A stretch of DNA of 64,000 nucleotides from the NCBI GenBank assembly GCA_905182565.1, contig CAJJCB010000020.1:124001-188000 (forward strand), written 5' to 3'. Position 1 is the first letter of the stretch, and every line of letters begins with the position of its first letter. Shown piece by piece: positions 1 to 64,000 of the stretch. Source of the DNA: Acidimicrobiaceae bacterium. Lineage in GTDB: Bacteria; Actinomycetota; Acidimicrobiia; Acidimicrobiales; Poriferisodalaceae. The notes beneath the pieces were generated by a model, which was not told the DNA's origin, ran no database searches, and worked only from the letters and a program-made list of their open reading frames with translations. A program made the translations under genes and the position numbers.

Positions 1-1459
1 AAAAAAAGATAAGAATTGTGATCAGAGGGACACCGCGAATAATTTCTATGTAGCCAGTAGAAAGCACCCGAAAAATCGGGAACTTAGATGTTCGACCTAA
101 CGCCAACAAAACGCCCAGCGGGAAGGAGAACATTATGGTCAAGGCGGCTACAAACAGAGTGATACTTAACCCACCAAGAAACTCAGAACTCGATATATCG
201 ACCGTTGAGGGCGAATTAATAGTAGTCGCCATGTAATGAACTAAAAGCATCGTCGTAAGCCAGTAGGTCACTAGCTTTTTGCGCTTGGCTAGCTCACCGA
301 CAAAGTTTGGAGCTAGCAAAGCAGCTACCGCTAAAAGAAGGAAGCTTATCCGCGCCTTCTGCAACATCGGATACCAGCCAAAAGCAGCAGCGACCCAATT
401 AAAACCCGCTATTCCGACTAGACAAACTGCAAATATTCGAGCAGTTTCCCCAGTTGAACGTGTCAACCACCAGAGAATAATGCTTCCTAAGAACCCGAAG
501 AGAAGCCCCATGGGAAGATCAGTCGAAACCACATGAGCGTAATCAAAGTCTGGATCCCGGAGAATTACCCAATACAACACGAATGGGCTAATCACCCACG
601 AAACATTAACTAGAGTTTTTGCGATACCAGCCAGGTCGCTATTTCGCACGAACCTACCCAAAACCATTGTCGCTAGGAGAAGCAGATAGAGCCAGGTCCA
701 AGGTATCGAGGTAGACAAAGCCACACGTTCCCCTGGCTCAGCAATAAACAATCCATCAGAATAGGCATAGTGCCCATAAGGCGCAACCCAAAGACTTACC
801 ACCAACACACCCAACGGAACTAACACTGTGGAAGTAGCAGATACCGTTTTAGTTCGTCCTGTGCTATCGAGCCGGTACCAGCCCGCTAAGCCCGAGCCAC
901 CGAAGCTAATACCTACTATCCACCATGTTGATCTACTCATCATGGCACTACTAAAGGACTCTCGAACCGGCTCAGAAAAACTATCTCGTAAAACAATGCC
1001 GTTGCTATCAAGCAACACGCTGGGTTCTCGTAGCAAGATACACAAAATAATGAACCCACCGAGTGACATTCCCCATCGACACAGTCGCTGAACTCGTATC
1101 GTGCCCCAATTCGCCCAGAGCCCACTACTTAATCCGACTAACGTCACTAGCACCGCTACCGAAACCCAAATTCTTGCATACTGCGATTCAGGGTAAGCCA
1201 ACGTCATGAGAGCTCGTAAGTTCGTCCTTACCGCATCCCATCGACGCTCCTCACTAAAAACAAAATTTAGGACACCACGAAGAACCAACACAGTAGCTAT
1301 GCCACCCACAACAGTGAGTAGAGTGTTCGCAATATTCGCAAACAGGTTTTTTTTCAGCCATTCTGCTGGATTGGAAGATACTTCAACTGGCTTACCTGGC
1401 AGCTCACCGATTGAATCCCCTGCATTCATATCAAATGCGTCACTGATTCCCGAACCCAT
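1..1459 (-). CDS. Polar amino-acid ABC transporter permease (AapM/HisM-like), C-terminus outside window
   Basis: Inner-membrane permease subunit of a polar amino-acid importer. Reading the minus strand from the ATG at 1459 gives an uninterrupted frame of 486 codons that runs off the left edge. Several hydrophobic helices are visible, and the last readable residues, GYIEIIRGVPLITILIFF, match the conserved segment that precedes the ATPase-contacting EAA loop in HisM/GlnP/AapM permeases; the EAA loop itself and the end lie outside. It starts 2 bases after the stop of the other permease, so the two are translationally coupled. The visible part alone is longer than a complete rhizobial AapM (about 380 residues), because of an extra membrane-rich N-terminal half. 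The ATPase gene is expected to the left but cannot be seen. Confidence 0.9.
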   Translation of the reverse strand, partial: MGSGISDAFDMNAGDSIGELPGKPVEVSSNPAEWLKKNLFANIANTLLTVVGGIATVLVLRGVLNFVFSEERRWDAVRTNLRALMTLAYPESQYARIWVSVAVLVTLVGLSSGLWANWGTIRVQRLCRWGMSLGGFIILCILLREPSVLLDSNGIVLRDSFSEPVRESFSSAMMSRSTWWIVGISFGGSGLAGWYRLDSTGRTKTVSATSTVLVPLGVLVVSLWVAPYGHYAYSDGLFIAEPGERVALSTSIPWTWLYLLLLATMVLGRFVRNSDLAGIAKTLVNVSWVISPFVLYWVILRDPDFDYAHVVSTDLPMGLLFGFLGSIILWWLTRSTGETARIFAVCLVGIAGFNWVAAAFGWYPMLQKARISFLLLAVAALLAPNFVGELAKRKKLVTYWLTTMLLVHYMATTINSPSTVDISSSEFLGGLSITLFVAALTIMFSFPLGVLLALGRTSKFPIFRVLSTGYIEIIRGVPLITILIFF

Positions 1460-1461
1460 AA

Positions 1462-2988
1462 TCAGCGCTCCACAATTTTAGTTCGAACGTTGAAAAAGTT
1501 AACAACCACCGAAATAGTGAGAGAGCATGAGAGGTAGAACAACATCCAGATGGAGACCACCGGCAATGTTTTTCCCGTCTGGTTATAGACCGTCTGACCT
1601 ACTTGCACTATGTCGCTATATCCGACGGCGATAGCTAACGAAGTATTTTTGGCAAGATTTAAGTACTGGTTACCTAATGGCGGCAACATGTTGCGCGCAG
1701 CTTGAGGCAAGATCACTCGTCTAAGAACTGTCCACCTTCTAAGGCCTAACGCATTCGCGGCCTCGCTCTGACCGCGGGGAACAGCGAGCACTCCTCCTCG
1801 GACTATCTCAGCAATAAAAGCCGCAGTATAAAAAACAACACCAAAAAATACGGCAGCGAAACCAATTGACAAATTAAGCCCCGACGGCCCGTAATTAGGA
1901 AATTTTCCAACCTGAATCACATCTGGTAACGCAACATCAAGAGGTCGACCGCTTCTACCGTTACCAAATTTTTCACTAAGAACAGTAAAGAAATCGCTAA
2001 CCGCATTAAGCAACCAACTAGAAAGCCCGGGCCACAAAATCAGAACCACAAACACCATGATCAACGCACCGGCTAGTGCAAAAATAATTCGAAAATAATC
2101 ATCATCTGTAAGTTTTGCCAAGCCAGCAGGACTGCGACGAGCATCCAAAAATTTGATTACCCACCGAACTGCTAACGCCAAAGCAACAACTGCCAACGCT
2201 ACCTGAACTGCAGCCTGTGGAATAAGGGAAATCCCCTCAGAAATTTGGCGAAGCGGAGTATTAAGAAAGCCAAAAACTGGATGGACAAACCATCCAACTG
2301 CCGAGACTCCCAACAAAACAAGCAGAGCTGATCGTATAGGTCTCGTATCATCGCCTGTTAGGTCTTGGATTCCAACGCGCTTCTTTCTCACATAATTAGC
2401 CAAAACTAGACCCACCATCACAACGATCGCCCACTGGTAAAAGCCATCTGCTATGTGGAACCTTGGAACTGAAAGGCCCTTGTTAGAAAGGTGCAACCAG
2501 CCACTGATAGGACCCACGCTTTGAGTTACACGAGGTAAATTTGCGAATACGCTGCCATACAGCAAAATCTGCACCAAGAGCGGAACATTACGAATTAGCT
2601 CAACGTACGCACTTCCGATTTTATTCAACAGCCAATTGTTGGACAAGCGACACAGTCCAATAATGACACCAACAAAAGTCGCCAGCGCTATACCTGCTAA
2701 CGCCATTCGTAGGGTGTTCACCATTCCGACCCACAACGCTCTGCCACCGGTATCAGGATCTCGATCAATTCCTTCCGACAAATCAATACCGGGATTTACA
2801 GATAAAAAATCGTAGTCAGTCGGAACATTTGAAGCTCTCAAATTGTCGCCCGCTTCAGATGCAAGAAAGAACATGCTTCCAATAACGACAGCGAGCACAA
2901 AAATTTGGACAACCCATTTAACAACCGTTACGTCTCGATAGAACGGCGGTCGGCTCTGCGTTAACGATGACCTAGCGGTATCGGCCAA
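1462..2988 (-). CDS. Polar amino-acid ABC transporter permease (AapQ-like)
   Basis: First permease of the amino-acid importer, inner membrane. I place the start at the TTG at 2988 (508 residues) because a good ribosome site, TAGGAGAG, lies just before it. A longer frame to a TTG at 3033 exists, but its first codon sits in the T-run of a hairpin and is unlikely. An N-terminal helix is followed by a permease segment (VELIRNVPLLVQILLYG), a long middle part with four or five further helices, and the C-terminal core with the EAA loop (AANALGLRRWTVLRRVILPQ) and the NTSLAIAVGYSDI segment typical of AapQ/BztB. The family is usually about 400 residues, so the middle is expanded. It lies between the binding-protein gene and the second permease. 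Confidence 0.93.
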   Translation of the reverse strand: MADTARSSLTQSRPPFYRDVTVVKWVVQIFVLAVVIGSMFFLASEAGDNLRASNVPTDYDFLSVNPGIDLSEGIDRDPDTGGRALWVGMVNTLRMALAGIALATFVGVIIGLCRLSNNWLLNKIGSAYVELIRNVPLLVQILLYGSVFANLPRVTQSVGPISGWLHLSNKGLSVPRFHIADGFYQWAIVVMVGLVLANYVRKKRVGIQDLTGDDTRPIRSALLVLLGVSAVGWFVHPVFGFLNTPLRQISEGISLIPQAAVQVALAVVALALAVRWVIKFLDARRSPAGLAKLTDDDYFRIIFALAGALIMVFVVLILWPGLSSWLLNAVSDFFTVLSEKFGNGRSGRPLDVALPDVIQVGKFPNYGPSGLNLSIGFAAVFFGVVFYTAAFIAEIVRGGVLAVPRGQSEAANALGLRRWTVLRRVILPQAARNMLPPLGNQYLNLAKNTSLAIAVGYSDIVQVGQTVYNQTGKTLPVVSIWMLFYLSCSLTISVVVNFFNVRTKIVER

Positions 2989-3034
2989 GGCTGGCTCTCC
3001 TAAAATAATGTTCCTATAGCAATTTATACGCAAA

Positions 3035-3062
3035 AGGGCTGGGAACTAAAGTTCCCAGCCCT
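3035..3062 (-). terminator. Strong hairpin between binding-protein gene and permease genes
   Basis: A perfect 12-bp stem (AGGGCTGGGAAC / GTTCCCAGCCCT) with a 4-base loop, followed on the minus strand by TTTTG. It sits 54 bases after the stop of the binding-protein gene and 46 bases before the TTG start of the permease. This fits a partial (attenuating) terminator or a 3' mRNA stabiliser, giving more binding protein than permease, as is common in periplasmic-binding-protein operons. Confidence 0.8.
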
Positions 3063-3116
3063 CACGCTAACGAAGTATCAAAGCAGCCTAAGAGCTACCC
3101 CAAACTCATTACTAAA

Positions 3117-4265
3117 TTAACGAGCTGGCGGAGCGTAAACCAAACCGCCATTAGTCCATGATGCATTAGATGAGCCCACACGACTAAGACCAACAGGTCC
3201 TAAGTTGCGAGTGTAAATTTCATCGTAGTTTCCTACCTGGGTAATAACTTGATAGAAAGCGTCGGCTGAAAGTCCCATTGCAGTCTGCAATTCACCTTCA
3301 CCACCCAACAGACGAATTGTTTCGGTGTCACCCATGAGCTTCATTTCAGATGCGTTAGCTGCCGTTACACCTTTTTCGTCGGCGATTACAGTCGCATACA
3401 CCGCCCAGTTAACTACATCAGCAAATGCCGAATCATTTTGTCCGTATGTTGGACCGAGTGGCTCTTTGGAGATAGGAGTAGCCGGGAAGATTACCCACTC
3501 TTGATCTGCGGGCTGTTGTTTCGCTTTCCGTCCAACCAACGCAGAACCATCAGTAGTAATGATGTCACAGGCACCAGCAATGAAGTTATTGGTCACCATG
3601 TCGAAATCTTCGTAGGTGTTCAAAGTAATCGCTACGCCTGCTTCAGAAGCTGCGTCAGCTATATTTTTTTCAGTTGTAGTTCCTGCGCTTGTACAAACAA
3701 CAGCGCCATCTATGTCAACAATCTGTGATGAACCATCAAAGCCATCACCAGCACGAGCTAGAAGCTGCTGACCGTCGTAGTAAGTTGTTGGACCGAAGTC
3801 CATACCCACATCAGAATCACGGCTTTGCGTCCACGTGGTGTTTCGCATCAATACGTCAACGTCACCAGTTTGCACTGCGGTAAACCGCTCAGCAGCAGTG
3901 AGAGAAACAAAATTAACTTTGGTAGCATCTCCAAAAATTGCAGCGGCAACGACACGACAGAAGTCAGCGTCAAAGCCTTGCATGCTTCCATCTGGTTGTA
4001 GCTCCGAGAAAGCAACCGCTGAACCTGACACACCACAATTTAATGTGTCTCGAGCGATTACCTCGTTCAGTAAATCGCCGCCACTCGCAGCAAGCGTTAC
4101 TTCGGTATCAGTATCGCTATCGGTGCCGCTATCGGTTCCGGAAGTTCCAGCTGAAGTATCGCCAGAAGCAGTATCATCGCTGCTTGAATCGCCGCCACAA
4201 GCAGATGCGGCGAGCACAAGCGCAAATAGGGCAGCGACTATGCGCCACCTGAATTTAGTCTGCAT
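3117..4265 (-). CDS. Amino-acid ABC transporter substrate-binding lipoprotein (AapJ-like)
   Basis: Extracytoplasmic solute-binding protein that captures polar amino acids for the adjacent permeases. The N-terminus is a lipoprotein signal (KFRWR, then a hydrophobic stretch, then LAASAC with Cys23 as the predicted lipidated residue). A Ser/Thr/Asp-rich low-complexity tether follows, about residues 26-56. The folded domain begins with LNCGVSGSAVAFSELQPDGS and contains GFDADFCRVVAAAIFGD and the AERFTAVQTGDVDVLMRNTTWT segment diagnostic of the AapJ/BztA group. Length 382 versus about 340 is explained by the tether. The ATG at 4265 is preceded by AAAGGAC. It is first in the operon and is divergent from the CysQ-like gene. 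Confidence 0.94.
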   Translation of the reverse strand: MQTKFRWRIVAALFALVLAASACGGDSSSDDTASGDTSAGTSGTDSGTDSDTDTEVTLAASGGDLLNEVIARDTLNCGVSGSAVAFSELQPDGSMQGFDADFCRVVAAAIFGDATKVNFVSLTAAERFTAVQTGDVDVLMRNTTWTQSRDSDVGMDFGPTTYYDGQQLLARAGDGFDGSSQIVDIDGAVVCTSAGTTTEKNIADAASEAGVAITLNTYEDFDMVTNNFIAGACDIITTDGSALVGRKAKQQPADQEWVIFPATPISKEPLGPTYGQNDSAFADVVNWAVYATVIADEKGVTAANASEMKLMGDTETIRLLGGEGELQTAMGLSADAFYQVITQVGNYDEIYTRNLGPVGLSRVGSSNASWTNGGLVYAPPAR

Positions 4266-4334
4266 ACTTAGTCCTTTTTAGTCGTGAGAATGTATTTAAT
4301 AAAATCGCCGCACCTATGTGCCGGATTACTGTCT

Positions 4335-4349
4335 CCGTAACGTATACGG
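4335..4349. promoter_or_regulatory. Inverted repeat in divergent promoter region (CCGTA-N5-TACGG)
   Basis: Perfect 5-bp arms with a 5-base spacer, in the 199-base space between the divergently transcribed binding-protein gene and CysQ-like gene. Possible operator; the regulator is unknown. Confidence 0.35.
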
Positions 4350-4365
4350 TCCACATGTCGAATTC

Positions 4366-4379
4366 ATTTGTAAACAAAT
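4366..4379. promoter_or_regulatory. Inverted repeat in divergent promoter region (ATTTGT-AA-ACAAAT)
   Basis: Perfect 6-bp arms around AA, 16 bases from the CCGTA palindrome in the same divergent space. The dyad would suit a dimeric regulator, but it is AT-rich and could be chance. Confidence 0.3.
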
Positions 4380-4464
4380 CACTCGACCCAGTAATCCTAA
4401 TCCGCTAAACGACCATTAAGTACAAAAATTACTCGAATTCATAGGCCTGCAACAAGGACTTAAC

Positions 4465-5226
4465 ATGGCAAACCCTGAAGACCATATAGTTGCCGCCCGC
4501 ATCGCAACCGAGGCGGGTAATCATCTCGTGGAACTACGTGAACGATTATTTGCTAGTGGGGCTGATACTTGGACCGTCAAAGACACAGGCGACATGGAAG
4601 CTCACAACTTCATTATTCAAGAATTAAAGAAGGTTTTTCCAGATGACGGCATCCTCTCTGAAGAGGGCGCTGACGATCTAACTCGACTAGAAAAAGATCG
4701 CGTTTGGATTGTTGACCCTTTAGATGGGACACGGGAATACGGAGAGCCTGGCCGAAGCGACTGGGCAGTGCACATAGCCCTAGCTGAGAAAGGAGTCCCA
4801 ACAGCGGGAGCTGTTGCTCTGCCAGCCATTGGCCAAACCCTCTCCACACACCCAGCACCTCCGATGCCCCCTCCAGTAGATGGACCTCCCCGATTGGTGG
4901 TGAGTAGATCTCGTGCTCCTGCTGCTGCAATGATCGTCGCCGAAGCTACCGGAGCTCAAATGCTTTCGTTGGGGTCCGCAGGAGCTAAAGCTATGGCTGT
5001 GGTTCTAGGACACGCCGATATCTATGCTCATTCAGGTGGGCAGTATGAATGGGATAACTGCGCTCCGGCTGCTGTCGCACTCGCCGCAGGCTTTCACGCT
5101 AGCCGTTGCGATGGGTCTCCTCTCGAATACAATTTTGAGGATCCATGGTCACCTGATCTCATTATCTGCAGACCTGAACTAGCAGATGAAGTTGTCGCAG
5201 CAATCCGCAAAGCTATAGAGGCATAG
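4465..5226 (+). CDS. cysQ: 3'(2'),5'-bisphosphate nucleotidase / inositol-phosphatase family (CysQ-like)
   Basis: Mg-dependent phosphatase of the inositol monophosphatase superfamily, most like CysQ, which clears phosphoadenosine phosphate formed in sulfate assimilation. The metal-site motifs are present: SEEG (Glu66-Glu67), DPLDGT (84-89) and the C-terminal EWDNCAP (195-201). Length 253 is normal. The ATG at 4465 is preceded by AAGGACT. A crotonase gene follows after 32 bases in the same direction, so the two may share a transcript, although no functional link is obvious. CysQ is preferred over inositol or fructose phosphatase because of the short N-terminus and the sequence around the DPLDGTREY motif; the exact substrate cannot be told from sequence. 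Confidence 0.82.
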   Translation: MANPEDHIVAARIATEAGNHLVELRERLFASGADTWTVKDTGDMEAHNFIIQELKKVFPDDGILSEEGADDLTRLEKDRVWIVDPLDGTREYGEPGRSDWAVHIALAEKGVPTAGAVALPAIGQTLSTHPAPPMPPPVDGPPRLVVSRSRAPAAAMIVAEATGAQMLSLGSAGAKAMAVVLGHADIYAHSGGQYEWDNCAPAAVALAAGFHASRCDGSPLEYNFEDPWSPDLIICRPELADEVVAAIRKAIEA

Positions 5227-5258
5227 CCTCCAGCAAGACCTTCAGAAAGAAGAGCCAC

Positions 5259-6071
5259 ATGGAACTTAAAGCGACTAGATGGGAGGTAGAGGGCTCAATC
5301 GCAACTTTATTTCTTTCACGTCCTCATCGACGAAACGCATGGACCGGAAGAATGCATACTGAATTTCGTTTTCTTCTTGAGAAAGCTGAATTAGACCCAA
5401 ACATTAGAGTCGTCATAATCACAGGAGATGGTCCTGATTTTTGTGTCGGAGCGGATAGCCAAGCGTTGGAAGGGCATGCAGCCAAAGGCGGCTACGACCC
5501 TGGAACCGACTCTTCTCTGCCCACTCCAGGATACGGAGTAGCAAAAGAATTCGATCAAAACTTTGCTTTCATGATGGCGTTAAACGTTACTACTGTTGCT
5601 GCTATAAATGGAGCTGCTGCAGGGGTAGGGCTAGTTGCCGCTTGCTACTGTGATCTTAGATTTGCTGCTACCGATGCTCGAATCACAACTGCCCATGGAC
5701 CTCTCGGCCTCCCGGCAGAGTACGGGCTCTCATGGCTTCTACCTCGAATGATTGGCCTTACTCGAGCGAATGATCTCTTATTGTCAAGTCGCAAATTTTT
5801 TGCTTCAGAGACAGAAGGCTGGGGTCTATTTAATCGGATAGTAGAAGGTTCAGAGCTAGATCAGACTGTTCGTGAATTTACGAATGAGATGGTGCGGCAC
5901 GTCGCTCCGTCTTCACTTCGAATGACAAAACGTCAGATTTATTTAGACCAACACAGAGACGTAGGGTCCTCTGTAGCTGAATCAGACGCGCTCTTGGATG
6001 CAGCTATGGCAGACCCAGATTATTTGGAAGGAGTTAAAGCCCTAATAGAAAAACGCGTTCCACAGTGGTAA
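5259..6071 (+). CDS. Enoyl-CoA hydratase/isomerase family protein (crotonase)
   Basis: Crotonase-fold enzyme acting on acyl-CoA thioesters, 270 residues, cytosolic. It shows the oxyanion-hole segments DFCVGADSQAL and INGAAAGVGLVAACYCDLRFAA and the C-terminal AETEGWGLFNRIV-type segment (here ASETEGWGLFNRIV). The region carrying the catalytic glutamates reads LGLPAEYGLSW, so one acid is present but not in the classic spacing; hydratase or isomerase activity is therefore open. The spacing to the CysQ-like gene upstream (32 bases) suggests co-transcription. It is one of three crotonase paralogues in the window. Confidence 0.88.
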   Translation: MELKATRWEVEGSIATLFLSRPHRRNAWTGRMHTEFRFLLEKAELDPNIRVVIITGDGPDFCVGADSQALEGHAAKGGYDPGTDSSLPTPGYGVAKEFDQNFAFMMALNVTTVAAINGAAAGVGLVAACYCDLRFAATDARITTAHGPLGLPAEYGLSWLLPRMIGLTRANDLLLSSRKFFASETEGWGLFNRIVEGSELDQTVREFTNEMVRHVAPSSLRMTKRQIYLDQHRDVGSSVAESDALLDAAMADPDYLEGVKALIEKRVPQW

Positions 6072-6216
6072 ACGATTTTCTTAGTTCTCGTATTGCCGCA
6101 TGATCTCTTTACCTAGCCTTCTCGTCGTCTTAACAATCCGTTATTCAACGTTTGCAGGTTCTAAATCCAGTAACCAAAACATGAGATTTCCGTTTTGTCT
6201 AGCGGAGCTAAATAAG

Positions 6217-7605
6217 TTACTTACCCGATGGGAGTCGGCTCGCTATCAGTGCCGACAGAAATGTTACCCCGGCTAGATACAGAAATACTGACCTGAAAGA
6301 CGCCGTCGTAGGATCGCTTCCAAGGATCGTGACTACGAGCGCAACTCCGATAGCACCAGCAAGCTGTCGCGCTGTTTGCATGACAGCGCCAGCAACACTG
6401 AAGTTAGTTGAATCAACTTCAGAAACGCCAGCACCGACTAAGAGAGCCGGTCCAGCGCCTATTCCAGCACCAAGTAAAATAAACCCTGGAAATAGATCAA
6501 CGAAGTACGCTATATCTGAGGTTGCCCTCAGATATAGCCAACAAGCCCCGGTCACGAACAATAAAATACCAGGAACTGCGACATTCCGATATCCGAACCG
6601 ATCAGCAATACGACCTGAGAACATTGCTGATGTGAATGCCGCAAACGCCAAAACGCTAACACCCAAACCAGCTCTTGAAGTTGAGTACTCGGCTATCTCA
6701 ACCAGGTACAGCACCATGGTCAGGATTGCTGAAAAAAAACCGAGGCTAAAGATAAACACGGCGATGGCAGCAACCTTGAAAGAAGAAACTTTCAACAGTT
6801 CCCTGGGCACGATAGGGGCAGGGTGATGACTAATTCGGCGAGCTAATACTGCTATTGCGCCAATAGACAAAAGTAGCAGTCCTAGAACCGCGGGAGAGCC
6901 CCACCCCCACTCTCTGCCTTGAACAATTGCCAAAGCAAGCCCACCTGCAGCCACAGTTACCGATACGGAGCCCACTAGATCAGGTCGGCTTGCATCGGGA
7001 TTACGCTCGCTTTCAGTAAGAGTACGAGCGCCCCACAATAAGGTAACAACGATTATCGGGATGCTAGCTGAGAATGCCCAACGCCATGACCCAGCGTCTA
7101 TCAATAGCCCGCCGATAATGGGTCCTAACGCTGAGGAGAGACCGAGAGTAGAGCCCCATATAGTTACCGCTGTTCCTCTTCGCTCAACAGGCCAAGCTGC
7201 TACTGCAAGCCCTAAAGAAGCAGGAGCCACCATAGCTGCGCTCAGACCGATCAACCCTCGGGCAGCAATCAACGTCAGAACTGTGGGTGCTATCACCGTC
7301 AGAACTGCGCTAACAATAAAAATACCAAATCCGATATTTAGCACTCGAAGCCTGCCAAATCGATCGGCGAGTCGGCCGCTGACAATAAGAAAACCGGCGT
7401 ACACAACCATGTAAAAAGTTAGTGTCCACGAAAGATCTGCAGTGCTGGCGGATGGGAAACTCGACTGCATATCCGGGATAGCAACGTTCGTAATCGACAA
7501 ATCTAAGCCGATCGCAATGTTCGTGAGGGAAGTCACGCCCAATACTTTCCAGGCTCTCTTCGTGACTACCGCATTTCCTAAACCACCCAAAGAAGCTTTC
7601 TTCAC
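6217..7605 (-). CDS. MFS transporter (drug/proton antiporter-like)
   Basis: Multi-pass inner-membrane exporter of the major facilitator superfamily, 462 residues. The N-terminal half has the family signature (GRLADRFGRLRVLNIGFGIF) between helices 2 and 3 and a second copy (FSGRIADRFGYRNVAVPG) in the C-terminal half; the N-terminus resembles the EmrB/DHA2 drug-antiporter group (ITNVAIPDMQSSF). The substrate cannot be inferred. The start is a GTG at 7605 with TATAGT ending 7 bases upstream, so the transcript is probably leaderless. It is divergent from the CoA-transferase at 7823. Confidence 0.88.
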   Translation of the reverse strand: MKKASLGGLGNAVVTKRAWKVLGVTSLTNIAIGLDLSITNVAIPDMQSSFPSASTADLSWTLTFYMVVYAGFLIVSGRLADRFGRLRVLNIGFGIFIVSAVLTVIAPTVLTLIAARGLIGLSAAMVAPASLGLAVAAWPVERRGTAVTIWGSTLGLSSALGPIIGGLLIDAGSWRWAFSASIPIIVVTLLWGARTLTESERNPDASRPDLVGSVSVTVAAGGLALAIVQGREWGWGSPAVLGLLLLSIGAIAVLARRISHHPAPIVPRELLKVSSFKVAAIAVFIFSLGFFSAILTMVLYLVEIAEYSTSRAGLGVSVLAFAAFTSAMFSGRIADRFGYRNVAVPGILLFVTGACWLYLRATSDIAYFVDLFPGFILLGAGIGAGPALLVGAGVSEVDSTNFSVAGAVMQTARQLAGAIGVALVVTILGSDPTTASFRSVFLYLAGVTFLSALIASRLPSGK

Positions 7606-7612
7606 AATAGTT

Positions 7613-7618
7613 ACTATA
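7613..7618 (-). promoter_or_regulatory. -10-like hexamer TATAGT of the MFS gene
   Basis: Seven bases upstream of the GTG at 7605, which places transcription initiation at or next to the start codon. Confidence 0.5.
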
Positions 7619-7644
7619 GCTGGTTCAACTCAAAACAGTTGGGC

Positions 7645-7678
7645 TGGGTGGGCGCTTCCCCCTAGTCACACCCACCCA
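7645..7678. repeat. Inverted repeat TGGGTGGG / CCCACCCA with 18-base spacer
   Basis: 8-bp perfect arms in the 217-base space between divergent genes, so it cannot be a 3'-end terminator for either. It could be an operator or a 5'-UTR structure if a longer transcript exists. No other feature is visible in this stretch apart from the two -10-like hexamers. Confidence 0.35.
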
Positions 7679-7810
7679 ACCAAATCTCGGCATTCGCTTA
7701 CACATCTTCCCGGACAACTAGCGTCAAGTCAGAACAGTTGAAGGTCACTATAGGCCGGTAGCTCCATCTGTGCACAAAACAAACTTTACTTAGAGCATCG
7801 AGAAACCAAG

Positions 7811-7816
7811 TAACGT
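7811..7816 (+). promoter_or_regulatory. -10-like hexamer TAACGT of the CoA-transferase gene
   Basis: Six bases before the ATG at 7823, with no Shine-Dalgarno between; fits a leaderless transcript. Confidence 0.5.
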
Positions 7817-7822
7817 CATGCC

Positions 7823-9127
7823 ATGAGCGAAATTCCCGACGGCAAAGACGCCTTTGACTGGACTAAAACATTTGCCGAGCAAGTGCTAACTCCGGCACAG
7901 GCTGCTGCATCTGTTGAGAATGGCGACAGCCTGGCTTGTAGCCTTCCCGAACCCACTGGCTTCCTGTATGCGTTAGCAAAACGGACAGAGCTTAAAGACA
8001 TAACCATCTTCATTCCTGCCCCGCGCAGAGGCGGAGTTGCCATTGCAAAACATCCGGGAATTGAACTAAGAACTCCATTCCTTACCCAAATAATGCGCGA
8101 TGCAGGCGCACATGCCGAAGTAGTTCCGGTAAGACTTGAAGACTGGGGTTCATTCACAAAACGCAATGCTTCACGTATCTCTATTGTTCAGGTCGGCAAA
8201 CCTCGACCCGATGGCAGCGTCGCTCCAGGCTCCGCAATCGCCGGCAATGACGCCCTGGTGCGAAAAAACCGGCAGAAAAACGATCTTGTTTTCGCTTTAG
8301 TAAATCCAGTAGTGCCAGATATTCCAGGAGACAGTTTCCACATCAGCGACTTCGATGGTTTGATCGAAATACCGCTTGAGGGATCTATTCCAGTGTTTGA
8401 CGAGCGCACACCACCCAAGGATCTTGATCCTTATATCCAAGCACTCGACGAGCTCATCCCCGACGGTGCAACAGTGCAATCAGGAGTCGGTGGACTGACA
8501 GAAATCGCCCTATCTCGCCTTACTCATAAACAAAACCTAGGAATACATACGGAAGTGATGTGTCAAGGATTACTTGACCTAATGCGATCAGGTGCTGCCA
8601 ACAACCGTTTAAAGACAGTGTTTCCAAACAAAACGGTATTCACTATCGCACTGCCCGAAACTTTTAGCTTCATAGATCAAAACCCCGATTGCCACATTGT
8701 GCCTGCAAGCATTGCCCTCAATCATCAAACTATTGCCAAAAATCGGGACATGAGATGCGTCAATGGAGCCCTCGAAATTGACTTATGGGGACAAGTGAAC
8801 TCTGAAATGATCAACGGCACTCAACATAGCGGCGTTGGAGGAGCTCTCGATTTTTTGCGTGGTTGCCAACTGAGCGAAGATGCGATCTCGATTCATTTGC
8901 TTCCAGCGACCGCTGCCAGAGGCACTAAGTCTCGAATCGTTAACCAAATCAAAACAAATGCGGTCACAGCTACTAGATACGATGTCGACGTAGTCGTCAC
9001 TGAGTTCGGGATTGCTCGCCTTAAAGATGCTTCGGTGCGACAAAAAGCAACACGCCTAATCCAGATCGCTCACCCGACACACCAAGCGGAACTAACCGAG
9101 CAAGCTCAACGAATGGGTATCATTTAA
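7823..9127 (+). CDS. Acetyl-CoA hydrolase/transferase family (4-hydroxybutyrate CoA-transferase-like)
   Basis: Family I-type CoA-transferase of 434 residues that would move CoA between acetyl-CoA (or another acyl-CoA) and a carboxylic acid. Visible landmarks are the N-terminal LTPAQAAASVENGDSLACS segment, DGATVQSGVGGLTEIALSRL, the GLLDLMRSGAANN segment, and the C-terminal VVVTEFGIARLKDASVRQKATRLIQIAHP, which is highly typical of the AcetylCoA_hyd C-terminal domain. The ATG is preceded by TAACGT at 6 bases. Its stop codon overlaps the stop of the convergent yaaA by 4 bases. The substrate (4-hydroxybutyrate, butyrate, acetate) is not decided by the sequence. Confidence 0.88.
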   Translation: MSEIPDGKDAFDWTKTFAEQVLTPAQAAASVENGDSLACSLPEPTGFLYALAKRTELKDITIFIPAPRRGGVAIAKHPGIELRTPFLTQIMRDAGAHAEVVPVRLEDWGSFTKRNASRISIVQVGKPRPDGSVAPGSAIAGNDALVRKNRQKNDLVFALVNPVVPDIPGDSFHISDFDGLIEIPLEGSIPVFDERTPPKDLDPYIQALDELIPDGATVQSGVGGLTEIALSRLTHKQNLGIHTEVMCQGLLDLMRSGAANNRLKTVFPNKTVFTIALPETFSFIDQNPDCHIVPASIALNHQTIAKNRDMRCVNGALEIDLWGQVNSEMINGTQHSGVGGALDFLRGCQLSEDAISIHLLPATAARGTKSRIVNQIKTNAVTATRYDVDVVVTEFGIARLKDASVRQKATRLIQIAHPTHQAELTEQAQRMGII

Positions 9128-9903
9128 TTTTCGCTCGCAGCTCTTGAAAACACGGGAACATCTGTTTCACTTAGCTCTGGCCGGTAACGATATCCGAGCT
9201 CATTAAATTCTTCAAGATCATGGATCTTATCTAAACGATTCATAACCAGCCATGAGGCCATTGCACCACGAGCTCGCTTTGCATAAAAGCTGATCACTTT
9301 CAACTTCCCATTTTTCTCATCCAAAAATTTGGGAGCGATGACTCTCGCCGTAAGTTTCTTTGGGTCCACAACCCCAAAGTATTCATTCGAAGCAAGATTC
9401 ACGAGGACACGAGATTGGTGGTTCGACAGCTCATCTTCGAGCAAATTAGTTATTTGATCTCCCCAGAATTGGTAAAGATTGTTTCCACGCGGCGTTCTCA
9501 GCTTCGTGCCCATCTCCAGCCGGTATGGCTGAATTAAATCCAAAGGTCTAAGTAGCCCATAAAGACCCGAAAGAATACGGATTTGCTTTTGGGCACGAGT
9601 GAAATCTCTCTCACTGTAGCGAGCCAAATCCATTCCTAAATAGACATCTCCGCTGAAAGCTAAAGCGGCTGGTCGACTATTCTCGACGTTAGCCTCTGGT
9701 TCCCAATTTTGGTATCGCTCTACGTTTAGAGCCGATAATTTTCCAGAAATCGACATTAGGTCCGCAATCGAGTCAGGAGAATGAGTCAAAAGAACTTCGA
9801 TAAGTTCGCTCGATTCACTCATCATTCTTGGTCTCGAATGTTTACGAGTTCGCAACTCAGACTGAAAATCTAAAGATTTCGCAGGGGACAAGAGAACTAG
9901 CAC
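9124..9903 (-). CDS. yaaA: YaaA family protein (peroxide stress / DNA-binding, UPF0246)
   Basis: 259-residue protein of the YaaA (DUF328) family; the E. coli member has 258 residues, limits iron-driven DNA damage under peroxide stress and binds DNA. Here the N-terminus LVLLSPAKSLDF and the later ALAFSGDVYLGMDLARYSER, LSGLYGLLRPLDLIQPYRLEMG and LVNLASNEYF segments cover the whole family pattern. I place the start at the GTG at 9903 because a perfect AGGAGG lies 9 bases upstream; the frame continues 21 codons further upstream but that part has no family similarity. The gene is convergent with, and overlaps by 4 bases, the CoA-transferase. Confidence 0.9.
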   Translation of the reverse strand: MLVLLSPAKSLDFQSELRTRKHSRPRMMSESSELIEVLLTHSPDSIADLMSISGKLSALNVERYQNWEPEANVENSRPAALAFSGDVYLGMDLARYSERDFTRAQKQIRILSGLYGLLRPLDLIQPYRLEMGTKLRTPRGNNLYQFWGDQITNLLEDELSNHQSRVLVNLASNEYFGVVDPKKLTARVIAPKFLDEKNGKLKVISFYAKRARGAMASWLVMNRLDKIHDLEEFNELGYRYRPELSETDVPVFSRAASEN

Positions 9904-10054
9904 TACAAACAACCTCCTCGATCTTTCAATTCTAAGTCTAATTAGTTCTAGCCCAACGAAACGCAAAGTTTGTATCAGCCGCTTACATAAACAATAAATG
10001 AAAGTTTTTAAACGCTACCAGAGATTGCCTGATGCACTATGAAGATATGGGAGC

Positions 10055-10060
10055 TACCGT
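10055..10060 (+). promoter_or_regulatory. -10-like hexamer TACCGT of the alpha/beta hydrolase gene
   Basis: Eight bases before the ATG at 10069. Confidence 0.45.
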
Positions 10061-10068
10061 TCTAAGTA

Positions 10069-10986
10069 ATGTCTATAGATTCTGAATTAGAGGCGCTACG
10101 AGAACAGACTATCGAAGAGAACGAAAAGCTTCGACCTCTAATCGAGGATCGGAAATTTCACACAGGCACTGTCGCTGAAGCTCGTCAGCTAACCCTCGCC
10201 GAAACAAAACTTGAACATGCGGTGGACATCTCAATACCAAGCCCGAATGGGCCAATATTGGTTCACACTTTCTCGCCACCAACTCCGAAGGGTGTTTACA
10301 TGCACATTCACGGAGGTGGCTGGGTAATTGGTTCAGCCTTCGCCCGTGATCCAAAATTATTCGAGATATCTCAGCAAACAAACTCTGTTGTTGTTTCTGT
10401 TGACTACCGACTAGCTCCAGAGAACCCTCACCCGAGCGGCGCCGATGACTGTGAAATAGCGGCTACTTGGCTCCTCGAAAACAGTGAAAAAAAATGGGGC
10501 ACATCTCAAATCGTTATCGGCGGCGAATCAGCCGGCGCCCACCTCGCTGCAGTCACTGCTCTGAGACTTAGAAATAAGCATTCACTGTACAAAAAAATAG
10601 TTGGGCTTAACTTAGTTTATGGTGTCTTCGACCTCAGCATGACTCCGTCACAGAGGCTAGGCAATGACAAACTGGTTATTTCCACCGAGACTCTAGAATG
10701 GTTTTATAACCACTACTTACAGAGCAACGAATCACGAGTGCTGCCCGATATATCTCCGCTCTACGCCGATTTGTCCGAATTGCCGCCTGCTCTATTAACC
10801 GTTGGTACACAGGACCCGCTGTTAGATGACAGTTTGTTCATGGCAATGAGACTCCGGGCTGCTGGCAGCGAAGCCACTCTAGATATTTACCCAGAAGCAC
10901 TTCACGGTTTCACAGTTTTACCTGGAAGAGCGGCTACGGTCGCTAACGAAAGAGCTAATCAATTCATTTCCTCCTGCTGGAGCTAA
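10069..10986 (+). CDS. Alpha/beta hydrolase, hormone-sensitive-lipase (family IV) type
   Basis: Serine esterase or lipase of the alpha/beta hydrolase fold-3 group, 305 residues, no signal peptide. The HGGGW oxyanion motif is at 81-85, the nucleophile elbow GESAG at 152-156 (Ser154), and the remaining triad members are probably Asp249 (GTQDPLLDD) and His279 (ALHGF). The SVDYRLAPENPHPS segment between motifs is characteristic of this family. The substrate is a short- or medium-chain ester, not further defined. A metallo-hydrolase gene starts 6 bases after its stop, so the pair is probably an operon. Confidence 0.92.
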   Translation: MSIDSELEALREQTIEENEKLRPLIEDRKFHTGTVAEARQLTLAETKLEHAVDISIPSPNGPILVHTFSPPTPKGVYMHIHGGGWVIGSAFARDPKLFEISQQTNSVVVSVDYRLAPENPHPSGADDCEIAATWLLENSEKKWGTSQIVIGGESAGAHLAAVTALRLRNKHSLYKKIVGLNLVYGVFDLSMTPSQRLGNDKLVISTETLEWFYNHYLQSNESRVLPDISPLYADLSELPPALLTVGTQDPLLDDSLFMAMRLRAAGSEATLDIYPEALHGFTVLPGRAATVANERANQFISSCWS

Positions 10987-10992
10987 AAACAA

Positions 10993-11991
10993 ATGGCAAC
11001 TAAAATTGAACATCACCTCAACCTCGGAGATTTTACTTACGGGTCATGCGATCAGGTAAGTCCGATGGTCAGGAGGGTTATATGCAAGAATCCCTCACCG
11101 TTCACCTACAAGGGGACCGGAACTTACCTAATAGGAGAAGGTCAAGTCGCAATTGTCGATCCAGGACCTCCACTCGAATCGCATTTGGACAACATTTTCG
11201 ATGCATTAAAACCTGGTGAAACAATTACGCATGCTTTTATTACTCACACACACAGCGACCACTCTCCGTTAACAGCGAGTCTCAAAGACCGGGTAGGTTC
11301 CATTTCTTATGGCTTCGGCCCTCACGGAGCCGTTAAAGAGGAAGACCCAAGCGACCGAGTTGATTTCTCCGGGTACATTTCCCAAGAGGAACAAAATCAA
11401 TACAGAAAAGAATATGAAGATTTGCCTGATGAGCTGAAACGAGAAGGCGCAGACACAGACTTTGTTCCGGATGTTTTCCTCGGAGATGGAGACATTGTAG
11501 AAGGTAATGGCTGGAGTGTCAGGGCTATCCATACGCCTGGTCACACTTCTAACCACCTTTGTTATGAACTGATAGAGGAGAACAGCCTTTTTTCTGGAGA
11601 TCACGTTATGGGTTGGGCCACGAGCGTCGTTGGCCCGCCAGATGGCTCTATGCGCGATTACCTAAACTCTCTAAAAAAACTCGTACCAATGGGCCATGAT
11701 CTTTATTGGCCTACACATGGGCCATCAGTTCCGAACCCATCAGAATACGTTAAATCCTTTATCTCGCACCGAGAAGAACGAGAAGAACAAATAGTCGAAT
11801 ACCTAAAGGCTGGACCCAGCCGAATAGCTGATTTCGTTCCCCAAATGTATGAGGGATACGATAAACGCCTCTGGTATCCAGCGGCCGGTTCAGTTCATGC
11901 CCATCTTCTACATCTCGTTGAAACTGGAAGAGTTAAGGTCTCTGACGAAGAAGGTCTTGCCAAGCTAACCGCTATCTACGATCTTTGCTAG
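10993..11991 (+). CDS. MBL-fold metallo-hydrolase (LACTB2-like)
   Basis: Metallo-beta-lactamase-fold hydrolase, 332 residues. The dinuclear zinc motif HTHSDH is at 85-90; downstream ligands are visible in IHTPGHTSNHLCY and LFSGDHVMGW. The YWPTHGP segment and the extra C-terminal winged-helix-like part (SVHAHLLHLVETGRVKV) match the LACTB2-type group, whose members cleave thioesters or RNA. Translationally adjacent (6 bases) to the esterase upstream, which suggests two-step handling of a common ester or thioester, though this is inference. Confidence 0.88.
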   Translation: MATKIEHHLNLGDFTYGSCDQVSPMVRRVICKNPSPFTYKGTGTYLIGEGQVAIVDPGPPLESHLDNIFDALKPGETITHAFITHTHSDHSPLTASLKDRVGSISYGFGPHGAVKEEDPSDRVDFSGYISQEEQNQYRKEYEDLPDELKREGADTDFVPDVFLGDGDIVEGNGWSVRAIHTPGHTSNHLCYELIEENSLFSGDHVMGWATSVVGPPDGSMRDYLNSLKKLVPMGHDLYWPTHGPSVPNPSEYVKSFISHREEREEQIVEYLKAGPSRIADFVPQMYEGYDKRLWYPAAGSVHAHLLHLVETGRVKVSDEEGLAKLTAIYDLC

Positions 11992-12039
11992 ATAAATTAT
12001 TTCATTTAACTCATCCACTACAGTCTCGTAATTAGTGAG

Positions 12040-12045
12040 TAGGTT
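12040..12045 (+). promoter_or_regulatory. -10-like hexamer TAGGTT of nucS
   Basis: Eight bases before the ATG at 12054; no Shine-Dalgarno in between. Confidence 0.4.
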
Positions 12046-12053
12046 CACCCAGC

Positions 12054-12719
12054 ATGCGTCTTGTTATCGCTCGTTGCACCGTTAATTACTCAGGTCGCCT
12101 TGATGCACATTTACCCGAAGCGATTCGGCTCATCATGGTAAAAGCAGATGGTTGTGTCGCAATTCATGCTGATGGCGGCGCGTACAAACCCCTTAATTGG
12201 ATGAATGCTCCAAACAGACTCAACGAAGAAGAAGATGGGGCTCTTTGGACAGTGACAAACGAAAAAGGTGAAAAGTTAATAATTACGATTCACGAGGTTA
12301 TTTCAGAATCCAGCGCTGAAATGGGGACAGATCCGGGATTGCAAAAAGATGGAGTGGAGGCGCACTTGCAAGAGCTATTAGCAGCCAATCCTGACCTTAT
12401 TGCTGATGGCACGGTCCTAGTGCGCAGGGAATACCCAACCGACATTGGTCCTGTGGACTTACTATGCAGGGACGCATCAGGCTCCGCCATAGCTGTTGAG
12501 TTAAAAAGACGTGGCGAGATTGATGGCGTGGAGCAGCTAACGCGTTACCTTGAATTCCTAAATCGAGATGGAAACCTTCGTCCTGTTACTGGCGTTTTTG
12601 CAGCACAAGAAATCAAACCACAAGCACGCGTCTTAGCTCAAGACCGAGGAATTCGATGCTTACTTCTCGACTATGACGAGATGCGCGGCATTGAAAGTAA
12701 CGAACTTAAGCTCTTCTAG
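12054..12719 (+). CDS. nucS: Endonuclease NucS (EndoMS), mismatch-specific
   Basis: Homologue of NucS/EndoMS, which makes double-strand cuts at mismatched DNA and replaces MutS-MutL repair in most Actinobacteria. The N-terminal DNA-binding/dimerisation domain begins [16 protein letters not shown] and includes [14 protein letters not shown]. The C-terminal PD-(D/E)XK nuclease shows Asp135 (GPVDLLCRD), Glu149-x-Lys151 (AVELKRRG) and Gln161 ([11 protein letters not shown]). Length 221 is normal. The last residues [10 protein letters not shown] resemble the C-terminal tail that binds the sliding clamp in other members. It is monocistronic and faces the MaoC gene convergently. Confidence 0.96.
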
Positions 12720-12739
12720 AGCGCTGCCTGCTCAGCCTG

Positions 12740-13618
12740 CTAGCCAAAAGTACACAAACCATTATCAATGACGATCCGTTCTTCGGCCATTCCCTGTTGG
12801 GCGACTGTTCGGTAGATGGCCTGGTGACCATCTCTCCACATTTGGACAGTCAATTTTTCTCCCGGAAACACCGGGGAAGAGAAGCGAGAATCCATGCTTC
12901 GGAATTTAGTTGGATCACCATCACATAAACCGTGCAGTAGAGCTCTACCAGTGAAGCCGTAGCTACAAAGACCATGCAGAATAGGACGTGGGAAGCCAGC
13001 TAATTCAGTCGCAAACCATGGGTCGCTGTGTAGCGGATTGTAGTCCCCGGATAATCGATATGTTAGCGCTTGGTCTTCACGAGTTTGGTAAGAAATTTCA
13101 ATATCAGGAGCGTCATCGGGTGCATGAACTGATGGAGCTGTATCTCCTTCAACGCCACCGAAACCGCCGGACCCACGGATAACTAAAGACCCTCGAAGTT
13201 CAAACAAGGTTTCACCTGTTTGCTTCAGGGTGGCAGTCGCTTCGGTGTCTATGATCGCGTTTCTACCCTCGCCTTTATCCCATATTCCAGAGATTCGATC
13301 GACAATCTCTACCGTTCCTCCCACAGGAATCGGAGCGTGGAGCGTAATACCTTGCGATCCATGCAAAAGCCTTCCCCAATCCAGCTCACCAGCTTTCCCG
13401 ATTGCACCGCCAGCGCCAAAACCGATCACAACCCCCTGCGTTGGGAAAGTTTTTTGTTCAATATTTTTAGAATTATTCGTGGTGAACTCTAGCTCTGACG
13501 CGAACGGGTCTTCGGCTCCAGCTCCTATCCCCACTGAATAAAGTAGCGAATCACGGTAATCCCAGGAACGCTCCACCGATTCTCCGACAGCACCTACAGC
13601 ATTTGGATTTATAGCCAT
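12740..13618 (-). CDS. MaoC-family (R)-specific enoyl-CoA hydratase, double hot-dog
   Basis: Hydratase-2 type enzyme, 292 residues: two hot-dog domains as in the hydratase part of the peroxisomal multifunctional enzyme MFE-2. The C-terminal domain carries the catalytic signature YRLSGDYNPLHSDP followed by FPRPILHGLCSYG, around residues 187-220; the N-terminal domain is the non-catalytic substrate-binding copy (FPTQGVVIGFG). It would hydrate trans-2-enoyl-CoA to (3R)-hydroxyacyl-CoA. The SDR gene directly upstream on the same strand (39 bases away) encodes the matching dehydrogenase type, so the pair looks like MFE-2 split into two genes. Confidence 0.92.
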   Translation of the reverse strand: MAINPNAVGAVGESVERSWDYRDSLLYSVGIGAGAEDPFASELEFTTNNSKNIEQKTFPTQGVVIGFGAGGAIGKAGELDWGRLLHGSQGITLHAPIPVGGTVEIVDRISGIWDKGEGRNAIIDTEATATLKQTGETLFELRGSLVIRGSGGFGGVEGDTAPSVHAPDDAPDIEISYQTREDQALTYRLSGDYNPLHSDPWFATELAGFPRPILHGLCSYGFTGRALLHGLCDGDPTKFRSMDSRFSSPVFPGEKLTVQMWRDGHQAIYRTVAQQGMAEERIVIDNGLCTFG

Positions 13619-13657
13619 TTAAATCTCCAATCTAATTTTCTCTTCAAACATTTACTA

Positions 13658-14575
13658 TCAGCCCAGCAGCCCGCCATCATATGGCTGGCCATCCATACCA
13701 CAGTTAAGTTGCGAATCTCTTACTAGTTGGCGAGCTATCTCAGCAATTTTATTAGGATCGTCAACGGCATCAACAGCTGGTCCTCGGTGCCACCCGTTGG
13801 CCACTGCAAGTAACTGCCCGGACGCTTCGAACACTCTTCCGGTTACATCAGCTGACTCAGCTGATTGAAGCCACGTCACAATCGGAGCAATATAACGCGG
13901 GTGCATTTGAGCCTTTGATTCCTCAGAGGCTGAGCCCATGCCAAGATCTTCAGTCATTCGCGTTAACGCTCCCGGGGCGACACAATTGACGCGAATTCCA
14001 TATCGTTGCAATTCACGTGCCGCAATTACCGTAAACGATGCAATACCCGCCTTCGCAGCACCGTAATTGGTCTGTCCAGGATTTCCGTAAATGCCTGAAA
14101 CCGATGTCGTATTTACTATAGATGCATTGACCTCTTCGCCAGATTTAACTTTGTCGCGCCAATATGCTGCTGCCCATCTCGCAGGCGCAAAAGTTCCTTT
14201 CAAGTGAACTTGGATTACGGAGTCCCATTCCCCTTCAGTCATATTTACTAGCATGCGGTCTCGCAAGATCCCGGCGTTATTAACTAAGCCAGTGAGATCT
14301 CCGAAGTGTTCCACAGCCATGTTGATCATGCGCTGCGCTCCTTCCCAATCAGAGACATCATCTCCGTTAGCAATAGCCTCTCCTCCCATGGCCTCGATTT
14401 CTTGAACAACTTCATCAGCTGGCCCAAGGCCGCTTCCGGTTCCATCTCGAGCACCCCCCAAATCATTCACCACAACTTTGGCGCCGTTCTCAGCAAGCAT
14501 CAAACAATGTTCCCGGCCAATCCCTCGAGCCCCGCCGGTCACGATCACTACCCTATTTTCGCATAGCTTACTCAT
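13658..14575 (-). CDS. SDR-family 3-hydroxyacyl-CoA dehydrogenase (MFE-2 dehydrogenase type)
   Basis: NAD(P)-dependent short-chain dehydrogenase, 305 residues from the ATG at 14575, chosen because AGAGGAG lies 9 bases upstream and the Rossmann strand begins immediately after; the frame extends upstream without family similarity. It has VIVTGGARGIGREHCL (cofactor loop), VVVNDLGGARDGTGSG (typical of the MFE-2 dehydrogenase group), NNAGILRDRML and the YGAAKAG catalytic Tyr/Lys. It would oxidise (3R)-hydroxyacyl-CoA and probably works with the MaoC hydratase encoded next. A close paralogue is encoded at 26619-27521. Confidence 0.92.
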   Translation of the reverse strand: MSKLCENRVVIVTGGARGIGREHCLMLAENGAKVVVNDLGGARDGTGSGLGPADEVVQEIEAMGGEAIANGDDVSDWEGAQRMINMAVEHFGDLTGLVNNAGILRDRMLVNMTEGEWDSVIQVHLKGTFAPARWAAAYWRDKVKSGEEVNASIVNTTSVSGIYGNPGQTNYGAAKAGIASFTVIAARELQRYGIRVNCVAPGALTRMTEDLGMGSASEESKAQMHPRYIAPIVTWLQSAESADVTGRVFEASGQLLAVANGWHRGPAVDAVDDPNKIAEIARQLVRDSQLNCGMDGQPYDGGLLG

Positions 14576-14740
14576 AATCAATTTCTCCTCTTTAATGACC
14601 ATTTCGTGAGAGCCGGTCCCTCTAATCCAACAAATTTTTCGGGGTGAACCATTTTCAAACATCACCCGATGAGACTCTTGCCTAGCACAACCTTTGAAAG
14701 CGTGACGGGACTTAGCTCTTTCTAAGCTTCAGAACCCTAT

Positions 14741-16489
14741 TTGCATAAAGTTCACCTACCATTTCACCTAGTGCTAAAGACCGTTGCGGTAACTCGGAGA
14801 AAAGTCATGATTGGACTGCCTTTGGCGATCCTTCTGTTCCTGATGCTTCTCTTCGTTACCGACACTATTTTTCGTCAAAATAACACAAGCCGTAACACAA
14901 CCTTATACGGATCCAACATCGGTGGGCTGGACAAAGAACAGCTCCTACTCGAAGTTGGATTCTTGGCCGAAGAATTCGCTCAGACTTCAATAACCATCGA
15001 AACCCTCGAGGACAGGTTTACTTGGTCTGCGCAAGAACTAGGCATAAGAATAGATTCGGAAATAACGGTTACGGAGGCGTTAAAGGTAGGAAAAGGATTT
15101 TGGCTTTTCCGCCCACTGACCTGGTTTTCTAGTCTAGTAAAGGGCCCGGAAGCTCAACTTCAACTGGTGATCTCCGAACACACGCTTGAGTCCATTCTCA
15201 GCAAGAGCGAAGCATTCTATGAAGCTCCTACTGAACCATCAACAAAAATTACTGATAGCCAACTAGTTGTTGTCCGAGGGATACCCGGCAGAGACATTGA
15301 CGTCGATGATGCAATGAGGAAAATTATTGGGGTCTTAAAGCTAGAAACAAGTCCGACCGTCAATATTGAGTTAAGAGATATCCAACCAACAATTTCGGAT
15401 CAATCGGTTCAAGAAGCCGTGAATAACGCGAATAAGATTGTAAATAAAGATCTGCGACTGCAAAGCAACAACTATGAAGCTGAGCTAACCCCAGAGTTAA
15501 TCGCCTCTTGGTTTACGCCTCAAATTTCCCTGAAACGTTTCAGCCTTGGCTTAGATGAACAAAAGGTGTTTTCCGGCGTTAAGTCCATTATGCAAGCAGG
15601 CGATATCTCCGCAGGCGAACCTTTCTTAGAAGGCCAAGGCCAATACGTCAAAGTTAACTGGGAAAAAGGGTCTATCTGCTGCCAGCCGCAGGCCGGCTTA
15701 CTCGTCATTAAGGCACTGACTACTAAATCTAATGAAGTTAGCTTGACCGAACTCCCAAGCCAGCCAGCCCCCACTCCACAAAAACAAATCAGGGCACTAA
15801 AAGCTCTAGGGATTGGTGAGCTCGTTTCCACATTTACTACTCGCCATAGTTGCTGCCAGGGGCGAGTCCACAACATCCAACGATTTGCAGATCATTTCCG
15901 TGGCACAATCATTGAGCCTAACGAAGTGCTCTCGCTTAACTCCCACGTCGGCCCTCGCACTGAAGAAAGTGGTTTCGTTCTTGGTGGGGCTATCCAAGAC
16001 GGCATATTAGTAGAGACTATTGGCGGTGGAATCTCACAATTCACGACCACTATCTTCAATGCCGCGTTGCTAGCAGGACTCAAATTCGACTACTACCAGG
16101 CTCACTCTTTGTACTTCCCGCGATATCCCTACGGACGGGAAGCCACCATTTCCTATCCTTCTGTGGATCTAAAAATTAGAAACACAACACCATTTAGTAT
16201 TCTCATCTGGCCGAGCTATACCTCTGAATCAATAACCGTAGACGTCTACTCAACCAAACACTTGGATGTTACTTTTGAAGCTCCAAGTGAAAAAAGAGTT
16301 GGGCTCATGTGCACTCGAGTCAAAACGAAACGAGTCACAACATCACTAAATGGGGACATCGAAGAAGATTTTTTTGGCGCTCTCTACCATTACAAACAAG
16401 GCATAAACTGTGATGGGTCAAGCTCAGACCCAGACTCTGAGATACCAACAGAACCTTCAGCGTTAAATGGACCAAAATCGCAAGATTAG
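14741..16489 (+). CDS. VanW-family envelope protein with peptidoglycan-binding-like repeats
   Basis: Membrane-anchored extracytoplasmic protein of up to 582 residues. One N-terminal helix (IGLPLAILLFLMLLFV) preceded by TRRK acts as anchor; two PG_binding_4-like repeats follow (for example YGSNIGGLDKEQLLLEV); the VanW domain covers roughly residues 360-500 (VLSLNSHVGPRTEESGFVLG and GGGISQFTTTIFNAALLAG). The function of VanW domains is unknown beyond a cell-wall link. The start is unresolved: TTG 14741 gives the longest frame; GTG 14771 keeps the positive N-terminus; ATG 14807 has the only Shine-Dalgarno (CGGAGA) but would remove the positive charges. Paired cysteines (HSCCQG, SICCQP) are unusual. 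Confidence 0.87.
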   Translation: MHKVHLPFHLVLKTVAVTRRKVMIGLPLAILLFLMLLFVTDTIFRQNNTSRNTTLYGSNIGGLDKEQLLLEVGFLAEEFAQTSITIETLEDRFTWSAQELGIRIDSEITVTEALKVGKGFWLFRPLTWFSSLVKGPEAQLQLVISEHTLESILSKSEAFYEAPTEPSTKITDSQLVVVRGIPGRDIDVDDAMRKIIGVLKLETSPTVNIELRDIQPTISDQSVQEAVNNANKIVNKDLRLQSNNYEAELTPELIASWFTPQISLKRFSLGLDEQKVFSGVKSIMQAGDISAGEPFLEGQGQYVKVNWEKGSICCQPQAGLLVIKALTTKSNEVSLTELPSQPAPTPQKQIRALKALGIGELVSTFTTRHSCCQGRVHNIQRFADHFRGTIIEPNEVLSLNSHVGPRTEESGFVLGGAIQDGILVETIGGGISQFTTTIFNAALLAGLKFDYYQAHSLYFPRYPYGREATISYPSVDLKIRNTTPFSILIWPSYTSESITVDVYSTKHLDVTFEAPSEKRVGLMCTRVKTKRVTTSLNGDIEEDFFGALYHYKQGINCDGSSSDPDSEIPTEPSALNGPKSQD

Positions 16490-16561
16490 GACTAGCTAGC
16501 TAGCCGTCTCACCGAGCACAACTAACTACAATGTTTCCGCCCACGTAGCTAGGACCATCGA

Positions 16562-16567
16562 TAGCCT
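16562..16567 (+). promoter_or_regulatory. -10-like hexamer TAGCCT of the flavoprotein gene
   Basis: Seven bases before the GTG start at 16575. Confidence 0.4.
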
Positions 16568-16574
16568 AAGAGAT

Positions 16575-17771
16575 GTGTCTTCAGCCGATATCGTTATAGT
16601 TGGTGCCGGACCTGCTGGAACTTCTGCAGCTATTCATGCCGTAAAGAGCGGGCTTTCAGCAATAGTCATCGACAAAGCGCACTTTCCGCGCGATAAATGC
16701 TGCGGTGACGGTCTTACTGCTTTAGCCTTAAGGGAACTACAACTCCTTGGTTTTGAACCGCCAGCAGATGAGCAGTGGCAAACCATAAATGGTATTCAGA
16801 TACGTTCCCCTAATGGTAGAGAAATCCGACTTCAGCTTCCTCAAGGTCGCGGAGATTACGCAGCGGTAGTCCCTCGCTCTATTCTAGATTCGCAATTGGT
16901 AGACCTAGCGTCATCAGCAGGAGCACAAATATCTCAGGGCACTGTCTTCAAAGGCATAACGGAAAAAAATGGCTACACAGAAGTTCTAATTGAAGGACAA
17001 GAAAGTATCAAGACTCGAAATCTTGTTGCCGCAGATGGGATGTGGTCGCCGGTGCGCAAATCTCTAGGAGCGGTTAAACAAAGCTACTTAGGCGATTGGC
17101 ATGCGTTTCGGCAATATTTCACAGCCACAGGCGATCGCTCTAGAGACTTATGGGTATGGTTCGAACCCGACCTACTACCGGGTTACGCATGGTCGTTTCC
17201 AATAGCCGATGGAAAAGTAAATGTTGGCTTCGGGGTAATGAGAAAAGAAAACCTTAAAGGTAGAGACCTTCAACAAATTTGGGCAAATCTTCTAGACAGG
17301 CCCCACATTAGAGAGGTCCTAGGGTCAACGACTCCGGACGGCCCATACAAAGCATGGCCTATTCCCTCTCGTCTAACATCGATGTCGTTACACAAGGGGC
17401 CAGCGTTATTCGTCGGTGATGCTGCTGCTGCCGCAGACCCCATGACAGGTGAAGGCATCGGTCAAGCATTGGAAACAGGAAGACTCGCAGCCACAGCCAT
17501 CGCAGAAGGCGGAACCCTGCAAGAAATCGCCAAACAATACGAGCGTTCAGTTCGACGGAGCATGCACTCCGATCACCGACTCGCCAAAGTACTCAACATG
17601 GCGTTAAGCCACGAACAGATTACTAATGCTTCGCTCAAAATAATTAATGCCAGCAACTGGAGCCGTCGCCATTTCGCTAGGTGGATGTTCGAAGATTACC
17701 CACGAGCCGCAATGCTCACTCCACGAAGGTGGAATCGCTCGTCTTTCCCCCTCACAGGAGCTTGGAAGTAA
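16575..17771 (+). CDS. Geranylgeranyl-reductase-family FAD-dependent oxidoreductase
   Basis: FAD flavoprotein, 398 residues, that reduces isoprenoid double bonds or oxidises related lipids. The dinucleotide motif GAGPAG is at 10-15, the family-specific DKCCGDG at 40-46, and the second FAD motif LFVGDAAAAADPMTGEGIGQ near residue 280. This pattern is shared by archaeal geranylgeranyl reductases and by actinobacterial MenJ, which reduces the menaquinone side chain; a role in quinone saturation is plausible but not proven. The start is a GTG with TAGCCT 7 bases upstream and no Shine-Dalgarno. Confidence 0.9.
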   Translation: MSSADIVIVGAGPAGTSAAIHAVKSGLSAIVIDKAHFPRDKCCGDGLTALALRELQLLGFEPPADEQWQTINGIQIRSPNGREIRLQLPQGRGDYAAVVPRSILDSQLVDLASSAGAQISQGTVFKGITEKNGYTEVLIEGQESIKTRNLVAADGMWSPVRKSLGAVKQSYLGDWHAFRQYFTATGDRSRDLWVWFEPDLLPGYAWSFPIADGKVNVGFGVMRKENLKGRDLQQIWANLLDRPHIREVLGSTTPDGPYKAWPIPSRLTSMSLHKGPALFVGDAAAAADPMTGEGIGQALETGRLAATAIAEGGTLQEIAKQYERSVRRSMHSDHRLAKVLNMALSHEQITNASLKIINASNWSRRHFARWMFEDYPRAAMLTPRRWNRSSFPLTGAWK

Positions 17772-17838
17772 TTAAAGTCTTATTTTACTAAACGTTCAAC
17801 GAGTTGCGTTATCTGCTCATTCCAGCCAAGATCTATGT

Positions 17839-18771
17839 GTGGCGATGGGGAATAACAGCAACAAACACTTAATTTTTTCTAAATCTGAATGGGCTGCTCT
17901 ACGCAATGCCACACCGCTATCGCTTTCGGAGGACGAGCTCCAAGAACTAGCGGGACGAGTTGAAAAAATAACCTTGGAAGGTGTGCGAGACATCTATTTA
18001 CCTTTGTCAAGGTTCCTGAATCTGAGGGTCGAAGCAACTTCGCAGATACAAGTTGCTACTGCGAACTTCTTTAACCGTGATACCAAAAAGCGACCCTTCC
18101 TAATCGGAGTAGCAGGCAGCGTCTCTGCAGGAAAAAGTACTACGGCCCGAATTCTGCAGGCGGTTCTTTCCGAGTGGCCTCAACATCCCAAGGTAGATCT
18201 AGTAACAACCGATGGATTCTTGCAACCTAATGCAGAGCTAGAAGAAAAAGGGTTGCTGGGCAGAAAAGGATTTCCCGAGTCATACAGACGTGGCGCTTTA
18301 GTCGAATTCCTTCAAAAAATTGTTAATGGTGTTCTAGAAGTAGAGGCACCAGTTTATTCTCACGTGACGTATGACATTACTGATGAGGTTCAACTCGTTC
18401 AACAGCCAGATATTTTAATAGTTGAAGGACTAAATGTTCTTCAAACTGGATCATCTTCTAATACGCCTTTTGTCTCAGACTATTTTGATTTTACGATATA
18501 CGTTGACGCTGAAACCGAGGACCTTGAGAAATGGTATGTGGAGCGCTTCCAGCAACTCAGGGCAACAGCCTTTCGCGAGAACAGCGCCTATTTTGTCCAG
18601 TTCTCGCACTTGCCACCTGATGCCGCCGAAGCGGTCGCCAGAACAATTTGGCGTTCTATTAACCTGCCTAACTTACAAGAGAACATCATCCCCACTCGCG
18701 CTCGGGCTGACCTCATACTAAGAAAAGGACCTGATCACGATATAACTTCAGTTGAACTCCGCAGAAATTAG
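17839..18771 (+). CDS. coaA: Type I pantothenate kinase
   Basis: ATP-dependent kinase for the first committed step of coenzyme A synthesis, pantothenate to 4'-phosphopantothenate. 310 residues, normal for type I. The P-loop GSVSAGKS is at 93-100; the family segments VDLVTTDGFLQPNAELEEKG, GFPESYRRGAL and APVYSHVTYDI follow, then DILIVEGLNVLQ. Start GTG at 17839, with a second possible ATG two codons later. A CoA-rich metabolism in the same window (crotonases, CoA-transferases, thiolase) fits, but the gene is not in an operon with them. A hairpin lies just after its stop. Confidence 0.95.
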   Translation: MAMGNNSNKHLIFSKSEWAALRNATPLSLSEDELQELAGRVEKITLEGVRDIYLPLSRFLNLRVEATSQIQVATANFFNRDTKKRPFLIGVAGSVSAGKSTTARILQAVLSEWPQHPKVDLVTTDGFLQPNAELEEKGLLGRKGFPESYRRGALVEFLQKIVNGVLEVEAPVYSHVTYDITDEVQLVQQPDILIVEGLNVLQTGSSSNTPFVSDYFDFTIYVDAETEDLEKWYVERFQQLRATAFRENSAYFVQFSHLPPDAAEAVARTIWRSINLPNLQENIIPTRARADLILRKGPDHDITSVELRRN

Positions 18772-18776
18772 CAAAA

Positions 18777-18806
18777 GCTAGATAAATTCGGTAAGACCGA
18801 ACTAGC
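18777..18806 (+). terminator. Nested hairpin after coaA
   Basis: Outer arms GCTAG / CTAGC enclose an inner perfect stem TTCGGT-AAG-ACCGAA (18787-18801), followed by CTTT. The position, 5 bases after the stop, suits a terminator. Its 3' arm overlaps the TAGCCT (18803-18808) that lies 8 bases before the GTG of the HIT gene, so end and restart of transcription may be packed into one element. Confidence 0.55.
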
Positions 18807-18816
18807 CTTTGGCCAC

Positions 18817-19254
18817 GTGAACGGATGTCTCTTCTGTCGAATCGCCTCCGGCCAATCAGAGTCAAACAAAATTTTCGAAAATGAAGACGTCTTCGGGTTC
18901 ATGGATATTTTGCCCATGACGCCTGGTCACTGCTTAGTTATTCCTAAAACTCATATACAAGATATTTTTGAGCTCCCAGATGAGCTCACGGGCAAAATAA
19001 TGCGAGCTTGCAGGGATGTTGCAAAACTAATCACAGCGAAACTTGAGCCGCTAGGCATAAATTTAGTTAACAACAACGGTGCCCACGCTGACCAAACTCA
19101 ATTTCATTTACACGTCCATATCATTCCAAGATATGGCCGAGATCGCCTCCTGCACCCTTGGGAACGAAGTTACGGTAATCCCCAAGAGATAAAAAAAGTT
19201 GCCGAAGTCATTCGCGGGGAACGAGACATCACAGAACTAGGGTCTAACGGCTAG
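18817..19254 (+). CDS. HIT-family nucleotide hydrolase
   Basis: Histidine-triad protein, 145 residues, of the HinT/Fhit superfamily that hydrolyses nucleoside phosphoramidates or dinucleotides. The triad is His97-Leu-His99-Val-His101 in FHLHVHIIPRY. The N-terminal CLFCRIASG (Cys4, Cys7) is typical of bacterial HIT proteins that bind structural zinc. The start is a GTG at 18817 with no Shine-Dalgarno and a TAGCCT hexamer 8 bases upstream. It stands alone between coaA and a crotonase gene. Confidence 0.92.
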   Translation: MNGCLFCRIASGQSESNKIFENEDVFGFMDILPMTPGHCLVIPKTHIQDIFELPDELTGKIMRACRDVAKLITAKLEPLGINLVNNNGAHADQTQFHLHVHIIPRYGRDRLLHPWERSYGNPQEIKKVAEVIRGERDITELGSNG

Positions 19255-19307
19255 CTTTCTGCGCTAGGCGGCAGTAAATCTTCTTCTGGCGTACTATCTT
19301 CGGCATT

Positions 19308-20105
19308 ATGACTGACCGCTACGAAAATTTTTCGGCTCTTACTATCACTGGACCAGACGAAAACGGAATCCTCGATATTTGTATCGACACACCTGGCAAA
19401 ATGAACGCCGTAGACGAGGGCAAGCACAAAGCTCTCGCGAACGTTTGGCGAGCGGTCGATGAAGATCCAGATACCAAAGTCGCAGTTGTTCATGGAGCAA
19501 ACGGCACGTTCTCTGCCGGCGGTGACATGGCAATGATCGAAAAAATTATGGCAGACTTTGATTACCGAGCTGGATCTCTTCGAGAAGCAAAAGACATCGT
19601 ATACAACATGATTAATTGCTCGAAAGTAATAATTTCTGCAATCGAAGGAACGGCGGTTGGCGCGGGGCTTGCTGTGGCATTCATGGCCGACATATCAGTA
19701 ATTGGCAAAAATGCCAGAATTTTAGATGGGCATACAAAACTTGGTGTCGCAGCAGGAGACCATGCAGCTATTATTTGGCCCCTCCTTTGTGGCATGGCAA
19801 AAGCAAAGTACTACTTACTTACCTGCGATTCAATGACAGGTGAGCAGGCTGAAGCAATGGGGCTCGCAAGCGTTTGCGTTGAAGACGAAGATGTTCTCAC
19901 AGAGGCCTACAAAGTAGCAACCAAACTAGCAACTGGTAGTCAGTCAGCTATCCGGTGGACGAAATACAGTCTAAACAACTGGTTACGAGCAGCAGGACCG
20001 ATATTTGATACTTCAGTTGCTTTAGAAATGCTCGGGTTCACGGGACCTGATGTTCAAGAAGGGCACGCAGCTATCACTGAGAAAAGGCGACCAAACTTTG
20101 CGTAG
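19308..20105 (+). CDS. Enoyl-CoA hydratase/isomerase family protein (crotonase)
   Basis: Crotonase-fold acyl-CoA enzyme, 265 residues. Oxyanion-hole segments are [14 protein letters not shown] and [20 protein letters not shown]; the helix normally carrying the second catalytic acid reads [17 protein letters not shown]. The usual first glutamate region reads [14 protein letters not shown], that is Gly-Asp-His in place of the common Gly-Gly/Glu pattern, so a hydratase reaction is not assured and an isomerase, hydrolase or decarboxylase role is possible. Monocistronic, convergent with the HAD-rhodanese pair. Confidence 0.86.
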
Positions 20106-20122
20106 CCAAACCTTGAAACATT

Positions 20123-20776
20123 TTATGTGCCCTGCATCAAAATTGTTTCCATCGCTGAAAGAGACTGCACCGGGTTTATGACTTTAAGAGTTTTCATTCC
20201 TAAACTCTTGGCAGCATCGATGTTGGCTGATACATCATCTAAGAACAGCACTCGTTCCGCAGGTAGCTGAAGCTCGTCTAACATGTGAGTGAAAATACGT
20301 TCTTCAGGTTTACGCATTCCCACGAAAGCAGAATTAACAGAAATATCGAACAACCCGTTGACATCTAAATCACTTAGAACGTAGGGCCAAGCTTCAGCAA
20401 TATTGTTACTCAACAACCCTGTAGTAAATCCACGATTTCGCAGGTCTCTTATGGAACTAACTACTTCTGGCACTACCAATAAGTGAGGAAAGAGAAAGTG
20501 CGGGCTTTCAGGATCCCAAATTGATTCTGCTCCTTCCAAATCATTGCGAGACCATGCTAAGTAGTCCTTTAGAGCTAACTCTCCACGTTCCAACTGTGCA
20601 AACCGAGAGTTGGGGTCTTTTGCATCATATTTCGCCTGTCGGCTCTTCAGAGCATTTTGGTTAACTCCCGATTCACCATAGAGTCGCGTCACTACTGGGC
20701 CCGGTGGGATAGTGATTACCCCACCCCAGTCAAAAATAATGGCGTCTATCAGGGAACTAGCAACAGAAATACTCAA
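20123..20776 (-). CDS. HAD-superfamily hydrolase (subfamily IA)
   Basis: Haloacid-dehalogenase-type phosphatase, about 217 residues from a TTG at 20776 that lies 4 bases after the rhodanese stop codon; an upstream extension would read through most of the 3' end of that gene and has no family similarity. Motif I is DAIIFDWGGVI (the second Asp is replaced by Trp-Gly, as in the epoxide-hydrolase/HAD-IA-v3-like group), motif II LLSNN, and motif IV LFLDDVSANIDAA. It closely resembles the protein encoded at 60993-61637. Substrate unknown; probably co-translated with the sulfurtransferase. Confidence 0.86.
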   Translation of the reverse strand: MSISVASSLIDAIIFDWGGVITIPPGPVVTRLYGESGVNQNALKSRQAKYDAKDPNSRFAQLERGELALKDYLAWSRNDLEGAESIWDPESPHFLFPHLLVVPEVVSSIRDLRNRGFTTGLLSNNIAEAWPYVLSDLDVNGLFDISVNSAFVGMRKPEERIFTHMLDELQLPAERVLFLDDVSANIDAAKSLGMKTLKVINPVQSLSAMETILMQGT

Positions 20777-20780
20777 AATC

Positions 20781-21626
20781 TCAAACTTCCATAGGACGAG
20801 CCGGGTCCAGCACCCACTCCGAAAGAGAACCATCGTAAACCGCAACATCATCATGGCCAAGTAATGCAGTGAGCACGAATGCGTCGCTAGTAGCAGCGAT
20901 ACCGCCACCGCAGTATGTAATTATTGGTTTCTTGCTTTCCGTAATAGAAGAAAAAATCTCTCGTAGCTCCGCAATCGAAAGAAACTTATGTGACTTCGAG
21001 TCAACTAGTTTCACTGCATAAACGTTTGATGCTCCTGGGATGTGTCCCGCTTTCCCATAACTTTGATCTGTGCCATCATGATTTTCTGGCGACAAAGCGT
21101 TGACGAGGCAAGCAGCACCAGACATCGAAGCTTCGACCTCTTTCGTTGAAACAATCATTTCTGGTCTGAGCACGCAATCAAATTTGCCCGGTTGATGCAG
21201 CTTCTCTTCCCCGTGACTTATTTTTCTACCTTCGTTACTCCAGGTCCTCCAGCCACCATCGAGAACAGCACATTGATCAAAACCAAAACATTTAAGCATC
21301 CACCAGACACGAGTCGCCCACATAGTCATCCGGCGGTCATACAGAATCACACGCGAGTCATTAGATATACCTAATGCTTCCATCGCTTCACCGAATTGAT
21401 TTTCGCTAGGCATAGTGAAACGAAGTGGACTAGTCGGATCACTTAGGTCATTAGTCAAATCCACATATTGCGAGTTAGGAATATGGTTTTGATGCCAATC
21501 GCCGAACATCGATTCAGCTACAAACCCTTGACCTCCTGGCTTTAGAGCCACCGTGCATTCCAAAATTTTAAGATCTGTGTCATCTATATTCTCTTCAAGC
21601 CAACTTGTGCTTACTAAAGACTCCAT
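20781..21626 (-). CDS. Thiosulfate/3-mercaptopyruvate sulfurtransferase (tandem rhodanese)
   Basis: Two-domain rhodanese, 281 residues, normal for the SseA/TST group. The inactive N-terminal domain includes VILYDRRMTMWATRVWWML and VLDGGWRTW; the active C-terminal domain carries the persulfide-forming Cys239 in TYCGGGIAATSDAFVL. The CGGGI loop is nearer the mercaptopyruvate sulfurtransferase type (CG-S/G-GV) than the CRKGV of thiosulfate enzymes. GGAG lies 8 bases before the ATG. It transfers sulfur to thiol or cyanide acceptors in the cytosol. The HAD phosphatase gene follows almost without gap. Confidence 0.92.
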   Translation of the reverse strand: MESLVSTSWLEENIDDTDLKILECTVALKPGGQGFVAESMFGDWHQNHIPNSQYVDLTNDLSDPTSPLRFTMPSENQFGEAMEALGISNDSRVILYDRRMTMWATRVWWMLKCFGFDQCAVLDGGWRTWSNEGRKISHGEEKLHQPGKFDCVLRPEMIVSTKEVEASMSGAACLVNALSPENHDGTDQSYGKAGHIPGASNVYAVKLVDSKSHKFLSIAELREIFSSITESKKPIITYCGGGIAATSDAFVLTALLGHDDVAVYDGSLSEWVLDPARPMEV

Positions 21627-21683
21627 ACAAAGCTCCAGACTTAGTCTTAATCGAAGAATAGAGCACTCGGTGTTGTAAGAGTT

Positions 21684-22871
21684 TCAACTCTCAACTTTTG
21701 CGCTAACGCAATGAATCCAATTCGGTGGCTGAGGGGGGTTATCCCCAATCAGAAGCGCAAACATCTCGACCCCTTGAACTCTTTCGTCGGGCCAAGGAGT
21801 TCCACCATCGGTGACAACAATTATAAGTTCAGGTCGCGGTATCAATTTTGTGGCGTTCTCGATTCCGACTCTAAGATCTGTTCCTCCTCCACCCTTTAGC
21901 AACAGATCATTTACGTTTCTTACTTTCTGAGCTTCTTCTGCCCCAGCATCACAACTTATGACCCGAATAGCGTCGTTTTGAATGCCAACAGCAACAAGAA
22001 GTCCCTTGATTTCCGTTACTGCTAAACCAAGCATTCGTTCTGTCATAGAGGCACTTGTATCTAGCACTAAGGCGATGCTCGGTATCCGCCTGCGCAAACT
22101 AGGTAAAACTACTTCTGGAGAAATAGATATCCGTCTCGATATGCGGCTATTCGAGTAGTCAACCGCACCCATACTTTCGGATAAGCCACGCCGAAGCACC
22201 GCCCCTAACTCTTTCCTCCAATCAACTTTGTGATCAAGAGTCATGGCCGCCCACCTCAGCAACCCTTCAGGTATCTCACCGACTTGACGGTGATGTTCAA
22301 CAATGTCTGAAGCAACTTGACGTCTCAAAATTTCAGCTTCTCTCCCATTGACACCGTCATCTTTATTCGCGTCACTTGGAGGTTCCTGATTCCAGGGTCT
22401 TTCATGACCATGCGCGCCTGTTCCACAATCACGAAACTTTTGATTACTCTCAGATCCGTGTTCGTAATACTCCTCAGCAAATTTGCCATCAGGACATTTC
22501 AAATCATTTGGAGTTACCGCACCCGGAGGGAGTGTCAACATGTCTCGCAGATCATCATTAATTTCTGCATCAGCAGCAGCTACCCAATGTGAAACATCAT
22601 CTTCAGAGACCCCTATGTGAGCCGCACGCTGAGCATGGTCACGCAACAGATGCCCAGTTAGGTGCACCAATTGAAAACCCACTAGGTCTGTTGGAACTTC
22701 GGCTAATGAATTTGGGTCGACATAAACTCGCCAATTCGCATCGACGGACATTTCGAGCCCGGGCTCTCCCGGCAAAATACGAAGAGCAAATAGTGCTGAA
22801 GCTAAATATGGATAATTATGAGCTGCCCAAAGTCTCGCCGCGGAAGTCAACCGAGTTTGGTCAGTTGTCAT
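21684..22871 (-). CDS. VWA-like/putative metallopeptidase protein (DUF2201 type), MoxR partner
   Basis: 395-residue cytosolic protein. The N-terminal half has a possible zinc motif, VHLTGHLLRDHAQR (His70, His74, His79), as in the putative metallopeptidase DUF2201; a polar, glycine- and histidine-rich linker (about 135-180) follows; the C-terminal VWA-like domain has the metal-ion-dependent adhesion motif LDTSAS (Asp271, Ser273, Ser275) and later ELIIVVTDGGTPW. It overlaps the stop of the MoxR ATPase by 4 bases (ATGA), so it is translated with it. MoxR/VWA pairs act as chaperones that insert metals or mature protein complexes; the client here is unknown. Confidence 0.87.
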   Translation of the reverse strand: MTTDQTRLTSAARLWAAHNYPYLASALFALRILPGEPGLEMSVDANWRVYVDPNSLAEVPTDLVGFQLVHLTGHLLRDHAQRAAHIGVSEDDVSHWVAAADAEINDDLRDMLTLPPGAVTPNDLKCPDGKFAEEYYEHGSESNQKFRDCGTGAHGHERPWNQEPPSDANKDDGVNGREAEILRRQVASDIVEHHRQVGEIPEGLLRWAAMTLDHKVDWRKELGAVLRRGLSESMGAVDYSNSRISRRISISPEVVLPSLRRRIPSIALVLDTSASMTERMLGLAVTEIKGLLVAVGIQNDAIRVISCDAGAEEAQKVRNVNDLLLKGGGGTDLRVGIENATKLIPRPELIIVVTDGGTPWPDERVQGVEMFALLIGDNPPQPPNWIHCVSAKVES

Positions 22872-23980
22872 AACAACATGCCAGCATCACGCATCACCGG
22901 AACGAACGCAGCTGCTTCGGCCGGAGCACTCAACCCCTCTGGACGAATTTGAGCAAGGACACGGGCGGCCATCGCACCAATGTCTGGAGCGTCCTCAGTA
23001 GCGAGCGCAATGACCTTCCATGCCGCCACCCAACGATCAGTAGTTAAATTTGCAACCACTGCAGCAACCACTCCTGATAGCGCCGCATACAAACGATCTC
23101 CACGTTTTGGAAACACCACAGCAGCCGGATTAGCTAGAGCAGCCTCAGGGTCAGGTAAATCTAGTGACTCTAACCAGGCCAAAAATTCTAGCCCTGCCCC
23201 ATTTCCGACCGCTCCTAGTACAAGACTTCGGATCACTGAAACATCGGCCTGAATCGCGTTTGCCGCAGCCAAAAGCCGAATGGCCATTTCCCATGTTCGC
23301 GGACTTGGCCAGGCTCGCCCCGCACTAGAACGATCAGAAGGAGGCGCAGACACTAAAGAGGGGCGAGTACCCAAAAATCCACTTACCAAGCCTGCCGCTA
23401 ATGGCACTTGCTTATCCCAGCTAACTGGCAACTTAGGAAGAACCGGTTTAGGGAAACCAGCAACCAACCCAGCTGCCACAGCTTGGGCGTTAACACTCCA
23501 ATCTAAGTGGCAAAATCGGTTAGCTAACGGCGCTGAAAGATCCCATCCGTCAGCTGCCTGGTCAGGAGGGTTTGCCGCCGCAACGATTGCTATGTTCGAT
23601 GGCAGCGCTAAATCCCCAACCACTCTTTCTAAGACCACACGCAGTAACGCTGCTTGTACCGCAGGTGGTGCAGTAGATATTTCGTCAAGGAACAAGACAC
23701 CACTACCCTGATCAGCTAAATTTTTCGCCCACTGCGGTGGAGCAAAACGAACTCCTCCATCGACAATTATTGGAAGGCCTGAAAAATCACTCGGTTCACG
23801 GATACTTGCTATTACGACTTCGCATGAAAGACCCGCAGATTCCGCTAACGCCATCACTGCAGAACTTTTACCAGTTCCAGGCGAGCCCCACAAGACTGCC
23901 GGAACTCCTGCGGCAATAGCTAGTGACAAGGCTTCAAGAGAAACGTTTGTTGGCGGTGTCATGGTGCCATTCTGCTTCAT
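22868..23980 (-). CDS. MoxR-family AAA+ ATPase
   Basis: ATPase of the MoxR branch of AAA+, about 370 residues from the ATG at 23980 (AGGGGG upstream); a second ATG six codons later is possible and a longer frame reaches 24070 without similarity. Walker A GSPGTGKS is at 32-39, Walker B VLFLDE at 95-100, with the sensor segment IAIVAAANPPDQAADGWDL and the arginine-rich NRFCHLDW. The C-terminal lid is long and Ala-rich. These ATPases remodel client proteins together with a VWA-domain protein, here encoded by the overlapping downstream gene. Confidence 0.9.
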   Translation of the reverse strand: MKQNGTMTPPTNVSLEALSLAIAAGVPAVLWGSPGTGKSSAVMALAESAGLSCEVVIASIREPSDFSGLPIIVDGGVRFAPPQWAKNLADQGSGVLFLDEISTAPPAVQAALLRVVLERVVGDLALPSNIAIVAAANPPDQAADGWDLSAPLANRFCHLDWSVNAQAVAAGLVAGFPKPVLPKLPVSWDKQVPLAAGLVSGFLGTRPSLVSAPPSDRSSAGRAWPSPRTWEMAIRLLAAANAIQADVSVIRSLVLGAVGNGAGLEFLAWLESLDLPDPEAALANPAAVVFPKRGDRLYAALSGVVAAVVANLTTDRWVAAWKVIALATEDAPDIGAMAARVLAQIRPEGLSAPAEAAAFVPVMRDAGMLL

Positions 23981-24089
23981 TAAGACAGAAATCCCCCTAT
24001 CATTTCGTTCTATTGTTACTCCAATGGACCGATAACGTGCAGATAGAAGCACTAAGGCTATGCACATCAACTAATTAGACAGGAACACG

Positions 24090-25331
24090 ATGGAAGATCA
24101 TCTGACAGCCCACGAACACGCGAGCCAAATGATCGATGCTCCAACCGGGCCACTAACGGGAATCCGAATACTTGACTGCACCCAGGCAATCGCTGGTCCC
24201 TGGTCAACAATGATGCTCGCAGATCTTGGAGCTGATGTAATAAAAATTGAGGCGCCTCGCGGAGACCTACAAAGGCCAATGGCGCCATATACGCGCGAGG
24301 ACGAAGAACGTGCATACGGCGGTTCTTTCTCTGTATACAACCGCAACAAACGTGGAATAGTTCTTGATTTCACTTTGCCCTCTGACAAAGAAATTTTCTT
24401 TGAGCTAGTTGACTCTGCTGATGCAGTCGTAGAGAACATGCGTGCCGGAGTCATGGATGGTTTGGGCTTAGGTTGGGAAGTGCTTCATGCCAGAAATGCT
24501 CGTCTCGTATATGGAGCTATTCGCGGCTTTGGCGATCCACGCACCGGACAAAGCCCATATTCAGACTGGCCTGCTTATGATGTCATCGCTCAGTCTATGG
24601 GAGGCCTGGTAGCCCAGAACGGCAACGGCCCGGACAACCGCATACAGGTAGGACCGTTTGTAGGCGACATCTATCCAGGCACCGTTGGCGCAATGGGAGT
24701 TTTGGCAGCATTATTCCACGCAGAACGAACAGGTCAGGGGCAATTTGTCGACGTCGCAATGGTCGATTCAATTATGGCTCTCGCGGAAATGGGCGTAATG
24801 CGATACTCCTATTTAGGCCGACCTGACACGCCTCCAAGTGGCAACAGTAGCGACTTCGCAGTCCCATTTGACGTATTCGAAACCAAAGATGGATCAATAG
24901 CCATCGCCGCTCCTACAGATAAACATTGGAGAGAATTGGCAGTCGCCATGGGCCATCCGGAATGGCAACATGCCGAGGACAAAGCAACTATTCGCGCAAG
25001 AGTGCTAAATCGAGAGCCCATTGATGCAGCGTTAACCGAGTGGACAAAAAATCAAAGCACCAAAGAGATTATGGAACGTATAGGCGGCAAAGTTCCTTGT
25101 GGCCCAGTGAATTTACCTGGAGACCTATTTGGCGATGAGCACGTCAAGTCGCGAGGAATGCTAGTCGCAGTCGATCAACCCAGCGGTCGTCCAATAGTTC
25201 AAGTTGCATCTCCGATAAAAATGACAGAAACACCTACAGGAGTTCACCGGCGAGCACCGAAACTTGGTGAACACACCGACGAGGTGATCGCCGAACTCGG
25301 ATCGCTTCAAAACCGTTTCAAGACCCCCTAA
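24090..25331 (+). CDS. Family III CoA-transferase (CaiB/BaiF)
   Basis: 413-residue acyl-CoA:carboxylate CoA-transferase. The N-terminal segment GIRILDCTQAIAGPWSTMML, then ADLGADVIKIEAPRGD, is diagnostic; the family catalytic Asp is expected in the VAQNGNGPDNRIQVGPFVGDIYPG region, which reads FVGDIYPG. SVYNRNKRGIVLDF and GQFVDVAMVDSIMALAE complete the pattern. AGGAAC lies before the ATG. It would activate a carboxylic acid with CoA from another thioester in place of an AMP-forming ligase. A paralogue is at 40821-42029. It is divergent from the MoxR operon. Confidence 0.93.
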   Translation: MEDHLTAHEHASQMIDAPTGPLTGIRILDCTQAIAGPWSTMMLADLGADVIKIEAPRGDLQRPMAPYTREDEERAYGGSFSVYNRNKRGIVLDFTLPSDKEIFFELVDSADAVVENMRAGVMDGLGLGWEVLHARNARLVYGAIRGFGDPRTGQSPYSDWPAYDVIAQSMGGLVAQNGNGPDNRIQVGPFVGDIYPGTVGAMGVLAALFHAERTGQGQFVDVAMVDSIMALAEMGVMRYSYLGRPDTPPSGNSSDFAVPFDVFETKDGSIAIAAPTDKHWRELAVAMGHPEWQHAEDKATIRARVLNREPIDAALTEWTKNQSTKEIMERIGGKVPCGPVNLPGDLFGDEHVKSRGMLVAVDQPSGRPIVQVASPIKMTETPTGVHRRAPKLGEHTDEVIAELGSLQNRFKTP

Positions 25332-25337
25332 CGAGCA

Positions 25338-26516
25338 CTACTGGCAACAGGAATAAGCTGCGTCAACTAAAGATTGACCTCGGCTATCTAAAAGGATACT
25401 TTTCCCTAATCGGTTCATGGCATATCCCATCGTTAGTCCAATATCTGGGTCTGCGAAGCCTATCGAACCACCCATTCCAACATGCCCGAAGGCACGGTCA
25501 CCGATAAGTACCGAATCATGGTCACCGGATCGGTTTCCAGTGTTGTCCATTCGCTTCATAAAGCCTTCCGAAAAGGCTGTCGGCAGCAACAACATGGCGT
25601 CAGACTCAGTCGCTACAGACACTCGCGACATTCGAGCGGCTTGAACAGAGCCTACAAATTCTCCAAGAGCCGGAGCGTTGTAAACACGCGCTAGACCTCT
25701 TGCATTTCCGATCCCGCCGCCTCCACCTAATTCCGCCTCCCAGCTATCGGGATCATTAGATTCAGCTCCACCCCGGTGATACCAAGCCTTCGCTTGCATA
25801 GATTCTTTATCAGCCAAAAACGCTTCAGTATAGGAACTAAATTTTTCGCCGCGCACTGGCTTGTAGCGAATGAGGTTTGACACACGGTGATGTTCATTTT
25901 TTGGTAGACCAATCCAAAAATCGGCATTTGCGGGCTCAGCTACTTCACTTCGGAAAAAAGACCCGAGTGACTGACCAGAGCTTCTTCGCACTAACTCTCC
26001 CGCTGTCCACCCAAATGTTGCCATGTGGTAACCATTGCGGCTGCCAGGCTCCCACCAGGGTTCCTCAGCTGCCAGGCGATCACATACATAGTCCCAATCA
26101 AGGGCAGACTTTCCCGGCAGCGCCTCTCGAAATGCAGCCACACCAGATGTGTGATTCAACATCATTCGGTTCGTAACTTTTTCTTTACCCCTAGTAGCAA
26201 ACTCAGGCCATATCTCCGAAACCGGCGCGTCAAGATCTAGCTTTCCACGATCAGCTAGCAAATGCGCTGCCAAAGCAACCCCGCCCTTAGTCGCTGAATG
26301 AAAGACAACCATTGTGTCCTCTTGCCAAGGAGTACCATCATCGTCGACGACTCCGGCCCAAAGATCCACTTTCGTTTCACCTTCGTGCATCACACAAACT
26401 GACGCGCCAACTTCATTTTGGTTCTCAAAATTGTTGATGAACGCTCTCAGAACAGGTTCCCAACCGTCTTCTACTTGTCCATTGATTTGAATAGTCACGA
26501 TCAAAGGTTCGCGCAT
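25338..26516 (-). CDS. Serine hydrolase of the beta-lactamase class C/esterase EstB group
   Basis: 392-residue penicillin-binding-fold hydrolase without signal peptide, so more likely an esterase than a beta-lactamase. The nucleophile motif SxxK is SATK in VVFHSATKGGVALAAHLLA, and the second motif Tyr is in GYHMATFGWTAGELVRR, as in EstB-like esterases. A C-terminal HVGMGGSIGFADP segment replaces the KTG box. It is convergent with the CoA-transferase (6 bases between stops). The ATG at 26516 has no clear ribosome site; a GTG seven codons later is an alternative. Confidence 0.89.
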   Translation of the reverse strand: MREPLIVTIQINGQVEDGWEPVLRAFINNFENQNEVGASVCVMHEGETKVDLWAGVVDDDGTPWQEDTMVVFHSATKGGVALAAHLLADRGKLDLDAPVSEIWPEFATRGKEKVTNRMMLNHTSGVAAFREALPGKSALDWDYVCDRLAAEEPWWEPGSRNGYHMATFGWTAGELVRRSSGQSLGSFFRSEVAEPANADFWIGLPKNEHHRVSNLIRYKPVRGEKFSSYTEAFLADKESMQAKAWYHRGGAESNDPDSWEAELGGGGGIGNARGLARVYNAPALGEFVGSVQAARMSRVSVATESDAMLLLPTAFSEGFMKRMDNTGNRSGDHDSVLIGDRAFGHVGMGGSIGFADPDIGLTMGYAMNRLGKSILLDSRGQSLVDAAYSCCQ

Positions 26517-26618
26517 ATTTTTTCAAAAAGCTCGCCCAGTTAGGTGGCTTTTCAAATACCTCGCTAAATTGTGGACCGAATGCAGTGAATCGCTCATTCC
26601 TTCCTGAAAGAAAAAACT

Positions 26619-27521
26619 ATGGCAGAGCTCGGATTCGATGGAAAAGTAGCAATTGTTACCGGCGCCGGGGGTGGCCTTGGACGCGAACATGCACTGCTGT
26701 TAGCAGATCGCGGAGCACGGTTAGTAGTTAATGACCTTGGAGGCGCTATCGACGGAACGGGTGGCGATGAAGGACCGGCTCAGAAAGTAGCTGACGAGAT
26801 AAATGCCGCTGGCGGAATCGCTATTGCCGATGGGAATTCAGTTAGCAATCCTGCTGGCGGAGCAGCTATCGTCCAAACTGCAATGACTGAATTCGGTCGC
26901 ATCGATATCGTTGTAAATAATGCCGGCATTCTAAGAGACAAAACTTTCCATAACCTAGAAGATGACGAACTTTCAGACGTAGTCGACGTTCACCTCAAGG
27001 GCGCTTTCTATGTGACTCGGCCAGCATGGGTGCACATGCGAGAACAAGGCTACGGACGGGTCATTAACACAGCGTCTGCTTCAGGAATAATTGGCAACTT
27101 TGGACAAAGTAATTATGGTGCGGCGAAAATGGGGCTAGTTGGCTTCACGAACGTACTCGCCTTGGAGGGTGCTAAACACAACATCAAGGCGAACGCTATT
27201 GCCCCCATTGCCCGAACTCGAATGACTGAAGAGTTGCTGGGGCCCTTAGCGGACTCGCTACAACCCGGAGAGGTAGCTCCTCTGGTCGCTTTCCTTGCGC
27301 ATGAAGATTGTCCAGTAAACGGCGAAACTTTTAGCGTTGGCGGTGGTCGAGTAGCTCGATTCTTTGTTGGCCTAACACCAGGCTGGTGCTCCCCTGGGCA
27401 TTCTGTCGAAGACGTCAGGGATCAATGGGAAACTATTCAAGACCAAGATGGGTACATAGTGCCTAAGACAACCCTTGAAGAATTCCGTCTGCTTGCGAAG
27501 ATGCTCAAAGAAGCTCAATGA
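26619..27521 (+). CDS. SDR-family oxidoreductase (MFE-2 dehydrogenase type)
   Basis: Short-chain dehydrogenase, 300 residues. The cofactor loop is VTGAGGGLGREHALLL, followed by VVNDLGGAIDGTGGDEG as in the peroxisomal MFE-2 dehydrogenase domain, then NNAGILRDKTF and the catalytic NYGAAKMG. It is a paralogue of the protein encoded at 13658-14575 but has no MaoC gene next to it. The C-terminal tail (about residues 235-300) is longer than in simple SDRs and is also found in that group. It probably oxidises 3-hydroxyacyl-CoA. A 9-bp hairpin spans its stop codon. Confidence 0.91.
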   Translation: MAELGFDGKVAIVTGAGGGLGREHALLLADRGARLVVNDLGGAIDGTGGDEGPAQKVADEINAAGGIAIADGNSVSNPAGGAAIVQTAMTEFGRIDIVVNNAGILRDKTFHNLEDDELSDVVDVHLKGAFYVTRPAWVHMREQGYGRVINTASASGIIGNFGQSNYGAAKMGLVGFTNVLALEGAKHNIKANAIAPIARTRMTEELLGPLADSLQPGEVAPLVAFLAHEDCPVNGETFSVGGGRVARFFVGLTPGWCSPGHSVEDVRDQWETIQDQDGYIVPKTTLEEFRLLAKMLKEAQ

Positions 27522-27528
27522 GCTTCTT
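27508..27528 (+). terminator. Hairpin spanning the stop codon of the SDR gene
   Basis: Perfect 9-bp stem AAGAAGCTC-AAT-GAGCTTCTT containing the TGA stop. No T-run follows, so termination would be weak; it may instead protect the 3' end or shield the downstream methionine aminopeptidase from read-through. Confidence 0.4.
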
Positions 27529-27571
27529 CAGTTCTACCGCTCTCAACAAAGTAGACATCCCTCCAGCCCGA

Positions 27572-27577
27572 TAGCGT
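27572..27577 (+). promoter_or_regulatory. -10-like hexamer TAGCGT of map
   Basis: Eight bases before the ATG at 27586; would drive map and the two LysM genes. Confidence 0.45.
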
Positions 27578-27585
27578 GAACAACA

Positions 27586-28569
27586 ATGATCAAGCGCAAA
27601 AAACGTGTTCCAGCGGCGCGTCCTAAATCAAGCAACAAAAATCCGATAGTAGCCGGTGACCTCACGCCTACTCGAGCTGTGCCCCAATCGATTATCAGAC
27701 CAGACTATGCCGAAAGCGGCTACCCCATAGCCAAAGCCCCAAAGGATCTCCGCAAAGACGAAGAGACCCTGGAGCGTATGAGGTTAGCGGGCTCCGCTGC
27801 TCGAACAGTTCTGCGTGCCGTCGCGGCAGAAGTTCAACCTGGTGTCACAACAGATTATCTCGACCAAGTCTGCCATGAGGCGTGCCTCAACTTAGGTGGC
27901 TACCCAAGCCCGCTAAACTACAACGGGTACCCAAAATCTCTTTGTACTTCAGTTAACGAAGTAATCTGCCATGGAATTCCTGATAGTCGACAGTTAGAAG
28001 ATGGCGACATCATTAACTGCGACGTAACAATTTTCCTCAACGGGGTTCATGGCGACCACAGTGAAACATTCATGGTCGGCGAGGTAGATGAGGCCTCAAA
28101 AAAACTCATTAAGGTAACACGAGAGGCCATGTACCTAGGAATCGGTGCTGTAAAATCTGGTGGTCCAGTAAACGCCATTGGACGAGCAATCCAACAGCAT
28201 GCCGAAGCAGCCGGGTATGGAGTCGTTAGAGAATTCATTGGGCATGGTGTGGGCGAAATCTTTCATCACCAACCAAACATTCCACATTACTACGAGCCAT
28301 CTGCCACATTTGAGTTTCAAGCCGGCATGACATTCACGATAGAACCAATGATTACGCTGGGATCATACAAGGCACAAATGTGGGATGACGGCTGGACCGC
28401 TACGACAATTGATCTGAGCCGAACTGCTCAATTCGAACACACTATTCTTGTCCATGAGCACGGAGTGGAACTACTCACCGTAGATGAGGGAGAACCTCAA
28501 CCATTCATGCCTGGAAATGACAAGACTCTTTGGCCGATGCAGGTTGATCTTAAAGCTATAGGCCATTAA
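27586..28569 (+). CDS. map: Methionine aminopeptidase, type I, with N-terminal extension
   Basis: Removes initiator methionine from new proteins. All metal ligands are visible: Asp146, Asp157, His220, Glu253 and Glu284, in the family contexts NCDVTIFLNGVHGDHSET, EFIGHGVG, TIEPMITLG and AQFEHTILV; the substrate-site histidine is His129 (EVICHGIP). The core is preceded by about 55 extra residues, basic at the very start (IKRKKRVPAARPKS) and Pro-rich, similar in position to the linker extension of mycobacterial MetAP1c. No CxxC zinc finger is present. Two LysM lipoprotein genes follow with 2- and 1-base gaps. Confidence 0.95.
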   Translation: MIKRKKRVPAARPKSSNKNPIVAGDLTPTRAVPQSIIRPDYAESGYPIAKAPKDLRKDEETLERMRLAGSAARTVLRAVAAEVQPGVTTDYLDQVCHEACLNLGGYPSPLNYNGYPKSLCTSVNEVICHGIPDSRQLEDGDIINCDVTIFLNGVHGDHSETFMVGEVDEASKKLIKVTREAMYLGIGAVKSGGPVNAIGRAIQQHAEAAGYGVVREFIGHGVGEIFHHQPNIPHYYEPSATFEFQAGMTFTIEPMITLGSYKAQMWDDGWTATTIDLSRTAQFEHTILVHEHGVELLTVDEGEPQPFMPGNDKTLWPMQVDLKAIGH

Positions 28570-28571
28570 AA

Positions 28572-28937
28572 ATGTCGTGGATCATACCCATTTCGGCCAA
28601 AGAGTACGTTAAGGGCTCATTCGCCAAGTCTCTAATATTTGCATTTTTTGTTACTCTCGCTCTATCTGGATGCAATAATTCAGACTCAGTCACGGTGGTC
28701 CCAACGACTACACCGGTATTGACAACTTTACGTCCTGAGATGACTACTACGACCACAGAAAAAGTACGCCAACGAAAAGTGTACGTCGTTCAACCTGGCG
28801 ACACTTTAAGTATCATCGCAAAAGGTTTTGAAGTTACCGTAGAAGAGCTAATGGCTGAGAACGGTAAAGAAACAACAATTCTCAGCATTGGTGAGCAGCT
28901 AGTAATCCCACCATCCGACAACGAAAACTTGGATTAA
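28572..28937 (+). CDS. LysM-domain lipoprotein
   Basis: 121-residue secreted lipoprotein. After a short polar start comes a hydrophobic stretch (SLIFAFFVTLALSGC) with Cys34 in a lipobox, a Thr-rich linker (about 39-65), and one C-terminal LysM domain (VYVVQPGDTLSIIAKGFEVT to QLVIPP, about 70-114) that binds N-acetylglucosamine-containing glycans such as peptidoglycan. It starts 2 bases after the map stop and is 1 base from a paralogue downstream. Probably anchors to the outer face of the membrane and touches the cell wall. No enzymatic domain. Confidence 0.85.
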   Translation: MSWIIPISAKEYVKGSFAKSLIFAFFVTLALSGCNNSDSVTVVPTTTPVLTTLRPEMTTTTTEKVRQRKVYVVQPGDTLSIIAKGFEVTVEELMAENGKETTILSIGEQLVIPPSDNENLD

Positions 28938-28938
28938 A

Positions 28939-29349
28939 ATGAGGTCGGTAAGGCCCCAATTTCTCACTTTAGTAGGCGCCTGCATACTTACTTTAAGCTT
29001 AATAATTTCCAGTTGCACGTCTCAAAAAAACTCTAGTAATTCCGAATTAATCATAAACATTACCCAAACAAGCAGCACCTCTGTCACAACTATAATTCCT
29101 GTTAACCAGGTCAGATATACGGTCACCAATGGTGACACGCTTATAGCTATTGCTAACCAATTCGAAATCCATTTGAACCATTTAGTTAGAGCAAACAATA
29201 TCGCAGATCCGACATTAATCTATGTCGGGCAGGTACTGATAATTCCGCCTCCGCCGGACAAAAGTCTTGAACCGATGCTCACAGTCGCGCCGCCCACTAA
29301 TCCGTCCCTGCCTCCCATAGAGACAACTACGACATTGAGAAACAATTGA
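28939..29349 (+). CDS. LysM-domain lipoprotein (paralogue of the preceding gene)
   Basis: 136-residue lipoprotein with the same plan as its neighbour: signal peptide ending LIISSC (Cys26), Ser/Thr-rich linker, one LysM domain (VRYTVTNGDTLIAIANQFEI to QVLIIPP, about residues 57-101), and then a Pro/Thr-rich tail of about 30 residues that the first copy lacks. The tandem arrangement with a 1-base gap suggests a local duplication followed by divergence. Likely peptidoglycan-bound. Confidence 0.84.
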   Translation: MRSVRPQFLTLVGACILTLSLIISSCTSQKNSSNSELIINITQTSSTSVTTIIPVNQVRYTVTNGDTLIAIANQFEIHLNHLVRANNIADPTLIYVGQVLIIPPPPDKSLEPMLTVAPPTNPSLPPIETTTTLRNN

Positions 29350-29422
29350 TAGATTTAATACCTTTACCGAGTATTTCTCGACCGAGTAAGCAATTTCCAA
29401 TACCCGAATTATCACAAGTACT

Positions 29423-29941
29423 ATGAACTTTAATCAAATAGACGAACTGATAGACCAGTGGTGGGAACAGTGGCGCGGGCACCCTACGCTCGACAAAATT
29501 TTTTATGCATCCTCTAATCTTGGAGATTTCAGTCTCATTTGGCACATAGTCGGTGGTCTCGCCGCGCTACCCCCGGGTAAGAAGGCCAACCAGGCACTCA
29601 GATTTAGCGCTCTCATGGGGGCTGAATCGCTTATCGTCAATCAGCTAATAAAACGTCAATTCAATCGACCGCGACCAGGAAGCGCAGACGATAATGTTTC
29701 TAAACATCAGCTCAGAGAACCGATAACGTCGAGCTTTCCCTCCGGGCATGCTTCAGCAGCTTTTTGTGCTGCAACTGTGTTAGCGCGACGGACAAGAATT
29801 GGCAACATGTGGTACGTAGCTGCCGCTTTCATTTCAATTTCGCGAGTACACGTTCGTCTTCACCACGCCTCAGACCTAGTCGGCGGAGCCTTAATCGGGT
29901 CGATTCTAGGAAAGCTGACTCACCGATTAATCGGTAAATAA
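29423..29941 (+). CDS. PAP2-superfamily membrane phosphatase
   Basis: 172-residue integral membrane lipid phosphatase of the PAP2 (type 2 phosphatidate phosphatase) superfamily. All three catalytic motifs are present: KRQFNRPRP (Lys77 to Pro85), FPSGHAS (PSGH at 106-109) and SRVHVRLHHASD (Arg141, His147, Asp151). The likely substrates are undecaprenyl pyrophosphate or other lipid phosphates on the outer side of the membrane. The proximity of two LysM lipoproteins fits a cell-envelope role. Confidence 0.93.
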   Translation: MNFNQIDELIDQWWEQWRGHPTLDKIFYASSNLGDFSLIWHIVGGLAALPPGKKANQALRFSALMGAESLIVNQLIKRQFNRPRPGSADDNVSKHQLREPITSSFPSGHASAAFCAATVLARRTRIGNMWYVAAAFISISRVHVRLHHASDLVGGALIGSILGKLTHRLIGK

Positions 29942-29971
29942 TAGACTCAAAATAATTACGCCAAGAAGCCT

Positions 29972-30190
29972 TTAAGCCTGGGCTGAGACCTGCTCTTCTA
30001 ACACAAACTCAAGGCCTGATATCTCGTCAGCTGATTTCGCAGCGCTTTTACTCAAAACGCTCCGAACATCTAACAAGAGATCGGTAACTTCATTTGAAGA
30101 CACAAGTTCACGGTGAAGAAAATCGTTAAGCGCACCGTCAATGACTCCAAGGGCTTCTGAGATGATTGGTAGATCTTGCGTTTCGGTCAC
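29972..30190 (-). CDS. Small hypothetical acidic helical protein
   Basis: I do not recognise this protein. From the GTG at 30190, selected because AAGGAG lies 6 bases upstream, it has 72 residues; an upstream ATG at 30229 would add 13 residues. It is acidic and predicted to be nearly all helical (ISEALGVIDGALNDFLHREL, then EVTDLLLDVRSVLSKSAAKS), with no cysteine and no membrane segment. It lies alone between a PAP2 phosphatase (convergent) and an F420 enzyme (divergent). The clear ribosome site is the best evidence that it is real. Confidence 0.6.
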   Translation of the reverse strand: MTETQDLPIISEALGVIDGALNDFLHRELVSSNEVTDLLLDVRSVLSKSAAKSADEISGLEFVLEEQVSAQA

Positions 30191-30305
30191 CTTCTGCTCC
30201 TTGTCTGCTGGAGGTCTTCCAGCACCCATGAACTTACCCTAGCGTCTAATGACAGGTAAATAGGGGGATATTTACGACACTTCGCCATCAGACCATTCCA
30301 GCGGC

Positions 30306-30311
30306 TACCGT
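30306..30311 (+). promoter_or_regulatory. -10-like hexamer TACCGT of an F420 enzyme gene
   Basis: Seven bases before the ATG at 30319. Confidence 0.45.
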
Positions 30312-30318
30312 CAGGCAG

Positions 30319-31314
30319 ATGAGTACTGAGAAAACCCCCCTCGGAGTTACTTTCGGAAGCCTGGGAGTACTTGGCCCACTAGCAGCAACCGAAATAGCCC
30401 AAATAGCCCAATCGCTCAATTACAAATCTTTTTGGACGGTGGAAGCTACTGGAACAGATGCATTTACTCTCCTTGGGTCTGTTGCTAACGCCGTTTCTCC
30501 CATTGACCTTGGCACCGGAATTATTCCTATACAAATTAGAACTCCGGCACTGACTGCAATGACTGCAGCCACTCTGCAGTCTCTTGCGCCAACTCAAAAC
30601 ATTTGGCTAGGGATAGGAACTTCAGCACCAGGAATTTTAAGTCAGCATGGATTAGAGATGACAGATCGCCCAATCGCCATGATGCGCGAATACGTAGCGT
30701 TACTTCGTGCGTGTCTCAGCGGTGAGTCAGTTACCTTCGAAGGTGATTTCTGGCAAGTCAAACGCTTTCGTCTTGGCCTCAAAAAAACTGAGCGACAACC
30801 AAAAATTGTGCTTGCCGCTCTGAATCCCCAGATGCTGAAACTAGCTGGCGAGATAGCAGACGGGGTTCTCCTCAACTACATTCCGGCTTCATACATCCCT
30901 ACTGCCATTCAAGAGGTTCGCTCCGGGGGGCCCGCCACAATTATGAGCTACGTCCACGCTGCAGTTGGGGATTTTGAGCAATCTGCAACTTCTGCTCGTA
31001 AAGACCTTTTCAACTACGCCATGGCTGACGGGTACGCACGGATGTTCCGATCCGCAGGCTTTGGAACCGAAGTAGATGAGCTTCGCTTAAGACAATCCGA
31101 GCGAAATCGCGATGAGGCCCTAGCCGCTATATCTGAAAAAATGATTCAATCCATTGACTTCATCGGCAGCCCCAAAGAAGTAACAACATTTGTCGAAAGC
31201 TATATTGAGGCAGGTGTAGAGTACCCAATCCTGATGCCTCTTCCATGGGGGGAAAACCGCCATACCGTGGCCATCCAGACAATGGAAGCAGCCGCTAACG
31301 CAACTCAGGCCTAA
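30319..31314 (+). CDS. LLM-class F420-dependent oxidoreductase
   Basis: TIM-barrel flavin/F420-dependent oxidoreductase of the luciferase-like superfamily, 331 residues. Typical segments are SLNYKSFWTVEATGTDAFTLLG near the N-terminus, LGTGIIPIQIRTPALTAM (strand 2), QNIWLGIGTSAPGILSQHGL (cofactor-binding) and LKLAGEIADGVLLNYIP. The F420-dependent assignment rests on similarity to actinobacterial LLM proteins and on two further family members in this window. Substrate unknown. TACCGT lies 7 bases before the ATG; it is divergent from the small acidic gene. Confidence 0.89.
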   Translation: MSTEKTPLGVTFGSLGVLGPLAATEIAQIAQSLNYKSFWTVEATGTDAFTLLGSVANAVSPIDLGTGIIPIQIRTPALTAMTAATLQSLAPTQNIWLGIGTSAPGILSQHGLEMTDRPIAMMREYVALLRACLSGESVTFEGDFWQVKRFRLGLKKTERQPKIVLAALNPQMLKLAGEIADGVLLNYIPASYIPTAIQEVRSGGPATIMSYVHAAVGDFEQSATSARKDLFNYAMADGYARMFRSAGFGTEVDELRLRQSERNRDEALAAISEKMIQSIDFIGSPKEVTTFVESYIEAGVEYPILMPLPWGENRHTVAIQTMEAAANATQA

Positions 31315-31333
31315 AGACTCTGCTCAAATTTCT

Positions 31334-31981
31334 CTAGGTATTCAAACCCACAGGACAGGTCAAACCTGTGCCTCCCATACCACAATATCCATTAGGCACC
31401 TTGTGTAAGTACTGCTGATGGTAATGCTCTGCATAGTAGAACTCTCCGAGGTCTTCCACCTCGGTTGTGATCGGCCCATAGCCAGCTGTATCTAAAACTC
31501 GCTGGAATCGGCGCAATGAGCTTCGGGCTTCCTCTTTTTGAGAATCATTTGTGACATAGATACCCGATCTATATTGCGTCCCCAAATCATTTCCTTGTCG
31601 CATCCCCTGCGTAGGATCATGATTTTCCCAGAACAATCCCATCAAGCCACTAAAAGTCGTCTTTTCTGGATCAAAGGCCACAAGCACGACCTCATTGTGA
31701 CCTGTCAACCCCGAACACACTTCTTCATAAGACGGGTTTTCAGTAAACCCTCCCACATACCCAACAGCGGTAGTCTTAACACCCTCTGCCTCCCAGAAAA
31801 CTCGCTCCGCACCCCAGAAACAGCCCATTCCCACCACAAATATTTCAGTGCCGATATCGAAAGGCGGAGTCATCGGAACTCCTAAAACCTCATGTGACTC
31901 AGGCACGGGAACCTGAGCCGAACGCCCAGGAAGTGCCGATTTTTCATCTGGCATTTCAATTTTTCTATTCCACATCACCAT
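31334..31981 (-). CDS. msrA: Peptide-methionine (S)-S-oxide reductase
   Basis: Repairs oxidised methionine in proteins. The catalytic Cys54 lies in GMGCFWGAERVFW; the other family segments are VGYVGGFTENPSYEEVCSGLTGH, HDPTQGMRQGNDLGTQYRSGIY and EDLGEFYYAEHYHQQYL. The C-terminus ends with YCGMGGTGLTCP, in which two cysteines can act as resolving residues. About 45 extra residues precede the core. Cytosolic; 215 residues. No msrB lies nearby. Monocistronic, convergent with the F420 enzyme. Confidence 0.96.
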   Translation of the reverse strand: MVMWNRKIEMPDEKSALPGRSAQVPVPESHEVLGVPMTPPFDIGTEIFVVGMGCFWGAERVFWEAEGVKTTAVGYVGGFTENPSYEEVCSGLTGHNEVVLVAFDPEKTTFSGLMGLFWENHDPTQGMRQGNDLGTQYRSGIYVTNDSQKEEARSSLRRFQRVLDTAGYGPITTEVEDLGEFYYAEHYHQQYLHKVPNGYCGMGGTGLTCPVGLNT

Positions 31982-32057
31982 GCGTCTAACTCCCTATTAT
32001 TGCTAACCGTACTAGGTCACTCAAACTTCTTCGTCCCAGATGACGTAACATCTTCAA

Positions 32058-32549
32058 ATGTCAACTTCGCTCATTCCACCTGAGTCACTCGCGCGCATCG
32101 GTGAAATTCTATACGGTCCTATCACCGTCACAATAAATGAGCGAGAAGCCCAAAGATATGCTCTTGCTGTGGGAGACGAAAATCCCATTTACTTCGATGA
32201 GTCTGCCGCCAAAGCCGCTGGCTACAAAACCATGACGGTGCCTCCAACTTTTGTTACCCATGCGATGGTAATCCCAAAGCCCCTTTCAACACTTCGCACA
32301 GATGGTCTCTACAGGGACGGAACAGGGGTTCGTCTTGAGGTGGCTCGAATGATGTTCGGAGGCGAAGAATGGGACTTCCTTGAACCTGTCTACATCGGAG
32401 ACCAAATAACAGCTACAGCTCGCTTAGCCGCACTTGATCAAAAAAGTGGCAGCAAAGGACCCTTCGTTCGCCAAGTAAGAGAAACAACTTTCGTTAATCA
32501 AGAAATGACTACGGTCGCTCGTTCACGTCAGATCGGTATAGCTCGATGA
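32058..32549 (+). CDS. MaoC-like dehydratase, FAS1/HadA-type N-terminal hot-dog subunit
   Basis: 163-residue hot-dog protein resembling HadA/HadC and other non-catalytic partners of (R)-hydroxyacyl dehydratases: IGEILYGPITVTINEREAQR, AVGDENPIYFDESAAKAAGY and TMTVPPTFVTHAM are typical. Start ATG with TAACAT 6 bases upstream. Its stop overlaps the next gene, another hot-dog protein, by 4 bases. Together they probably make a heteromeric hydratase for a bulky enoyl-CoA, as in actinobacterial sterol side-chain breakdown, where such pairs occur; the actual substrate is not known. Confidence 0.85.
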   Translation: MSTSLIPPESLARIGEILYGPITVTINEREAQRYALAVGDENPIYFDESAAKAAGYKTMTVPPTFVTHAMVIPKPLSTLRTDGLYRDGTGVRLEVARMMFGGEEWDFLEPVYIGDQITATARLAALDQKSGSKGPFVRQVRETTFVNQEMTTVARSRQIGIAR

Positions 32550-32977
32550 AACAACAAACGATAGAAAGCATTTCAGTTGGAGATCAACTGCCAGTGCTCC
32601 ACAAATCAGCCGATGAAGCCCAACTTTTTTTGTACAGTGCTGCCAGCTTCAACCCACATAGGATTCACTACGATCGCGCATACGCTGAGTTTGAAGGCCA
32701 CACAGACATCATTGTTCATGGACCGCTTCAGGGTTCTTGGCTCACCCAGTTTGTAACCGACTGGGCCGGACCGGCATCACGACTTTTAAACATAACTTGG
32801 CAAAATCGCGCTAGCGCAATAGTCGGCGAAAATCTTGAGTTTCATGGTTCCGTAACCGAGATAAACGAGACCGAAAGAACCGCATTGCTTTCGCTTGAAG
32901 AAAGAAACGAAAATGGTGCGATCCTGATGCCAGCTACTGCTCTTATAAAGCTTCCGTCAGAAAACAAAGTCCAATGA
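32546..32977 (+). CDS. MaoC-like acyl dehydratase, catalytic-type hot-dog subunit
   Basis: 143-residue hot-dog protein. The hydratase-2 motif is visible as SFNPHRIHYDRAYA followed by IIVHGPLQGSWLTQF, which provides the catalytic Asn/His pair in related proteins. It overlaps both neighbours by 4 bases (ATGA), indicating strict translational coupling to the preceding hot-dog subunit and to the F420 enzyme after it. Probably the active half of a heteromeric enoyl-CoA hydratase. Confidence 0.86.
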   Translation: MKQQTIESISVGDQLPVLHKSADEAQLFLYSAASFNPHRIHYDRAYAEFEGHTDIIVHGPLQGSWLTQFVTDWAGPASRLLNITWQNRASAIVGENLEFHGSVTEINETERTALLSLEERNENGAILMPATALIKLPSENKVQ

Positions 32978-33888
32978 AAATTGCTGTCGATTTTCCATCA
33001 GTTGCGTATCGAGAAGGCCATAAAAAAGTATTGGAATTAGCTGAAGCCATTGAGGCTATGGGCTACGACGAAATCGCAGCCTTCGACCACGTCGTAATGG
33101 GCTACCCTAGCGAAACTCGAACCACTATCTATCCTGCTGAGATGCCGGTTCTCGAAGCATTTATGCTGCTGGCTAATCTTGCAGCTGTCACTAAAACAAT
33201 TTCGCTGTCAACTGAAGTCTTAGTGCTGCCTCAGCGACAACCAGTCTTAGTTGCTAAACAAATAAGCACCCTCGATACGCTTTCCAATGGGCGCGTTCGT
33301 CTAGGAGTAGGCGTGGGCTGGCAGGACTCAGAGTATGACGCTCTAGAAGAAGACTTTCACACTCGCGGTAAAAGAATGGACGAGGCTATCGACCTGCTGC
33401 GTGCCTACTGGGCAGGTGGCCAAATCAGTTTTCAAGGAAATTTTTACAAATCAAACGACATGGGAATGGAACCAGTTTCACCGCAAGGAATTAACTTACC
33501 AATATGGATAGGTGGGGTTGGAAAAGCGGCAGTTCGCAGAACCGCACAGAAAGGAAATGGCTGGATGGCCTCCGGGGTCTCCGATGAACAAGCTCTCACA
33601 ACTGTTGCGGACATTCGTGAACAAGCAGAACAATTTGGTCGGGACCCATCCGGGATCGGCACACAGCTAATGTTGCAACCACCGCCTCGACGTAAAGAAG
33701 ACAAGTTTTTTTATGCTGATTTAGATCAGGTCTCAGAGCGAGCAGCAATAGTCAACGCAATGAACTTTGATTGGATTTCTGTCAATGCAACAGCTGTGTT
33801 CCAATCAGGTTCGCGTTCAGTTGATGCAATGATTGATCAGCTAGGGGCTATATATGATCGGCTGAGCAACGAAATTCCTCTCAAATAA
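32974..33888 (+). CDS. LLM-class F420-dependent oxidoreductase
   Basis: 304-residue luciferase-fold enzyme, third gene of a tight operon with two hot-dog dehydratase subunits. It contains AIEAMGYDEIAAFDHVVMGY, TISLSTEVLVLPQRQPVLVA, LDTLSNGRVRLGVGVGWQDSEYDAL (the best known segment of the family) and LPIWIGGVGKAAVRRTAQ. In this setting it may reduce or oxidise the same acyl-CoA or ketone intermediate that the hydratase handles, using F420 or FMN. A strong imperfect inverted repeat follows the gene. Confidence 0.9.
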   Translation: MKIAVDFPSVAYREGHKKVLELAEAIEAMGYDEIAAFDHVVMGYPSETRTTIYPAEMPVLEAFMLLANLAAVTKTISLSTEVLVLPQRQPVLVAKQISTLDTLSNGRVRLGVGVGWQDSEYDALEEDFHTRGKRMDEAIDLLRAYWAGGQISFQGNFYKSNDMGMEPVSPQGINLPIWIGGVGKAAVRRTAQKGNGWMASGVSDEQALTTVADIREQAEQFGRDPSGIGTQLMLQPPPRRKEDKFFYADLDQVSERAAIVNAMNFDWISVNATAVFQSGSRSVDAMIDQLGAIYDRLSNEIPLK

Positions 33889-33900
33889 GCGAAAATAACG

Positions 33901-33949
33901 TGTCGTTTATTATCTGGATACCGCAATTCCTAGATCCAGAATAACGACA
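33901..33949 (+). terminator. Imperfect inverted repeat after the hydratase/F420 operon
   Basis: TGTCGTTTATTATCTGGAT (33901-33919) pairs with ATCCAGAATAACGACA (33934-33949) apart from a 3-base bulge; the loop is 14 bases. It starts 13 bases after the stop. No T-run follows, so it may be a weak terminator or an mRNA 3' end structure. Confidence 0.5.
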
Positions 33950-34000
33950 TCCACATAGACCAAACTTAGTATTCCCAAGTGAGCTAAAGTTCATAAACCA

Positions 34001-34807
34001 GTGAAGGACCGGAATCTAGTGAGTGATCGAGAACTAATTATCTCTAACTTAGATGAATGTTGGAGCTCGGCTATCAACTTTTTTGAGTCGTTGACTAATG
34101 ATCACTGGGAGGTTCAATCTTTATGCTCAGATTGGTCTATTAATGATGTCGCCAGTCACCTTTTTTCAGTAGAACAAGCTCTTACAGACTGGATTCCTGC
34201 TGGTCCAAAAGTGCCACCTCCTTTTGAACTAGTTCCTGGCTATTTTGCAGAAGCGTTACAGATGGACACGGCTAATTTAGTTAACGAGTTCCGCCATACT
34301 TTGAACCGGCGGCGAGACAATCTAGTGAATATGACAGATACAGAATTTTCGACACCGACAATGACGCCAGTTGGTCCCGGTACATACGATCGTTTTATGG
34401 CGATTCGAGAGTTCGATTTTTGGATGCACACGAGAGACTGCACCGCTCCGCTCAACATAGCGACCGATAACAGTGGGCCAACCGCAGAAATGGCTCTAAA
34501 CGAAGTTCGCCTTTCAATCGGATACATAGCTGGTAAAAAAATTGGATTAAAGAAAAATCAAACAATCCATTTCCATATCTACGGGGCTATCGAAAGCGAT
34601 ATTTTCGTGGCTTTCGAAGATAGAGCAGTCGAGGTACCTCATATAGAAAATCCAACCGTGGTACTTAATTGCGACTCTATGGCATTCATGAACCAGGCGT
34701 GTGGCAGGATTGACCCAGAGATTCCAATTGGGCAGGGGTTAATTTACTGGACAGGAGACGACACACTCGGAAACCACTCCGCTCGCAATCTCAAATTCAC
34801 CATGTAA
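34001..34807 (+). CDS. Mycothiol-dependent maleylpyruvate isomerase-family (DinB-like) protein
   Basis: 268-residue member of the actinobacterial DinB-like four-helix family (TIGR03083 type), which includes mycothiol-dependent maleylpyruvate isomerase. The metal-binding segment reads LCSDWSINDVASHLFSVEQAL (first His) and a later REFDFWMHTRDC supplies another His/Asp. The C-terminal half has the SCP2-like fold seen in this family (FVAFEDRAVEV, NQACGRIDPE). It is likely a mycothiol S-transferase or isomerase; the substrate is unknown. The start is a GTG at 34001, or an in-frame GTG at 34019. Confidence 0.82.
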   Translation: MKDRNLVSDRELIISNLDECWSSAINFFESLTNDHWEVQSLCSDWSINDVASHLFSVEQALTDWIPAGPKVPPPFELVPGYFAEALQMDTANLVNEFRHTLNRRRDNLVNMTDTEFSTPTMTPVGPGTYDRFMAIREFDFWMHTRDCTAPLNIATDNSGPTAEMALNEVRLSIGYIAGKKIGLKKNQTIHFHIYGAIESDIFVAFEDRAVEVPHIENPTVVLNCDSMAFMNQACGRIDPEIPIGQGLIYWTGDDTLGNHSARNLKFTM

Positions 34808-34841
34808 TTGTCCTGAACAACCCACTTGTCATTCAGGACAA
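34808..34841. terminator. Perfect 10-bp inverted repeat between convergent genes
   Basis: TTGTCCTGAA and TTCAGGACAA separated by 14 bases, starting directly after the stop of the DinB-like gene and lying in the 79-base space before the convergent SDR. Likely a bidirectional terminator, although no long T-run exists. Confidence 0.55.
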
Positions 34842-34886
34842 AATTAGGAATAGCTGGTGAAGTAATGTTCGAAGCTCAGCTTCCCT

Positions 34887-35759
34887 CTATTCACCAAAAG
34901 TTGAAATGAGCGTCGGATTTTCCAAGTTGGCTAGTTGTTGGTTGCGGTGATTAATTTCTTCTAGATGCTCTGGATGGGATAAAATCCAGAACTGGTTATC
35001 AAGCATCGCATCAATTACTTTTCCTGCAACATCATCAGGGTTCATTCCGCCTTCGAGCATCGCTGCTATCGCTGCGTTGCGTTTTCTGGCTTCTTCAGGT
35101 GCTCTTGTTGCAGCTACGTCAACATTTTTTTTATTGCGCTTCAATTCATCTGGGCGATTCCGTTGTGCCGTCGCTATGTTGGTGCGAACTGTTCCTGGAC
35201 AAAGCACAGATACACCCACGTCAGAATCAGGGTCTCGTTCCATTTCATGGTGCAGAGTTTCCATTATCGCGACCACTCCATACTTCGCAGCGTTATATGG
35301 AGCTAGGCCCGGAACTGCCATAAGCCCGGCAACCGAAGCCGTGCTCATAACATGCGATTCTTCTGCTTTAATCAGGTGCGGCAAGAAATGATGTATTCCG
35401 TGGATGACACCCCAAAGCGATACGTCTATGACCCATTTCCAGTCAACTAGTTGCTGATTTTTGATAAAACCGCCACCGCCAACTCCAGCATTATTGCAGA
35501 GAATATGTACTTCACCGAAGCGCTCGAGAGTCAAAGAGCTAAGGCGAGCTACTGAGTCAGAATCAGTAACATCTGTTAGTACTCCGATTGCCTGCGCTCC
35601 GGTTGCACGGACATCACTAACAGCCGCTTCGAGCGCGTCTTCTTGAACATCAGCCAAAACTATTTTTGCCTGCTGATGCGCAAAGCCCATTGCCAAAGCT
35701 TTACCTATACCGGAACCCGCCCCGGTTACGACAACCACACGATCTTCAATTTGTTTCAT
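34887..35759 (-). CDS. SDR-family oxidoreductase
   Basis: Classical short-chain dehydrogenase, 290 residues, NAD(P)-dependent. The cofactor loop is VTGAGSGIGKALAMGF with VLADVQEDALEAA after strand 2 (an Asp that favours NAD), then LCNNAGVGGGGF, a catalytic MSTASVAGLMAVPGLAPYNAAKYG and a long C-terminal helical part that binds substrate. GGAGG is 8 bases before the ATG. The nitronate monooxygenase gene lies 33 bases upstream on the same strand, so both are probably co-transcribed. Substrate unknown. Confidence 0.9.
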   Translation of the reverse strand: MKQIEDRVVVVTGAGSGIGKALAMGFAHQQAKIVLADVQEDALEAAVSDVRATGAQAIGVLTDVTDSDSVARLSSLTLERFGEVHILCNNAGVGGGGFIKNQQLVDWKWVIDVSLWGVIHGIHHFLPHLIKAEESHVMSTASVAGLMAVPGLAPYNAAKYGVVAIMETLHHEMERDPDSDVGVSVLCPGTVRTNIATAQRNRPDELKRNKKNVDVAATRAPEEARKRNAAIAAMLEGGMNPDDVAGKVIDAMLDNQFWILSHPEHLEEINHRNQQLANLENPTLISTFGE

Positions 35760-35792
35760 TGATAACCCTCCACTAATTTTCTCTATGCACCA

Positions 35793-36932
35793 TCACTGGT
35801 CGTTCAGAGACTCCAACCGGTCCATTACGTCTACATATTCACTAATCATGTTTTCGACTACGCGAGTAGCAGAAATCGATTCATTCATTTGTCCGACTAT
35901 CTGACCGACAAAATAATTAGATAGCTTTACGGCTCCTACGTTTTCTCCATTTAGAGCTGCTCTGTCAACCCTACGACTAGCTTCGCTAATCAACATTGGC
36001 TGCAACGGCATAGGAAGCGTTCCTGGTGAATCCGCACCTTCCCATTCGTCGGTCCAAGCTGAACGTAGCTGGCGAGCTGGTTTACCTGTTCGCGACCTAG
36101 ATCTGAGTGTGTCAGATGAAGTCGCCGCTAAAAACTTATCCTTTACTGCCGGATGTGTCTCTGCTTCTAGAGTTGTCAACCATACTGACCCACACCAAAC
36201 TCCTTGGGCTCCTAAAGCGAGCGAAGCAGCCACTTGCCTTCCTGTTCCTATTCCACCTGCTGCCAGAACTGGAATTGGATGAACTGCATCAACTATTTCC
36301 GGCACTAATACCATCGTGCCTATCTCTCCGGTATGTCCGCCAGCTTCATGTCCTTGGGCAATTATAATGTCTACACCTGCAGCCACATGTCTGACCGCAT
36401 GGGACTTTTTACCCGCCAAAGCTCCCACTAGGATTCCTTGCTCGTGAGCTCGAGCGATCATGTCTGGAGGTGGAGGTCCTAGCGCATTTACGATTAACTT
36501 AATCGGATGCGAAAAGGCTACGTCCATTAAAGGGACTGCCTGAGAATAGGTCATTGGCGGTTCGCCATCGCCCCCCATTACGTTCAAACCATCCGACTTC
36601 GGCATTTCCGGAACGCCATAACGATCCATCATATTTTCAAGGAAATCTCGGTGCCCTTGAGGGATCATGGCACGAAGATCAGCAGCCGATTTACCGCCTT
36701 CATCTGAACCCTCGTACTTTGCCGGAACAATGATATCTACACCGAAGGGTTTCCCGGCTACTTCATCAGTAATCCACTTCAGGTCTACATCTAGTTGTTC
36801 CGGGGTGTGTCCTGCCGCGCCTAGCACACCAAAGCCACCTGCTTTCGTCACTGCCGCGACCACATCTCGGCAATGAGTAAAGGCAAGAATCGGAACATCC
36901 ACACCAAGAATCTCGCAAACATTTGTCTTCAT
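35793..36932 (-). CDS. Nitronate monooxygenase-family flavoprotein
   Basis: FMN-dependent TIM-barrel enzyme of the 2-nitropropane dioxygenase/nitronate monooxygenase family, 379 residues from the ATG at 36932 (TAGTTT lies 7 bases upstream; the frame runs 22 codons further without similarity). Motifs: VPILAFTHCRDVVAAVTKAGGFGVLGAAG, IIAQGHEAGGHTGEIGTM, VLAAGGIGTGRQVAASLALGAQGV (split here; FMN phosphate site). The usual GGH-type catalytic histidine is in EAGGHTG. It oxidises toxic alkyl nitronates, or, in actinobacterial versions, possibly other acids. Forms an operon with the SDR. Confidence 0.9.
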   Translation of the reverse strand: MKTNVCEILGVDVPILAFTHCRDVVAAVTKAGGFGVLGAAGHTPEQLDVDLKWITDEVAGKPFGVDIIVPAKYEGSDEGGKSAADLRAMIPQGHRDFLENMMDRYGVPEMPKSDGLNVMGGDGEPPMTYSQAVPLMDVAFSHPIKLIVNALGPPPPDMIARAHEQGILVGALAGKKSHAVRHVAAGVDIIIAQGHEAGGHTGEIGTMVLVPEIVDAVHPIPVLAAGGIGTGRQVAASLALGAQGVWCGSVWLTTLEAETHPAVKDKFLAATSSDTLRSRSRTGKPARQLRSAWTDEWEGADSPGTLPMPLQPMLISEASRRVDRAALNGENVGAVKLSNYFVGQIVGQMNESISATRVVENMISEYVDVMDRLESLNDQ

Positions 36933-36939
36933 AATTATC

Positions 36940-36945
36940 AAACTA
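36940..36945 (-). promoter_or_regulatory. -10-like hexamer TAGTTT of the nitronate monooxygenase gene
   Basis: Seven bases before the ATG at 36932; supports that start against the longer frame. Confidence 0.4.
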
Positions 36946-37148
36946 GACTGTGACTGCAACAATTGCCTGTGCTTCGTAAAATCGTATGAGAAAATCACCG
37001 ACGGCCAAGCTCACAGCGGTTCAACTATTTCTATTAGGAGTAACTCAACCTTTCATATCAACGGATTGATCTGCCTTACGGTTAAGGATTTATCTATTAT
37101 TTCCTCGCGACAGTTGGAGCGCCGAGTTTGGGCTGTAATGCTCTAACT

Positions 37149-38045
37149 ATGAATTTCACTTCGATAGGTCACAGCTACATCGATAGCGAGTCAGGCACAC
37201 CACTCGATGTCTGGTATCCAATATCGGGCAACGATCCATCTCGATCGTGTCTCGCTGAGAAACTAGGAATTATTCGAAGTATCACAGTTGAATCTGAGCT
37301 TTCCGATTCAGACAGCCCCCCTAAAGACTTCAATGAGGCATACCTTCGCCTTCACCTATTGAGCAGACGAGAGATAAAGCCCCACGAGACCAACCTTGAA
37401 GGTTTGTTTAGTCTTCTTACGAATTGCGCTTGGACGAATCTAGGGCCAGTTCTGCCCGAAAAAGTCGACGCTCTTAGGTCCGCTGCAGCTAAAGAAAGCC
37501 AAAGCCTCAACGTCACCTCAGTTGACAAGTTTCCCAGGATGACTGATTACGTGATCCCATCAGGCGTTCGCATCGCAGATGCTGATCGCGTCCGGCTCGG
37601 CGCCCACCTGGCAGATGGAACCACTGTTATGCATGAAGGTTTTTGCAACTTCAATGCTGGAACCCTAGGTCCTGCGATGGTCGAAGGCAGAATTAGCGCA
37701 GGCGTGATAGTCGGAGCTCATAGCGATATCGGAGGCAGCGCTTCAATCATGGGCACTCTTTCAGGTGGTGGGAAAGAAATAATTTCGATCGGGGAACACT
37801 GTCTACTGGGCGCTAACTCAGGGATAGGCATCTCCCTCGGCAGCTACTGCACAGTAGAAGCAGGCTGCTACGTAACGGCTGGAAGTCGCGTCACCCTTCC
37901 CAACGGAACGGTAGTCAAAGGAAGCGAATTGTCGGGCAAATCGGGCATGCTATTTATACGAAACAGCCTAAGCGGAGCCATAGAAATGCGGATATTAGAT
38001 CCTGACCGTTGGTCAGGAATTAATCAGGAGCTCCACACGAACTGA
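37149..38045 (+). CDS. dapD: Tetrahydrodipicolinate N-succinyltransferase, actinobacterial type
   Basis: Catalyses succinyl transfer to tetrahydrodipicolinate in lysine and diaminopimelate synthesis. 298 residues from the ATG at 37149 (an in-frame TTG at 37128 is less likely). The central part shows left-handed beta-helix hexapeptide repeats: VRIADADRVRLGAHLADGTT, HEGFCNFNAGTLGPAMVEGR, VGAHSDIGGSASIMGTLSGG, GEHCLLGANSGIGISLG. The short helical N-terminal domain fits the mycobacterial DapD rather than the enterobacterial one. Cell-wall diaminopimelate synthesis fits an actinobacterium. No other lysine gene is nearby. Confidence 0.94.
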   Translation: MNFTSIGHSYIDSESGTPLDVWYPISGNDPSRSCLAEKLGIIRSITVESELSDSDSPPKDFNEAYLRLHLLSRREIKPHETNLEGLFSLLTNCAWTNLGPVLPEKVDALRSAAAKESQSLNVTSVDKFPRMTDYVIPSGVRIADADRVRLGAHLADGTTVMHEGFCNFNAGTLGPAMVEGRISAGVIVGAHSDIGGSASIMGTLSGGGKEIISIGEHCLLGANSGIGISLGSYCTVEAGCYVTAGSRVTLPNGTVVKGSELSGKSGMLFIRNSLSGAIEMRILDPDRWSGINQELHTN

Positions 38046-38128
38046 AGTTTTTAGAATTTTAGTTTTTCGGACCAGAGCGACAGACACATTCCCTCGCCTA
38101 AGGTTCGGTTAAGAAGAAAGGATATATT

Positions 38129-39283
38129 ATGCCATACGTTCAGGATCGAGTAATACACGACGCAGACGCCCACACTATGGAACCTCCTGAGTGGCTAAAT
38201 GAATTCGCTCCTAAACCGGTTATCGAATATTTCACTGAACATTTTTCAAAAAGCAGCACTGAACTTTTCGCAGACATCGAACGCTGCCGAGATTTACAAG
38301 CCGACAAAGACTTTCGCGAAACTGCTGAACAAGAAATAATGAGCCGAAAAAATTTCCAGGCTAAAGGGGCATGGGATAGTTCCGACCGCAGCCAGGCCCT
38401 CGACTGTTTAGGTTTCTCCAGTCAACTAGTTTTTCCCACTATGCCGAACACCGTTTTAGAAGCAATGGAGCATGAAGCTTCAGCAGAACTTACATACGCA
38501 ACAGCAGACGCTGCGAATCGAGCCCAAACTGCTTTTTGCAAAAATGACCCACGCCTTCTACCGGTTGCATACATTCCTCTTCAGGATTTAGAAATGGCCC
38601 CAGCCTGCGCTGAGCGAGCTTTAAATCTTGGAGCAGCCGCGCTTCTGATTCCAAACCGGATGCCCAAAAATCATGCCCACAGCCATATTAAATTTGACCG
38701 GGTCTGGGCACTAGCTCAAGAAGCCCAGGTCCCAGTAGTTATGCACGTGGCTGAGCCAAATTTAGTTATGCCCCCGCAGCATCGCAACAATGGATTACCA
38801 CCTGAACCTGATTTTCACGGAGGAGGAGAGAACTTTAGGTCAGTTTCTTATATGGCTATTTCTTCAGCGCCAGCGCAGGCATTATCCATGTTTATATTTG
38901 ATGGCGTTCTAGAACGTTTCCCTGAATTAAGAATTGGCATAATCGAATTAGGAGCTGCGTGGGTACCTTCGTTTATTCGTCAGCTTGATGCAGCTTTTCT
39001 AGCGTTCAAACGACATGAAAATCGACTTCAATCACTCAGCCTTCAGCCTTCTGAGTACGTGCAGAGGCAAGTTCGAGTTACACCCTTCCCAACCGAACCG
39101 ACCGGATGGATTATCGAAAATTCTTCGCCAGAAATTTGTATGTTTAGCTCGGATTTTCCTCATGTAGAAGGTGGAAGAAACCCTCTTAAGCATTTTGACC
39201 AGGAAGTCCAGCAAATGGATGATCTAACAAAAGACAAATTTTTTCGACTTAATTTTGAAGACCTAATGGGCTCAGCTTTCTAA
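38129..39283 (+). CDS. Amidohydrolase-2 family protein (ACMSD-like)
   Basis: 384-residue metal-dependent TIM-barrel hydrolase or decarboxylase. Metal ligands are suggested by VIHDADAHTMEPPEW (N-terminal Asp-x-His), VPVVMHVAEPN (central His) and FSSDFPHVEGG (C-terminal Asp), the usual arrangement of the amidohydrolase-2 group that includes aminocarboxymuconate-semialdehyde decarboxylase. It heads a four-gene operon with a small GIY-YIG-like protein, an acyl-CoA dehydrogenase and a CoA-transferase, which points to degradation of an aromatic or branched acid. AGAAAGGA lies before the ATG. Confidence 0.88.
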   Translation: MPYVQDRVIHDADAHTMEPPEWLNEFAPKPVIEYFTEHFSKSSTELFADIERCRDLQADKDFRETAEQEIMSRKNFQAKGAWDSSDRSQALDCLGFSSQLVFPTMPNTVLEAMEHEASAELTYATADAANRAQTAFCKNDPRLLPVAYIPLQDLEMAPACAERALNLGAAALLIPNRMPKNHAHSHIKFDRVWALAQEAQVPVVMHVAEPNLVMPPQHRNNGLPPEPDFHGGGENFRSVSYMAISSAPAQALSMFIFDGVLERFPELRIGIIELGAAWVPSFIRQLDAAFLAFKRHENRLQSLSLQPSEYVQRQVRVTPFPTEPTGWIIENSSPEICMFSSDFPHVEGGRNPLKHFDQEVQQMDDLTKDKFFRLNFEDLMGSAF

Positions 39284-39309
39284 CCTCGCGTGAACATCGA
39301 AAGGACTCA

Positions 39310-39645
39310 ATGGGTATTCGACTCGAAAAAAATTGGGAAATACTGAACAGTACTAATATCGAAGCTCTCCCAGGACAACTCGGGGTGTATCAAATAGCTG
39401 ACAAAGACGGACAAATTATCTCTGTTGGCTATGCCGGAGCGAAAGAACCTTTCGGCATCAGGTCTGCCTTGGAGAGAGAGATACTCAGACATGGAAATGT
39501 AGCCACACAATTTCGTTACGAGTTCACTTCCAACTATCAAAGCAGGTGGGATGAACTGCTGATGCTCCACATCTATGACTATGGCGAACTCCCCGAACAT
39601 CAACAAAATGAATCCAGTCGCGTTGGTCGACTCCATCCAAGCTAG
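39310..39645 (+). CDS. Small conserved-looking protein with GIY-YIG-like N-terminus
   Basis: 111 residues, function unknown. The N-terminal part reads GVYQIAD (25-31), then QIISVGYAGAKEPFGIRSALEREI; the paired GVY and VGYAG strands followed by an Arg-containing helix (Arg51, Glu57) resemble the GIY-YIG nuclease fold, but the rest of the nuclease pattern is short and unconfirmed. The C-terminal half (QSRWDELLMLHIYDYGELP) could form the remaining helix and strand. A strong ribosome site AAAGGAC lies 4-5 bases before the ATG. It sits in the middle of an acyl-CoA operon between an amidohydrolase and an acyl-CoA dehydrogenase, an odd place for a nuclease. Confidence 0.72.
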   Translation: MGIRLEKNWEILNSTNIEALPGQLGVYQIADKDGQIISVGYAGAKEPFGIRSALEREILRHGNVATQFRYEFTSNYQSRWDELLMLHIYDYGELPEHQQNESSRVGRLHPS

Positions 39646-39657
39646 CTAAGAGGAAAC

Positions 39658-40824
39658 ATGAATTTTGATCTCACCGATGAACAGCAAATGATCGTCGATA
39701 CAACTCGCAAATTCGTCGAAAGCGAAATAGTTCCAGCTGAAGAACATCTCGACCCTGATGCTGGCTCACTGGAGCCGCACGACTTTGAGCGATTAGTTAC
39801 CAAAACTAAAGAGATGGGCTTCTACGGATTAGATATCCCTGCAGAATATGGCGGCCCTGGCCTCGACACGACAACCAGAGCCCTGATGGCGATTGAAATG
39901 TCTCAGCATCGCGCTGGTTTGTATAACCCTTGTTACGGAGTTTTCGGCGGTGCCGGGTTGGCCCAACTTTATGAGGCAACTGATGCTCAAAAAGAACGTT
40001 GGTTGTATCCAACTCTAAGAGGTGAAAAAAAAGGGTGCTTCGCTCTCACTGAGCCTTCTGGGGGTTCAGATCCTGCGCGAGCTATACAAACTAAGGGATA
40101 CAAGGACGGCACTGAGTGGGTCCTTAATGGCTCGAAACTTTATATTTCAGGCGCAGACAAGGCCGACTATGCTCTTCTTTTCGCACGCACATCGGATGAT
40201 CCTGGCCGAAACGGGGTCACCGCATTTATCGTAGACACCGATTCTCCTGGGTTCTTTGTAAGACGCGTAGTTCACACATTACGCGCAACGCACTACGCCA
40301 CCGAACTCCAATTCGAGGATTTAAGAATCCCCGAGGACCAGATATTAGGGGAAGTAAATGGTGGATTTGCTATTGCTAATGACCGACTCAGTCGACAAAG
40401 AATTCCATATGCCGCTGGGTGTATAGGTCCCGCAATTAAAGCTCAAGCAATGTCTATTGAATGGGCCAAAAGTCGAGAAACTTTCGGTTCACTCCTGGCC
40501 GAAAAACAAGCTATTCAATGGATGTTGGTTGATAACGAAATTGATATTCGCCACGCAAGATACTGTGTGCTTGAAGCAGCGCAAAAAGCCGACAAAGGAC
40601 TGCGTTTTCGAACAGAAGCAGCTATGGCTAAGTTGGTAGCGACCGAAGCAGCTGGAAGAGTTGTAGACCGTTGCATGCAAATCCATGGAGGAATTGGTGT
40701 AACAAAAGATCTCCCATTGGAACGCTGGTACCGAGAGCTCAGAATTCGTCGTGTTGGGGAGGGGCCTAGCGAGGTGCAGAAACTAATTATGGCTCGAGAC
40801 ATAATTGGCGGCAGCTTTAAGTGA
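39658..40824 (+). CDS. Acyl-CoA dehydrogenase
   Basis: FAD-dependent acyl-CoA dehydrogenase, 388 residues, normal length. The N-terminal FDLTDEQQMIVDTTRKFVES, the substrate/FAD segment CFALTEPSGGSDPARAIQT, and QIHGGIGVTKDLPLERWYRE near the C-terminus are diagnostic. The catalytic base position near the C-terminus reads IRRVGEGPSEVQKLIMAR, with Glu in EGPSE as in short- and medium-chain enzymes. AGAGGAAAC precedes the ATG. The CoA-transferase gene overlaps the stop by 4 bases (GTGA). Together they would activate and desaturate a carboxylic acid. Confidence 0.95.
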   Translation: MNFDLTDEQQMIVDTTRKFVESEIVPAEEHLDPDAGSLEPHDFERLVTKTKEMGFYGLDIPAEYGGPGLDTTTRALMAIEMSQHRAGLYNPCYGVFGGAGLAQLYEATDAQKERWLYPTLRGEKKGCFALTEPSGGSDPARAIQTKGYKDGTEWVLNGSKLYISGADKADYALLFARTSDDPGRNGVTAFIVDTDSPGFFVRRVVHTLRATHYATELQFEDLRIPEDQILGEVNGGFAIANDRLSRQRIPYAAGCIGPAIKAQAMSIEWAKSRETFGSLLAEKQAIQWMLVDNEIDIRHARYCVLEAAQKADKGLRFRTEAAMAKLVATEAAGRVVDRCMQIHGGIGVTKDLPLERWYRELRIRRVGEGPSEVQKLIMARDIIGGSFK

Positions 40825-42029
40825 GTGAGGTCTCGGGTCCACATAATGACACAGATCGGCCCTTGCCCTTAGACGGGGTAACAGTCCTTGATCTCGGACA
40901 GATATACCAAGGTCCATACGCAGGATTTCTTCTAGCAATGGCTGGTGCCCGTGTAATTAAAGTTGAGCAAACGCTCGGTGAACCGTTACGAGCCCGAGGA
41001 AATTCTCTTCCGTTCGCGATGCTGAACTCTTCGAAAGAAACCGTGACACTCAATCTTAAGTCCCCAGAAGGGCATGAGATGTTTCTTGAGCTAGCAAAAA
41101 ACGCAGACGTAGTACTAGTCAATTTCGCTCCGGGCGTGCCAGAAAAATTAAAAATCGACGCAGATTCTCTCTGGAAAATTAACCCAAAGCTTGTTTTTGC
41201 TCATGCTTCTGGATTTGGTTTGAGCGGACCCTCAGCTGACCAAACCGCAATGGATATAACGGTGCAAGCTCATATGGGCTCGATGAGCGTAACCGGACAT
41301 CCCGGGGAGCCACCTGTTAAAGCCGGAGTGCCTTTTGTGGATTTTCTTGGCGGCTCTCATCTATACGGTGGCATTGTCACTGCATTATTTGAGGTCCAGC
41401 GAACTGGTCGCGGACGAATGGTCGAAACTTCGATGGCGGAAGCCGCTTACCACACCCTTTCCACCAACATGCTTTCCTGGCATCAAAGCGGATCAACGCA
41501 ACGAACCGGAAACAAACATGCAGCACTCGGAATGGCTCCTTACGACGTTTATGAATGCCAGGACGGTCACATTGCGCTCATCGCAGTCACCAACCGTCAC
41601 TGGCGATCTGTCTTAAGCGTTATTGGACGAGAAGATCTTATAGAAGACAGTCGCTATCGGGAAAATTCTGACCGTGCACTGCACATGAGAGAAGTAGATG
41701 AACTAGTTGGAAGTTGGACCCAAAGCCGTTCGCGAGAAGAGGTCAATCAGCGATTGAGCGATGTCGGTGTTCCTGTCGCAATAGTACGCGAGGTCAACGA
41801 AGTTGTAACCGATAAACATCTCGCTGCACGGGGATTTATCGAGTGGTTCGAGCATGAAGAATTAGGTTCGATACCCCTTCCTCATTCGCCCATAAGATGG
41901 ACCGGATCTAATCTTCGCCCCCTAGAGCTTTTTCACGATCTCGGAGCAGATAACAGCAAAATTTTTGGTGAGATGCTTGGACTCTCAGAAGAACGGTTAC
42001 AGGACCTTAAACAGCGCGGAATCATTTAG
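40821..42029 (+). CDS. Family III CoA-transferase (CaiB/BaiF)
   Basis: 402-residue CoA-transferase with N-terminal VTVLDLGQIYQGPYAGFLLA and AGARVIKVEQTLGEPLRARG, typical of the family. The catalytic acid is probably in the VPFVDFLGGSHLYGGIVTAL region. Start is a GTG that overlaps the stop of the acyl-CoA dehydrogenase, giving translational coupling. It supplies the CoA thioester for the preceding dehydrogenase, as the BaiF/CaiB genes do in carnitine and bile-acid pathways. Paralogue of the protein encoded at 24090-25331. Confidence 0.94.
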   Translation: MSEVSGPHNDTDRPLPLDGVTVLDLGQIYQGPYAGFLLAMAGARVIKVEQTLGEPLRARGNSLPFAMLNSSKETVTLNLKSPEGHEMFLELAKNADVVLVNFAPGVPEKLKIDADSLWKINPKLVFAHASGFGLSGPSADQTAMDITVQAHMGSMSVTGHPGEPPVKAGVPFVDFLGGSHLYGGIVTALFEVQRTGRGRMVETSMAEAAYHTLSTNMLSWHQSGSTQRTGNKHAALGMAPYDVYECQDGHIALIAVTNRHWRSVLSVIGREDLIEDSRYRENSDRALHMREVDELVGSWTQSRSREEVNQRLSDVGVPVAIVREVNEVVTDKHLAARGFIEWFEHEELGSIPLPHSPIRWTGSNLRPLELFHDLGADNSKIFGEMLGLSEERLQDLKQRGII

Positions 42030-42033
42030 TAAT

Positions 42034-42741
42034 TTAAAGGCTTGACTGTTCAACCAGCCATGGAAAAATCGAATCAACGCCTGTTTGCATCTCAGGGTGC
42101 CACTGCACTCCGACTACACGACCATTTTCGTGTTCCAAACTTTCAATTGTCCCGTCTGGTGACCAGCCCGTCGATTTCAGCCCGATTCCTAAGTTCTTGA
42201 CTGCCTGATGGTGAAATGAATTAACCTCAATTGTCGACTCGTACACCGTAGAAAGAATACTTTTTGGTGCAAAACTAACAGTGTGACGACGCTCATTCCG
42301 GTCGCTGGAGCGCAGACAATGCTGGTCTCCTTTATCCCACAGTAAATTTGACTCCAAGCTCCCACCCAAGGCCACATTTAGCAACTGTACTCCTCGACAA
42401 ATAGCCAACACTGGTTTCTCTTTTTCGAACGCCGCTTCTAATAGACCCATCTCAAAATTATCACGCTCTATAGAAACCCCCTCGCTATAACCCGAAGGAC
42501 CGTTCCAAAGAACCGGGTCAACATCACCACCACCGGTCAGAATAAGCGCATCAAGACGATCAATATAGTTAGCCGGCATATCAAGCATTGGGATCATGAC
42601 CGGAAGGCCACCAGCTAGCGCAACTTTACGCGCGTACTCTGCGAAAAAAAGATCCACAGGACTTTCAGCCAAATGCAAGTTTTGACCTGAAAATATATCG
42701 CCTTTCACGGAACGCCCCGTGATACCAATTAGAGGAGCCAT
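42034..42741 (-). CDS. Class I glutamine amidotransferase, gamma-glutamyl-GABA hydrolase type (peptidase C26)
   Basis: 235-residue hydrolase of the PuuD family that cleaves gamma-glutamyl bonds. The nucleophile Cys115 lies in LAICRGVQLLNVALGG, and the catalytic His-x-Glu in GVQWHPEMQ near residue 216. The TGGGDVDPVLWN segment before the nucleophile is typical of PuuD. TACGAT lies 7 bases before the ATG at 42741. It is convergent with the CoA-transferase, 4 bases between stops, and divergent from a DUF3817 gene. Probably used in breakdown of gamma-glutamylated amines. Confidence 0.93.
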   Translation of the reverse strand: MAPLIGITGRSVKGDIFSGQNLHLAESPVDLFFAEYARKVALAGGLPVMIPMLDMPANYIDRLDALILTGGGDVDPVLWNGPSGYSEGVSIERDNFEMGLLEAAFEKEKPVLAICRGVQLLNVALGGSLESNLLWDKGDQHCLRSSDRNERRHTVSFAPKSILSTVYESTIEVNSFHHQAVKNLGIGLKSTGWSPDGTIESLEHENGRVVGVQWHPEMQTGVDSIFPWLVEQSSL

Positions 42742-42748
42742 CTGTTAG

Positions 42749-42754
42749 ATCGTA
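42749..42754 (-). promoter_or_regulatory. -10-like hexamer TACGAT of the C26 hydrolase gene
   Basis: Seven bases before the ATG at 42741. Confidence 0.45.
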
Positions 42755-42799
42755 TGTGAAAGTAACAGAAGTAGGTTAATGCACCGCCAGTAAGCCACA

Positions 42800-43084
42800 A
42801 TGAACCCTATGATCCGCTCACTACACCTTGCTTCACGATTTGAAGCAATCAGTTGGCTCTGTTTAATAGCTGCGACACTCGTTAAATACCTATACAGCTA
42901 TGAGCTCGGCGTCAGCATCATAGGTCCTATCCACGGCGTGCTCTATTTGGTCTATATAACCGCAATCGCTCGGTGGTTCAAAGAACTCAATTGGAACGTC
43001 CGAAAAGCCATTCTCGCAGCAATTCTAGGGATACTTCCCCTAGGCGGTTTTATCGTCGACAAATGGATTACGTCTAGCGAATAA
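42800..43084 (+). CDS. DUF3817 small membrane protein
   Basis: 94-residue integral membrane protein of DUF3817, common in Actinobacteria and of unknown function. Three hydrophobic segments are visible: about 17-30 (ISWLCLIAATLVKYLY), 38-56 (SIIGPIHGVLYLVYITAIA) and 68-84 (ILAAILGILPLGGFIVD). The conserved GPIHG and PLGGF boxes of the family are present. In some related genomes this domain is fused to or next to transporters; no such partner is evident here. Confidence 0.85.
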   Translation: MNPMIRSLHLASRFEAISWLCLIAATLVKYLYSYELGVSIIGPIHGVLYLVYITAIARWFKELNWNVRKAILAAILGILPLGGFIVDKWITSSE

Positions 43085-43099
43085 TGTCCTTGTCGACAG

Positions 43100-43888
43100 T
43101 TATGAACCAATAAAATTCGGCGGACGCTTTTCAACAAAAGCCGCTATGCCTTCTTTTCCGTCATGAGTTCCCATTGATTCCGCAATGGTTACTCCTTCAA
43201 GTTCTCCTGCCTGCTCTAGCGGTGTATCGAAACCCGAGTAAACAATTTTCTTTGCTTGGCCAAGCGCCCATGCTGGTCCATCTGCCAATGTCTGTGCTAA
43301 CTCAGCAGTTGCCGCATCTACCTCGTTATCGGGGACCACACGATTCACTAAACCCCATGCCTCGGCCTCTTGCGCTGACAAAACTCTATTGGTAAGAGTG
43401 AGGTCAAGCATTCGACGCAATCCGATGTGTCTCGCCATAAAATAAGTCGAAGTTCCATCGGGCGTTACCCCAGCTCGGGTATAGGCCATTGTGAATTTCG
43501 CTGACTCGCCACACACAACCAAATCGAAAGCGCTCACGATTGAAAGACCTGCTCCACCTGCAGCACCGTTTACGCCAGCTACAAACGGCTTCGCTATGCG
43601 GTTCATTTTGTAAATGGCACCATGGAAATCCGTCAACATTTCGCTCACTAGCTTGGGCAAAGTGTCTCCAGCAGAGTGGAATTCCTTAAGATCACCACCG
43701 GCGCAAAAAACCTTACCTTCAGAAGTTAACGAAACTGCCTTCACTGCATCATCCCATTCAATCTCAAGCATGACTTGGCGAAGGTCACGCGATAATGCAG
43801 GATTCAAAGCATTTGCTCGTTCTGGTTGGGTAAGACGTATATGAGCTACTCCGTCTCGCACTTCATAGGCTAAATTTTCAAAATTCAT
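43100..43888 (-). CDS. Enoyl-CoA hydratase/isomerase family protein (crotonase)
   Basis: Crotonase-fold enzyme, 262 residues from the ATG at 43888, preferred because TGGAG lies 9 bases upstream. Oxyanion-hole segments: KVFCAGGDLKEF and GVNGAAGGAGLSIVSAFDLVV; the region of the first acid reads AGVTPDGTSTYFMARHIG, with Asp replacing the hydratase Glu, and the second helix is VLSAQEAEAWGLVNRVV. The Pro-Asp-Gly pattern is typical of isomerase-like paralogues (PaaG type), so delta3,delta2-enoyl-CoA isomerase is a good alternative. Its stop lies 15 bases from the DUF3817 stop (convergent). Confidence 0.9.
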   Translation of the reverse strand: MNFENLAYEVRDGVAHIRLTQPERANALNPALSRDLRQVMLEIEWDDAVKAVSLTSEGKVFCAGGDLKEFHSAGDTLPKLVSEMLTDFHGAIYKMNRIAKPFVAGVNGAAGGAGLSIVSAFDLVVCGESAKFTMAYTRAGVTPDGTSTYFMARHIGLRRMLDLTLTNRVLSAQEAEAWGLVNRVVPDNEVDAATAELAQTLADGPAWALGQAKKIVYSGFDTPLEQAGELEGVTIAESMGTHDGKEGIAAFVEKRPPNFIGS

Positions 43889-43926
43889 TAAGGACTCCAA
43901 ATTTTTGGGCGGTAAATACTTTAATT

Positions 43927-44895
43927 TTAGCGAGATTCAGGAGACAGGTCACGAGCTGCTTGAAGGGGGTCTATTCCAGCGAAAGGCATGATTGAAATAG
44001 CAGACGTCGTCACACCGTTTTCGTGGTATCGATCAATATGCTCCCGGCAAGATTCAGGAGATCCGTGCACAAATAACTCGTCTACGACGCTGTCAGGAAT
44101 TGCTTCCAAAGCCGCCTTGCGGTCCCCACTCTCCCAGGCGTTCCACATCCCATTTAGCTGATCCGATCGTCCCAACCATTTATGAAACTCGGCATATACG
44201 GGCACGTTCAGATACGCAGCGATTTGTCTTTTCGCAGCTGCTCTTACAGCATCTGTATCTTCACTCGGACAACAAAATATGCGAGCAACTATTTCCTTAT
44301 CCGGGCCTCCTTCATCTACATACGGACGAACTTTCGCTACATCCTCGGCAGACAACCAATTGATGATGGCTCCATCACCTTCTCGCCCGGCCAACTTCAG
44401 CATGCCCGGACGTAATGCTGCTATCAGAATCGGGGGTTGTTCCTCTGGTGGCCGGCGTAATGTGAAGCCTTTTATCTCAAACCCCTCATAGGCACCAGAA
44501 ACTTTCTGCCCAGTTAACGCCGACCGCAAAAAACGAGCAGTATCTCGCGTTCGCTTATAAGGCTCCACGAAAGGAATACCATTCCAGTTTTCAACTATCA
44601 CATTCGAAGACGATCCAATTCCCATAACGAAACGGCCTGGAGCAGCCTCACAAATCGATGCTATATTTTGTGCTAATAAAGCTGGACCACGCGTATAAGC
44701 CGGGATAATGGCTATACCTAATCGCACTTCAGGCACCCACTGCGAGGCCAACACAAGCGGCGTGAAGCCATCGGTTCCATCGGCTTCTGAACTCCAGAAA
44801 TCTGTATACCCAAGGTCTGCGAGCTCACGGTATATATCTGCCTGCTCATGGAGTGGCATGTCGAACGGAATACTCATACCGAACCGGTTTTTCAT
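43927..44895 (-). CDS. LLM-class F420-dependent oxidoreductase
   Basis: 322-residue luciferase-fold enzyme. It has ELADLGYTDFWSSEADGTDG, VRLGIAIIPAYTRGPALLAQ, GRFVMGIGSSSNVIVENWNGI and LKLAGREGDGAIINWLS, the same layout as the protein at 30319-31314, to which it is more similar than to the one at 32974-33888. F420 use is inferred from the family. It lies 26-39 bases upstream of the crotonase on the same strand, so the two may be co-transcribed. Confidence 0.9.
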   Translation of the reverse strand: MKNRFGMSIPFDMPLHEQADIYRELADLGYTDFWSSEADGTDGFTPLVLASQWVPEVRLGIAIIPAYTRGPALLAQNIASICEAAPGRFVMGIGSSSNVIVENWNGIPFVEPYKRTRDTARFLRSALTGQKVSGAYEGFEIKGFTLRRPPEEQPPILIAALRPGMLKLAGREGDGAIINWLSAEDVAKVRPYVDEGGPDKEIVARIFCCPSEDTDAVRAAAKRQIAAYLNVPVYAEFHKWLGRSDQLNGMWNAWESGDRKAALEAIPDSVVDELFVHGSPESCREHIDRYHENGVTTSAISIMPFAGIDPLQAARDLSPESR

Positions 44896-45048
44896 AGAAA
44901 TCCCATAACTTCCATAATTAAATATTGCCTGTTGCTTCTAACTTCCACGACATTATCTATCTCGCGAAGATTCTGCTTAGCTTCACGCGACAGTTTCTGA
45001 AATATTATAGAAATACCACTGTCCCACCCCCTTGTGCATAGTGGTCCT

Positions 45049-45201
45049 ATGACTACACAGCTACAACTCGTTGAAACCGGGACTTACAACTGGAAAATTA
45101 ATCGAGAGACCAAAGAACTCGGGCGACAAGGTATCGCAAACGCTAGAGCAGCGCTTCAGAACGCCCACCAACTGCGCTTCGAAGACTCACAAGCCGCATA
45201 A
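45049..45201 (+). CDS. Possible 50-residue small protein
   Basis: A short frame in the 388-base space upstream of the thiolase gene. It encodes 50 residues, charged and helical (NRETKELGRQGIANARAALQ), with a single Trp and no membrane segment. Support: CATAGT ends 6 bases before the ATG, the same spacing as at other genes here, and the amino-acid use looks natural (Ala/Glu/Arg-rich helix). I cannot place it in a family. The rest of the gap shows no other feature. Confidence 0.5.
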   Translation: MTTQLQLVETGTYNWKINRETKELGRQGIANARAALQNAHQLRFEDSQAA

Positions 45202-45269
45202 CATCATTAAAGTCAATGAATTTTGACAAGTAGTTACACAATTACCTGAAAACACAAGCCACAAGAAAC

Positions 45270-45275
45270 TAAGCT
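45270..45275 (+). promoter_or_regulatory. -10-like hexamer TAAGCT of the thiolase gene
   Basis: Eight bases before the ATG at 45284. Confidence 0.4.
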
Positions 45276-45283
45276 GTCTTTTC

Positions 45284-46450
45284 ATGACAGACATAGTGAT
45301 CGTCGAAGCAGTCCGTTCTCCAGTAGGCAGGCGCGGTGGCGAATTATCCACAATGCACCCCTCGGACCTTCTGAGCGAGGTGCAAACAGCACTAGTCAAA
45401 CGAAGTGGCGTAGATCCCGCATCAGTTGGGCAAATAGTAGGCGGGTGTGTAAGCCAAGCAGGCGAGCAAACAGCCAATATCGCTCGAACAGCATGGCTCG
45501 GAGCTGGAATGCCTCTGAATGTTGCAGCTACAACGGTAGATGCCCAGTGCGGCTCAAGCCAGCAAGCCGTGACTCTTGCCTACGGGTTAGTTGCGTCAGG
45601 AGTCGTTGATAGTGCGATAGGTTGTGGCGTTGAATCCATGACACGCAACCCTATGGGCTCCTCCTATCGCAAAGGCCAGCTAACAGCGACATCAAAATAC
45701 AAAGAAAACTATGAGTACACGAGTCAATTTCAAGGAGCAGAGCTACTAGCAAAAAAGTGGGGTATCTCTCGAGAAGAATGTGACGAGTTCGGGCTTCGAA
45801 GCCAAGAGAATGCTGCCCGAGCATGGGAGGAAGACAGGTTTTCAACTCAAATTGTTCAAATTCAAACCCCGGTCCTAGATGAAGATGGAAAACCTACAGG
45901 AGCAACAAAAACAGTTTCAAGAGATGGCGGACTTCGACCAACAACACTTGAAACTTTATCTCAGTTAAGTCCTGTTCTAGAAGGCGGTGTCCACACTGCG
46001 GGAGCATCATCTCAAATAAGCGATGGATCAGGTGCAGTGCTTTTGATGACAGCAGAATCTGCCGCGGAACAAGGACTTAAACCACTTGCCAGAATCGTAG
46101 ACACCTGCTTAGTTGGCAGTGATCCCGTCTTAATGCTCACAGGACCTATAGAAGCTACAAATCACCTTCTGAAGCGCAACTCTATGAGCATGAGCGATAT
46201 AGACGTCGTCGAAATCAACGAAGCATTTGCGTCGGTCGTACTAGCTTGGGCAAAAGAACTGAAACCAAACATGGACTCAGTGAACCCAAATGGAGGAGCA
46301 ATTGCCTTAGGCCATCCTCTCGGAGGCACGGGGTCTATTCTCATTACCAAAGCGATTCATGAACTTCACCGAGCAGATAAGCAATTCGGTTTAGTAACTA
46401 TGTGCTGTGGTGGTGGTCTGGGAACAGGAACAATTATCGAACGTATCTAG
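45284..46450 (+). CDS. Acetyl-CoA acetyltransferase (thiolase)
   Basis: Thiolase, 388 residues, normal length, condensing or cleaving 3-ketoacyl-CoA. The acyl-accepting Cys89 is in TVDAQCGSSQQAV; the other signatures are NEAFASVVLAW, the His in NPNGGAIALGHPLGGTGSI, and the C-terminal CCGGGLGTGTIIE containing the second catalytic Cys. It lacks the SCP-x domain, so it is of the FadA/acetyl-CoA acetyltransferase type. It stands alone, not in an operon with the crotonases, and completes a beta-oxidation set in the window (dehydrogenase, hydratase, dehydrogenase, thiolase). Confidence 0.94.
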   Translation: MTDIVIVEAVRSPVGRRGGELSTMHPSDLLSEVQTALVKRSGVDPASVGQIVGGCVSQAGEQTANIARTAWLGAGMPLNVAATTVDAQCGSSQQAVTLAYGLVASGVVDSAIGCGVESMTRNPMGSSYRKGQLTATSKYKENYEYTSQFQGAELLAKKWGISREECDEFGLRSQENAARAWEEDRFSTQIVQIQTPVLDEDGKPTGATKTVSRDGGLRPTTLETLSQLSPVLEGGVHTAGASSQISDGSGAVLLMTAESAAEQGLKPLARIVDTCLVGSDPVLMLTGPIEATNHLLKRNSMSMSDIDVVEINEAFASVVLAWAKELKPNMDSVNPNGGAIALGHPLGGTGSILITKAIHELHRADKQFGLVTMCCGGGLGTGTIIERI

Positions 46451-46569
46451 AGAATTTAAAACTTTTCTAGATCAGTGCTCCTCTTCGCGACAGTGAGGAC
46501 TTTGATCGTTAACGGGCACGTCAGTCTGTTCTTCATCACTTTAATCTAAATGTTTCAACAACTCGGCAC

Positions 46570-46575
46570 TAACGT
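46570..46575 (+). promoter_or_regulatory. -10-like hexamer TAACGT of the ChbG-like gene
   Basis: Six bases before the GTG start at 46582. Confidence 0.45.
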
Positions 46576-46581
46576 AGTGTC

Positions 46582-47430
46582 GTGGCCAAACAAAACTCCC
46601 TATTAAACAAACTAGGGCTCGAAGATGATGCCCGGCTTTTGATAATTACCAGTATCGGACTCGGATGTTCACACTCGATGAACCAAGGTGTCTATAAATC
46701 TTTACGTCAGGGACTCGCAACCTCGGCCACTCTTCTAATGCCCTGCCCTTGGGCTAGAGACGCTGCCGTTCAGTTCAACGATGATGACCTTGGCCTTTCG
46801 TTAACTCTCAACTCAGAATTTGACAATTACAGATGGGGACCAATTACCTACGCCCCATCATTACTTGATGGAGATGGTGGCTTCCCCAGAACTATTACAG
46901 ACGTGTGGGACCATGCTGATCTCGAAGAAACACGCCGAGAGTGCAAAGCACAAATTGATAGAGCAATACTTTGGGGCTTTGACATAACTCATCTAGGAAC
47001 TCACCTAGATTCAATGACCCTGAGACCAGAATTCTTTGACATTTACCTTGAACTCGCATGCGATTACAAACTTCCGATAAGGCTCCCATCAGCATCAGAT
47101 ATCACAAAAATTGGGTTCCCAATTAAATCATTAGCAGAGGCTCAGGGCATATTATCCCCAGACAACGTTTTGCGGCTACCAGAAGGAACCGCAAAACGGG
47201 CCCAAAGCTTCGAGCAAATCCTCGAGAGCCTCCCTCCTGGCGTGACTGAGTTGCAGCTGCAACCAGCAGAGGATTCTCAGGAGCTTCGAGCCATCACACC
47301 TAACTGGCCATTAAGGGTCGAAGATTTACAACTTGCCACAGACAATGAAGAAGTGAAAACTCGCATAGAAAAGTTAGGCGTAGAACTAATCGGCTATTCC
47401 GCTCTTAGAGACCTTCAAAGATCGACCTAA
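46582..47430 (+). CDS. ChbG/YdjC-like protein with degenerate metal site
   Basis: 282 residues, fold of the ChbG/HpnK (YdjC) carbohydrate deacetylases: the N-terminal strand, GLATSATLLMPCPWARDAAV, LNSEFDNYRWGPI and DITHLGTHLDSM are in family order. However the family's N-terminal Asp-Asp pair (usually NADDFG) is replaced by TSIGLG (23-28), and the first metal-binding His (usually GxHLTL) is Ser73 in LGLSLTLNSE. His137 and His141 remain. It probably does not deacetylate and may instead bind a sugar or lipid. Start is a GTG preceded by TAACGT. Its stop overlaps the SCP2 gene end by 4 bases (convergent). Confidence 0.8.
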   Translation: MAKQNSLLNKLGLEDDARLLIITSIGLGCSHSMNQGVYKSLRQGLATSATLLMPCPWARDAAVQFNDDDLGLSLTLNSEFDNYRWGPITYAPSLLDGDGGFPRTITDVWDHADLEETRRECKAQIDRAILWGFDITHLGTHLDSMTLRPEFFDIYLELACDYKLPIRLPSASDITKIGFPIKSLAEAQGILSPDNVLRLPEGTAKRAQSFEQILESLPPGVTELQLQPAEDSQELRAITPNWPLRVEDLQLATDNEEVKTRIEKLGVELIGYSALRDLQRST

Positions 47431-47804
47431 AAAATTATTTCTCCGGGCACCAGCATCAAATCTTGTGAAACAAAACGCTTTCTCCATACAGGCAAAAGTT
47501 TGAGCCAAAGCGCCATTTCGCCATCTACTTTTATTTCACCTTTCATGTACTCAACCGCCGGATCAATCTCTCCTTTATAAAGAGATGCAGCAAGTTCGTA
47601 AGACATTTTGAGTTCAAGATTACGGCCCCTGATCGAACCCAGCTCGGCAGAAACTACTCGACCATCAATCATCACAACGCTCACAACTAATTTGCCATCT
47701 GGACAACCATCTATTTTGATGCAGATAGTTCCAGCCGCATCATCAATTTTAGGGTGCTCTACCTGGCTCCATTTACTAAGAAAGTCTGCTGACAAGAACC
47801 TCAT
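47427..47804 (-). CDS. SCP2-like sterol/lipid-binding protein
   Basis: 125-residue single-domain protein related to the SCP-2 sterol-transfer fold. The C-terminal helix-strand segment YELAASLYKGEIDPAVEYMKG, then EIKVDGEMALWLKLLPVW, is the recognisable part; the N-terminal beta-sheet (TICIKIDGCPDGKLVVSVVM) fits. It carries hydrophobic ligands or serves as a small cofactor-binding domain. It overlaps the end of the Mca-like gene by 4 bases, so it is translated right after that enzyme. Confidence 0.8.
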   Translation of the reverse strand: MRFLSADFLSKWSQVEHPKIDDAAGTICIKIDGCPDGKLVVSVVMIDGRVVSAELGSIRGRNLELKMSYELAASLYKGEIDPAVEYMKGEIKVDGEMALWLKLLPVWRKRFVSQDLMLVPGEIIF

Positions 47805-48676
47805 GGCCCCTCATCTCCAACGCTTACTATCTGGTCCCTGATCCCCGCAAAAAGGTCATCCTCTTCTGGCTCCGTCGAGATTCGAGAGCGCAGAATCATA
47901 TAGTCCTCATATGGATGAATCGCGTCTTGTACATCGTCAGGCAGACCAAACCAGAACGGCGATTTGGGGTCGACTTGAGTCTCATGCGCTAACAAGGCCC
48001 GTCGGCGAACAGAATTATCTACTTTCACCATCGCAGTGATGCGATCATCGCGATCATTTCCTGATAGCCACTTCTCGTCGTAAGGTGACTCAAGCCCACG
48101 ATCAAGGAAAGCCTGATGAGTAAGTAATATTCTTTTTTTGGACCAAACTGGAGCATATAGTTTCAGCGGTTCATATGGATCGCCTGCCTCTGGGTACCAT
48201 TCGGGATCTCCTGCACGATCAAAAGCAGGAAGGCTGATAGCAGTGACCTGTAAATGGTCTGGGTGCGGGTATCGATTCTGGATTTCCGGATAAGTAACAA
48301 TTACCTGAGGTCTAACACGCCTAATGATTGCTACTAGCCGCCCTACTGCGATATCTAAGTCAGCGTTCGCAAATGCATCCGGGTGAGAATTCGGTTCGGT
48401 TTCAGGCATCCCTGAGTCTCGGTACCCAAGCATTACAACCTCGTTATATCCAATAATTGATGCTGCTTTCTCAAGTTCTGCTCGCCGAACTTCTTCCAAA
48501 TTATTTTTTACTTCATCTCGGTCCATCGCTGGATTAAGGATGTCGCCCGCTTCGCCTCCAGTACAACAAACCAAGGTCGACTGAATTCCTTGACTTCTGT
48601 ATAGTTTGATAGTTCCGGGGCCCTTAGACGACTCATCGTCCGGATGGGCATGGATAGTAAGAATCGATAATGACAT
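47801..48676 (-). CDS. mca: Mycothiol S-conjugate amidase-like (PIG-L family)
   Basis: Zn-dependent amidase of the PIG-L (LmbE) family, 291 residues, closest to Mca, which cleaves mycothiol S-conjugates so the toxin leaves as a mercapturic acid. The zinc motif AHPDDE is at 10-15 (SILTIHAHPDDESSKGPG), then CCTGGEAGDILNP and NRYPHPDHLQVT with the second His site. These two long segments are typical of Mca rather than MshB. Start is the ATG at 48676 with TAGCTT 7 bases upstream; the frame extends to 48850 but that part overlaps the PhoU/RCK gene end. Downstream is an SCP2-like gene. Confidence 0.9.
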   Translation of the reverse strand: MSLSILTIHAHPDDESSKGPGTIKLYRSQGIQSTLVCCTGGEAGDILNPAMDRDEVKNNLEEVRRAELEKAASIIGYNEVVMLGYRDSGMPETEPNSHPDAFANADLDIAVGRLVAIIRRVRPQVIVTYPEIQNRYPHPDHLQVTAISLPAFDRAGDPEWYPEAGDPYEPLKLYAPVWSKKRILLTHQAFLDRGLESPYDEKWLSGNDRDDRITAMVKVDNSVRRRALLAHETQVDPKSPFWFGLPDDVQDAIHPYEDYMILRSRISTEPEEDDLFAGIRDQIVSVGDEGP

Positions 48677-48683
48677 TAAGCTC

Positions 48684-48689
48684 AAGCTA
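48684..48689 (-). promoter_or_regulatory. -10-like hexamer TAGCTT of the Mca-like gene
   Basis: Seven bases before the ATG at 48676, in the 37-base space after the PhoU/RCK gene; suggests an internal promoter. Confidence 0.35.
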
Positions 48690-48713
48690 TCAAGATCACA
48701 TGAAATAATCGGA

Positions 48714-49940
48714 TCAACTAGCTGTTGGGGTGAGATCAACCATCCCGGTTTCATCATCGAACTGTAAAACATATCCACAAATTTCAGCGAAACGCTCGCG
48801 ACCTTCTTCTGGACCTGACGCCAAGAGCTCATCACCAGAGCGCAGAACAATATTTTTTTGAGGGTTGTAAAGGTAACTACCAGCTCTTCTTATCGCCAAC
48901 ACGTGATATCCAGGATCTACAGACAAACCCAATGAACCTAAACTCATATTCTCTGCCGCAGACTCTGAGCCAATTGGTACTTGGACAACAACATCGCTCG
49001 TATCGCCTAACGCTAGCGCCAGCACAGGGTGGATATCTTCTTGATCCAATACGAGAGTTACCATCTGGAGCGCCTGGTCTCCTATATCTTCGGCAGCTTC
49101 AGCCAAGTGGAGCAGCCCACGAAGCTGCGATGGGTCTATGTCACTTGCTGCTGCTCTAAGTACCCAGGTCTGCAACGAAACTTTCATCCCATCAAGTCGT
49201 TCTTCAAGAGATCGAACCTCACGAGCAAGGGAAAGGTCACGAAGTACCAACGCAGAATAAGCAAGCCCTATCGAAGTCTCAGAAAGATTTTTCATTTCGA
49301 CAAGAGTGTCCACTGCTCGATCTAAATCAGTTAGGCCCTGAGTTGGGTCGAACTGGGGCGGAACCCAAACCGAAGCAGAGGCTAATTCACGAAGCCGAAC
49401 TATCCCAGCGGGCTCTCCGCGAACAAACAGCACATCACTGGGCTCTAAAACGCTTTCCCCACCTATGTCTGTTAACCATCGGCGCCCACGCTGAATCGCA
49501 ACTACTCGCATACCCACCACAACAGGTAGCTCCAAGTCAGCAAGCGAGCGACTAACCAAATGACTGCCCTGAGCAACTACTAGACGGTGAGACACTTCAG
49601 CTGCCTCAGCCATATCCACTAATAATGCCTGAGGAATTCCGATGTTTCGTAAAACTATTTTTGAGATATCTACAGCAGCGTTAGCAATTTGTTCAATCGA
49701 AGAAACCACCAACAAGACAGAACTCATTCCATCTACTTCACGCGGGTGGCGAACCGCCAACATCGTGAGCGATCTCATCTCATGAACAAGATCAGACATT
49801 TCCTCTTCAAGATCTAATACAGCTTCGGCCATGCCTTCATCATCAAAATACAACGCGGCATAAGCTAAATCGACCATTAGCTCCGAAGCATCTTTAGCTT
49901 CCGCCAGCATGGCTTTAAGGTTCCTGGGTTTATCATCCAT
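48714..49940 (-). CDS. Duplicated PhoU/TrkA_C (RCK_C) regulatory protein
   Basis: 408-residue soluble protein with two copies of the same plan: a PhoU-like helical domain (about 5-95 and 210-300) followed by an RCK_C ligand-binding domain (about 135-188, VVVGMRVVAIQRGRRWLTD; and about 330-392, SVDPGYHVLAIRRAGSYLYN). The helices contain PhoU-type acidic residues (ALYFDDEGMAEAVLDLEEEM). Such PhoU/RCK_C proteins are regulatory subunits of cation channels and transporters in archaea and actinobacteria. It lies 96 bases downstream of the MgtE-type transporter, its likely partner; RCK_C binds cyclic dinucleotides or divalent cations in relatives. Confidence 0.87.
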   Translation of the reverse strand: MDDKPRNLKAMLAEAKDASELMVDLAYAALYFDDEGMAEAVLDLEEEMSDLVHEMRSLTMLAVRHPREVDGMSSVLLVVSSIEQIANAAVDISKIVLRNIGIPQALLVDMAEAAEVSHRLVVAQGSHLVSRSLADLELPVVVGMRVVAIQRGRRWLTDIGGESVLEPSDVLFVRGEPAGIVRLRELASASVWVPPQFDPTQGLTDLDRAVDTLVEMKNLSETSIGLAYSALVLRDLSLAREVRSLEERLDGMKVSLQTWVLRAAASDIDPSQLRGLLHLAEAAEDIGDQALQMVTLVLDQEDIHPVLALALGDTSDVVVQVPIGSESAAENMSLGSLGLSVDPGYHVLAIRRAGSYLYNPQKNIVLRSGDELLASGPEEGRERFAEICGYVLQFDDETGMVDLTPTAS

Positions 49941-50036
49941 GAGCTTTCCCGAAGGCTAGGCAAAAAAACGGCCGAGAGTTGGCAAAAACAGTAGAACTTC
50001 TAAAATTTTCGCTACCTCGGATTAACAAAATATTCA

Positions 50037-51329
50037 TCAAACACCGACCCAGGAGATAGCTAGAACTAATCCTGCAGCTCCTGCTAGGTCGACGGTACTT
50101 GTGACCAACGGGATCCCGTAGGTATCAGGGTCTACTCCAATACGAAGCGCCAACACAGTCCCGTAATAGGCGATCACCCCAGCTAAACCTGTAGCGATTA
50201 AACCTCCAATTAAGGAAATCAAGATTACCTTAATCATTCCAGGAGACGAAAACGAAAAAACATATCCTATTGACTGAGCTAATAAACCATTCAGAATAAA
50301 AATGGGAATTGCTAGGAAAAATCCAAACCTTAAGTCACGTCGGGCGCTTCTACCTGGAATAGTTGCAGGCTCTATGAGTCCAAGGTGCAGCTTACTAGAG
50401 AGTCGGCCCGACAAAATTCCACCAATCGCTCCCGCCGCCGCCAGACAAGCAGGAACAAGCACCAACAAAGTTCGATATGAAGCAAAATCATTTATGCGGT
50501 GCTCGATTACAACTCCGGCGATGATCAGCACAACTCCAGTTCCCAGTAGAACCGGAACGGACTCTCTTATAATTTGTACCACTAAAGCTGGTGCTCCCCG
50601 CATTGCCCAAACTAAAGATGCCAAGCTAGCGATCACGAAAAATAGAGCAAAAGATACTGTTAGAGCTCCTGAAGCGACTAGTAAGCTCCCGACAAAGAGT
50701 GCAGGCAGAGTCACTAAATCCCCAACGGCAGAAACTAATGGAGCATTTACGTTGTCTAAATCCCAGCTGTGACTCGCTGAGGATGACGCTAAGAAAAGCG
50801 CCACTAACATCACGACCGCTGATGACAGCAAGGCCCCTATTCCTGAGACCACCACTAGGTCCGATATGCCAATAACTGAATCCAAACCGAACATAGGGGC
50901 TATCACTTTGGTGAGCAGCCCTAGAGCCACGGCGGTCACCAGCGATAAAATCGAAGCGGCTAAAATGTTCTGACCAACGATTGTGTCAAATCGCCTAGAA
51001 AGTCTAAAAGTTCCAGCGTGAATGCTAGTGGAGAAGCGACTACCCAAAGCACCGAATATGTTTCCGCGCATCCCAATAGCAGCAGGTACCAGAACTAAAA
51101 GCCCTGGTAATTTTTCAAGCGTTCCAGTGATCCCAGCTAATAGAGCGCCAGCCATTGTTGCCGTCAGACTACTAATAGCTAATGCAAGGAGACTTTGACG
51201 AACCCCGATGGAGTCCGGCCCAAGAAACCCTCTCAGTAGATTATTCTTATTCGATTGTCGGCTGGTCCGAGAGCTACTGATGACAGAGCTATCGCTAGAG
51301 CGATATCTGAGGATCAGTTTCCGGGCCAT
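50037..51329 (-). CDS. MgtE/SLC41-type divalent cation transporter membrane protein, no CBS domains
   Basis: Integral membrane protein, about 430 residues from the ATG at 51329 (the frame continues to a TTG at 51377). Two homologous five-helix halves are visible: the first begins SLLALAISSLTATMAGALLA with the pore-like LLVLVPAAIGMRGNIFGALGSRFST, and the second repeats it as LLVLVPACLAAAGAIGGILSGRLSS. This is the MgtE integral-domain pattern duplicated as in animal SLC41. The N-terminal CBS and cytosolic Mg-sensing domains of bacterial MgtE are absent; the adjacent PhoU/RCK_C protein may replace them. Substrate is Mg or another divalent cation. Confidence 0.88.
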   Translation of the reverse strand: MARKLILRYRSSDSSVISSSRTSRQSNKNNLLRGFLGPDSIGVRQSLLALAISSLTATMAGALLAGITGTLEKLPGLLVLVPAAIGMRGNIFGALGSRFSTSIHAGTFRLSRRFDTIVGQNILAASILSLVTAVALGLLTKVIAPMFGLDSVIGISDLVVVSGIGALLSSAVVMLVALFLASSSASHSWDLDNVNAPLVSAVGDLVTLPALFVGSLLVASGALTVSFALFFVIASLASLVWAMRGAPALVVQIIRESVPVLLGTGVVLIIAGVVIEHRINDFASYRTLLVLVPACLAAAGAIGGILSGRLSSKLHLGLIEPATIPGRSARRDLRFGFFLAIPIFILNGLLAQSIGYVFSFSSPGMIKVILISLIGGLIATGLAGVIAYYGTVLALRIGVDPDTYGIPLVTSTVDLAGAAGLVLAISWVGV

Positions 51330-51345
51330 GTGCCAAGGGTGGCAC
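51330..51345 (-). promoter_or_regulatory. Perfect hairpin abutting the start codon of the MgtE-type gene
   Basis: GTGCCA-AGGG-TGGCAC (in plus-strand reading) forms a 6-bp stem with a 4-base loop that ends exactly where the ATG at 51329 begins on the minus strand. It could mask the start or be an operator over a leaderless promoter. If the true start is the TTG at 51377 it would lie within the coding region. Confidence 0.4.
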
Positions 51346-51410
51346 TTATCGCGCCAACTCGCTATCTTTCGGGACAACGGATTTCAGTTACCTAAATATG
51401 TCAGCCTAAG

Positions 51411-52046
51411 TTAAATCGAGGTACCGGTTAAATCTTCTATCAATTGCAGCAGCAGAATGGGCCCAACATTTCCGCTTGTTCGTTTAGCCACGACACCATC
51501 AGCGTTTATGAACACAAAAAATGGCACCGAACTAGCTCCATAAGCCTCAGCTACTGCAAGACTCGAAGTGTCGGCTATCACAGGAAACGGCCAGTTATGG
51601 GAAGCAAGCCATTCTGAAGGCGGATAGTTCCCGCGACTCGAATCTTCAAATGTGGAAACGGCAATCAAGTCGACATTGTCTGGGAATTTGTTCGATGCCA
51701 ACCATTCCGTCATCTCTGCCACCTCACGCTGACAGTGCGGGCACCAGTGAGCGAAAAAAGCAACGACTAAAGGCTTTCCAGAGGGAGCTACTGCGACCTC
51801 AGCACTACTTAACAAATCTAATCCAACCACCTTCGGCGCGCTCATGCCCACCGCCAAATCATTCAACGGGTCTTCATAAAGCGGAAGAGATTCGCCAATC
51901 ACTTCAGTTGCCAGCGGAGTAATTAAACTGGCTTCCTCTTCCAAATTATTTGTTTGAGCTAGCGAAGACTCTACGCCTTGGTTACCAGAACACGAAGCCA
52001 TCAAAATAGCTAGCAAAATTAATGAGTAGGTTCGCAAGTGCCGCAT
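51411..52046 (-). CDS. TlpA-like thioredoxin-fold lipoprotein
   Basis: 211-residue secreted lipoprotein from the ATG at 52046: signal peptide YSLILLAILMASC with Cys19 in the lipobox, an acidic linker (about 28-60), then a redoxin/thioredoxin domain with CPHC at 102-105 (AFFAHWCPHCQREVAEM) and the cis-Pro segment YGASSVPFFVFINADG. It likely reduces disulfides or guards against oxidation outside the membrane, for instance in cytochrome c maturation. The frame extends upstream into the thioesterase gene, but the lipobox fixes the start. It precedes the MgtE-type gene on the same strand by about 80 bases. Confidence 0.9.
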   Translation of the reverse strand: MRHLRTYSLILLAILMASCSGNQGVESSLAQTNNLEEEASLITPLATEVIGESLPLYEDPLNDLAVGMSAPKVVGLDLLSSAEVAVAPSGKPLVVAFFAHWCPHCQREVAEMTEWLASNKFPDNVDLIAVSTFEDSSRGNYPPSEWLASHNWPFPVIADTSSLAVAEAYGASSVPFFVFINADGVVAKRTSGNVGPILLLQLIEDLTGTSI

Positions 52047-52155
52047 ATTTTTTGAAACATTAGCCGTTGCAAAGCTCCGAATAGCAAATGGCGTATCCAC
52101 CTTAGAAAAACATCCTCTGTTCGCCGGGCTTAAACACAACAACACGTTAATTATC

Positions 52156-53019
52156 TTAAGGCGCCACATAATGTCTCGATGCCACCGGTAGCCCTTTTCC
52201 TTCCACCAGCAACGCAATTTGCCTACTTGTAGCTAGAAGCCTTCCATCTGGCGACCAAATCTCACCAGTGTCATCTACAAACCCTTGGCTTCCGACCAGT
52301 TGTCTAAAGACCACAAAGCAATGGTCTTCTGGAGATAGCCCTGTTTCTCTTGGATCAACCAAAAAGTGCACTGTTAGCTCAATCGTTGGAAGATGCACTG
52401 CTTCGTCCATATGTACCATTGCCGATGGAACCCAACTATCTGCCATCGCCAATATGACTGCCTCGTCATAGGGCTCAGGATCAGCTAATCGGGTCCATCC
52501 CCCCACCTCATATGCTCCATCAGTAATTGAGGTCTCAGGGTGTCCAGGAATCCCAATTGTCCAACGATCATCCCATCGGTCACGAAAAGCAACATGTACA
52601 TCAGACAACATTTTAAAGCCTTGCTCCAGAGGCATAGATCTCGGCATGGACATCTGCTGCCATGACTGATCGGGTGTCATAGAAACTCCGACAGCAACCA
52701 AAGCAGTAGCAATGCATCGATCTCCTTGAGTCAGCCTCACGGTGACAAAAGATAAATTCTTTCCATTTTTATCAACTGTCACCACAATTTCAGCTTCGCC
52801 TTCACCAGGAGCCGATAAGTAGTGCACTGTGATAGTTCGAGCAGTTCGATTTTCAGGTAATGCCGCCATTGCCGCTTTCAAAATAACTGCGGCAATTATC
52901 CCACCGTTAGGACCAGCGATCACCCACCAAGACCGGTCAAACTCAACTCGATAGCGATTATCGCCTGTTTTAGTTAAGTTCGTTGCTTCAGAAAAGTTAG
53001 TTAACACAGGTGACAACAT
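52156..53019 (-). CDS. Acyl-CoA thioesterase, double hot-dog (TesB-like)
   Basis: 287-residue acyl-CoA thioesterase of the TesB/thioesterase-like group. From the ATG at 53019 (a TTG at 53031 is an alternative) it shows the N-terminal hot-dog (FDRSWWVIAGPNGGIIAAVI, RTARTITVHYLSAPGEGEAEIV) and the C-terminal hot-dog (TIELTVHFL, EDHCFVVFRQLVGSQGFVDDTGEIWSPDGRL), the latter containing the Asp/Gln of the active site. It releases fatty acid and CoA, perhaps balancing the acyl-CoA pools produced by the many CoA-transferases here. First gene of the minus-strand run ending at the SCP2 gene. Confidence 0.9.
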   Translation of the reverse strand: MLSPVLTNFSEATNLTKTGDNRYRVEFDRSWWVIAGPNGGIIAAVILKAAMAALPENRTARTITVHYLSAPGEGEAEIVVTVDKNGKNLSFVTVRLTQGDRCIATALVAVGVSMTPDQSWQQMSMPRSMPLEQGFKMLSDVHVAFRDRWDDRWTIGIPGHPETSITDGAYEVGGWTRLADPEPYDEAVILAMADSWVPSAMVHMDEAVHLPTIELTVHFLVDPRETGLSPEDHCFVVFRQLVGSQGFVDDTGEIWSPDGRLLATSRQIALLVEGKGLPVASRHYVAP

Positions 53020-53177
53020 AGCGGGGTTCAATTAAATCTCGCCTCACTCGCCTATGACAATTACGAATAAAAAGGCGCCTTCCAAAAGTACTAAAACGAT
53101 TACCGAACCAGAAAATTTCATGAGGTGTTTTGATTCCAACCATGACCTAGGTAAGAAGAGGTGACAGACTACAGAAC

Positions 53178-54206
53178 GTGGAAACCAGAAAACTAGAATC
53201 AACAACCGGCTTTGTTCTTTATGACCTCCCCGATGCAGATAGTTATGTGGGGCCAGCACGGCTGGGAGCCAAGCTTGTACCCGATAACGCTGTCATGCTC
53301 ATACGAGCTTTGACTTATACCTTCGCCGTTCTCGAACAGAAACGAAGCGGCGCCACAATCGGTCTAAAAGTTGATCCTGACCAAACCGAAATAGCGGTAA
53401 TGTCCGCAGCCAAAGAGCTATCTGAAGAATTGCAATCAAAAAAGATTACCTTTAACCCTGGATTACGATTACAAAGAGAGCAAATTCTTCCTCTCCTTGA
53501 GCACGACACAAGAAACAAAATCGGACTCGATGACCGCAACGGAATCAGCTTCGAAGATGAACTAACTGGACTCGGAGCTTGTGCCGCCGCTCAGGCAGTA
53601 GCTGGAGGAATTGAAGGGCAATCCTTCGCTATCGAAGGTTTCAACTCAATTGGTTTAGGAATCGCTCGAGAAGTTGTTTCTCGTGGTGGAATAATCAAAC
53701 GAATTTCCACAGCTAAGGGCTGCGTCACAGGGCCCTTCGAACCAGATACTCTAGCCGATGCTTGGATGTCACATGGCCCTGGCTGCACGGAGCAACTCGG
53801 CGACATCGGCAAACCATGGGATATTTGGAAAGCTGACGTTGACGGAATTTTTGTAGGTTCAAAACCGGGGGCAATGGCTGCCCAAGGAGCTAACGGCTTA
53901 GAATCTAAGATCGTTGTGGCTACTTCTCCTGCAGCTATTTCTTCAAAAGCCTTAGCAATCCTCCGTCAAAATGACGCTCCTGCTATTGCTGATTTTATTG
54001 TGAATATCGGTCCTGTCCTATCTTGGTTCTCTCAAGCCGATACCACTCATGACCAACTTAGATCTCTAACAGAAACAACAATTAGTGCTCTAATAGCCGA
54101 CACGATTAATCATGATGATGGTCCATTTCTGGGCGCCTGCTACAAAGCTGAATCATTTTTAAGAACCTGGCAAGACCCAATGCCATTCGGCCGGCCACTG
54201 GGATAG
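53178..54206 (+). CDS. Divergent Glu/Leu/Phe/Val dehydrogenase-like protein lacking the catalytic lysines
   Basis: 342 residues, start GTG. The two-domain plan of amino-acid dehydrogenases is visible: an N-terminal domain (ARLGAKLVPDNAVMLIRALTYTFAVLE split over 28-53) and a Rossmann domain near 140-185 (GLGACAAAQAVAGGIEGQ, then FAIEGFNSIGLGIAREVVSR). In leucine dehydrogenase the corresponding N-terminal segments read MTYKNA and GGGKAV with the substrate and catalytic Lys; here they read LTYTFA (45-50) and SGATIG (57-62), so both Lys positions are Thr. It is unlikely to be a normal dehydrogenase. It faces dnaE2 convergently. Function unknown. Confidence 0.7.
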   Translation: METRKLESTTGFVLYDLPDADSYVGPARLGAKLVPDNAVMLIRALTYTFAVLEQKRSGATIGLKVDPDQTEIAVMSAAKELSEELQSKKITFNPGLRLQREQILPLLEHDTRNKIGLDDRNGISFEDELTGLGACAAAQAVAGGIEGQSFAIEGFNSIGLGIAREVVSRGGIIKRISTAKGCVTGPFEPDTLADAWMSHGPGCTEQLGDIGKPWDIWKADVDGIFVGSKPGAMAAQGANGLESKIVVATSPAAISSKALAILRQNDAPAIADFIVNIGPVLSWFSQADTTHDQLRSLTETTISALIADTINHDDGPFLGACYKAESFLRTWQDPMPFGRPLG

Positions 54207-54209
54207 GGA

Positions 54210-57200
54210 TCAGCAAAAGTCCCTGCTACGGATACCTTCAGCTAATTCAAGCATCTCAATTTTTTCAGCAACGATATTGATTACCCCTTCATGACGCTCA
54301 AGTCTGCCGCTAACGATAAGCGCTGATGCAGACCTCGCAACACTACGAAATCTGAGCCAACAGCCTTTCGAAACAACGACATTAATCAACCCTGTTTCAT
54401 CTTCAAGATTTATAAATAAAGTTCCACTCGCTGTAGATGGTCTCTGTCGATGAGTCACCACCCCAGCAACTTTTACTTTACCCTGAGCGCATGTTTTCAA
54501 AGACTCCGAAGTTTCTATTTTTAGAGTATTTAAGTTATCTCGAATGAACTTAGTCGGGTGACCCTCAGGAGCTACGCCTGTCGCCCACAAGTCAGCAAGC
54601 GAAACTTCGTACTCTGACATTCCAGGCAATGTTGGAGCAATCGCTCCAGTAACGATTCCTTGCAAATGGCTAGAGCTCGACTGTGCAACTGCTCCCGCAG
54701 TCCATAAAGCATCTCGCCTATTAAGCCCGAGAGAGGTAAAAGTCCCTGCGGTAGCTAATGCTTCAAGCTGCTTAAGATCCAACGAAACTCGGCGTGCAAG
54801 CTGCTCCATATTTTCATAAGGGCCAGCTTCAGCAATTTTCAAGGCGAGAGAATTCCCGATTCCTCGAACTGAGGAAAGCCCAAGCCTAACTCCAAAACCA
54901 GAATGCGATTCGGGAGATAGCTCAAGAATCGCATCATCCATCGAGGCATTCACATCAGGAGTTCTGACTGCAACCCCGTGTCGACGGGCATCTTGCACTA
55001 ACGAATGTGGAGAATAGAAACCCATCGGCTGAGAGTTGACGAGTGAAGCACAAAAGGCTGCAGGGTAGTGAAGCTTAATCCAGGAAGAAGAATAAACAAG
55101 GTTGGCAAATGAGACTGAATGACTTTCTGGGAATCCATAATTTGCGAAAGCAGACATTTTATTCCAGATTTGCTCTCCAATCTCATATGAAATTCCATGA
55201 TCAAACATTCCTGCGAACAAGCGGTGCTGGATTTCTTTCATTTTTTCTTTGGACCGCTTAGACCCCATCGCCTGACGCAATTGATCCGCTTCAGATGCGC
55301 TAAACCCAGCAACATCGATAGCCATCTGCATTAGTTGCTCCTGGAATAGTGGGACGCCTAAGGTTTTTGACAATGATTTTTTGAGAAGTGGATGCAGATA
55401 CGTTACTGCTTCAGTTCCATTGCGCCGCCGAATATAAGGGTGAACAGAACCACCTTGAATGGGCCCTGGTCTGATTAACGCTATTTCAACAACTAAGTCA
55501 TAGAAACAACGAGGCTTCAAACGAGGCAATGTCGCCATTTGTGCGCGAGATTCAACTTGAAAAACTCCAATTGAATCTGCTTCGCATAACATTTGATACA
55601 CCTCATCTTCTTGAGGAAGCGCAGATAAATCAAGATCAACTCCGTATGCATTAGCGATCAGGTCAACTGAGCGATGCAAAGCAGACAACATACCCAAACC
55701 AAGCAAATCAAACTTTACGAGTCCTACCGCAGCGCAGTCATCTTTATCCCATTGCAGCACCGAACGCTTGGCCATTCTTCCCCATTCAACTGGGCAGACT
55801 TCAACTATTGGGCGGTCGCATATAACCATTCCACCCGAATGGATTCCTAGGTGCCGAGGAGAATTCTCTATTTCAGAAGCTAACCGAAGAACATCGATAG
55901 GAATTTGATTATTGCTTTCATTCCCATCATTTTGTTGAGTCCTAATAGGCAAATTATTTTGATCGTCACTTGCCTCTAGAAAAGCAGTCTTTGAAGATAG
56001 TGGCTCGCTATTTTTTACAGCCAGATCCAAAGAACTATTCCGATCTAACGACTTTGCCCAAGCATCCTGTTGACCTGTGGAGTACCCGAGAGCTCTTGCC
56101 ATATCTCGCACAGCAGAGCGCGGGCGATAGGTAATGACATTTGCCACTTGAGCGGTATGAGAACGCCCATACCGCTCAAAAATATATTGGATGACCTCTT
56201 CTCGCCGATCACTTTCAATATCAAGATCTATATCCGGTGGGTTATTTCGCTCAGCAGATAGAAACCTTTCAAATAAAAGTCCTAAAGACACCGAATCAAC
56301 ATTAGTAATTCTTAGTGCATAACAAACAGCTGAATTCGCAGCAGAACCTCTGCCTTGGCAATAAATATCCCGGGTCCGACAAAATGAGACTATGTCCCAA
56401 ACAACAAGAAAATACCCAGCGAACCCAAGCTGTTCTATAAGGCCTAGTTCATGATCAACTTGGGTCCAAGCACCGATAACTCGTTCATGCAAACGCCGCC
56501 CATAACACCTGATAGACCTCTCCTCAACTAGCTCTCTCAAATAGGTAATCTCGTCAAGCCCATTAGGACATGGGTACGGTGGCAAACTCGGCGCTACAAG
56601 TGATAGATCGAAAGAACAATCCTTACCTAAGGAATCAGCTACCTCGACAACACCTGGGTAACGAGAGAATCGCTGTGCCTGCTCATCACCTGAACGAAGA
56701 TAAGCAGAACCTGCCGAAGGAAGCCACCCATTAATTTCTTCAAGCGACCTGCGGCTGCGAACAGCGGCCATAGCAGCGGCTAAGTAACGACGTTTAGGGG
56801 TCGCATAGTGAACTCCATTTGTACAGAGCGACTTAACTTTACTGCTCGTCGCTAATTCATATAACGTCTTATTCCGTGAACTGTCACGAGGATCACCATG
56901 ATCCCATAACTCGACAAAAACATTAGAGCGCCCAGCAGCATCTACTAAAAGATCTAGTTTTTTGCTGGCCTGGGTAAGCCCTCCAGATGCTAAAGCCGCT
57001 GGCACAATTCCTTTCCGCCCTCCAGTAAGGATTGCCCAATCATCTCTGTTGCTATCAAGAGCTGCTAAAAGTTCGTCGCTTGATAGCAATGGGGAACCTT
57101 TAGTCCCGTTCATCTGAGCTTTCGAAATCAATGTAGCTAGTGAGCTATAACCTTGAGGGCCACGAGAGAGAACTACGAGATGCTGTCCTGCTGGGTCAGC

Positions 57201-57635
57201 GACACCATTGCGAGAAGAGCTAAGTTTAGAACTTTCTGTAGATTGCCAGGAGTCAACGGTTAACTCCACACCAAAAACTGTCGGTAACCCAACTTTTTTT
57301 GCCGCTTCAGCAAATCGTACGACACCATAGAATCCGCCATGATCGGTAAGCGCCAAAGCGCTAAGCCCAATATCAGCAGCAACCGTCGCTAATTCTTCTG
57401 GACTGGAAGCGCCATCAAGAAAACTAAAATAAGAATGTGCATGTAGCTCTGCATAGGAAGTTTGATTTTCGCGTCCAGATATCAGCCTTTGAGAAGTGTT
57501 TTTGTTACTTAGGTTTTGTTCATAACTGTTAGGTTCTGAAGCAATGAAAGATTTACTTCCCTTATTGTCAGAAAGTTGTTGCTCAAGGTCACGCCAAGGC
57601 ATAGAAGAAGAATTAAAGCCCATACCCTCCAGCAT
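54210..57635 (-). CDS. dnaE2: Error-prone DNA polymerase III alpha subunit DnaE2
   Basis: 1141-residue C-family polymerase used for damage tolerance and induced mutagenesis. The N-terminal PHP domain retains its histidines (AELHAHSYFSFLDGA, 62-76; TDHG, 97-100). The polymerase core has QGRGSAANSAVCYALRI (427-443), the catalytic PDIDLD (467-472) and LGIHSGGMVI; the C-terminal OB domain reads VKVAGVVTHRQRPSTASGT. An insertion of roughly 60 residues rich in Asn, Ser and Gln lies before the LGIH motif (about 525-590). The start may be the ATG at 57635, or an in-frame ATG at 57623. A LexA-type palindrome touches the start. Length fits DnaE2 (about 1050-1080) rather than DnaE1. Confidence 0.96.
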   Translation of the reverse strand: MLEGMGFNSSSMPWRDLEQQLSDNKGSKSFIASEPNSYEQNLSNKNTSQRLISGRENQTSYAELHAHSYFSFLDGASSPEELATVAADIGLSALALTDHGGFYGVVRFAEAAKKVGLPTVFGVELTVDSWQSTESSKLSSSRNGVADPAGQHLVVLSRGPQGYSSLATLISKAQMNGTKGSPLLSSDELLAALDSNRDDWAILTGGRKGIVPAALASGGLTQASKKLDLLVDAAGRSNVFVELWDHGDPRDSSRNKTLYELATSSKVKSLCTNGVHYATPKRRYLAAAMAAVRSRRSLEEINGWLPSAGSAYLRSGDEQAQRFSRYPGVVEVADSLGKDCSFDLSLVAPSLPPYPCPNGLDEITYLRELVEERSIRCYGRRLHERVIGAWTQVDHELGLIEQLGFAGYFLVVWDIVSFCRTRDIYCQGRGSAANSAVCYALRITNVDSVSLGLLFERFLSAERNNPPDIDLDIESDRREEVIQYIFERYGRSHTAQVANVITYRPRSAVRDMARALGYSTGQQDAWAKSLDRNSSLDLAVKNSEPLSSKTAFLEASDDQNNLPIRTQQNDGNESNNQIPIDVLRLASEIENSPRHLGIHSGGMVICDRPIVEVCPVEWGRMAKRSVLQWDKDDCAAVGLVKFDLLGLGMLSALHRSVDLIANAYGVDLDLSALPQEDEVYQMLCEADSIGVFQVESRAQMATLPRLKPRCFYDLVVEIALIRPGPIQGGSVHPYIRRRNGTEAVTYLHPLLKKSLSKTLGVPLFQEQLMQMAIDVAGFSASEADQLRQAMGSKRSKEKMKEIQHRLFAGMFDHGISYEIGEQIWNKMSAFANYGFPESHSVSFANLVYSSSWIKLHYPAAFCASLVNSQPMGFYSPHSLVQDARRHGVAVRTPDVNASMDDAILELSPESHSGFGVRLGLSSVRGIGNSLALKIAEAGPYENMEQLARRVSLDLKQLEALATAGTFTSLGLNRRDALWTAGAVAQSSSSHLQGIVTGAIAPTLPGMSEYEVSLADLWATGVAPEGHPTKFIRDNLNTLKIETSESLKTCAQGKVKVAGVVTHRQRPSTASGTLFINLEDETGLINVVVSKGCWLRFRSVARSASALIVSGRLERHEGVINIVAEKIEMLELAEGIRSRDFC

Positions 57636-57650
57636 CGAACATATGTTCGG
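57635..57650 (-). promoter_or_regulatory. SOS (LexA) box of dnaE2
   Basis: TCGAACATATGTTCGG: a perfect 14-bp palindrome CGAACATATGTTCG (57636-57649) that matches the actinobacterial/Gram-positive LexA consensus CGAAC-N4-GTTCG. It ends next to the dnaE2 start codon, so bound LexA would block initiation. It also lies 43 bases upstream of the divergent amidase start. Confidence 0.88.
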
Positions 57651-57680
57651 TTCTAGTCAAGTACAGACCACTACTTCCAC

Positions 57681-57686
57681 TAGCGT
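57681..57686 (+). promoter_or_regulatory. -10-like hexamer TAGCGT of the first amidase gene
   Basis: Six bases before the ATG at 57693 and 31 bases from the SOS box, on the opposite strand to dnaE2. Confidence 0.45.
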
Positions 57687-57692
57687 GGCACC

Positions 57693-59123
57693 ATGAACAT
57701 TCCTCTAGATGGCATTGCTCTTGCTCAACTAGTAGCAAAAAAAGAAGCTTCTCCTATCGAACTCGTAGATGATGCTCTAAGTAGAATCAAACGCGTCAAC
57801 GGCGATCTAAACGCAGTCATTCACCATCTTGATACCTCCGCTCGAGAACGCGCTACGGCAATGACTAAAACTGAAGCTCCTGAATCAGCAACTCTTTGGG
57901 GCGTCCCATTCCTCACTAAAGATCTAACCTGCATGACTGCCGGGGATCCTTACCATGCAGGAAACGTTGCTTTACGTGATGCTAATTACCATGCCGACCA
58001 TGACTCTTATCTAGCTATTATGTTTCGCGACCTTGGACTTGTGAATTTAGGGAGAACCAATACTCCTGAATTTGGTGGAACCGTAACCACCGAGCCAGTT
58101 GCATACGGAGCTAGCCACAACCCCTGGAACCTTAAACATTCCACAGGAGGGTCAAGTGGCGGTTCAGCAGCAGCTGTTGCTGCTGGAATTGTTCCTATCG
58201 CACACGCTAATGATGGCGGCGGGTCTATCCGGATTCCAGCGTCAGAATGTGGCTTGTTCGGACTTAAACCTAGTCGGGGCAGAGTCTCTTTTGGGCCCCT
58301 CTTTGGTGAACTTTGGGGAGGGGCCACAATGGATGGTGTAGTTAGCCGCAGCGTCCGTGACTCAGCGCGTGTACTCGATGGCATCAGCCGTTCATGGCCC
58401 GGAGATCCTTACTCGGCACCAAAACCTAAAATTTCATTCGAAGATTCTCTTGCCAACAACCCACAAGGTCTCCGAATCGGGATATGCCCTCAATCAGATT
58501 GGGGGGCTGTTCATTCCGAGTGCACACAAAGTGTGGAATCAGCTGCCAAGCTTCTCGAAGGGCTAGGACATAAGGTAGAAATAGCATTCCCAAAAGATTT
58601 GTTCAATGACCAATTTTTCAAACATTTTAGAGTGGTGTTAGCTGTCGCAAATGCAGCAACAGCTAATGACCTAGGCAATGCAATAGGTCGGCCTTTAACA
58701 AAAAATGATATGGAGGCTGACACAGCAGCGCTTGTCTCAATCGGCCAATCCTTATCTGGAATGGAATATTTAAATTCAATAGAATGGTTTCATTCCTACA
58801 CCAGACAGATGGTGAGCTGGTGGAGCGAATACGACGTTTTGATTACCCCCGTCCTAACAGAACCACCTCCTCTTATCGGAGAGCTTCGTCACCCTCGAAC
58901 AGGCAGCCAGCGACTGGGAGAGCTTCTACATTACACAGCCCAATTCAACGTAACTGGCCAGCCTGCAATGTCAATGCCTCTACATGAAACACATGATGGG
59001 CTTCCAGTCGGAGTTCAATTTATAGGACCTCCACATGGCGAAGATTTGCTTTTGGCTCTAGCCGCACAGATAGAAACAGCTACACCTTGGGCTCACCGGT
59101 TGCCTTCGATTTGGTCGCAATGA
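57693..59123 (+). CDS. Amidase (amidase-signature family), first of a tandem pair
   Basis: 476-residue amidase with the Ser-Ser-Lys catalytic triad of the amidase-signature family. The signature [33 protein letters not shown] (split: [15 protein letters not shown] and [13 protein letters not shown]) gives the cis-Ser and nucleophile Ser; the catalytic Lys is in [10 protein letters not shown]. It hydrolyses amides to acid and ammonia; the substrate is unknown (nicotinamide, aryl amides or acyl amino acids are possible). Its stop overlaps the start of the second amidase by 4 bases. The pair are about equally long and clearly paralogous. Confidence 0.93.
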
Positions 59124-60523
59124 ACGACATCCGACAACATGATGCGACAGCTCTACGAACAGAACTATTAGCTGGCACTATCTCACCGCCAGAAGCACTA
59201 GGCAGAACGATTGAACAATTCAACGCCTGGAACCCAACCATTAACGCAATTATTCACCCGCGGCTAGATCAAGCATTATACGAAGCTGCGCAGGTTGACT
59301 TAGACCAAGGAGCCCTTGCTGGCGTTCCAATTGCAATCAAAGACCTCGGATGTGAACAAGCCGGTGAACCATTCCATTGCGGCACATCCTTTCTCCGCAA
59401 CTTAAACTGGAAAAGCACTTACAACAGCTACTTATGGTCGGCGTTGGCAGCAGCGGGAGCTATTTCTATTGGGAGAACAAACACTCCAGAGTTTGGCTCA
59501 ACTATCACCACAGAGCCCACAGCGTATGGAGCAACACGAAATCCTCACGAGATTAGATATTCTGCCGGCGGTTCCAGCGGTGGTTCAGCAGCAGCTGTAG
59601 CCGCTGGAATAGTTCCAATCGCTCATGGAAATGATGGAGGGGGTTCGCTCCGAATCCCTGCTAGCGCATGTGGCTTAATTGGTTTGAAACCAAGCCGAGG
59701 CACAGTATCTGCAGGGCCAACGAGATCAGAGCACAGACACGGCCTAGGAATCGATGGTGTACTCACTAAGACAGTGCGAGATACCGCTCTAGCTTTAGAT
59801 GTAATCTCAGGTTCGCGTTATGGAGATTACGTCACAACAGAATTACCTGTTGCTAGCTACAGTAAACTTTTAGCGACAGACCCAGGGCCGCAAAAAATTG
59901 CTATCGCAACTTTTTCCGCCCATCCTGCTTGCGTTGACGCTGTGAACAAAACTGCTTCTCTTCTCGAAGGCCTTGGTCACCAAATAACAGCAGGCAAAAA
60001 CCCACCAGAATGGTTTAGTAACGACGTAACAGATCAAATAATCGTCCTTAGGACTATTGGCATGGCCCAGGAGCTATACCAATGGGGCGAAGAAATTGGC
60101 AGACCTATCACACAAGAAGACATTGAACCTTCGAACTGGTGGTCATCTGAATTAGGGAAAACCCTCCCGGGGACTATGTACCTAGCAGCTCAGAACTGGC
60201 TACACCATTGGTCGCGTCGCACCTCATCTTTTTGGAACGACTTCGATTTACTGCTGACACCAGTCCTTGGAGGTTTGACTCCCACAATCGGTTTCCTTTC
60301 TGACCCAAAAACTGGCCAGCAGCAATTGAGAGAATTAATTGGGTTCGTCGACCAAGCCAACGTCACAGGCCAACCAGCAATTTCCGTCCCAGTCGGTGAA
60401 CACGAAGGACTCCCTATCGGAGTTCAAGTCATTGCAGCGCGCGGCCGAGATACTCTGCTCCTACAAATAGCACAGCAGCTAGAGGACTCAGGGGCTTTCA
60501 CCAAACTCTCTAACGAATTATGA
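59120..60523 (+). CDS. Amidase (amidase-signature family), second of a tandem pair
   Basis: 467-residue amidase, start ATG at 59120 in an ATGA overlap with the first amidase. The catalytic Lys is in GVPIAIKDL; the Ser-rich signature is [15 protein letters not shown] followed by GNDGGGSLRIPASACGLIGL. The two proteins share most signature segments but differ in the C-terminal loops that shape the acyl pocket, so they may act on different amides or as a heteromer. Its stop overlaps the start of a membrane-protein gene by 4 bases, forming a three-gene coupled unit. Confidence 0.92.
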   Translation: MNDIRQHDATALRTELLAGTISPPEALGRTIEQFNAWNPTINAIIHPRLDQALYEAAQVDLDQGALAGVPIAIKDLGCEQAGEPFHCGTSFLRNLNWKSTYNSYLWSALAAAGAISIGRTNTPEFGSTITTEPTAYGATRNPHEIRYSAGGSSGGSAAAVAAGIVPIAHGNDGGGSLRIPASACGLIGLKPSRGTVSAGPTRSEHRHGLGIDGVLTKTVRDTALALDVISGSRYGDYVTTELPVASYSKLLATDPGPQKIAIATFSAHPACVDAVNKTASLLEGLGHQITAGKNPPEWFSNDVTDQIIVLRTIGMAQELYQWGEEIGRPITQEDIEPSNWWSSELGKTLPGTMYLAAQNWLHHWSRRTSSFWNDFDLLLTPVLGGLTPTIGFLSDPKTGQQQLRELIGFVDQANVTGQPAISVPVGEHEGLPIGVQVIAARGRDTLLLQIAQQLEDSGAFTKLSNEL

Positions 60524-60996
60524 CAATTCAAAAATCTTTCAGCCCTTCAGCAGCGATCCAACAAACCATTGGCTCAGTTCCGCGCTCTTTATCACCAGTA
60601 TCAGACTTCAAAAACCGGGCTAAGCGCCGCCGGTCAACAGCGATTCGAATTTTGGTATTCGCCATCGGGATCTTCCTGGGTCTATCAGGCGCCTTTCTAT
60701 TTTATCTAATTTGTATCCTGACTATCATTCATCATTTGCGTAATCAACAACGACAGTTTTTGATTGCAACTGAAAATGGGTTAATCCTCGGAGAGTTCAA
60801 TACAAAAAAAGGTTACATAATCAAAAACTGGCCGCCAGACACAGAAGTGTCTCTTCATCTGACAGTAGGAGAGCCTGTCATCTCAGTTGTTCTCCCTGGC
60901 TGGACCGGATTCACCCAAGGAACAGACTTAACGCTTATCGAAACAACAATAAGAGCTGGAGCAGGAGAGCCGCTACGAGTTCTCAAAAAAAGTTAG
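60520..60996 (+). CDS. Small membrane protein of unknown function downstream of the amidases
   Basis: 158 residues; I do not recognise a family. After a basic, Pro/Ser-rich N-terminus (about 1-45, ending KNRAKRRRSTAIR) comes one strong membrane segment (ILVFAIGIFLGLSGAFLFYL, about 45-65), and then an outside or inside globular part of about 90 residues with alternating beta-strand-like stretches (FLIATENGLILGEFNTKKG, PVISVVLPGWTGFTQG). It begins in an ATGA overlap with the second amidase and ends in a 4-base overlap with the convergent HAD gene. Translational coupling suggests it works with the amidases, perhaps as an anchor or transport aid. Confidence 0.75.
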   Translation: MTIQKSFSPSAAIQQTIGSVPRSLSPVSDFKNRAKRRRSTAIRILVFAIGIFLGLSGAFLFYLICILTIIHHLRNQQRQFLIATENGLILGEFNTKKGYIIKNWPPDTEVSLHLTVGEPVISVVLPGWTGFTQGTDLTLIETTIRAGAGEPLRVLKKS

Positions 60997-61637
60997 ACCA
61001 TAGCCAAAACTTCACGAACCAGAGCTTCATAATCATCTGCAACTAGAACTGCATGAAGCCCAAAAATTCGAGCTGCATCAACGTTTCCAAGATGATCATC
61101 AAGAAACAAACAGGAATCAGCGGGTAACGACAATCTCTTACACGTTAGTTGAAAGATCGCAGGGTCAGGTTTTCGAATACCAACCTCACAAGAATCAACA
61201 ATGTCTTCAAAATTTTCGATTGGAACAACCGAACGCCACTCACTCCATTCCGCAACATTATTAGTAAGAATCGACACACGTAAACCCTGGTCTCGGAGCC
61301 GGCGCACCAATCCCAATACGTCTTGATTCAGCTCGGCGCCTCGAAAAGGATTGAAGTCCGAGGCCTCCATTCGAAGCGCTCGATGGTTTTTGGGTAAGTC
61401 AGGTGCCAAGGTTTTCTTCATATTTTCGATAAAGCTCGTTAACGGAACACGGCCACACTCAACTTCATGCCATATCGGCGGTTCCTGACCCAATACTAGG
61501 ACCCGGCTGTATTCACCAAAAAGAGTAGCCAACGCAGATTCAGGCAAATCCCACTCTTTCGCCCAACGCATAGCAGCTACAAACGGCGACTCGACTAGAA
61601 CGCCGCCAACATCGAATATCACCGCTTCAATAGACAT
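60993..61637 (-). CDS. HAD-superfamily hydrolase (subfamily IA)
   Basis: 214-residue phosphatase-like HAD from the ATG at 61637 (TAATCT lies 7 bases upstream; the frame extends upstream through the start of the FAH gene without similarity). Motif I is EAVIFDVGGVLVESP, in which the second Asp is replaced by Gly (DxGG, as in the HAD-IA-v3 group), motif II SILTNN, motif III Lys in VGIRKPDPAIFQL, motif IV CLFLDDHLGNVDAA. Paralogue of the protein at 20123-20776, with very similar motif order. It is divergent from the FAH-family gene, and both starts are about 60 bases apart. Confidence 0.88.
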   Translation of the reverse strand: MSIEAVIFDVGGVLVESPFVAAMRWAKEWDLPESALATLFGEYSRVLVLGQEPPIWHEVECGRVPLTSFIENMKKTLAPDLPKNHRALRMEASDFNPFRGAELNQDVLGLVRRLRDQGLRVSILTNNVAEWSEWRSVVPIENFEDIVDSCEVGIRKPDPAIFQLTCKRLSLPADSCLFLDDHLGNVDAARIFGLHAVLVADDYEALVREVLAMV

Positions 61638-61644
61638 ACATGAA

Positions 61645-61650
61645 AGATTA
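61645..61650 (-). promoter_or_regulatory. -10-like hexamer TAATCT of the HAD gene
   Basis: Seven bases before the ATG at 61637. Confidence 0.4.
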
Positions 61651-61682
61651 GCCACACTGCAGAAACTCCAGCTATCAGTGGC

Positions 61683-61688
61683 TACTGT
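61683..61688 (+). promoter_or_regulatory. -10-like hexamer TACTGT of the FAH-family gene
   Basis: Seven bases before the GTG at 61696; supports that start over the in-frame codon at 61678. Confidence 0.4.
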
Positions 61689-61695
61689 TATCCAT

Positions 61696-62529
61696 GTGAG
61701 ACTCCTAAGTTTTAGTATCGACAATAAATCAAAGTTCGGAATCGCCACAGCAAATGGTGTAATCGACCTAACAGCAGTAACTCCTTATCAACATTTAGGA
61801 GATCTGCTTATAGACATAGAAAGCCTGTCTAGCTTTAGTAGTCGTGATCATGACTACACGTGGGACCAAATCAAATTTGATATTCCAATTATCGACAACC
61901 GAAGACTTCTCTGCGCTGGACTTAACTACCACAAAAAGTATCCACTCGGAGGCGAAGTAAAGACGCCTAAACAACCTGTCTATTTCAATAAACCTCCTGG
62001 GACCTTGATCGCCCATCAAGATTTCCTTATTCGGCCTACGGTCTCTGAGCAACTGGACTATGAAGTTGAACTTGCTATTGTCATCGGAAAGCCGGGGCGA
62101 CACATTAGCGAATCTTCTGCACTTGAGCATGTAGCCGGATACACCATTCTGAATGATGGTTCAGTTCGTAACTGGCAACGCCACAGCGTTGCTGCAGGCA
62201 AAAATTTCTATCGATCTGGGTCATGTGGTCCATGGATTACCACATCTGATGAGCTTTCGCCACCAGCAGATTTACGAGTAATTTCTCGGGTAAACGGTGA
62301 AGAGCGACAAAACGAGCAAGTATCTGAAATGATCTTCAGCGTAGAAGAAATAATTTCATACCTGTCAATGGTTATGCCCCTAGAGCCGGGAGACATAATA
62401 GCTACAGGCTCGCCTGAAGGTACGGGTGGTTCAATGGAGCCACAGAGTTGGCTATCTGATGGCGATCAAGTTGAGTTCGAGGTTCCGGGAATAGGAATTC
62501 TAAAAAACACAGTGGTAAACGAAAGCTAA
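61696..62529 (+). CDS. Fumarylacetoacetate hydrolase (FAH) family enzyme
   Basis: 277-residue metal-dependent hydrolase, isomerase or decarboxylase of the FAH superfamily. The GTG at 61696 gives the usual RLLSFSI start. Conserved segments: LLCAGLNYHKKYPLGG, PVYFNKPPGTLIAHQDFLIR, LDYEVELAIVIGKPGR (two metal-binding Glu), YTILNDGSVRNWQ (metal Asp) and EPGDIIATGSPEGTGG. These match the 2-hydroxyhepta-2,4-diene-1,7-dioate isomerase/acylpyruvate hydrolase group that ends aromatic meta-cleavage or related pathways. Substrate not decided. A bulged hairpin follows its stop. Confidence 0.93.
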   Translation: MRLLSFSIDNKSKFGIATANGVIDLTAVTPYQHLGDLLIDIESLSSFSSRDHDYTWDQIKFDIPIIDNRRLLCAGLNYHKKYPLGGEVKTPKQPVYFNKPPGTLIAHQDFLIRPTVSEQLDYEVELAIVIGKPGRHISESSALEHVAGYTILNDGSVRNWQRHSVAAGKNFYRSGSCGPWITTSDELSPPADLRVISRVNGEERQNEQVSEMIFSVEEIISYLSMVMPLEPGDIIATGSPEGTGGSMEPQSWLSDGDQVEFEVPGIGILKNTVVNES

Positions 62530-62542
62530 CAATCTCTTCCTA

Positions 62543-62572
62543 AGCGACATAAGTTAAGTCGAACTTGTCGCT
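62543..62572 (+). terminator. Hairpin after the FAH-family gene
   Basis: AGCGACA-(TA)-AGTT pairs with AACT-TGTCGCT around a loop of about 7 bases; 11 base pairs with a 2-base bulge. It begins 14 bases after the stop. The T-run is weak (ACTGTTGT). Confidence 0.55.
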
Positions 62573-62613
62573 ACTGTTGTAGTCAATGTCACGATTTACA
62601 AAAGTGGTTTTCT

Positions 62614-63921
62614 GTGCGTAAAACTATTCAGCTGGTGTGGCTTTCAATAGCTGCAGTCCTCTCAAGCTTCATGTGGCTTACGCCGGCCGTTAATGCCGCA
62701 ACTTCTAAATCAAGCACCCAGTTACGTAAAGAAAAGGCTGCACTCAACACTGCGACAACCAAACTTCGTCAAGAGCGAGACGCTTTCCAAACACAAGTCT
62801 TAGAAAAAAACAAACTGATTAGCATCGCTACAGCTGGAGTCAGCGAAGTAGAGGACGCTCTGAACGATCTCGAAAAATTAGTCGAAGAGCAACGCGAAGA
62901 TAGCGATGAAGCAGAATATTTTTTGCTCGCTGCTGAGGCTGCAGTTGATTCGGCAAAGCTAGAAAACCAAAAACTAAAGGAAACTCATGAGGCCCTAAGC
63001 CTCAGGGTTCAAGATTTAGCGGTGCAAACTTACATCGGAAGAGATTCTACTGTTGAGGGGTCCTTCGGGCTTGCAACAACCGGCGATATCTACAAGGCAG
63101 CTCGGATACAAACTATTATCGGCGCTGCATTCGGTGATATCAAAAACACTGGTGACAAGGTAAGAGCTCTTCGTATCGATATGAACCAGGCCACAGTTGG
63201 TTTGCAAATCGCCAAAGATAAACAACAAGCCAAACAAGAAGAAGCAGATCAGCAACTCGATGAGCTATTCGAAGCCCTGTTGCTTCAAGATCAGATGGTC
63301 TCATCTGCAAAAAGTAAACTTGCCCAACGGCTCTCGGAAGGTGCTCTTGTAGATGATGCTGATGCCCAATTAGCCGCAAAAATTAAAGACAGTGAGCGAA
63401 AAGTAGCTCAGGTGATAAACGCAGAAAAAGCAGCGCGAGCTAGAGAAGAGAGAATCGTTCGAGAAGCAGAAGAAGCCGCAAGGCGAGCTGCGCTCGGAGT
63501 TGCTCCAATGCCAACTAGCAACAACATAAAACTTTCAGAGCTCACAACTGTCTGGGGTATTCGTGTACACGAATCTATAGCAGGTAATCTTCTCAAACTA
63601 TTACAACATGCCTTAAGAGATGGAATACGATTCGGCGGCGGAGGGTACAGAGGCGCCGCTAGCCAGATAGCGCTGCGTAAAGCTCACTGTGGAACAAGCC
63701 AATGGTCTATCTATAAGAAGCCTTCATATCAATGCCGGCCACCTACAGCAAGACCTGGGTCTTCTATGCACGAACGAGGACTCGCAATTGACTTCACTCA
63801 AAATGGCAGGGCTCTGTGGAGCAGCACTTCTGGCTATAAATGGTTACGAAGGAACGCTAGGCAGTATGGCTTCAAAAATTTACCGAGTGAGCCCTGGCAT
63901 TGGTCAACATCTGGGCGCTAA
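62614..63921 (+). CDS. Secreted coiled-coil protein with VanY-type D,D-carboxypeptidase domain
   Basis: 435 residues. A signal peptide (VWLSIAAVLSSFMWLTPAVNA, cleavage about 28) is followed by a long coiled coil (about 30-290; QLRKEKAALNTATTKLRQE, KIKDSERKVAQVINAEKAAR), then a peptidase M15B/VanY domain (about 310-435). The zinc ligands are suggested by SSMHERGLAIDF (His and Asp) and SEPWHW (His near the end). The coiled coil resembles that of EnvC/FtsX-interacting hydrolases, so it may be recruited to division sites. Start GTG. It would trim D-Ala from peptidoglycan stem peptides. Confidence 0.88.
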   Translation: MRKTIQLVWLSIAAVLSSFMWLTPAVNAATSKSSTQLRKEKAALNTATTKLRQERDAFQTQVLEKNKLISIATAGVSEVEDALNDLEKLVEEQREDSDEAEYFLLAAEAAVDSAKLENQKLKETHEALSLRVQDLAVQTYIGRDSTVEGSFGLATTGDIYKAARIQTIIGAAFGDIKNTGDKVRALRIDMNQATVGLQIAKDKQQAKQEEADQQLDELFEALLLQDQMVSSAKSKLAQRLSEGALVDDADAQLAAKIKDSERKVAQVINAEKAARAREERIVREAEEAARRAALGVAPMPTSNNIKLSELTTVWGIRVHESIAGNLLKLLQHALRDGIRFGGGGYRGAASQIALRKAHCGTSQWSIYKKPSYQCRPPTARPGSSMHERGLAIDFTQNGRALWSSTSGYKWLRRNARQYGFKNLPSEPWHWSTSGR

Positions 63922-64000
63922 TTAGACACTGTAAAATAATTCAAGCTCTAAGAATAAGTAGCTTGCAGCCACCATCTACTTCGTTCAACTACGCATAAAT

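Follow-up and report, generated by a model that had tools for sequence, protein, structure and literature searches.

Many genomes of the Acidimicrobiales encode proteins that are predicted to fold like glutamate dehydrogenases but have none of the key catalytic residues of these enzymes. Are such proteins pseudoenzymes, or enzymes with another chemistry? The question was raised by a gene in the 64,000-nucleotide stretch of Acidimicrobiaceae DNA analyzed here (the window), whose product, according to a preliminary description made from the letters alone, may be a regulatory or ligand-binding pseudoenzyme, if it is not an enzyme of novel chemistry. Fold, profile alignment, family-wide residue loss, dN/dS and distribution all support the core of that reading, namely a maintained gene whose product is not an ordinary dehydrogenase.

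The gene and its fold

The reading frame is complete, as had been described, from a GTG start to a TAG stop (Table 1), and the GTG is common to all 15 close orthologs compared. In most close orthologs outside the window genus, TGGCACAATT is found about 15 bases upstream of the GTG, and a clear Shine-Dalgarno sequence is absent; this arrangement looks like leaderless transcription from an extended -10 box.

Taken alone, the protein narrowly misses the Pfam cut-off of PF00208 (ELFV_dehydrog; E 6.6e-5, 23.2 bits, cut-off 23.4), and a single-sequence phmmer search finds a plant glutamate dehydrogenase (PDB 8s38) at 4e-9. With a family profile made from a 36-sequence alignment, residues 13-288 match PDB glutamate dehydrogenases with an E of 2e-22, so that similarity is significant across both domains, and PF00208 is matched by 29 of the 36 members (E 0.01). 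The AF2 model of the window protein (pLDDT 94.4, pTM 0.92) has the two-domain glutamate dehydrogenase fold; compared with glutamate dehydrogenases it gives a Z of 32.3 (1b26), with 326 of 342 residues aligned at 2.7 Å. The assignment to the ELFV dehydrogenase fold is secure, and the dehydrogenase domain order proposed earlier holds.

Table 1. Features of the gene and its surroundings (window positions unless a locus is named)
Feature	Position	Strand	Basis and remarks
Pseudo-dehydrogenase gene	53178..54206	+	342 aa; GTG start; stop included; profile, fold and ortholog evidence
N-terminal ELFV dimerization domain	53178..53498	+	Residues 1-107; profile alignment to 3aoe_E and 8s38, column counts
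T48 codon (LTYTFA)	53319..53321	+	Position of MTxK lysine; variable in family; alignment columns
T60 codon (SGATIG)	53355..53357	+	Position of catalytic lysine of GGxKGG; Ser/Thr in 89/93
G95 codon	53460..53462	+	Position of catalytic Asp; Gly/Ala in 93/93 members
Degenerate Rossmann domain	53622..53999	+	Residues 149-274; starts SFAIEGFNSIGLG; AF2 model and alignment
C-terminal helix and tail GACYKAESFLRTWQDPMPFGRPLG	54132..54203	+	Alignment columns, tree set
Error-prone DNA polymerase gene	54210-57635	-	NF004225, 1400 bits, cut-off 939
TGGCACAATT region	53143-53180; same position in L082-L094, L104		
DNA-repair neighbor loci	window 54210-57635; L203, L206, L207, L210, L217; L226; L116, L198, L212, L224, L227		

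Active-site and cofactor positions

According to profile and multiple alignments, V24 occupies the position of the glutamate dehydrogenase lysine that precedes the GGxR motif, T48 (LTYTFA) aligns with the lysine of MTWK (MTWKTA), T60 (SGATIG) with the catalytic lysine of GGAKGG, and G95 with the catalytic aspartate of PAPDxGT. Three lysines and the catalytic Asp of the N-terminal ELFV domain are thereby replaced; we take their counterparts in the clostridial enzyme to be K89, K113, K125 and D165. The preliminary description had noted the two threonines, and the profile alignment and fold check turned up neither lysines at the active-site positions nor an unrelated fold; the loss of a third active-site lysine (V24) and of the Asp (G95) goes beyond what it foresaw.

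Each of the 46 canonical sequences compared has lysine in both MTxK and GGxKGG, the Asp and all three Rossmann glycines. For the family, 95 sequences were collected, of which two (L216 and L219) were removed as members of a catalytically equipped sister subfamily, leaving 93 members of what we call the dead clade. Not one of these 93 sampled sequences retains the MTxK lysine, the GGxKGG lysine or the catalytic Asp. The position of the GGxKGG lysine is occupied by Ser (67), Thr (22) or Ala (4) and that of the Asp by Gly (74) or Ala (19), while the MTxK position, never Lys, has Thr (29), Val (15), Ala (14), Gly (8), Gln (8) and others. Because of these column counts, T60 is best seen as a conserved hydroxyl and T48 as one among many replacements; the importance first implied for both threonines holds for T60 (Ser/Thr in 89 of 93) and not for T48.

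The cofactor site is similarly altered. As first described, the Rossmann motif of the window protein is degenerate, reading EGFNSIGLG, with GFNSIG where GxGxxG is expected. The three GxGxxG glycines, invariant in the 46 canonical sequences, are variable columns in the family (present in 60, 30 and 46 of 68 members, respectively). In the window model, residues 180-210 make up a beta-hairpin and a helix that belong to the nucleotide-binding domain; 16 of the 93 members lack them, and one short member of this kind, with 298 aa, is still modeled confidently with an ELFV-like fold (pLDDT 94.7, Z 28.9).

None of the marks of a functional glutamate, leucine, phenylalanine or valine dehydrogenase is found, whether the two lysines, the catalytic Asp or the GxGxxG motif, and the residues for binding the substrate carboxylate, for catalysis and for holding the dinucleotide are missing from the predicted ELFV fold. 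From the alignments we infer that NAD binding has been lost in the dead clade and that the window protein no longer oxidizes amino acids. Could it be a working amino acid dehydrogenase that uses substitute residues for the lysines? The fold is kept and the window protein still has Gly at both ends of GFNSIG, but the lysines and Asp are gone throughout the clade and some members lack part of the nucleotide-binding domain, which makes this very improbable.

Selection, distribution and ancestry

The suggestion that the gene is maintained and not decaying was borne out. Against a 94%-identical congener its dN/dS is 0.10 (NG86) to 0.14 (YN00), and 62 of the 83 differences fall in third codon positions. 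Matches occur in 36 of 37 genomes of its own family (own genome included); across the order, 127 of 298 genomes have one at E 1e-30. The gene is maintained by purifying selection across Acidimicrobiales. That it is decaying or a gene-calling artefact hardly needs to be entertained, and was rejected because dN/dS is low; moreover, the ortholog frames are open and the distribution is order-wide.

Named records with family members are almost all metagenome-assembled genomes (MAGs) labeled Acidimicrobiia or Acidimicrobiales. One MAG, JADFOM01 (L119, L126), is labeled Acidobacteria; its family member clusters with Acidimicrobiales sequences, and the label is probably a misassignment or reflects contamination. 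No relatives were found in viral contigs or phage records, PADLOC gave no match and PHROGs only chance-level hits; a phage or defense origin was rejected, there being no viral-contig, phage-record or PADLOC match.

In trees that were quick searches, the dead-clade sequences all group together (SH-aLRT 99), and their sister is a small subfamily in which both lysines, the Asp and GFGKVG are intact; the two are jointly set off from the canonical ELFV enzymes with support 100. The sister members come from genomes G095 (L055/L226), G451 (L228), G543 (L229) and G480 (L230) and from Nonomuraea gerenzanensis (L237), and in G480 and G543 they co-occur with dead-clade proteins. Two sister proteins that were scanned score 96-102 bits with PF00208 and 44-53 bits with PF02812, well over the Pfam cut-offs. 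Since the sister group has the two lysines, the Asp and GFGKVG, the dead clade most likely goes back to an ancestor that had the catalytic equipment.

Two sister-clade sequences deserve mention. One copy (L231, genome G515) lacks both lysines and the Asp, having R, A and E instead, apparently an independent second loss. The N. gerenzanensis protein (L237:5995-7158) has both lysines, the Asp and GFGKVG, with Ala at the pre-GGxR lysine and a repeated C-terminal tail; it is possibly an uncharacterized amino acid dehydrogenase.

Possible roles and comparison with known systems

Does the genomic context betray a function? Convergent with the window gene is a gene for an error-prone DNA polymerase, whose end lies 4 bases past that of the window gene, and in the own family the neighbors include this polymerase gene and an acyl-CoA-thioesterase-like gene. 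In several families an xseA - xseB - polyprenyl synthase - RF3 group lies beside the family gene, a photolyase cluster adjoins it in five loci, and other lineages show H+-PPase, ApbE, GGDEF, sulfatase, luciferase-like or beta-lactamase-fold neighbors. Inferring function from neighbors was rejected, as contexts differ by lineage and share no common pathway. DNA-repair genes recur in unrelated contexts (error-prone DNA polymerase, DNA photolyase, ExoVII subunits, and a LigD primase-polymerase gene that adjoins a sister protein), an association that, having been spotted post hoc and without a control, is only a lead. Elsewhere in the window, two adjacent amidase-family genes at 57693-60523 (476 and 478 aa) look like a tandem duplication, and a gene at 47801-48850 encodes the mycothiol conjugate amidase Mca (281.6 bits, cut-off 277); to judge by this gene, the organism therefore probably makes mycothiol.

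Regulation of a glutamate dehydrogenase partner was the first role considered, because the best PDB profile match is chain E of the Thermus thermophilus heterohexamer 3aoe, in which GGAAGG stands against the GGAKGG of active subunits. This chain is GdhA, which is described as catalytically inactive and as serving regulation, namely activation by leucine (PMC9570180). The window protein would by analogy regulate an active glutamate or leucine dehydrogenase, and by sequence it is indeed a dead ELFV paralog. A partner dehydrogenase was not found in the same genome, however: PF02812, a second PF00208 and PF05088 were sought in the genome of origin (G000, assembly 95.6% complete) with no match, so that it shows neither another ELFV protein nor a large glutamate dehydrogenase. 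The same holds for 17 of the 24 family genomes with at least 90% completeness, and linkage to a dehydrogenase gene is absent in every context seen. Because its own genome has no partner gene, a GdhA-like role is very unlikely.

What the protein might do instead is suggested by the residues that it conserves. D16, R43, Y47 and W331 are conserved in the dead clade and the sister alike, and C321 and E325 mostly so. Because they are largely common to the equipped sister, all six are probably structural, and the idea that C321, E325 and W331 form a new active site is weakened, the sister having most of them. Found in the dead clade only are S/T60, G/A95, the G-S-K at 227-229 (G-A-R in the sister), K/R257 (Gly or Ala in the sister) and the tail motif FGRP; R112 hardly varies among dead-clade members, and the sister is mixed at that position. 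GSK and K257 belong to the Rossmann domain of the window protein, and K257 is replaced by Arg in 13 of 68 members. S/T60, G/A95, R112, GSK, K/R257 and FGRP are thus candidate residues for the present role, and the topology of glutamate dehydrogenase suggests that they line one cleft.

We lean towards the view that the window protein is a maintained, cofactor-less pseudo-dehydrogenase used to bind a ligand or a partner, a reading adopted because its own genome, like 17 of the 24 near-complete family genomes, shows no partner glutamate dehydrogenase. Such a protein would act non-catalytically, probably as a dimer or oligomer. The remodeled inter-domain cleft, with a pocket drawn from the aligned columns (the candidate residues above), would take up either a partner protein or a small ligand, probably an anion, and domain closure would serve as the signal.

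It is equally conceivable that the conserved polar residues come together in a new active site. In that case the ELFV scaffold would have been re-equipped, with S/T60, K229, K/R257 and the C-terminal tail making up an NAD-independent active site; that S/T60, R112, GSK, K/R257 and FGRP are conserved specifically in the dead clade, and over some 25-35% identity, suggests a functional site. Set against this are the lack of an operon or pathway context, the sharing of the best-conserved residues (C321, E325, W331, R43, Y47, D16) largely with the equipped sister, and the Arg found in place of K257 in some members. We consider new chemistry a minority possibility. Rather unlikely, too, is its most specific form, in which the glutamate dehydrogenase scaffold would carry an enzyme class of its own, with NAD-independent chemistry in the inter-domain cleft, Ser/Thr standing in for the catalytic lysine, and a Lys/Arg (K257) newly supplied by the former nucleotide-binding domain.

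The ELFV dehydrogenases are textbook enzymes, and a dead clade beside an equipped sister is a natural experiment in how an enzyme fold becomes a non-enzyme or a new enzyme. A literature search, which is weak evidence, found no published description of such a family. There is also a practical side: automatic annotation could label its members glutamate dehydrogenase, and genomes without that enzyme would then be wrongly assumed to assimilate ammonium with it.

With the ELFV dehydrogenases (glutamate, leucine and phenylalanine dehydrogenases; PF02812 plus PF00208) the pseudo-dehydrogenase of the window shares the entire predicted fold and the domain order, and it keeps the Gly and Arg of GGxR (G25, R28), the lysine-loop glycines G58 and G62 and the Asp of the PD motif (D272). 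It differs from them in lacking the active-site lysines, the catalytic Asp and an intact GxGxxG, in being shorter (342 aa, with some relatives at ~280-300), and in its own FGRP tail. The equipped sister subfamily resembles it in length, in the N-terminal motif, in R43 and Y47, and in a C-terminal helix with C..AE.F..TW, whose C, E and W are mostly common to both groups; unlike it, the sister keeps both lysines, the Asp and GFGKVG and has no FGRP, K257 or GSK. T. thermophilus GdhA (PDB 3AOE chain E) is likewise a dead ELFV paralog in which the position of the catalytic lysine is replaced (Ala there, Ser/Thr in the dead clade), but by alignment the MTxK lysine and the Asp are intact in GdhA, whose partner is a glutamate dehydrogenase, whereas the window protein lacks both residues and no partner gene was found for it.
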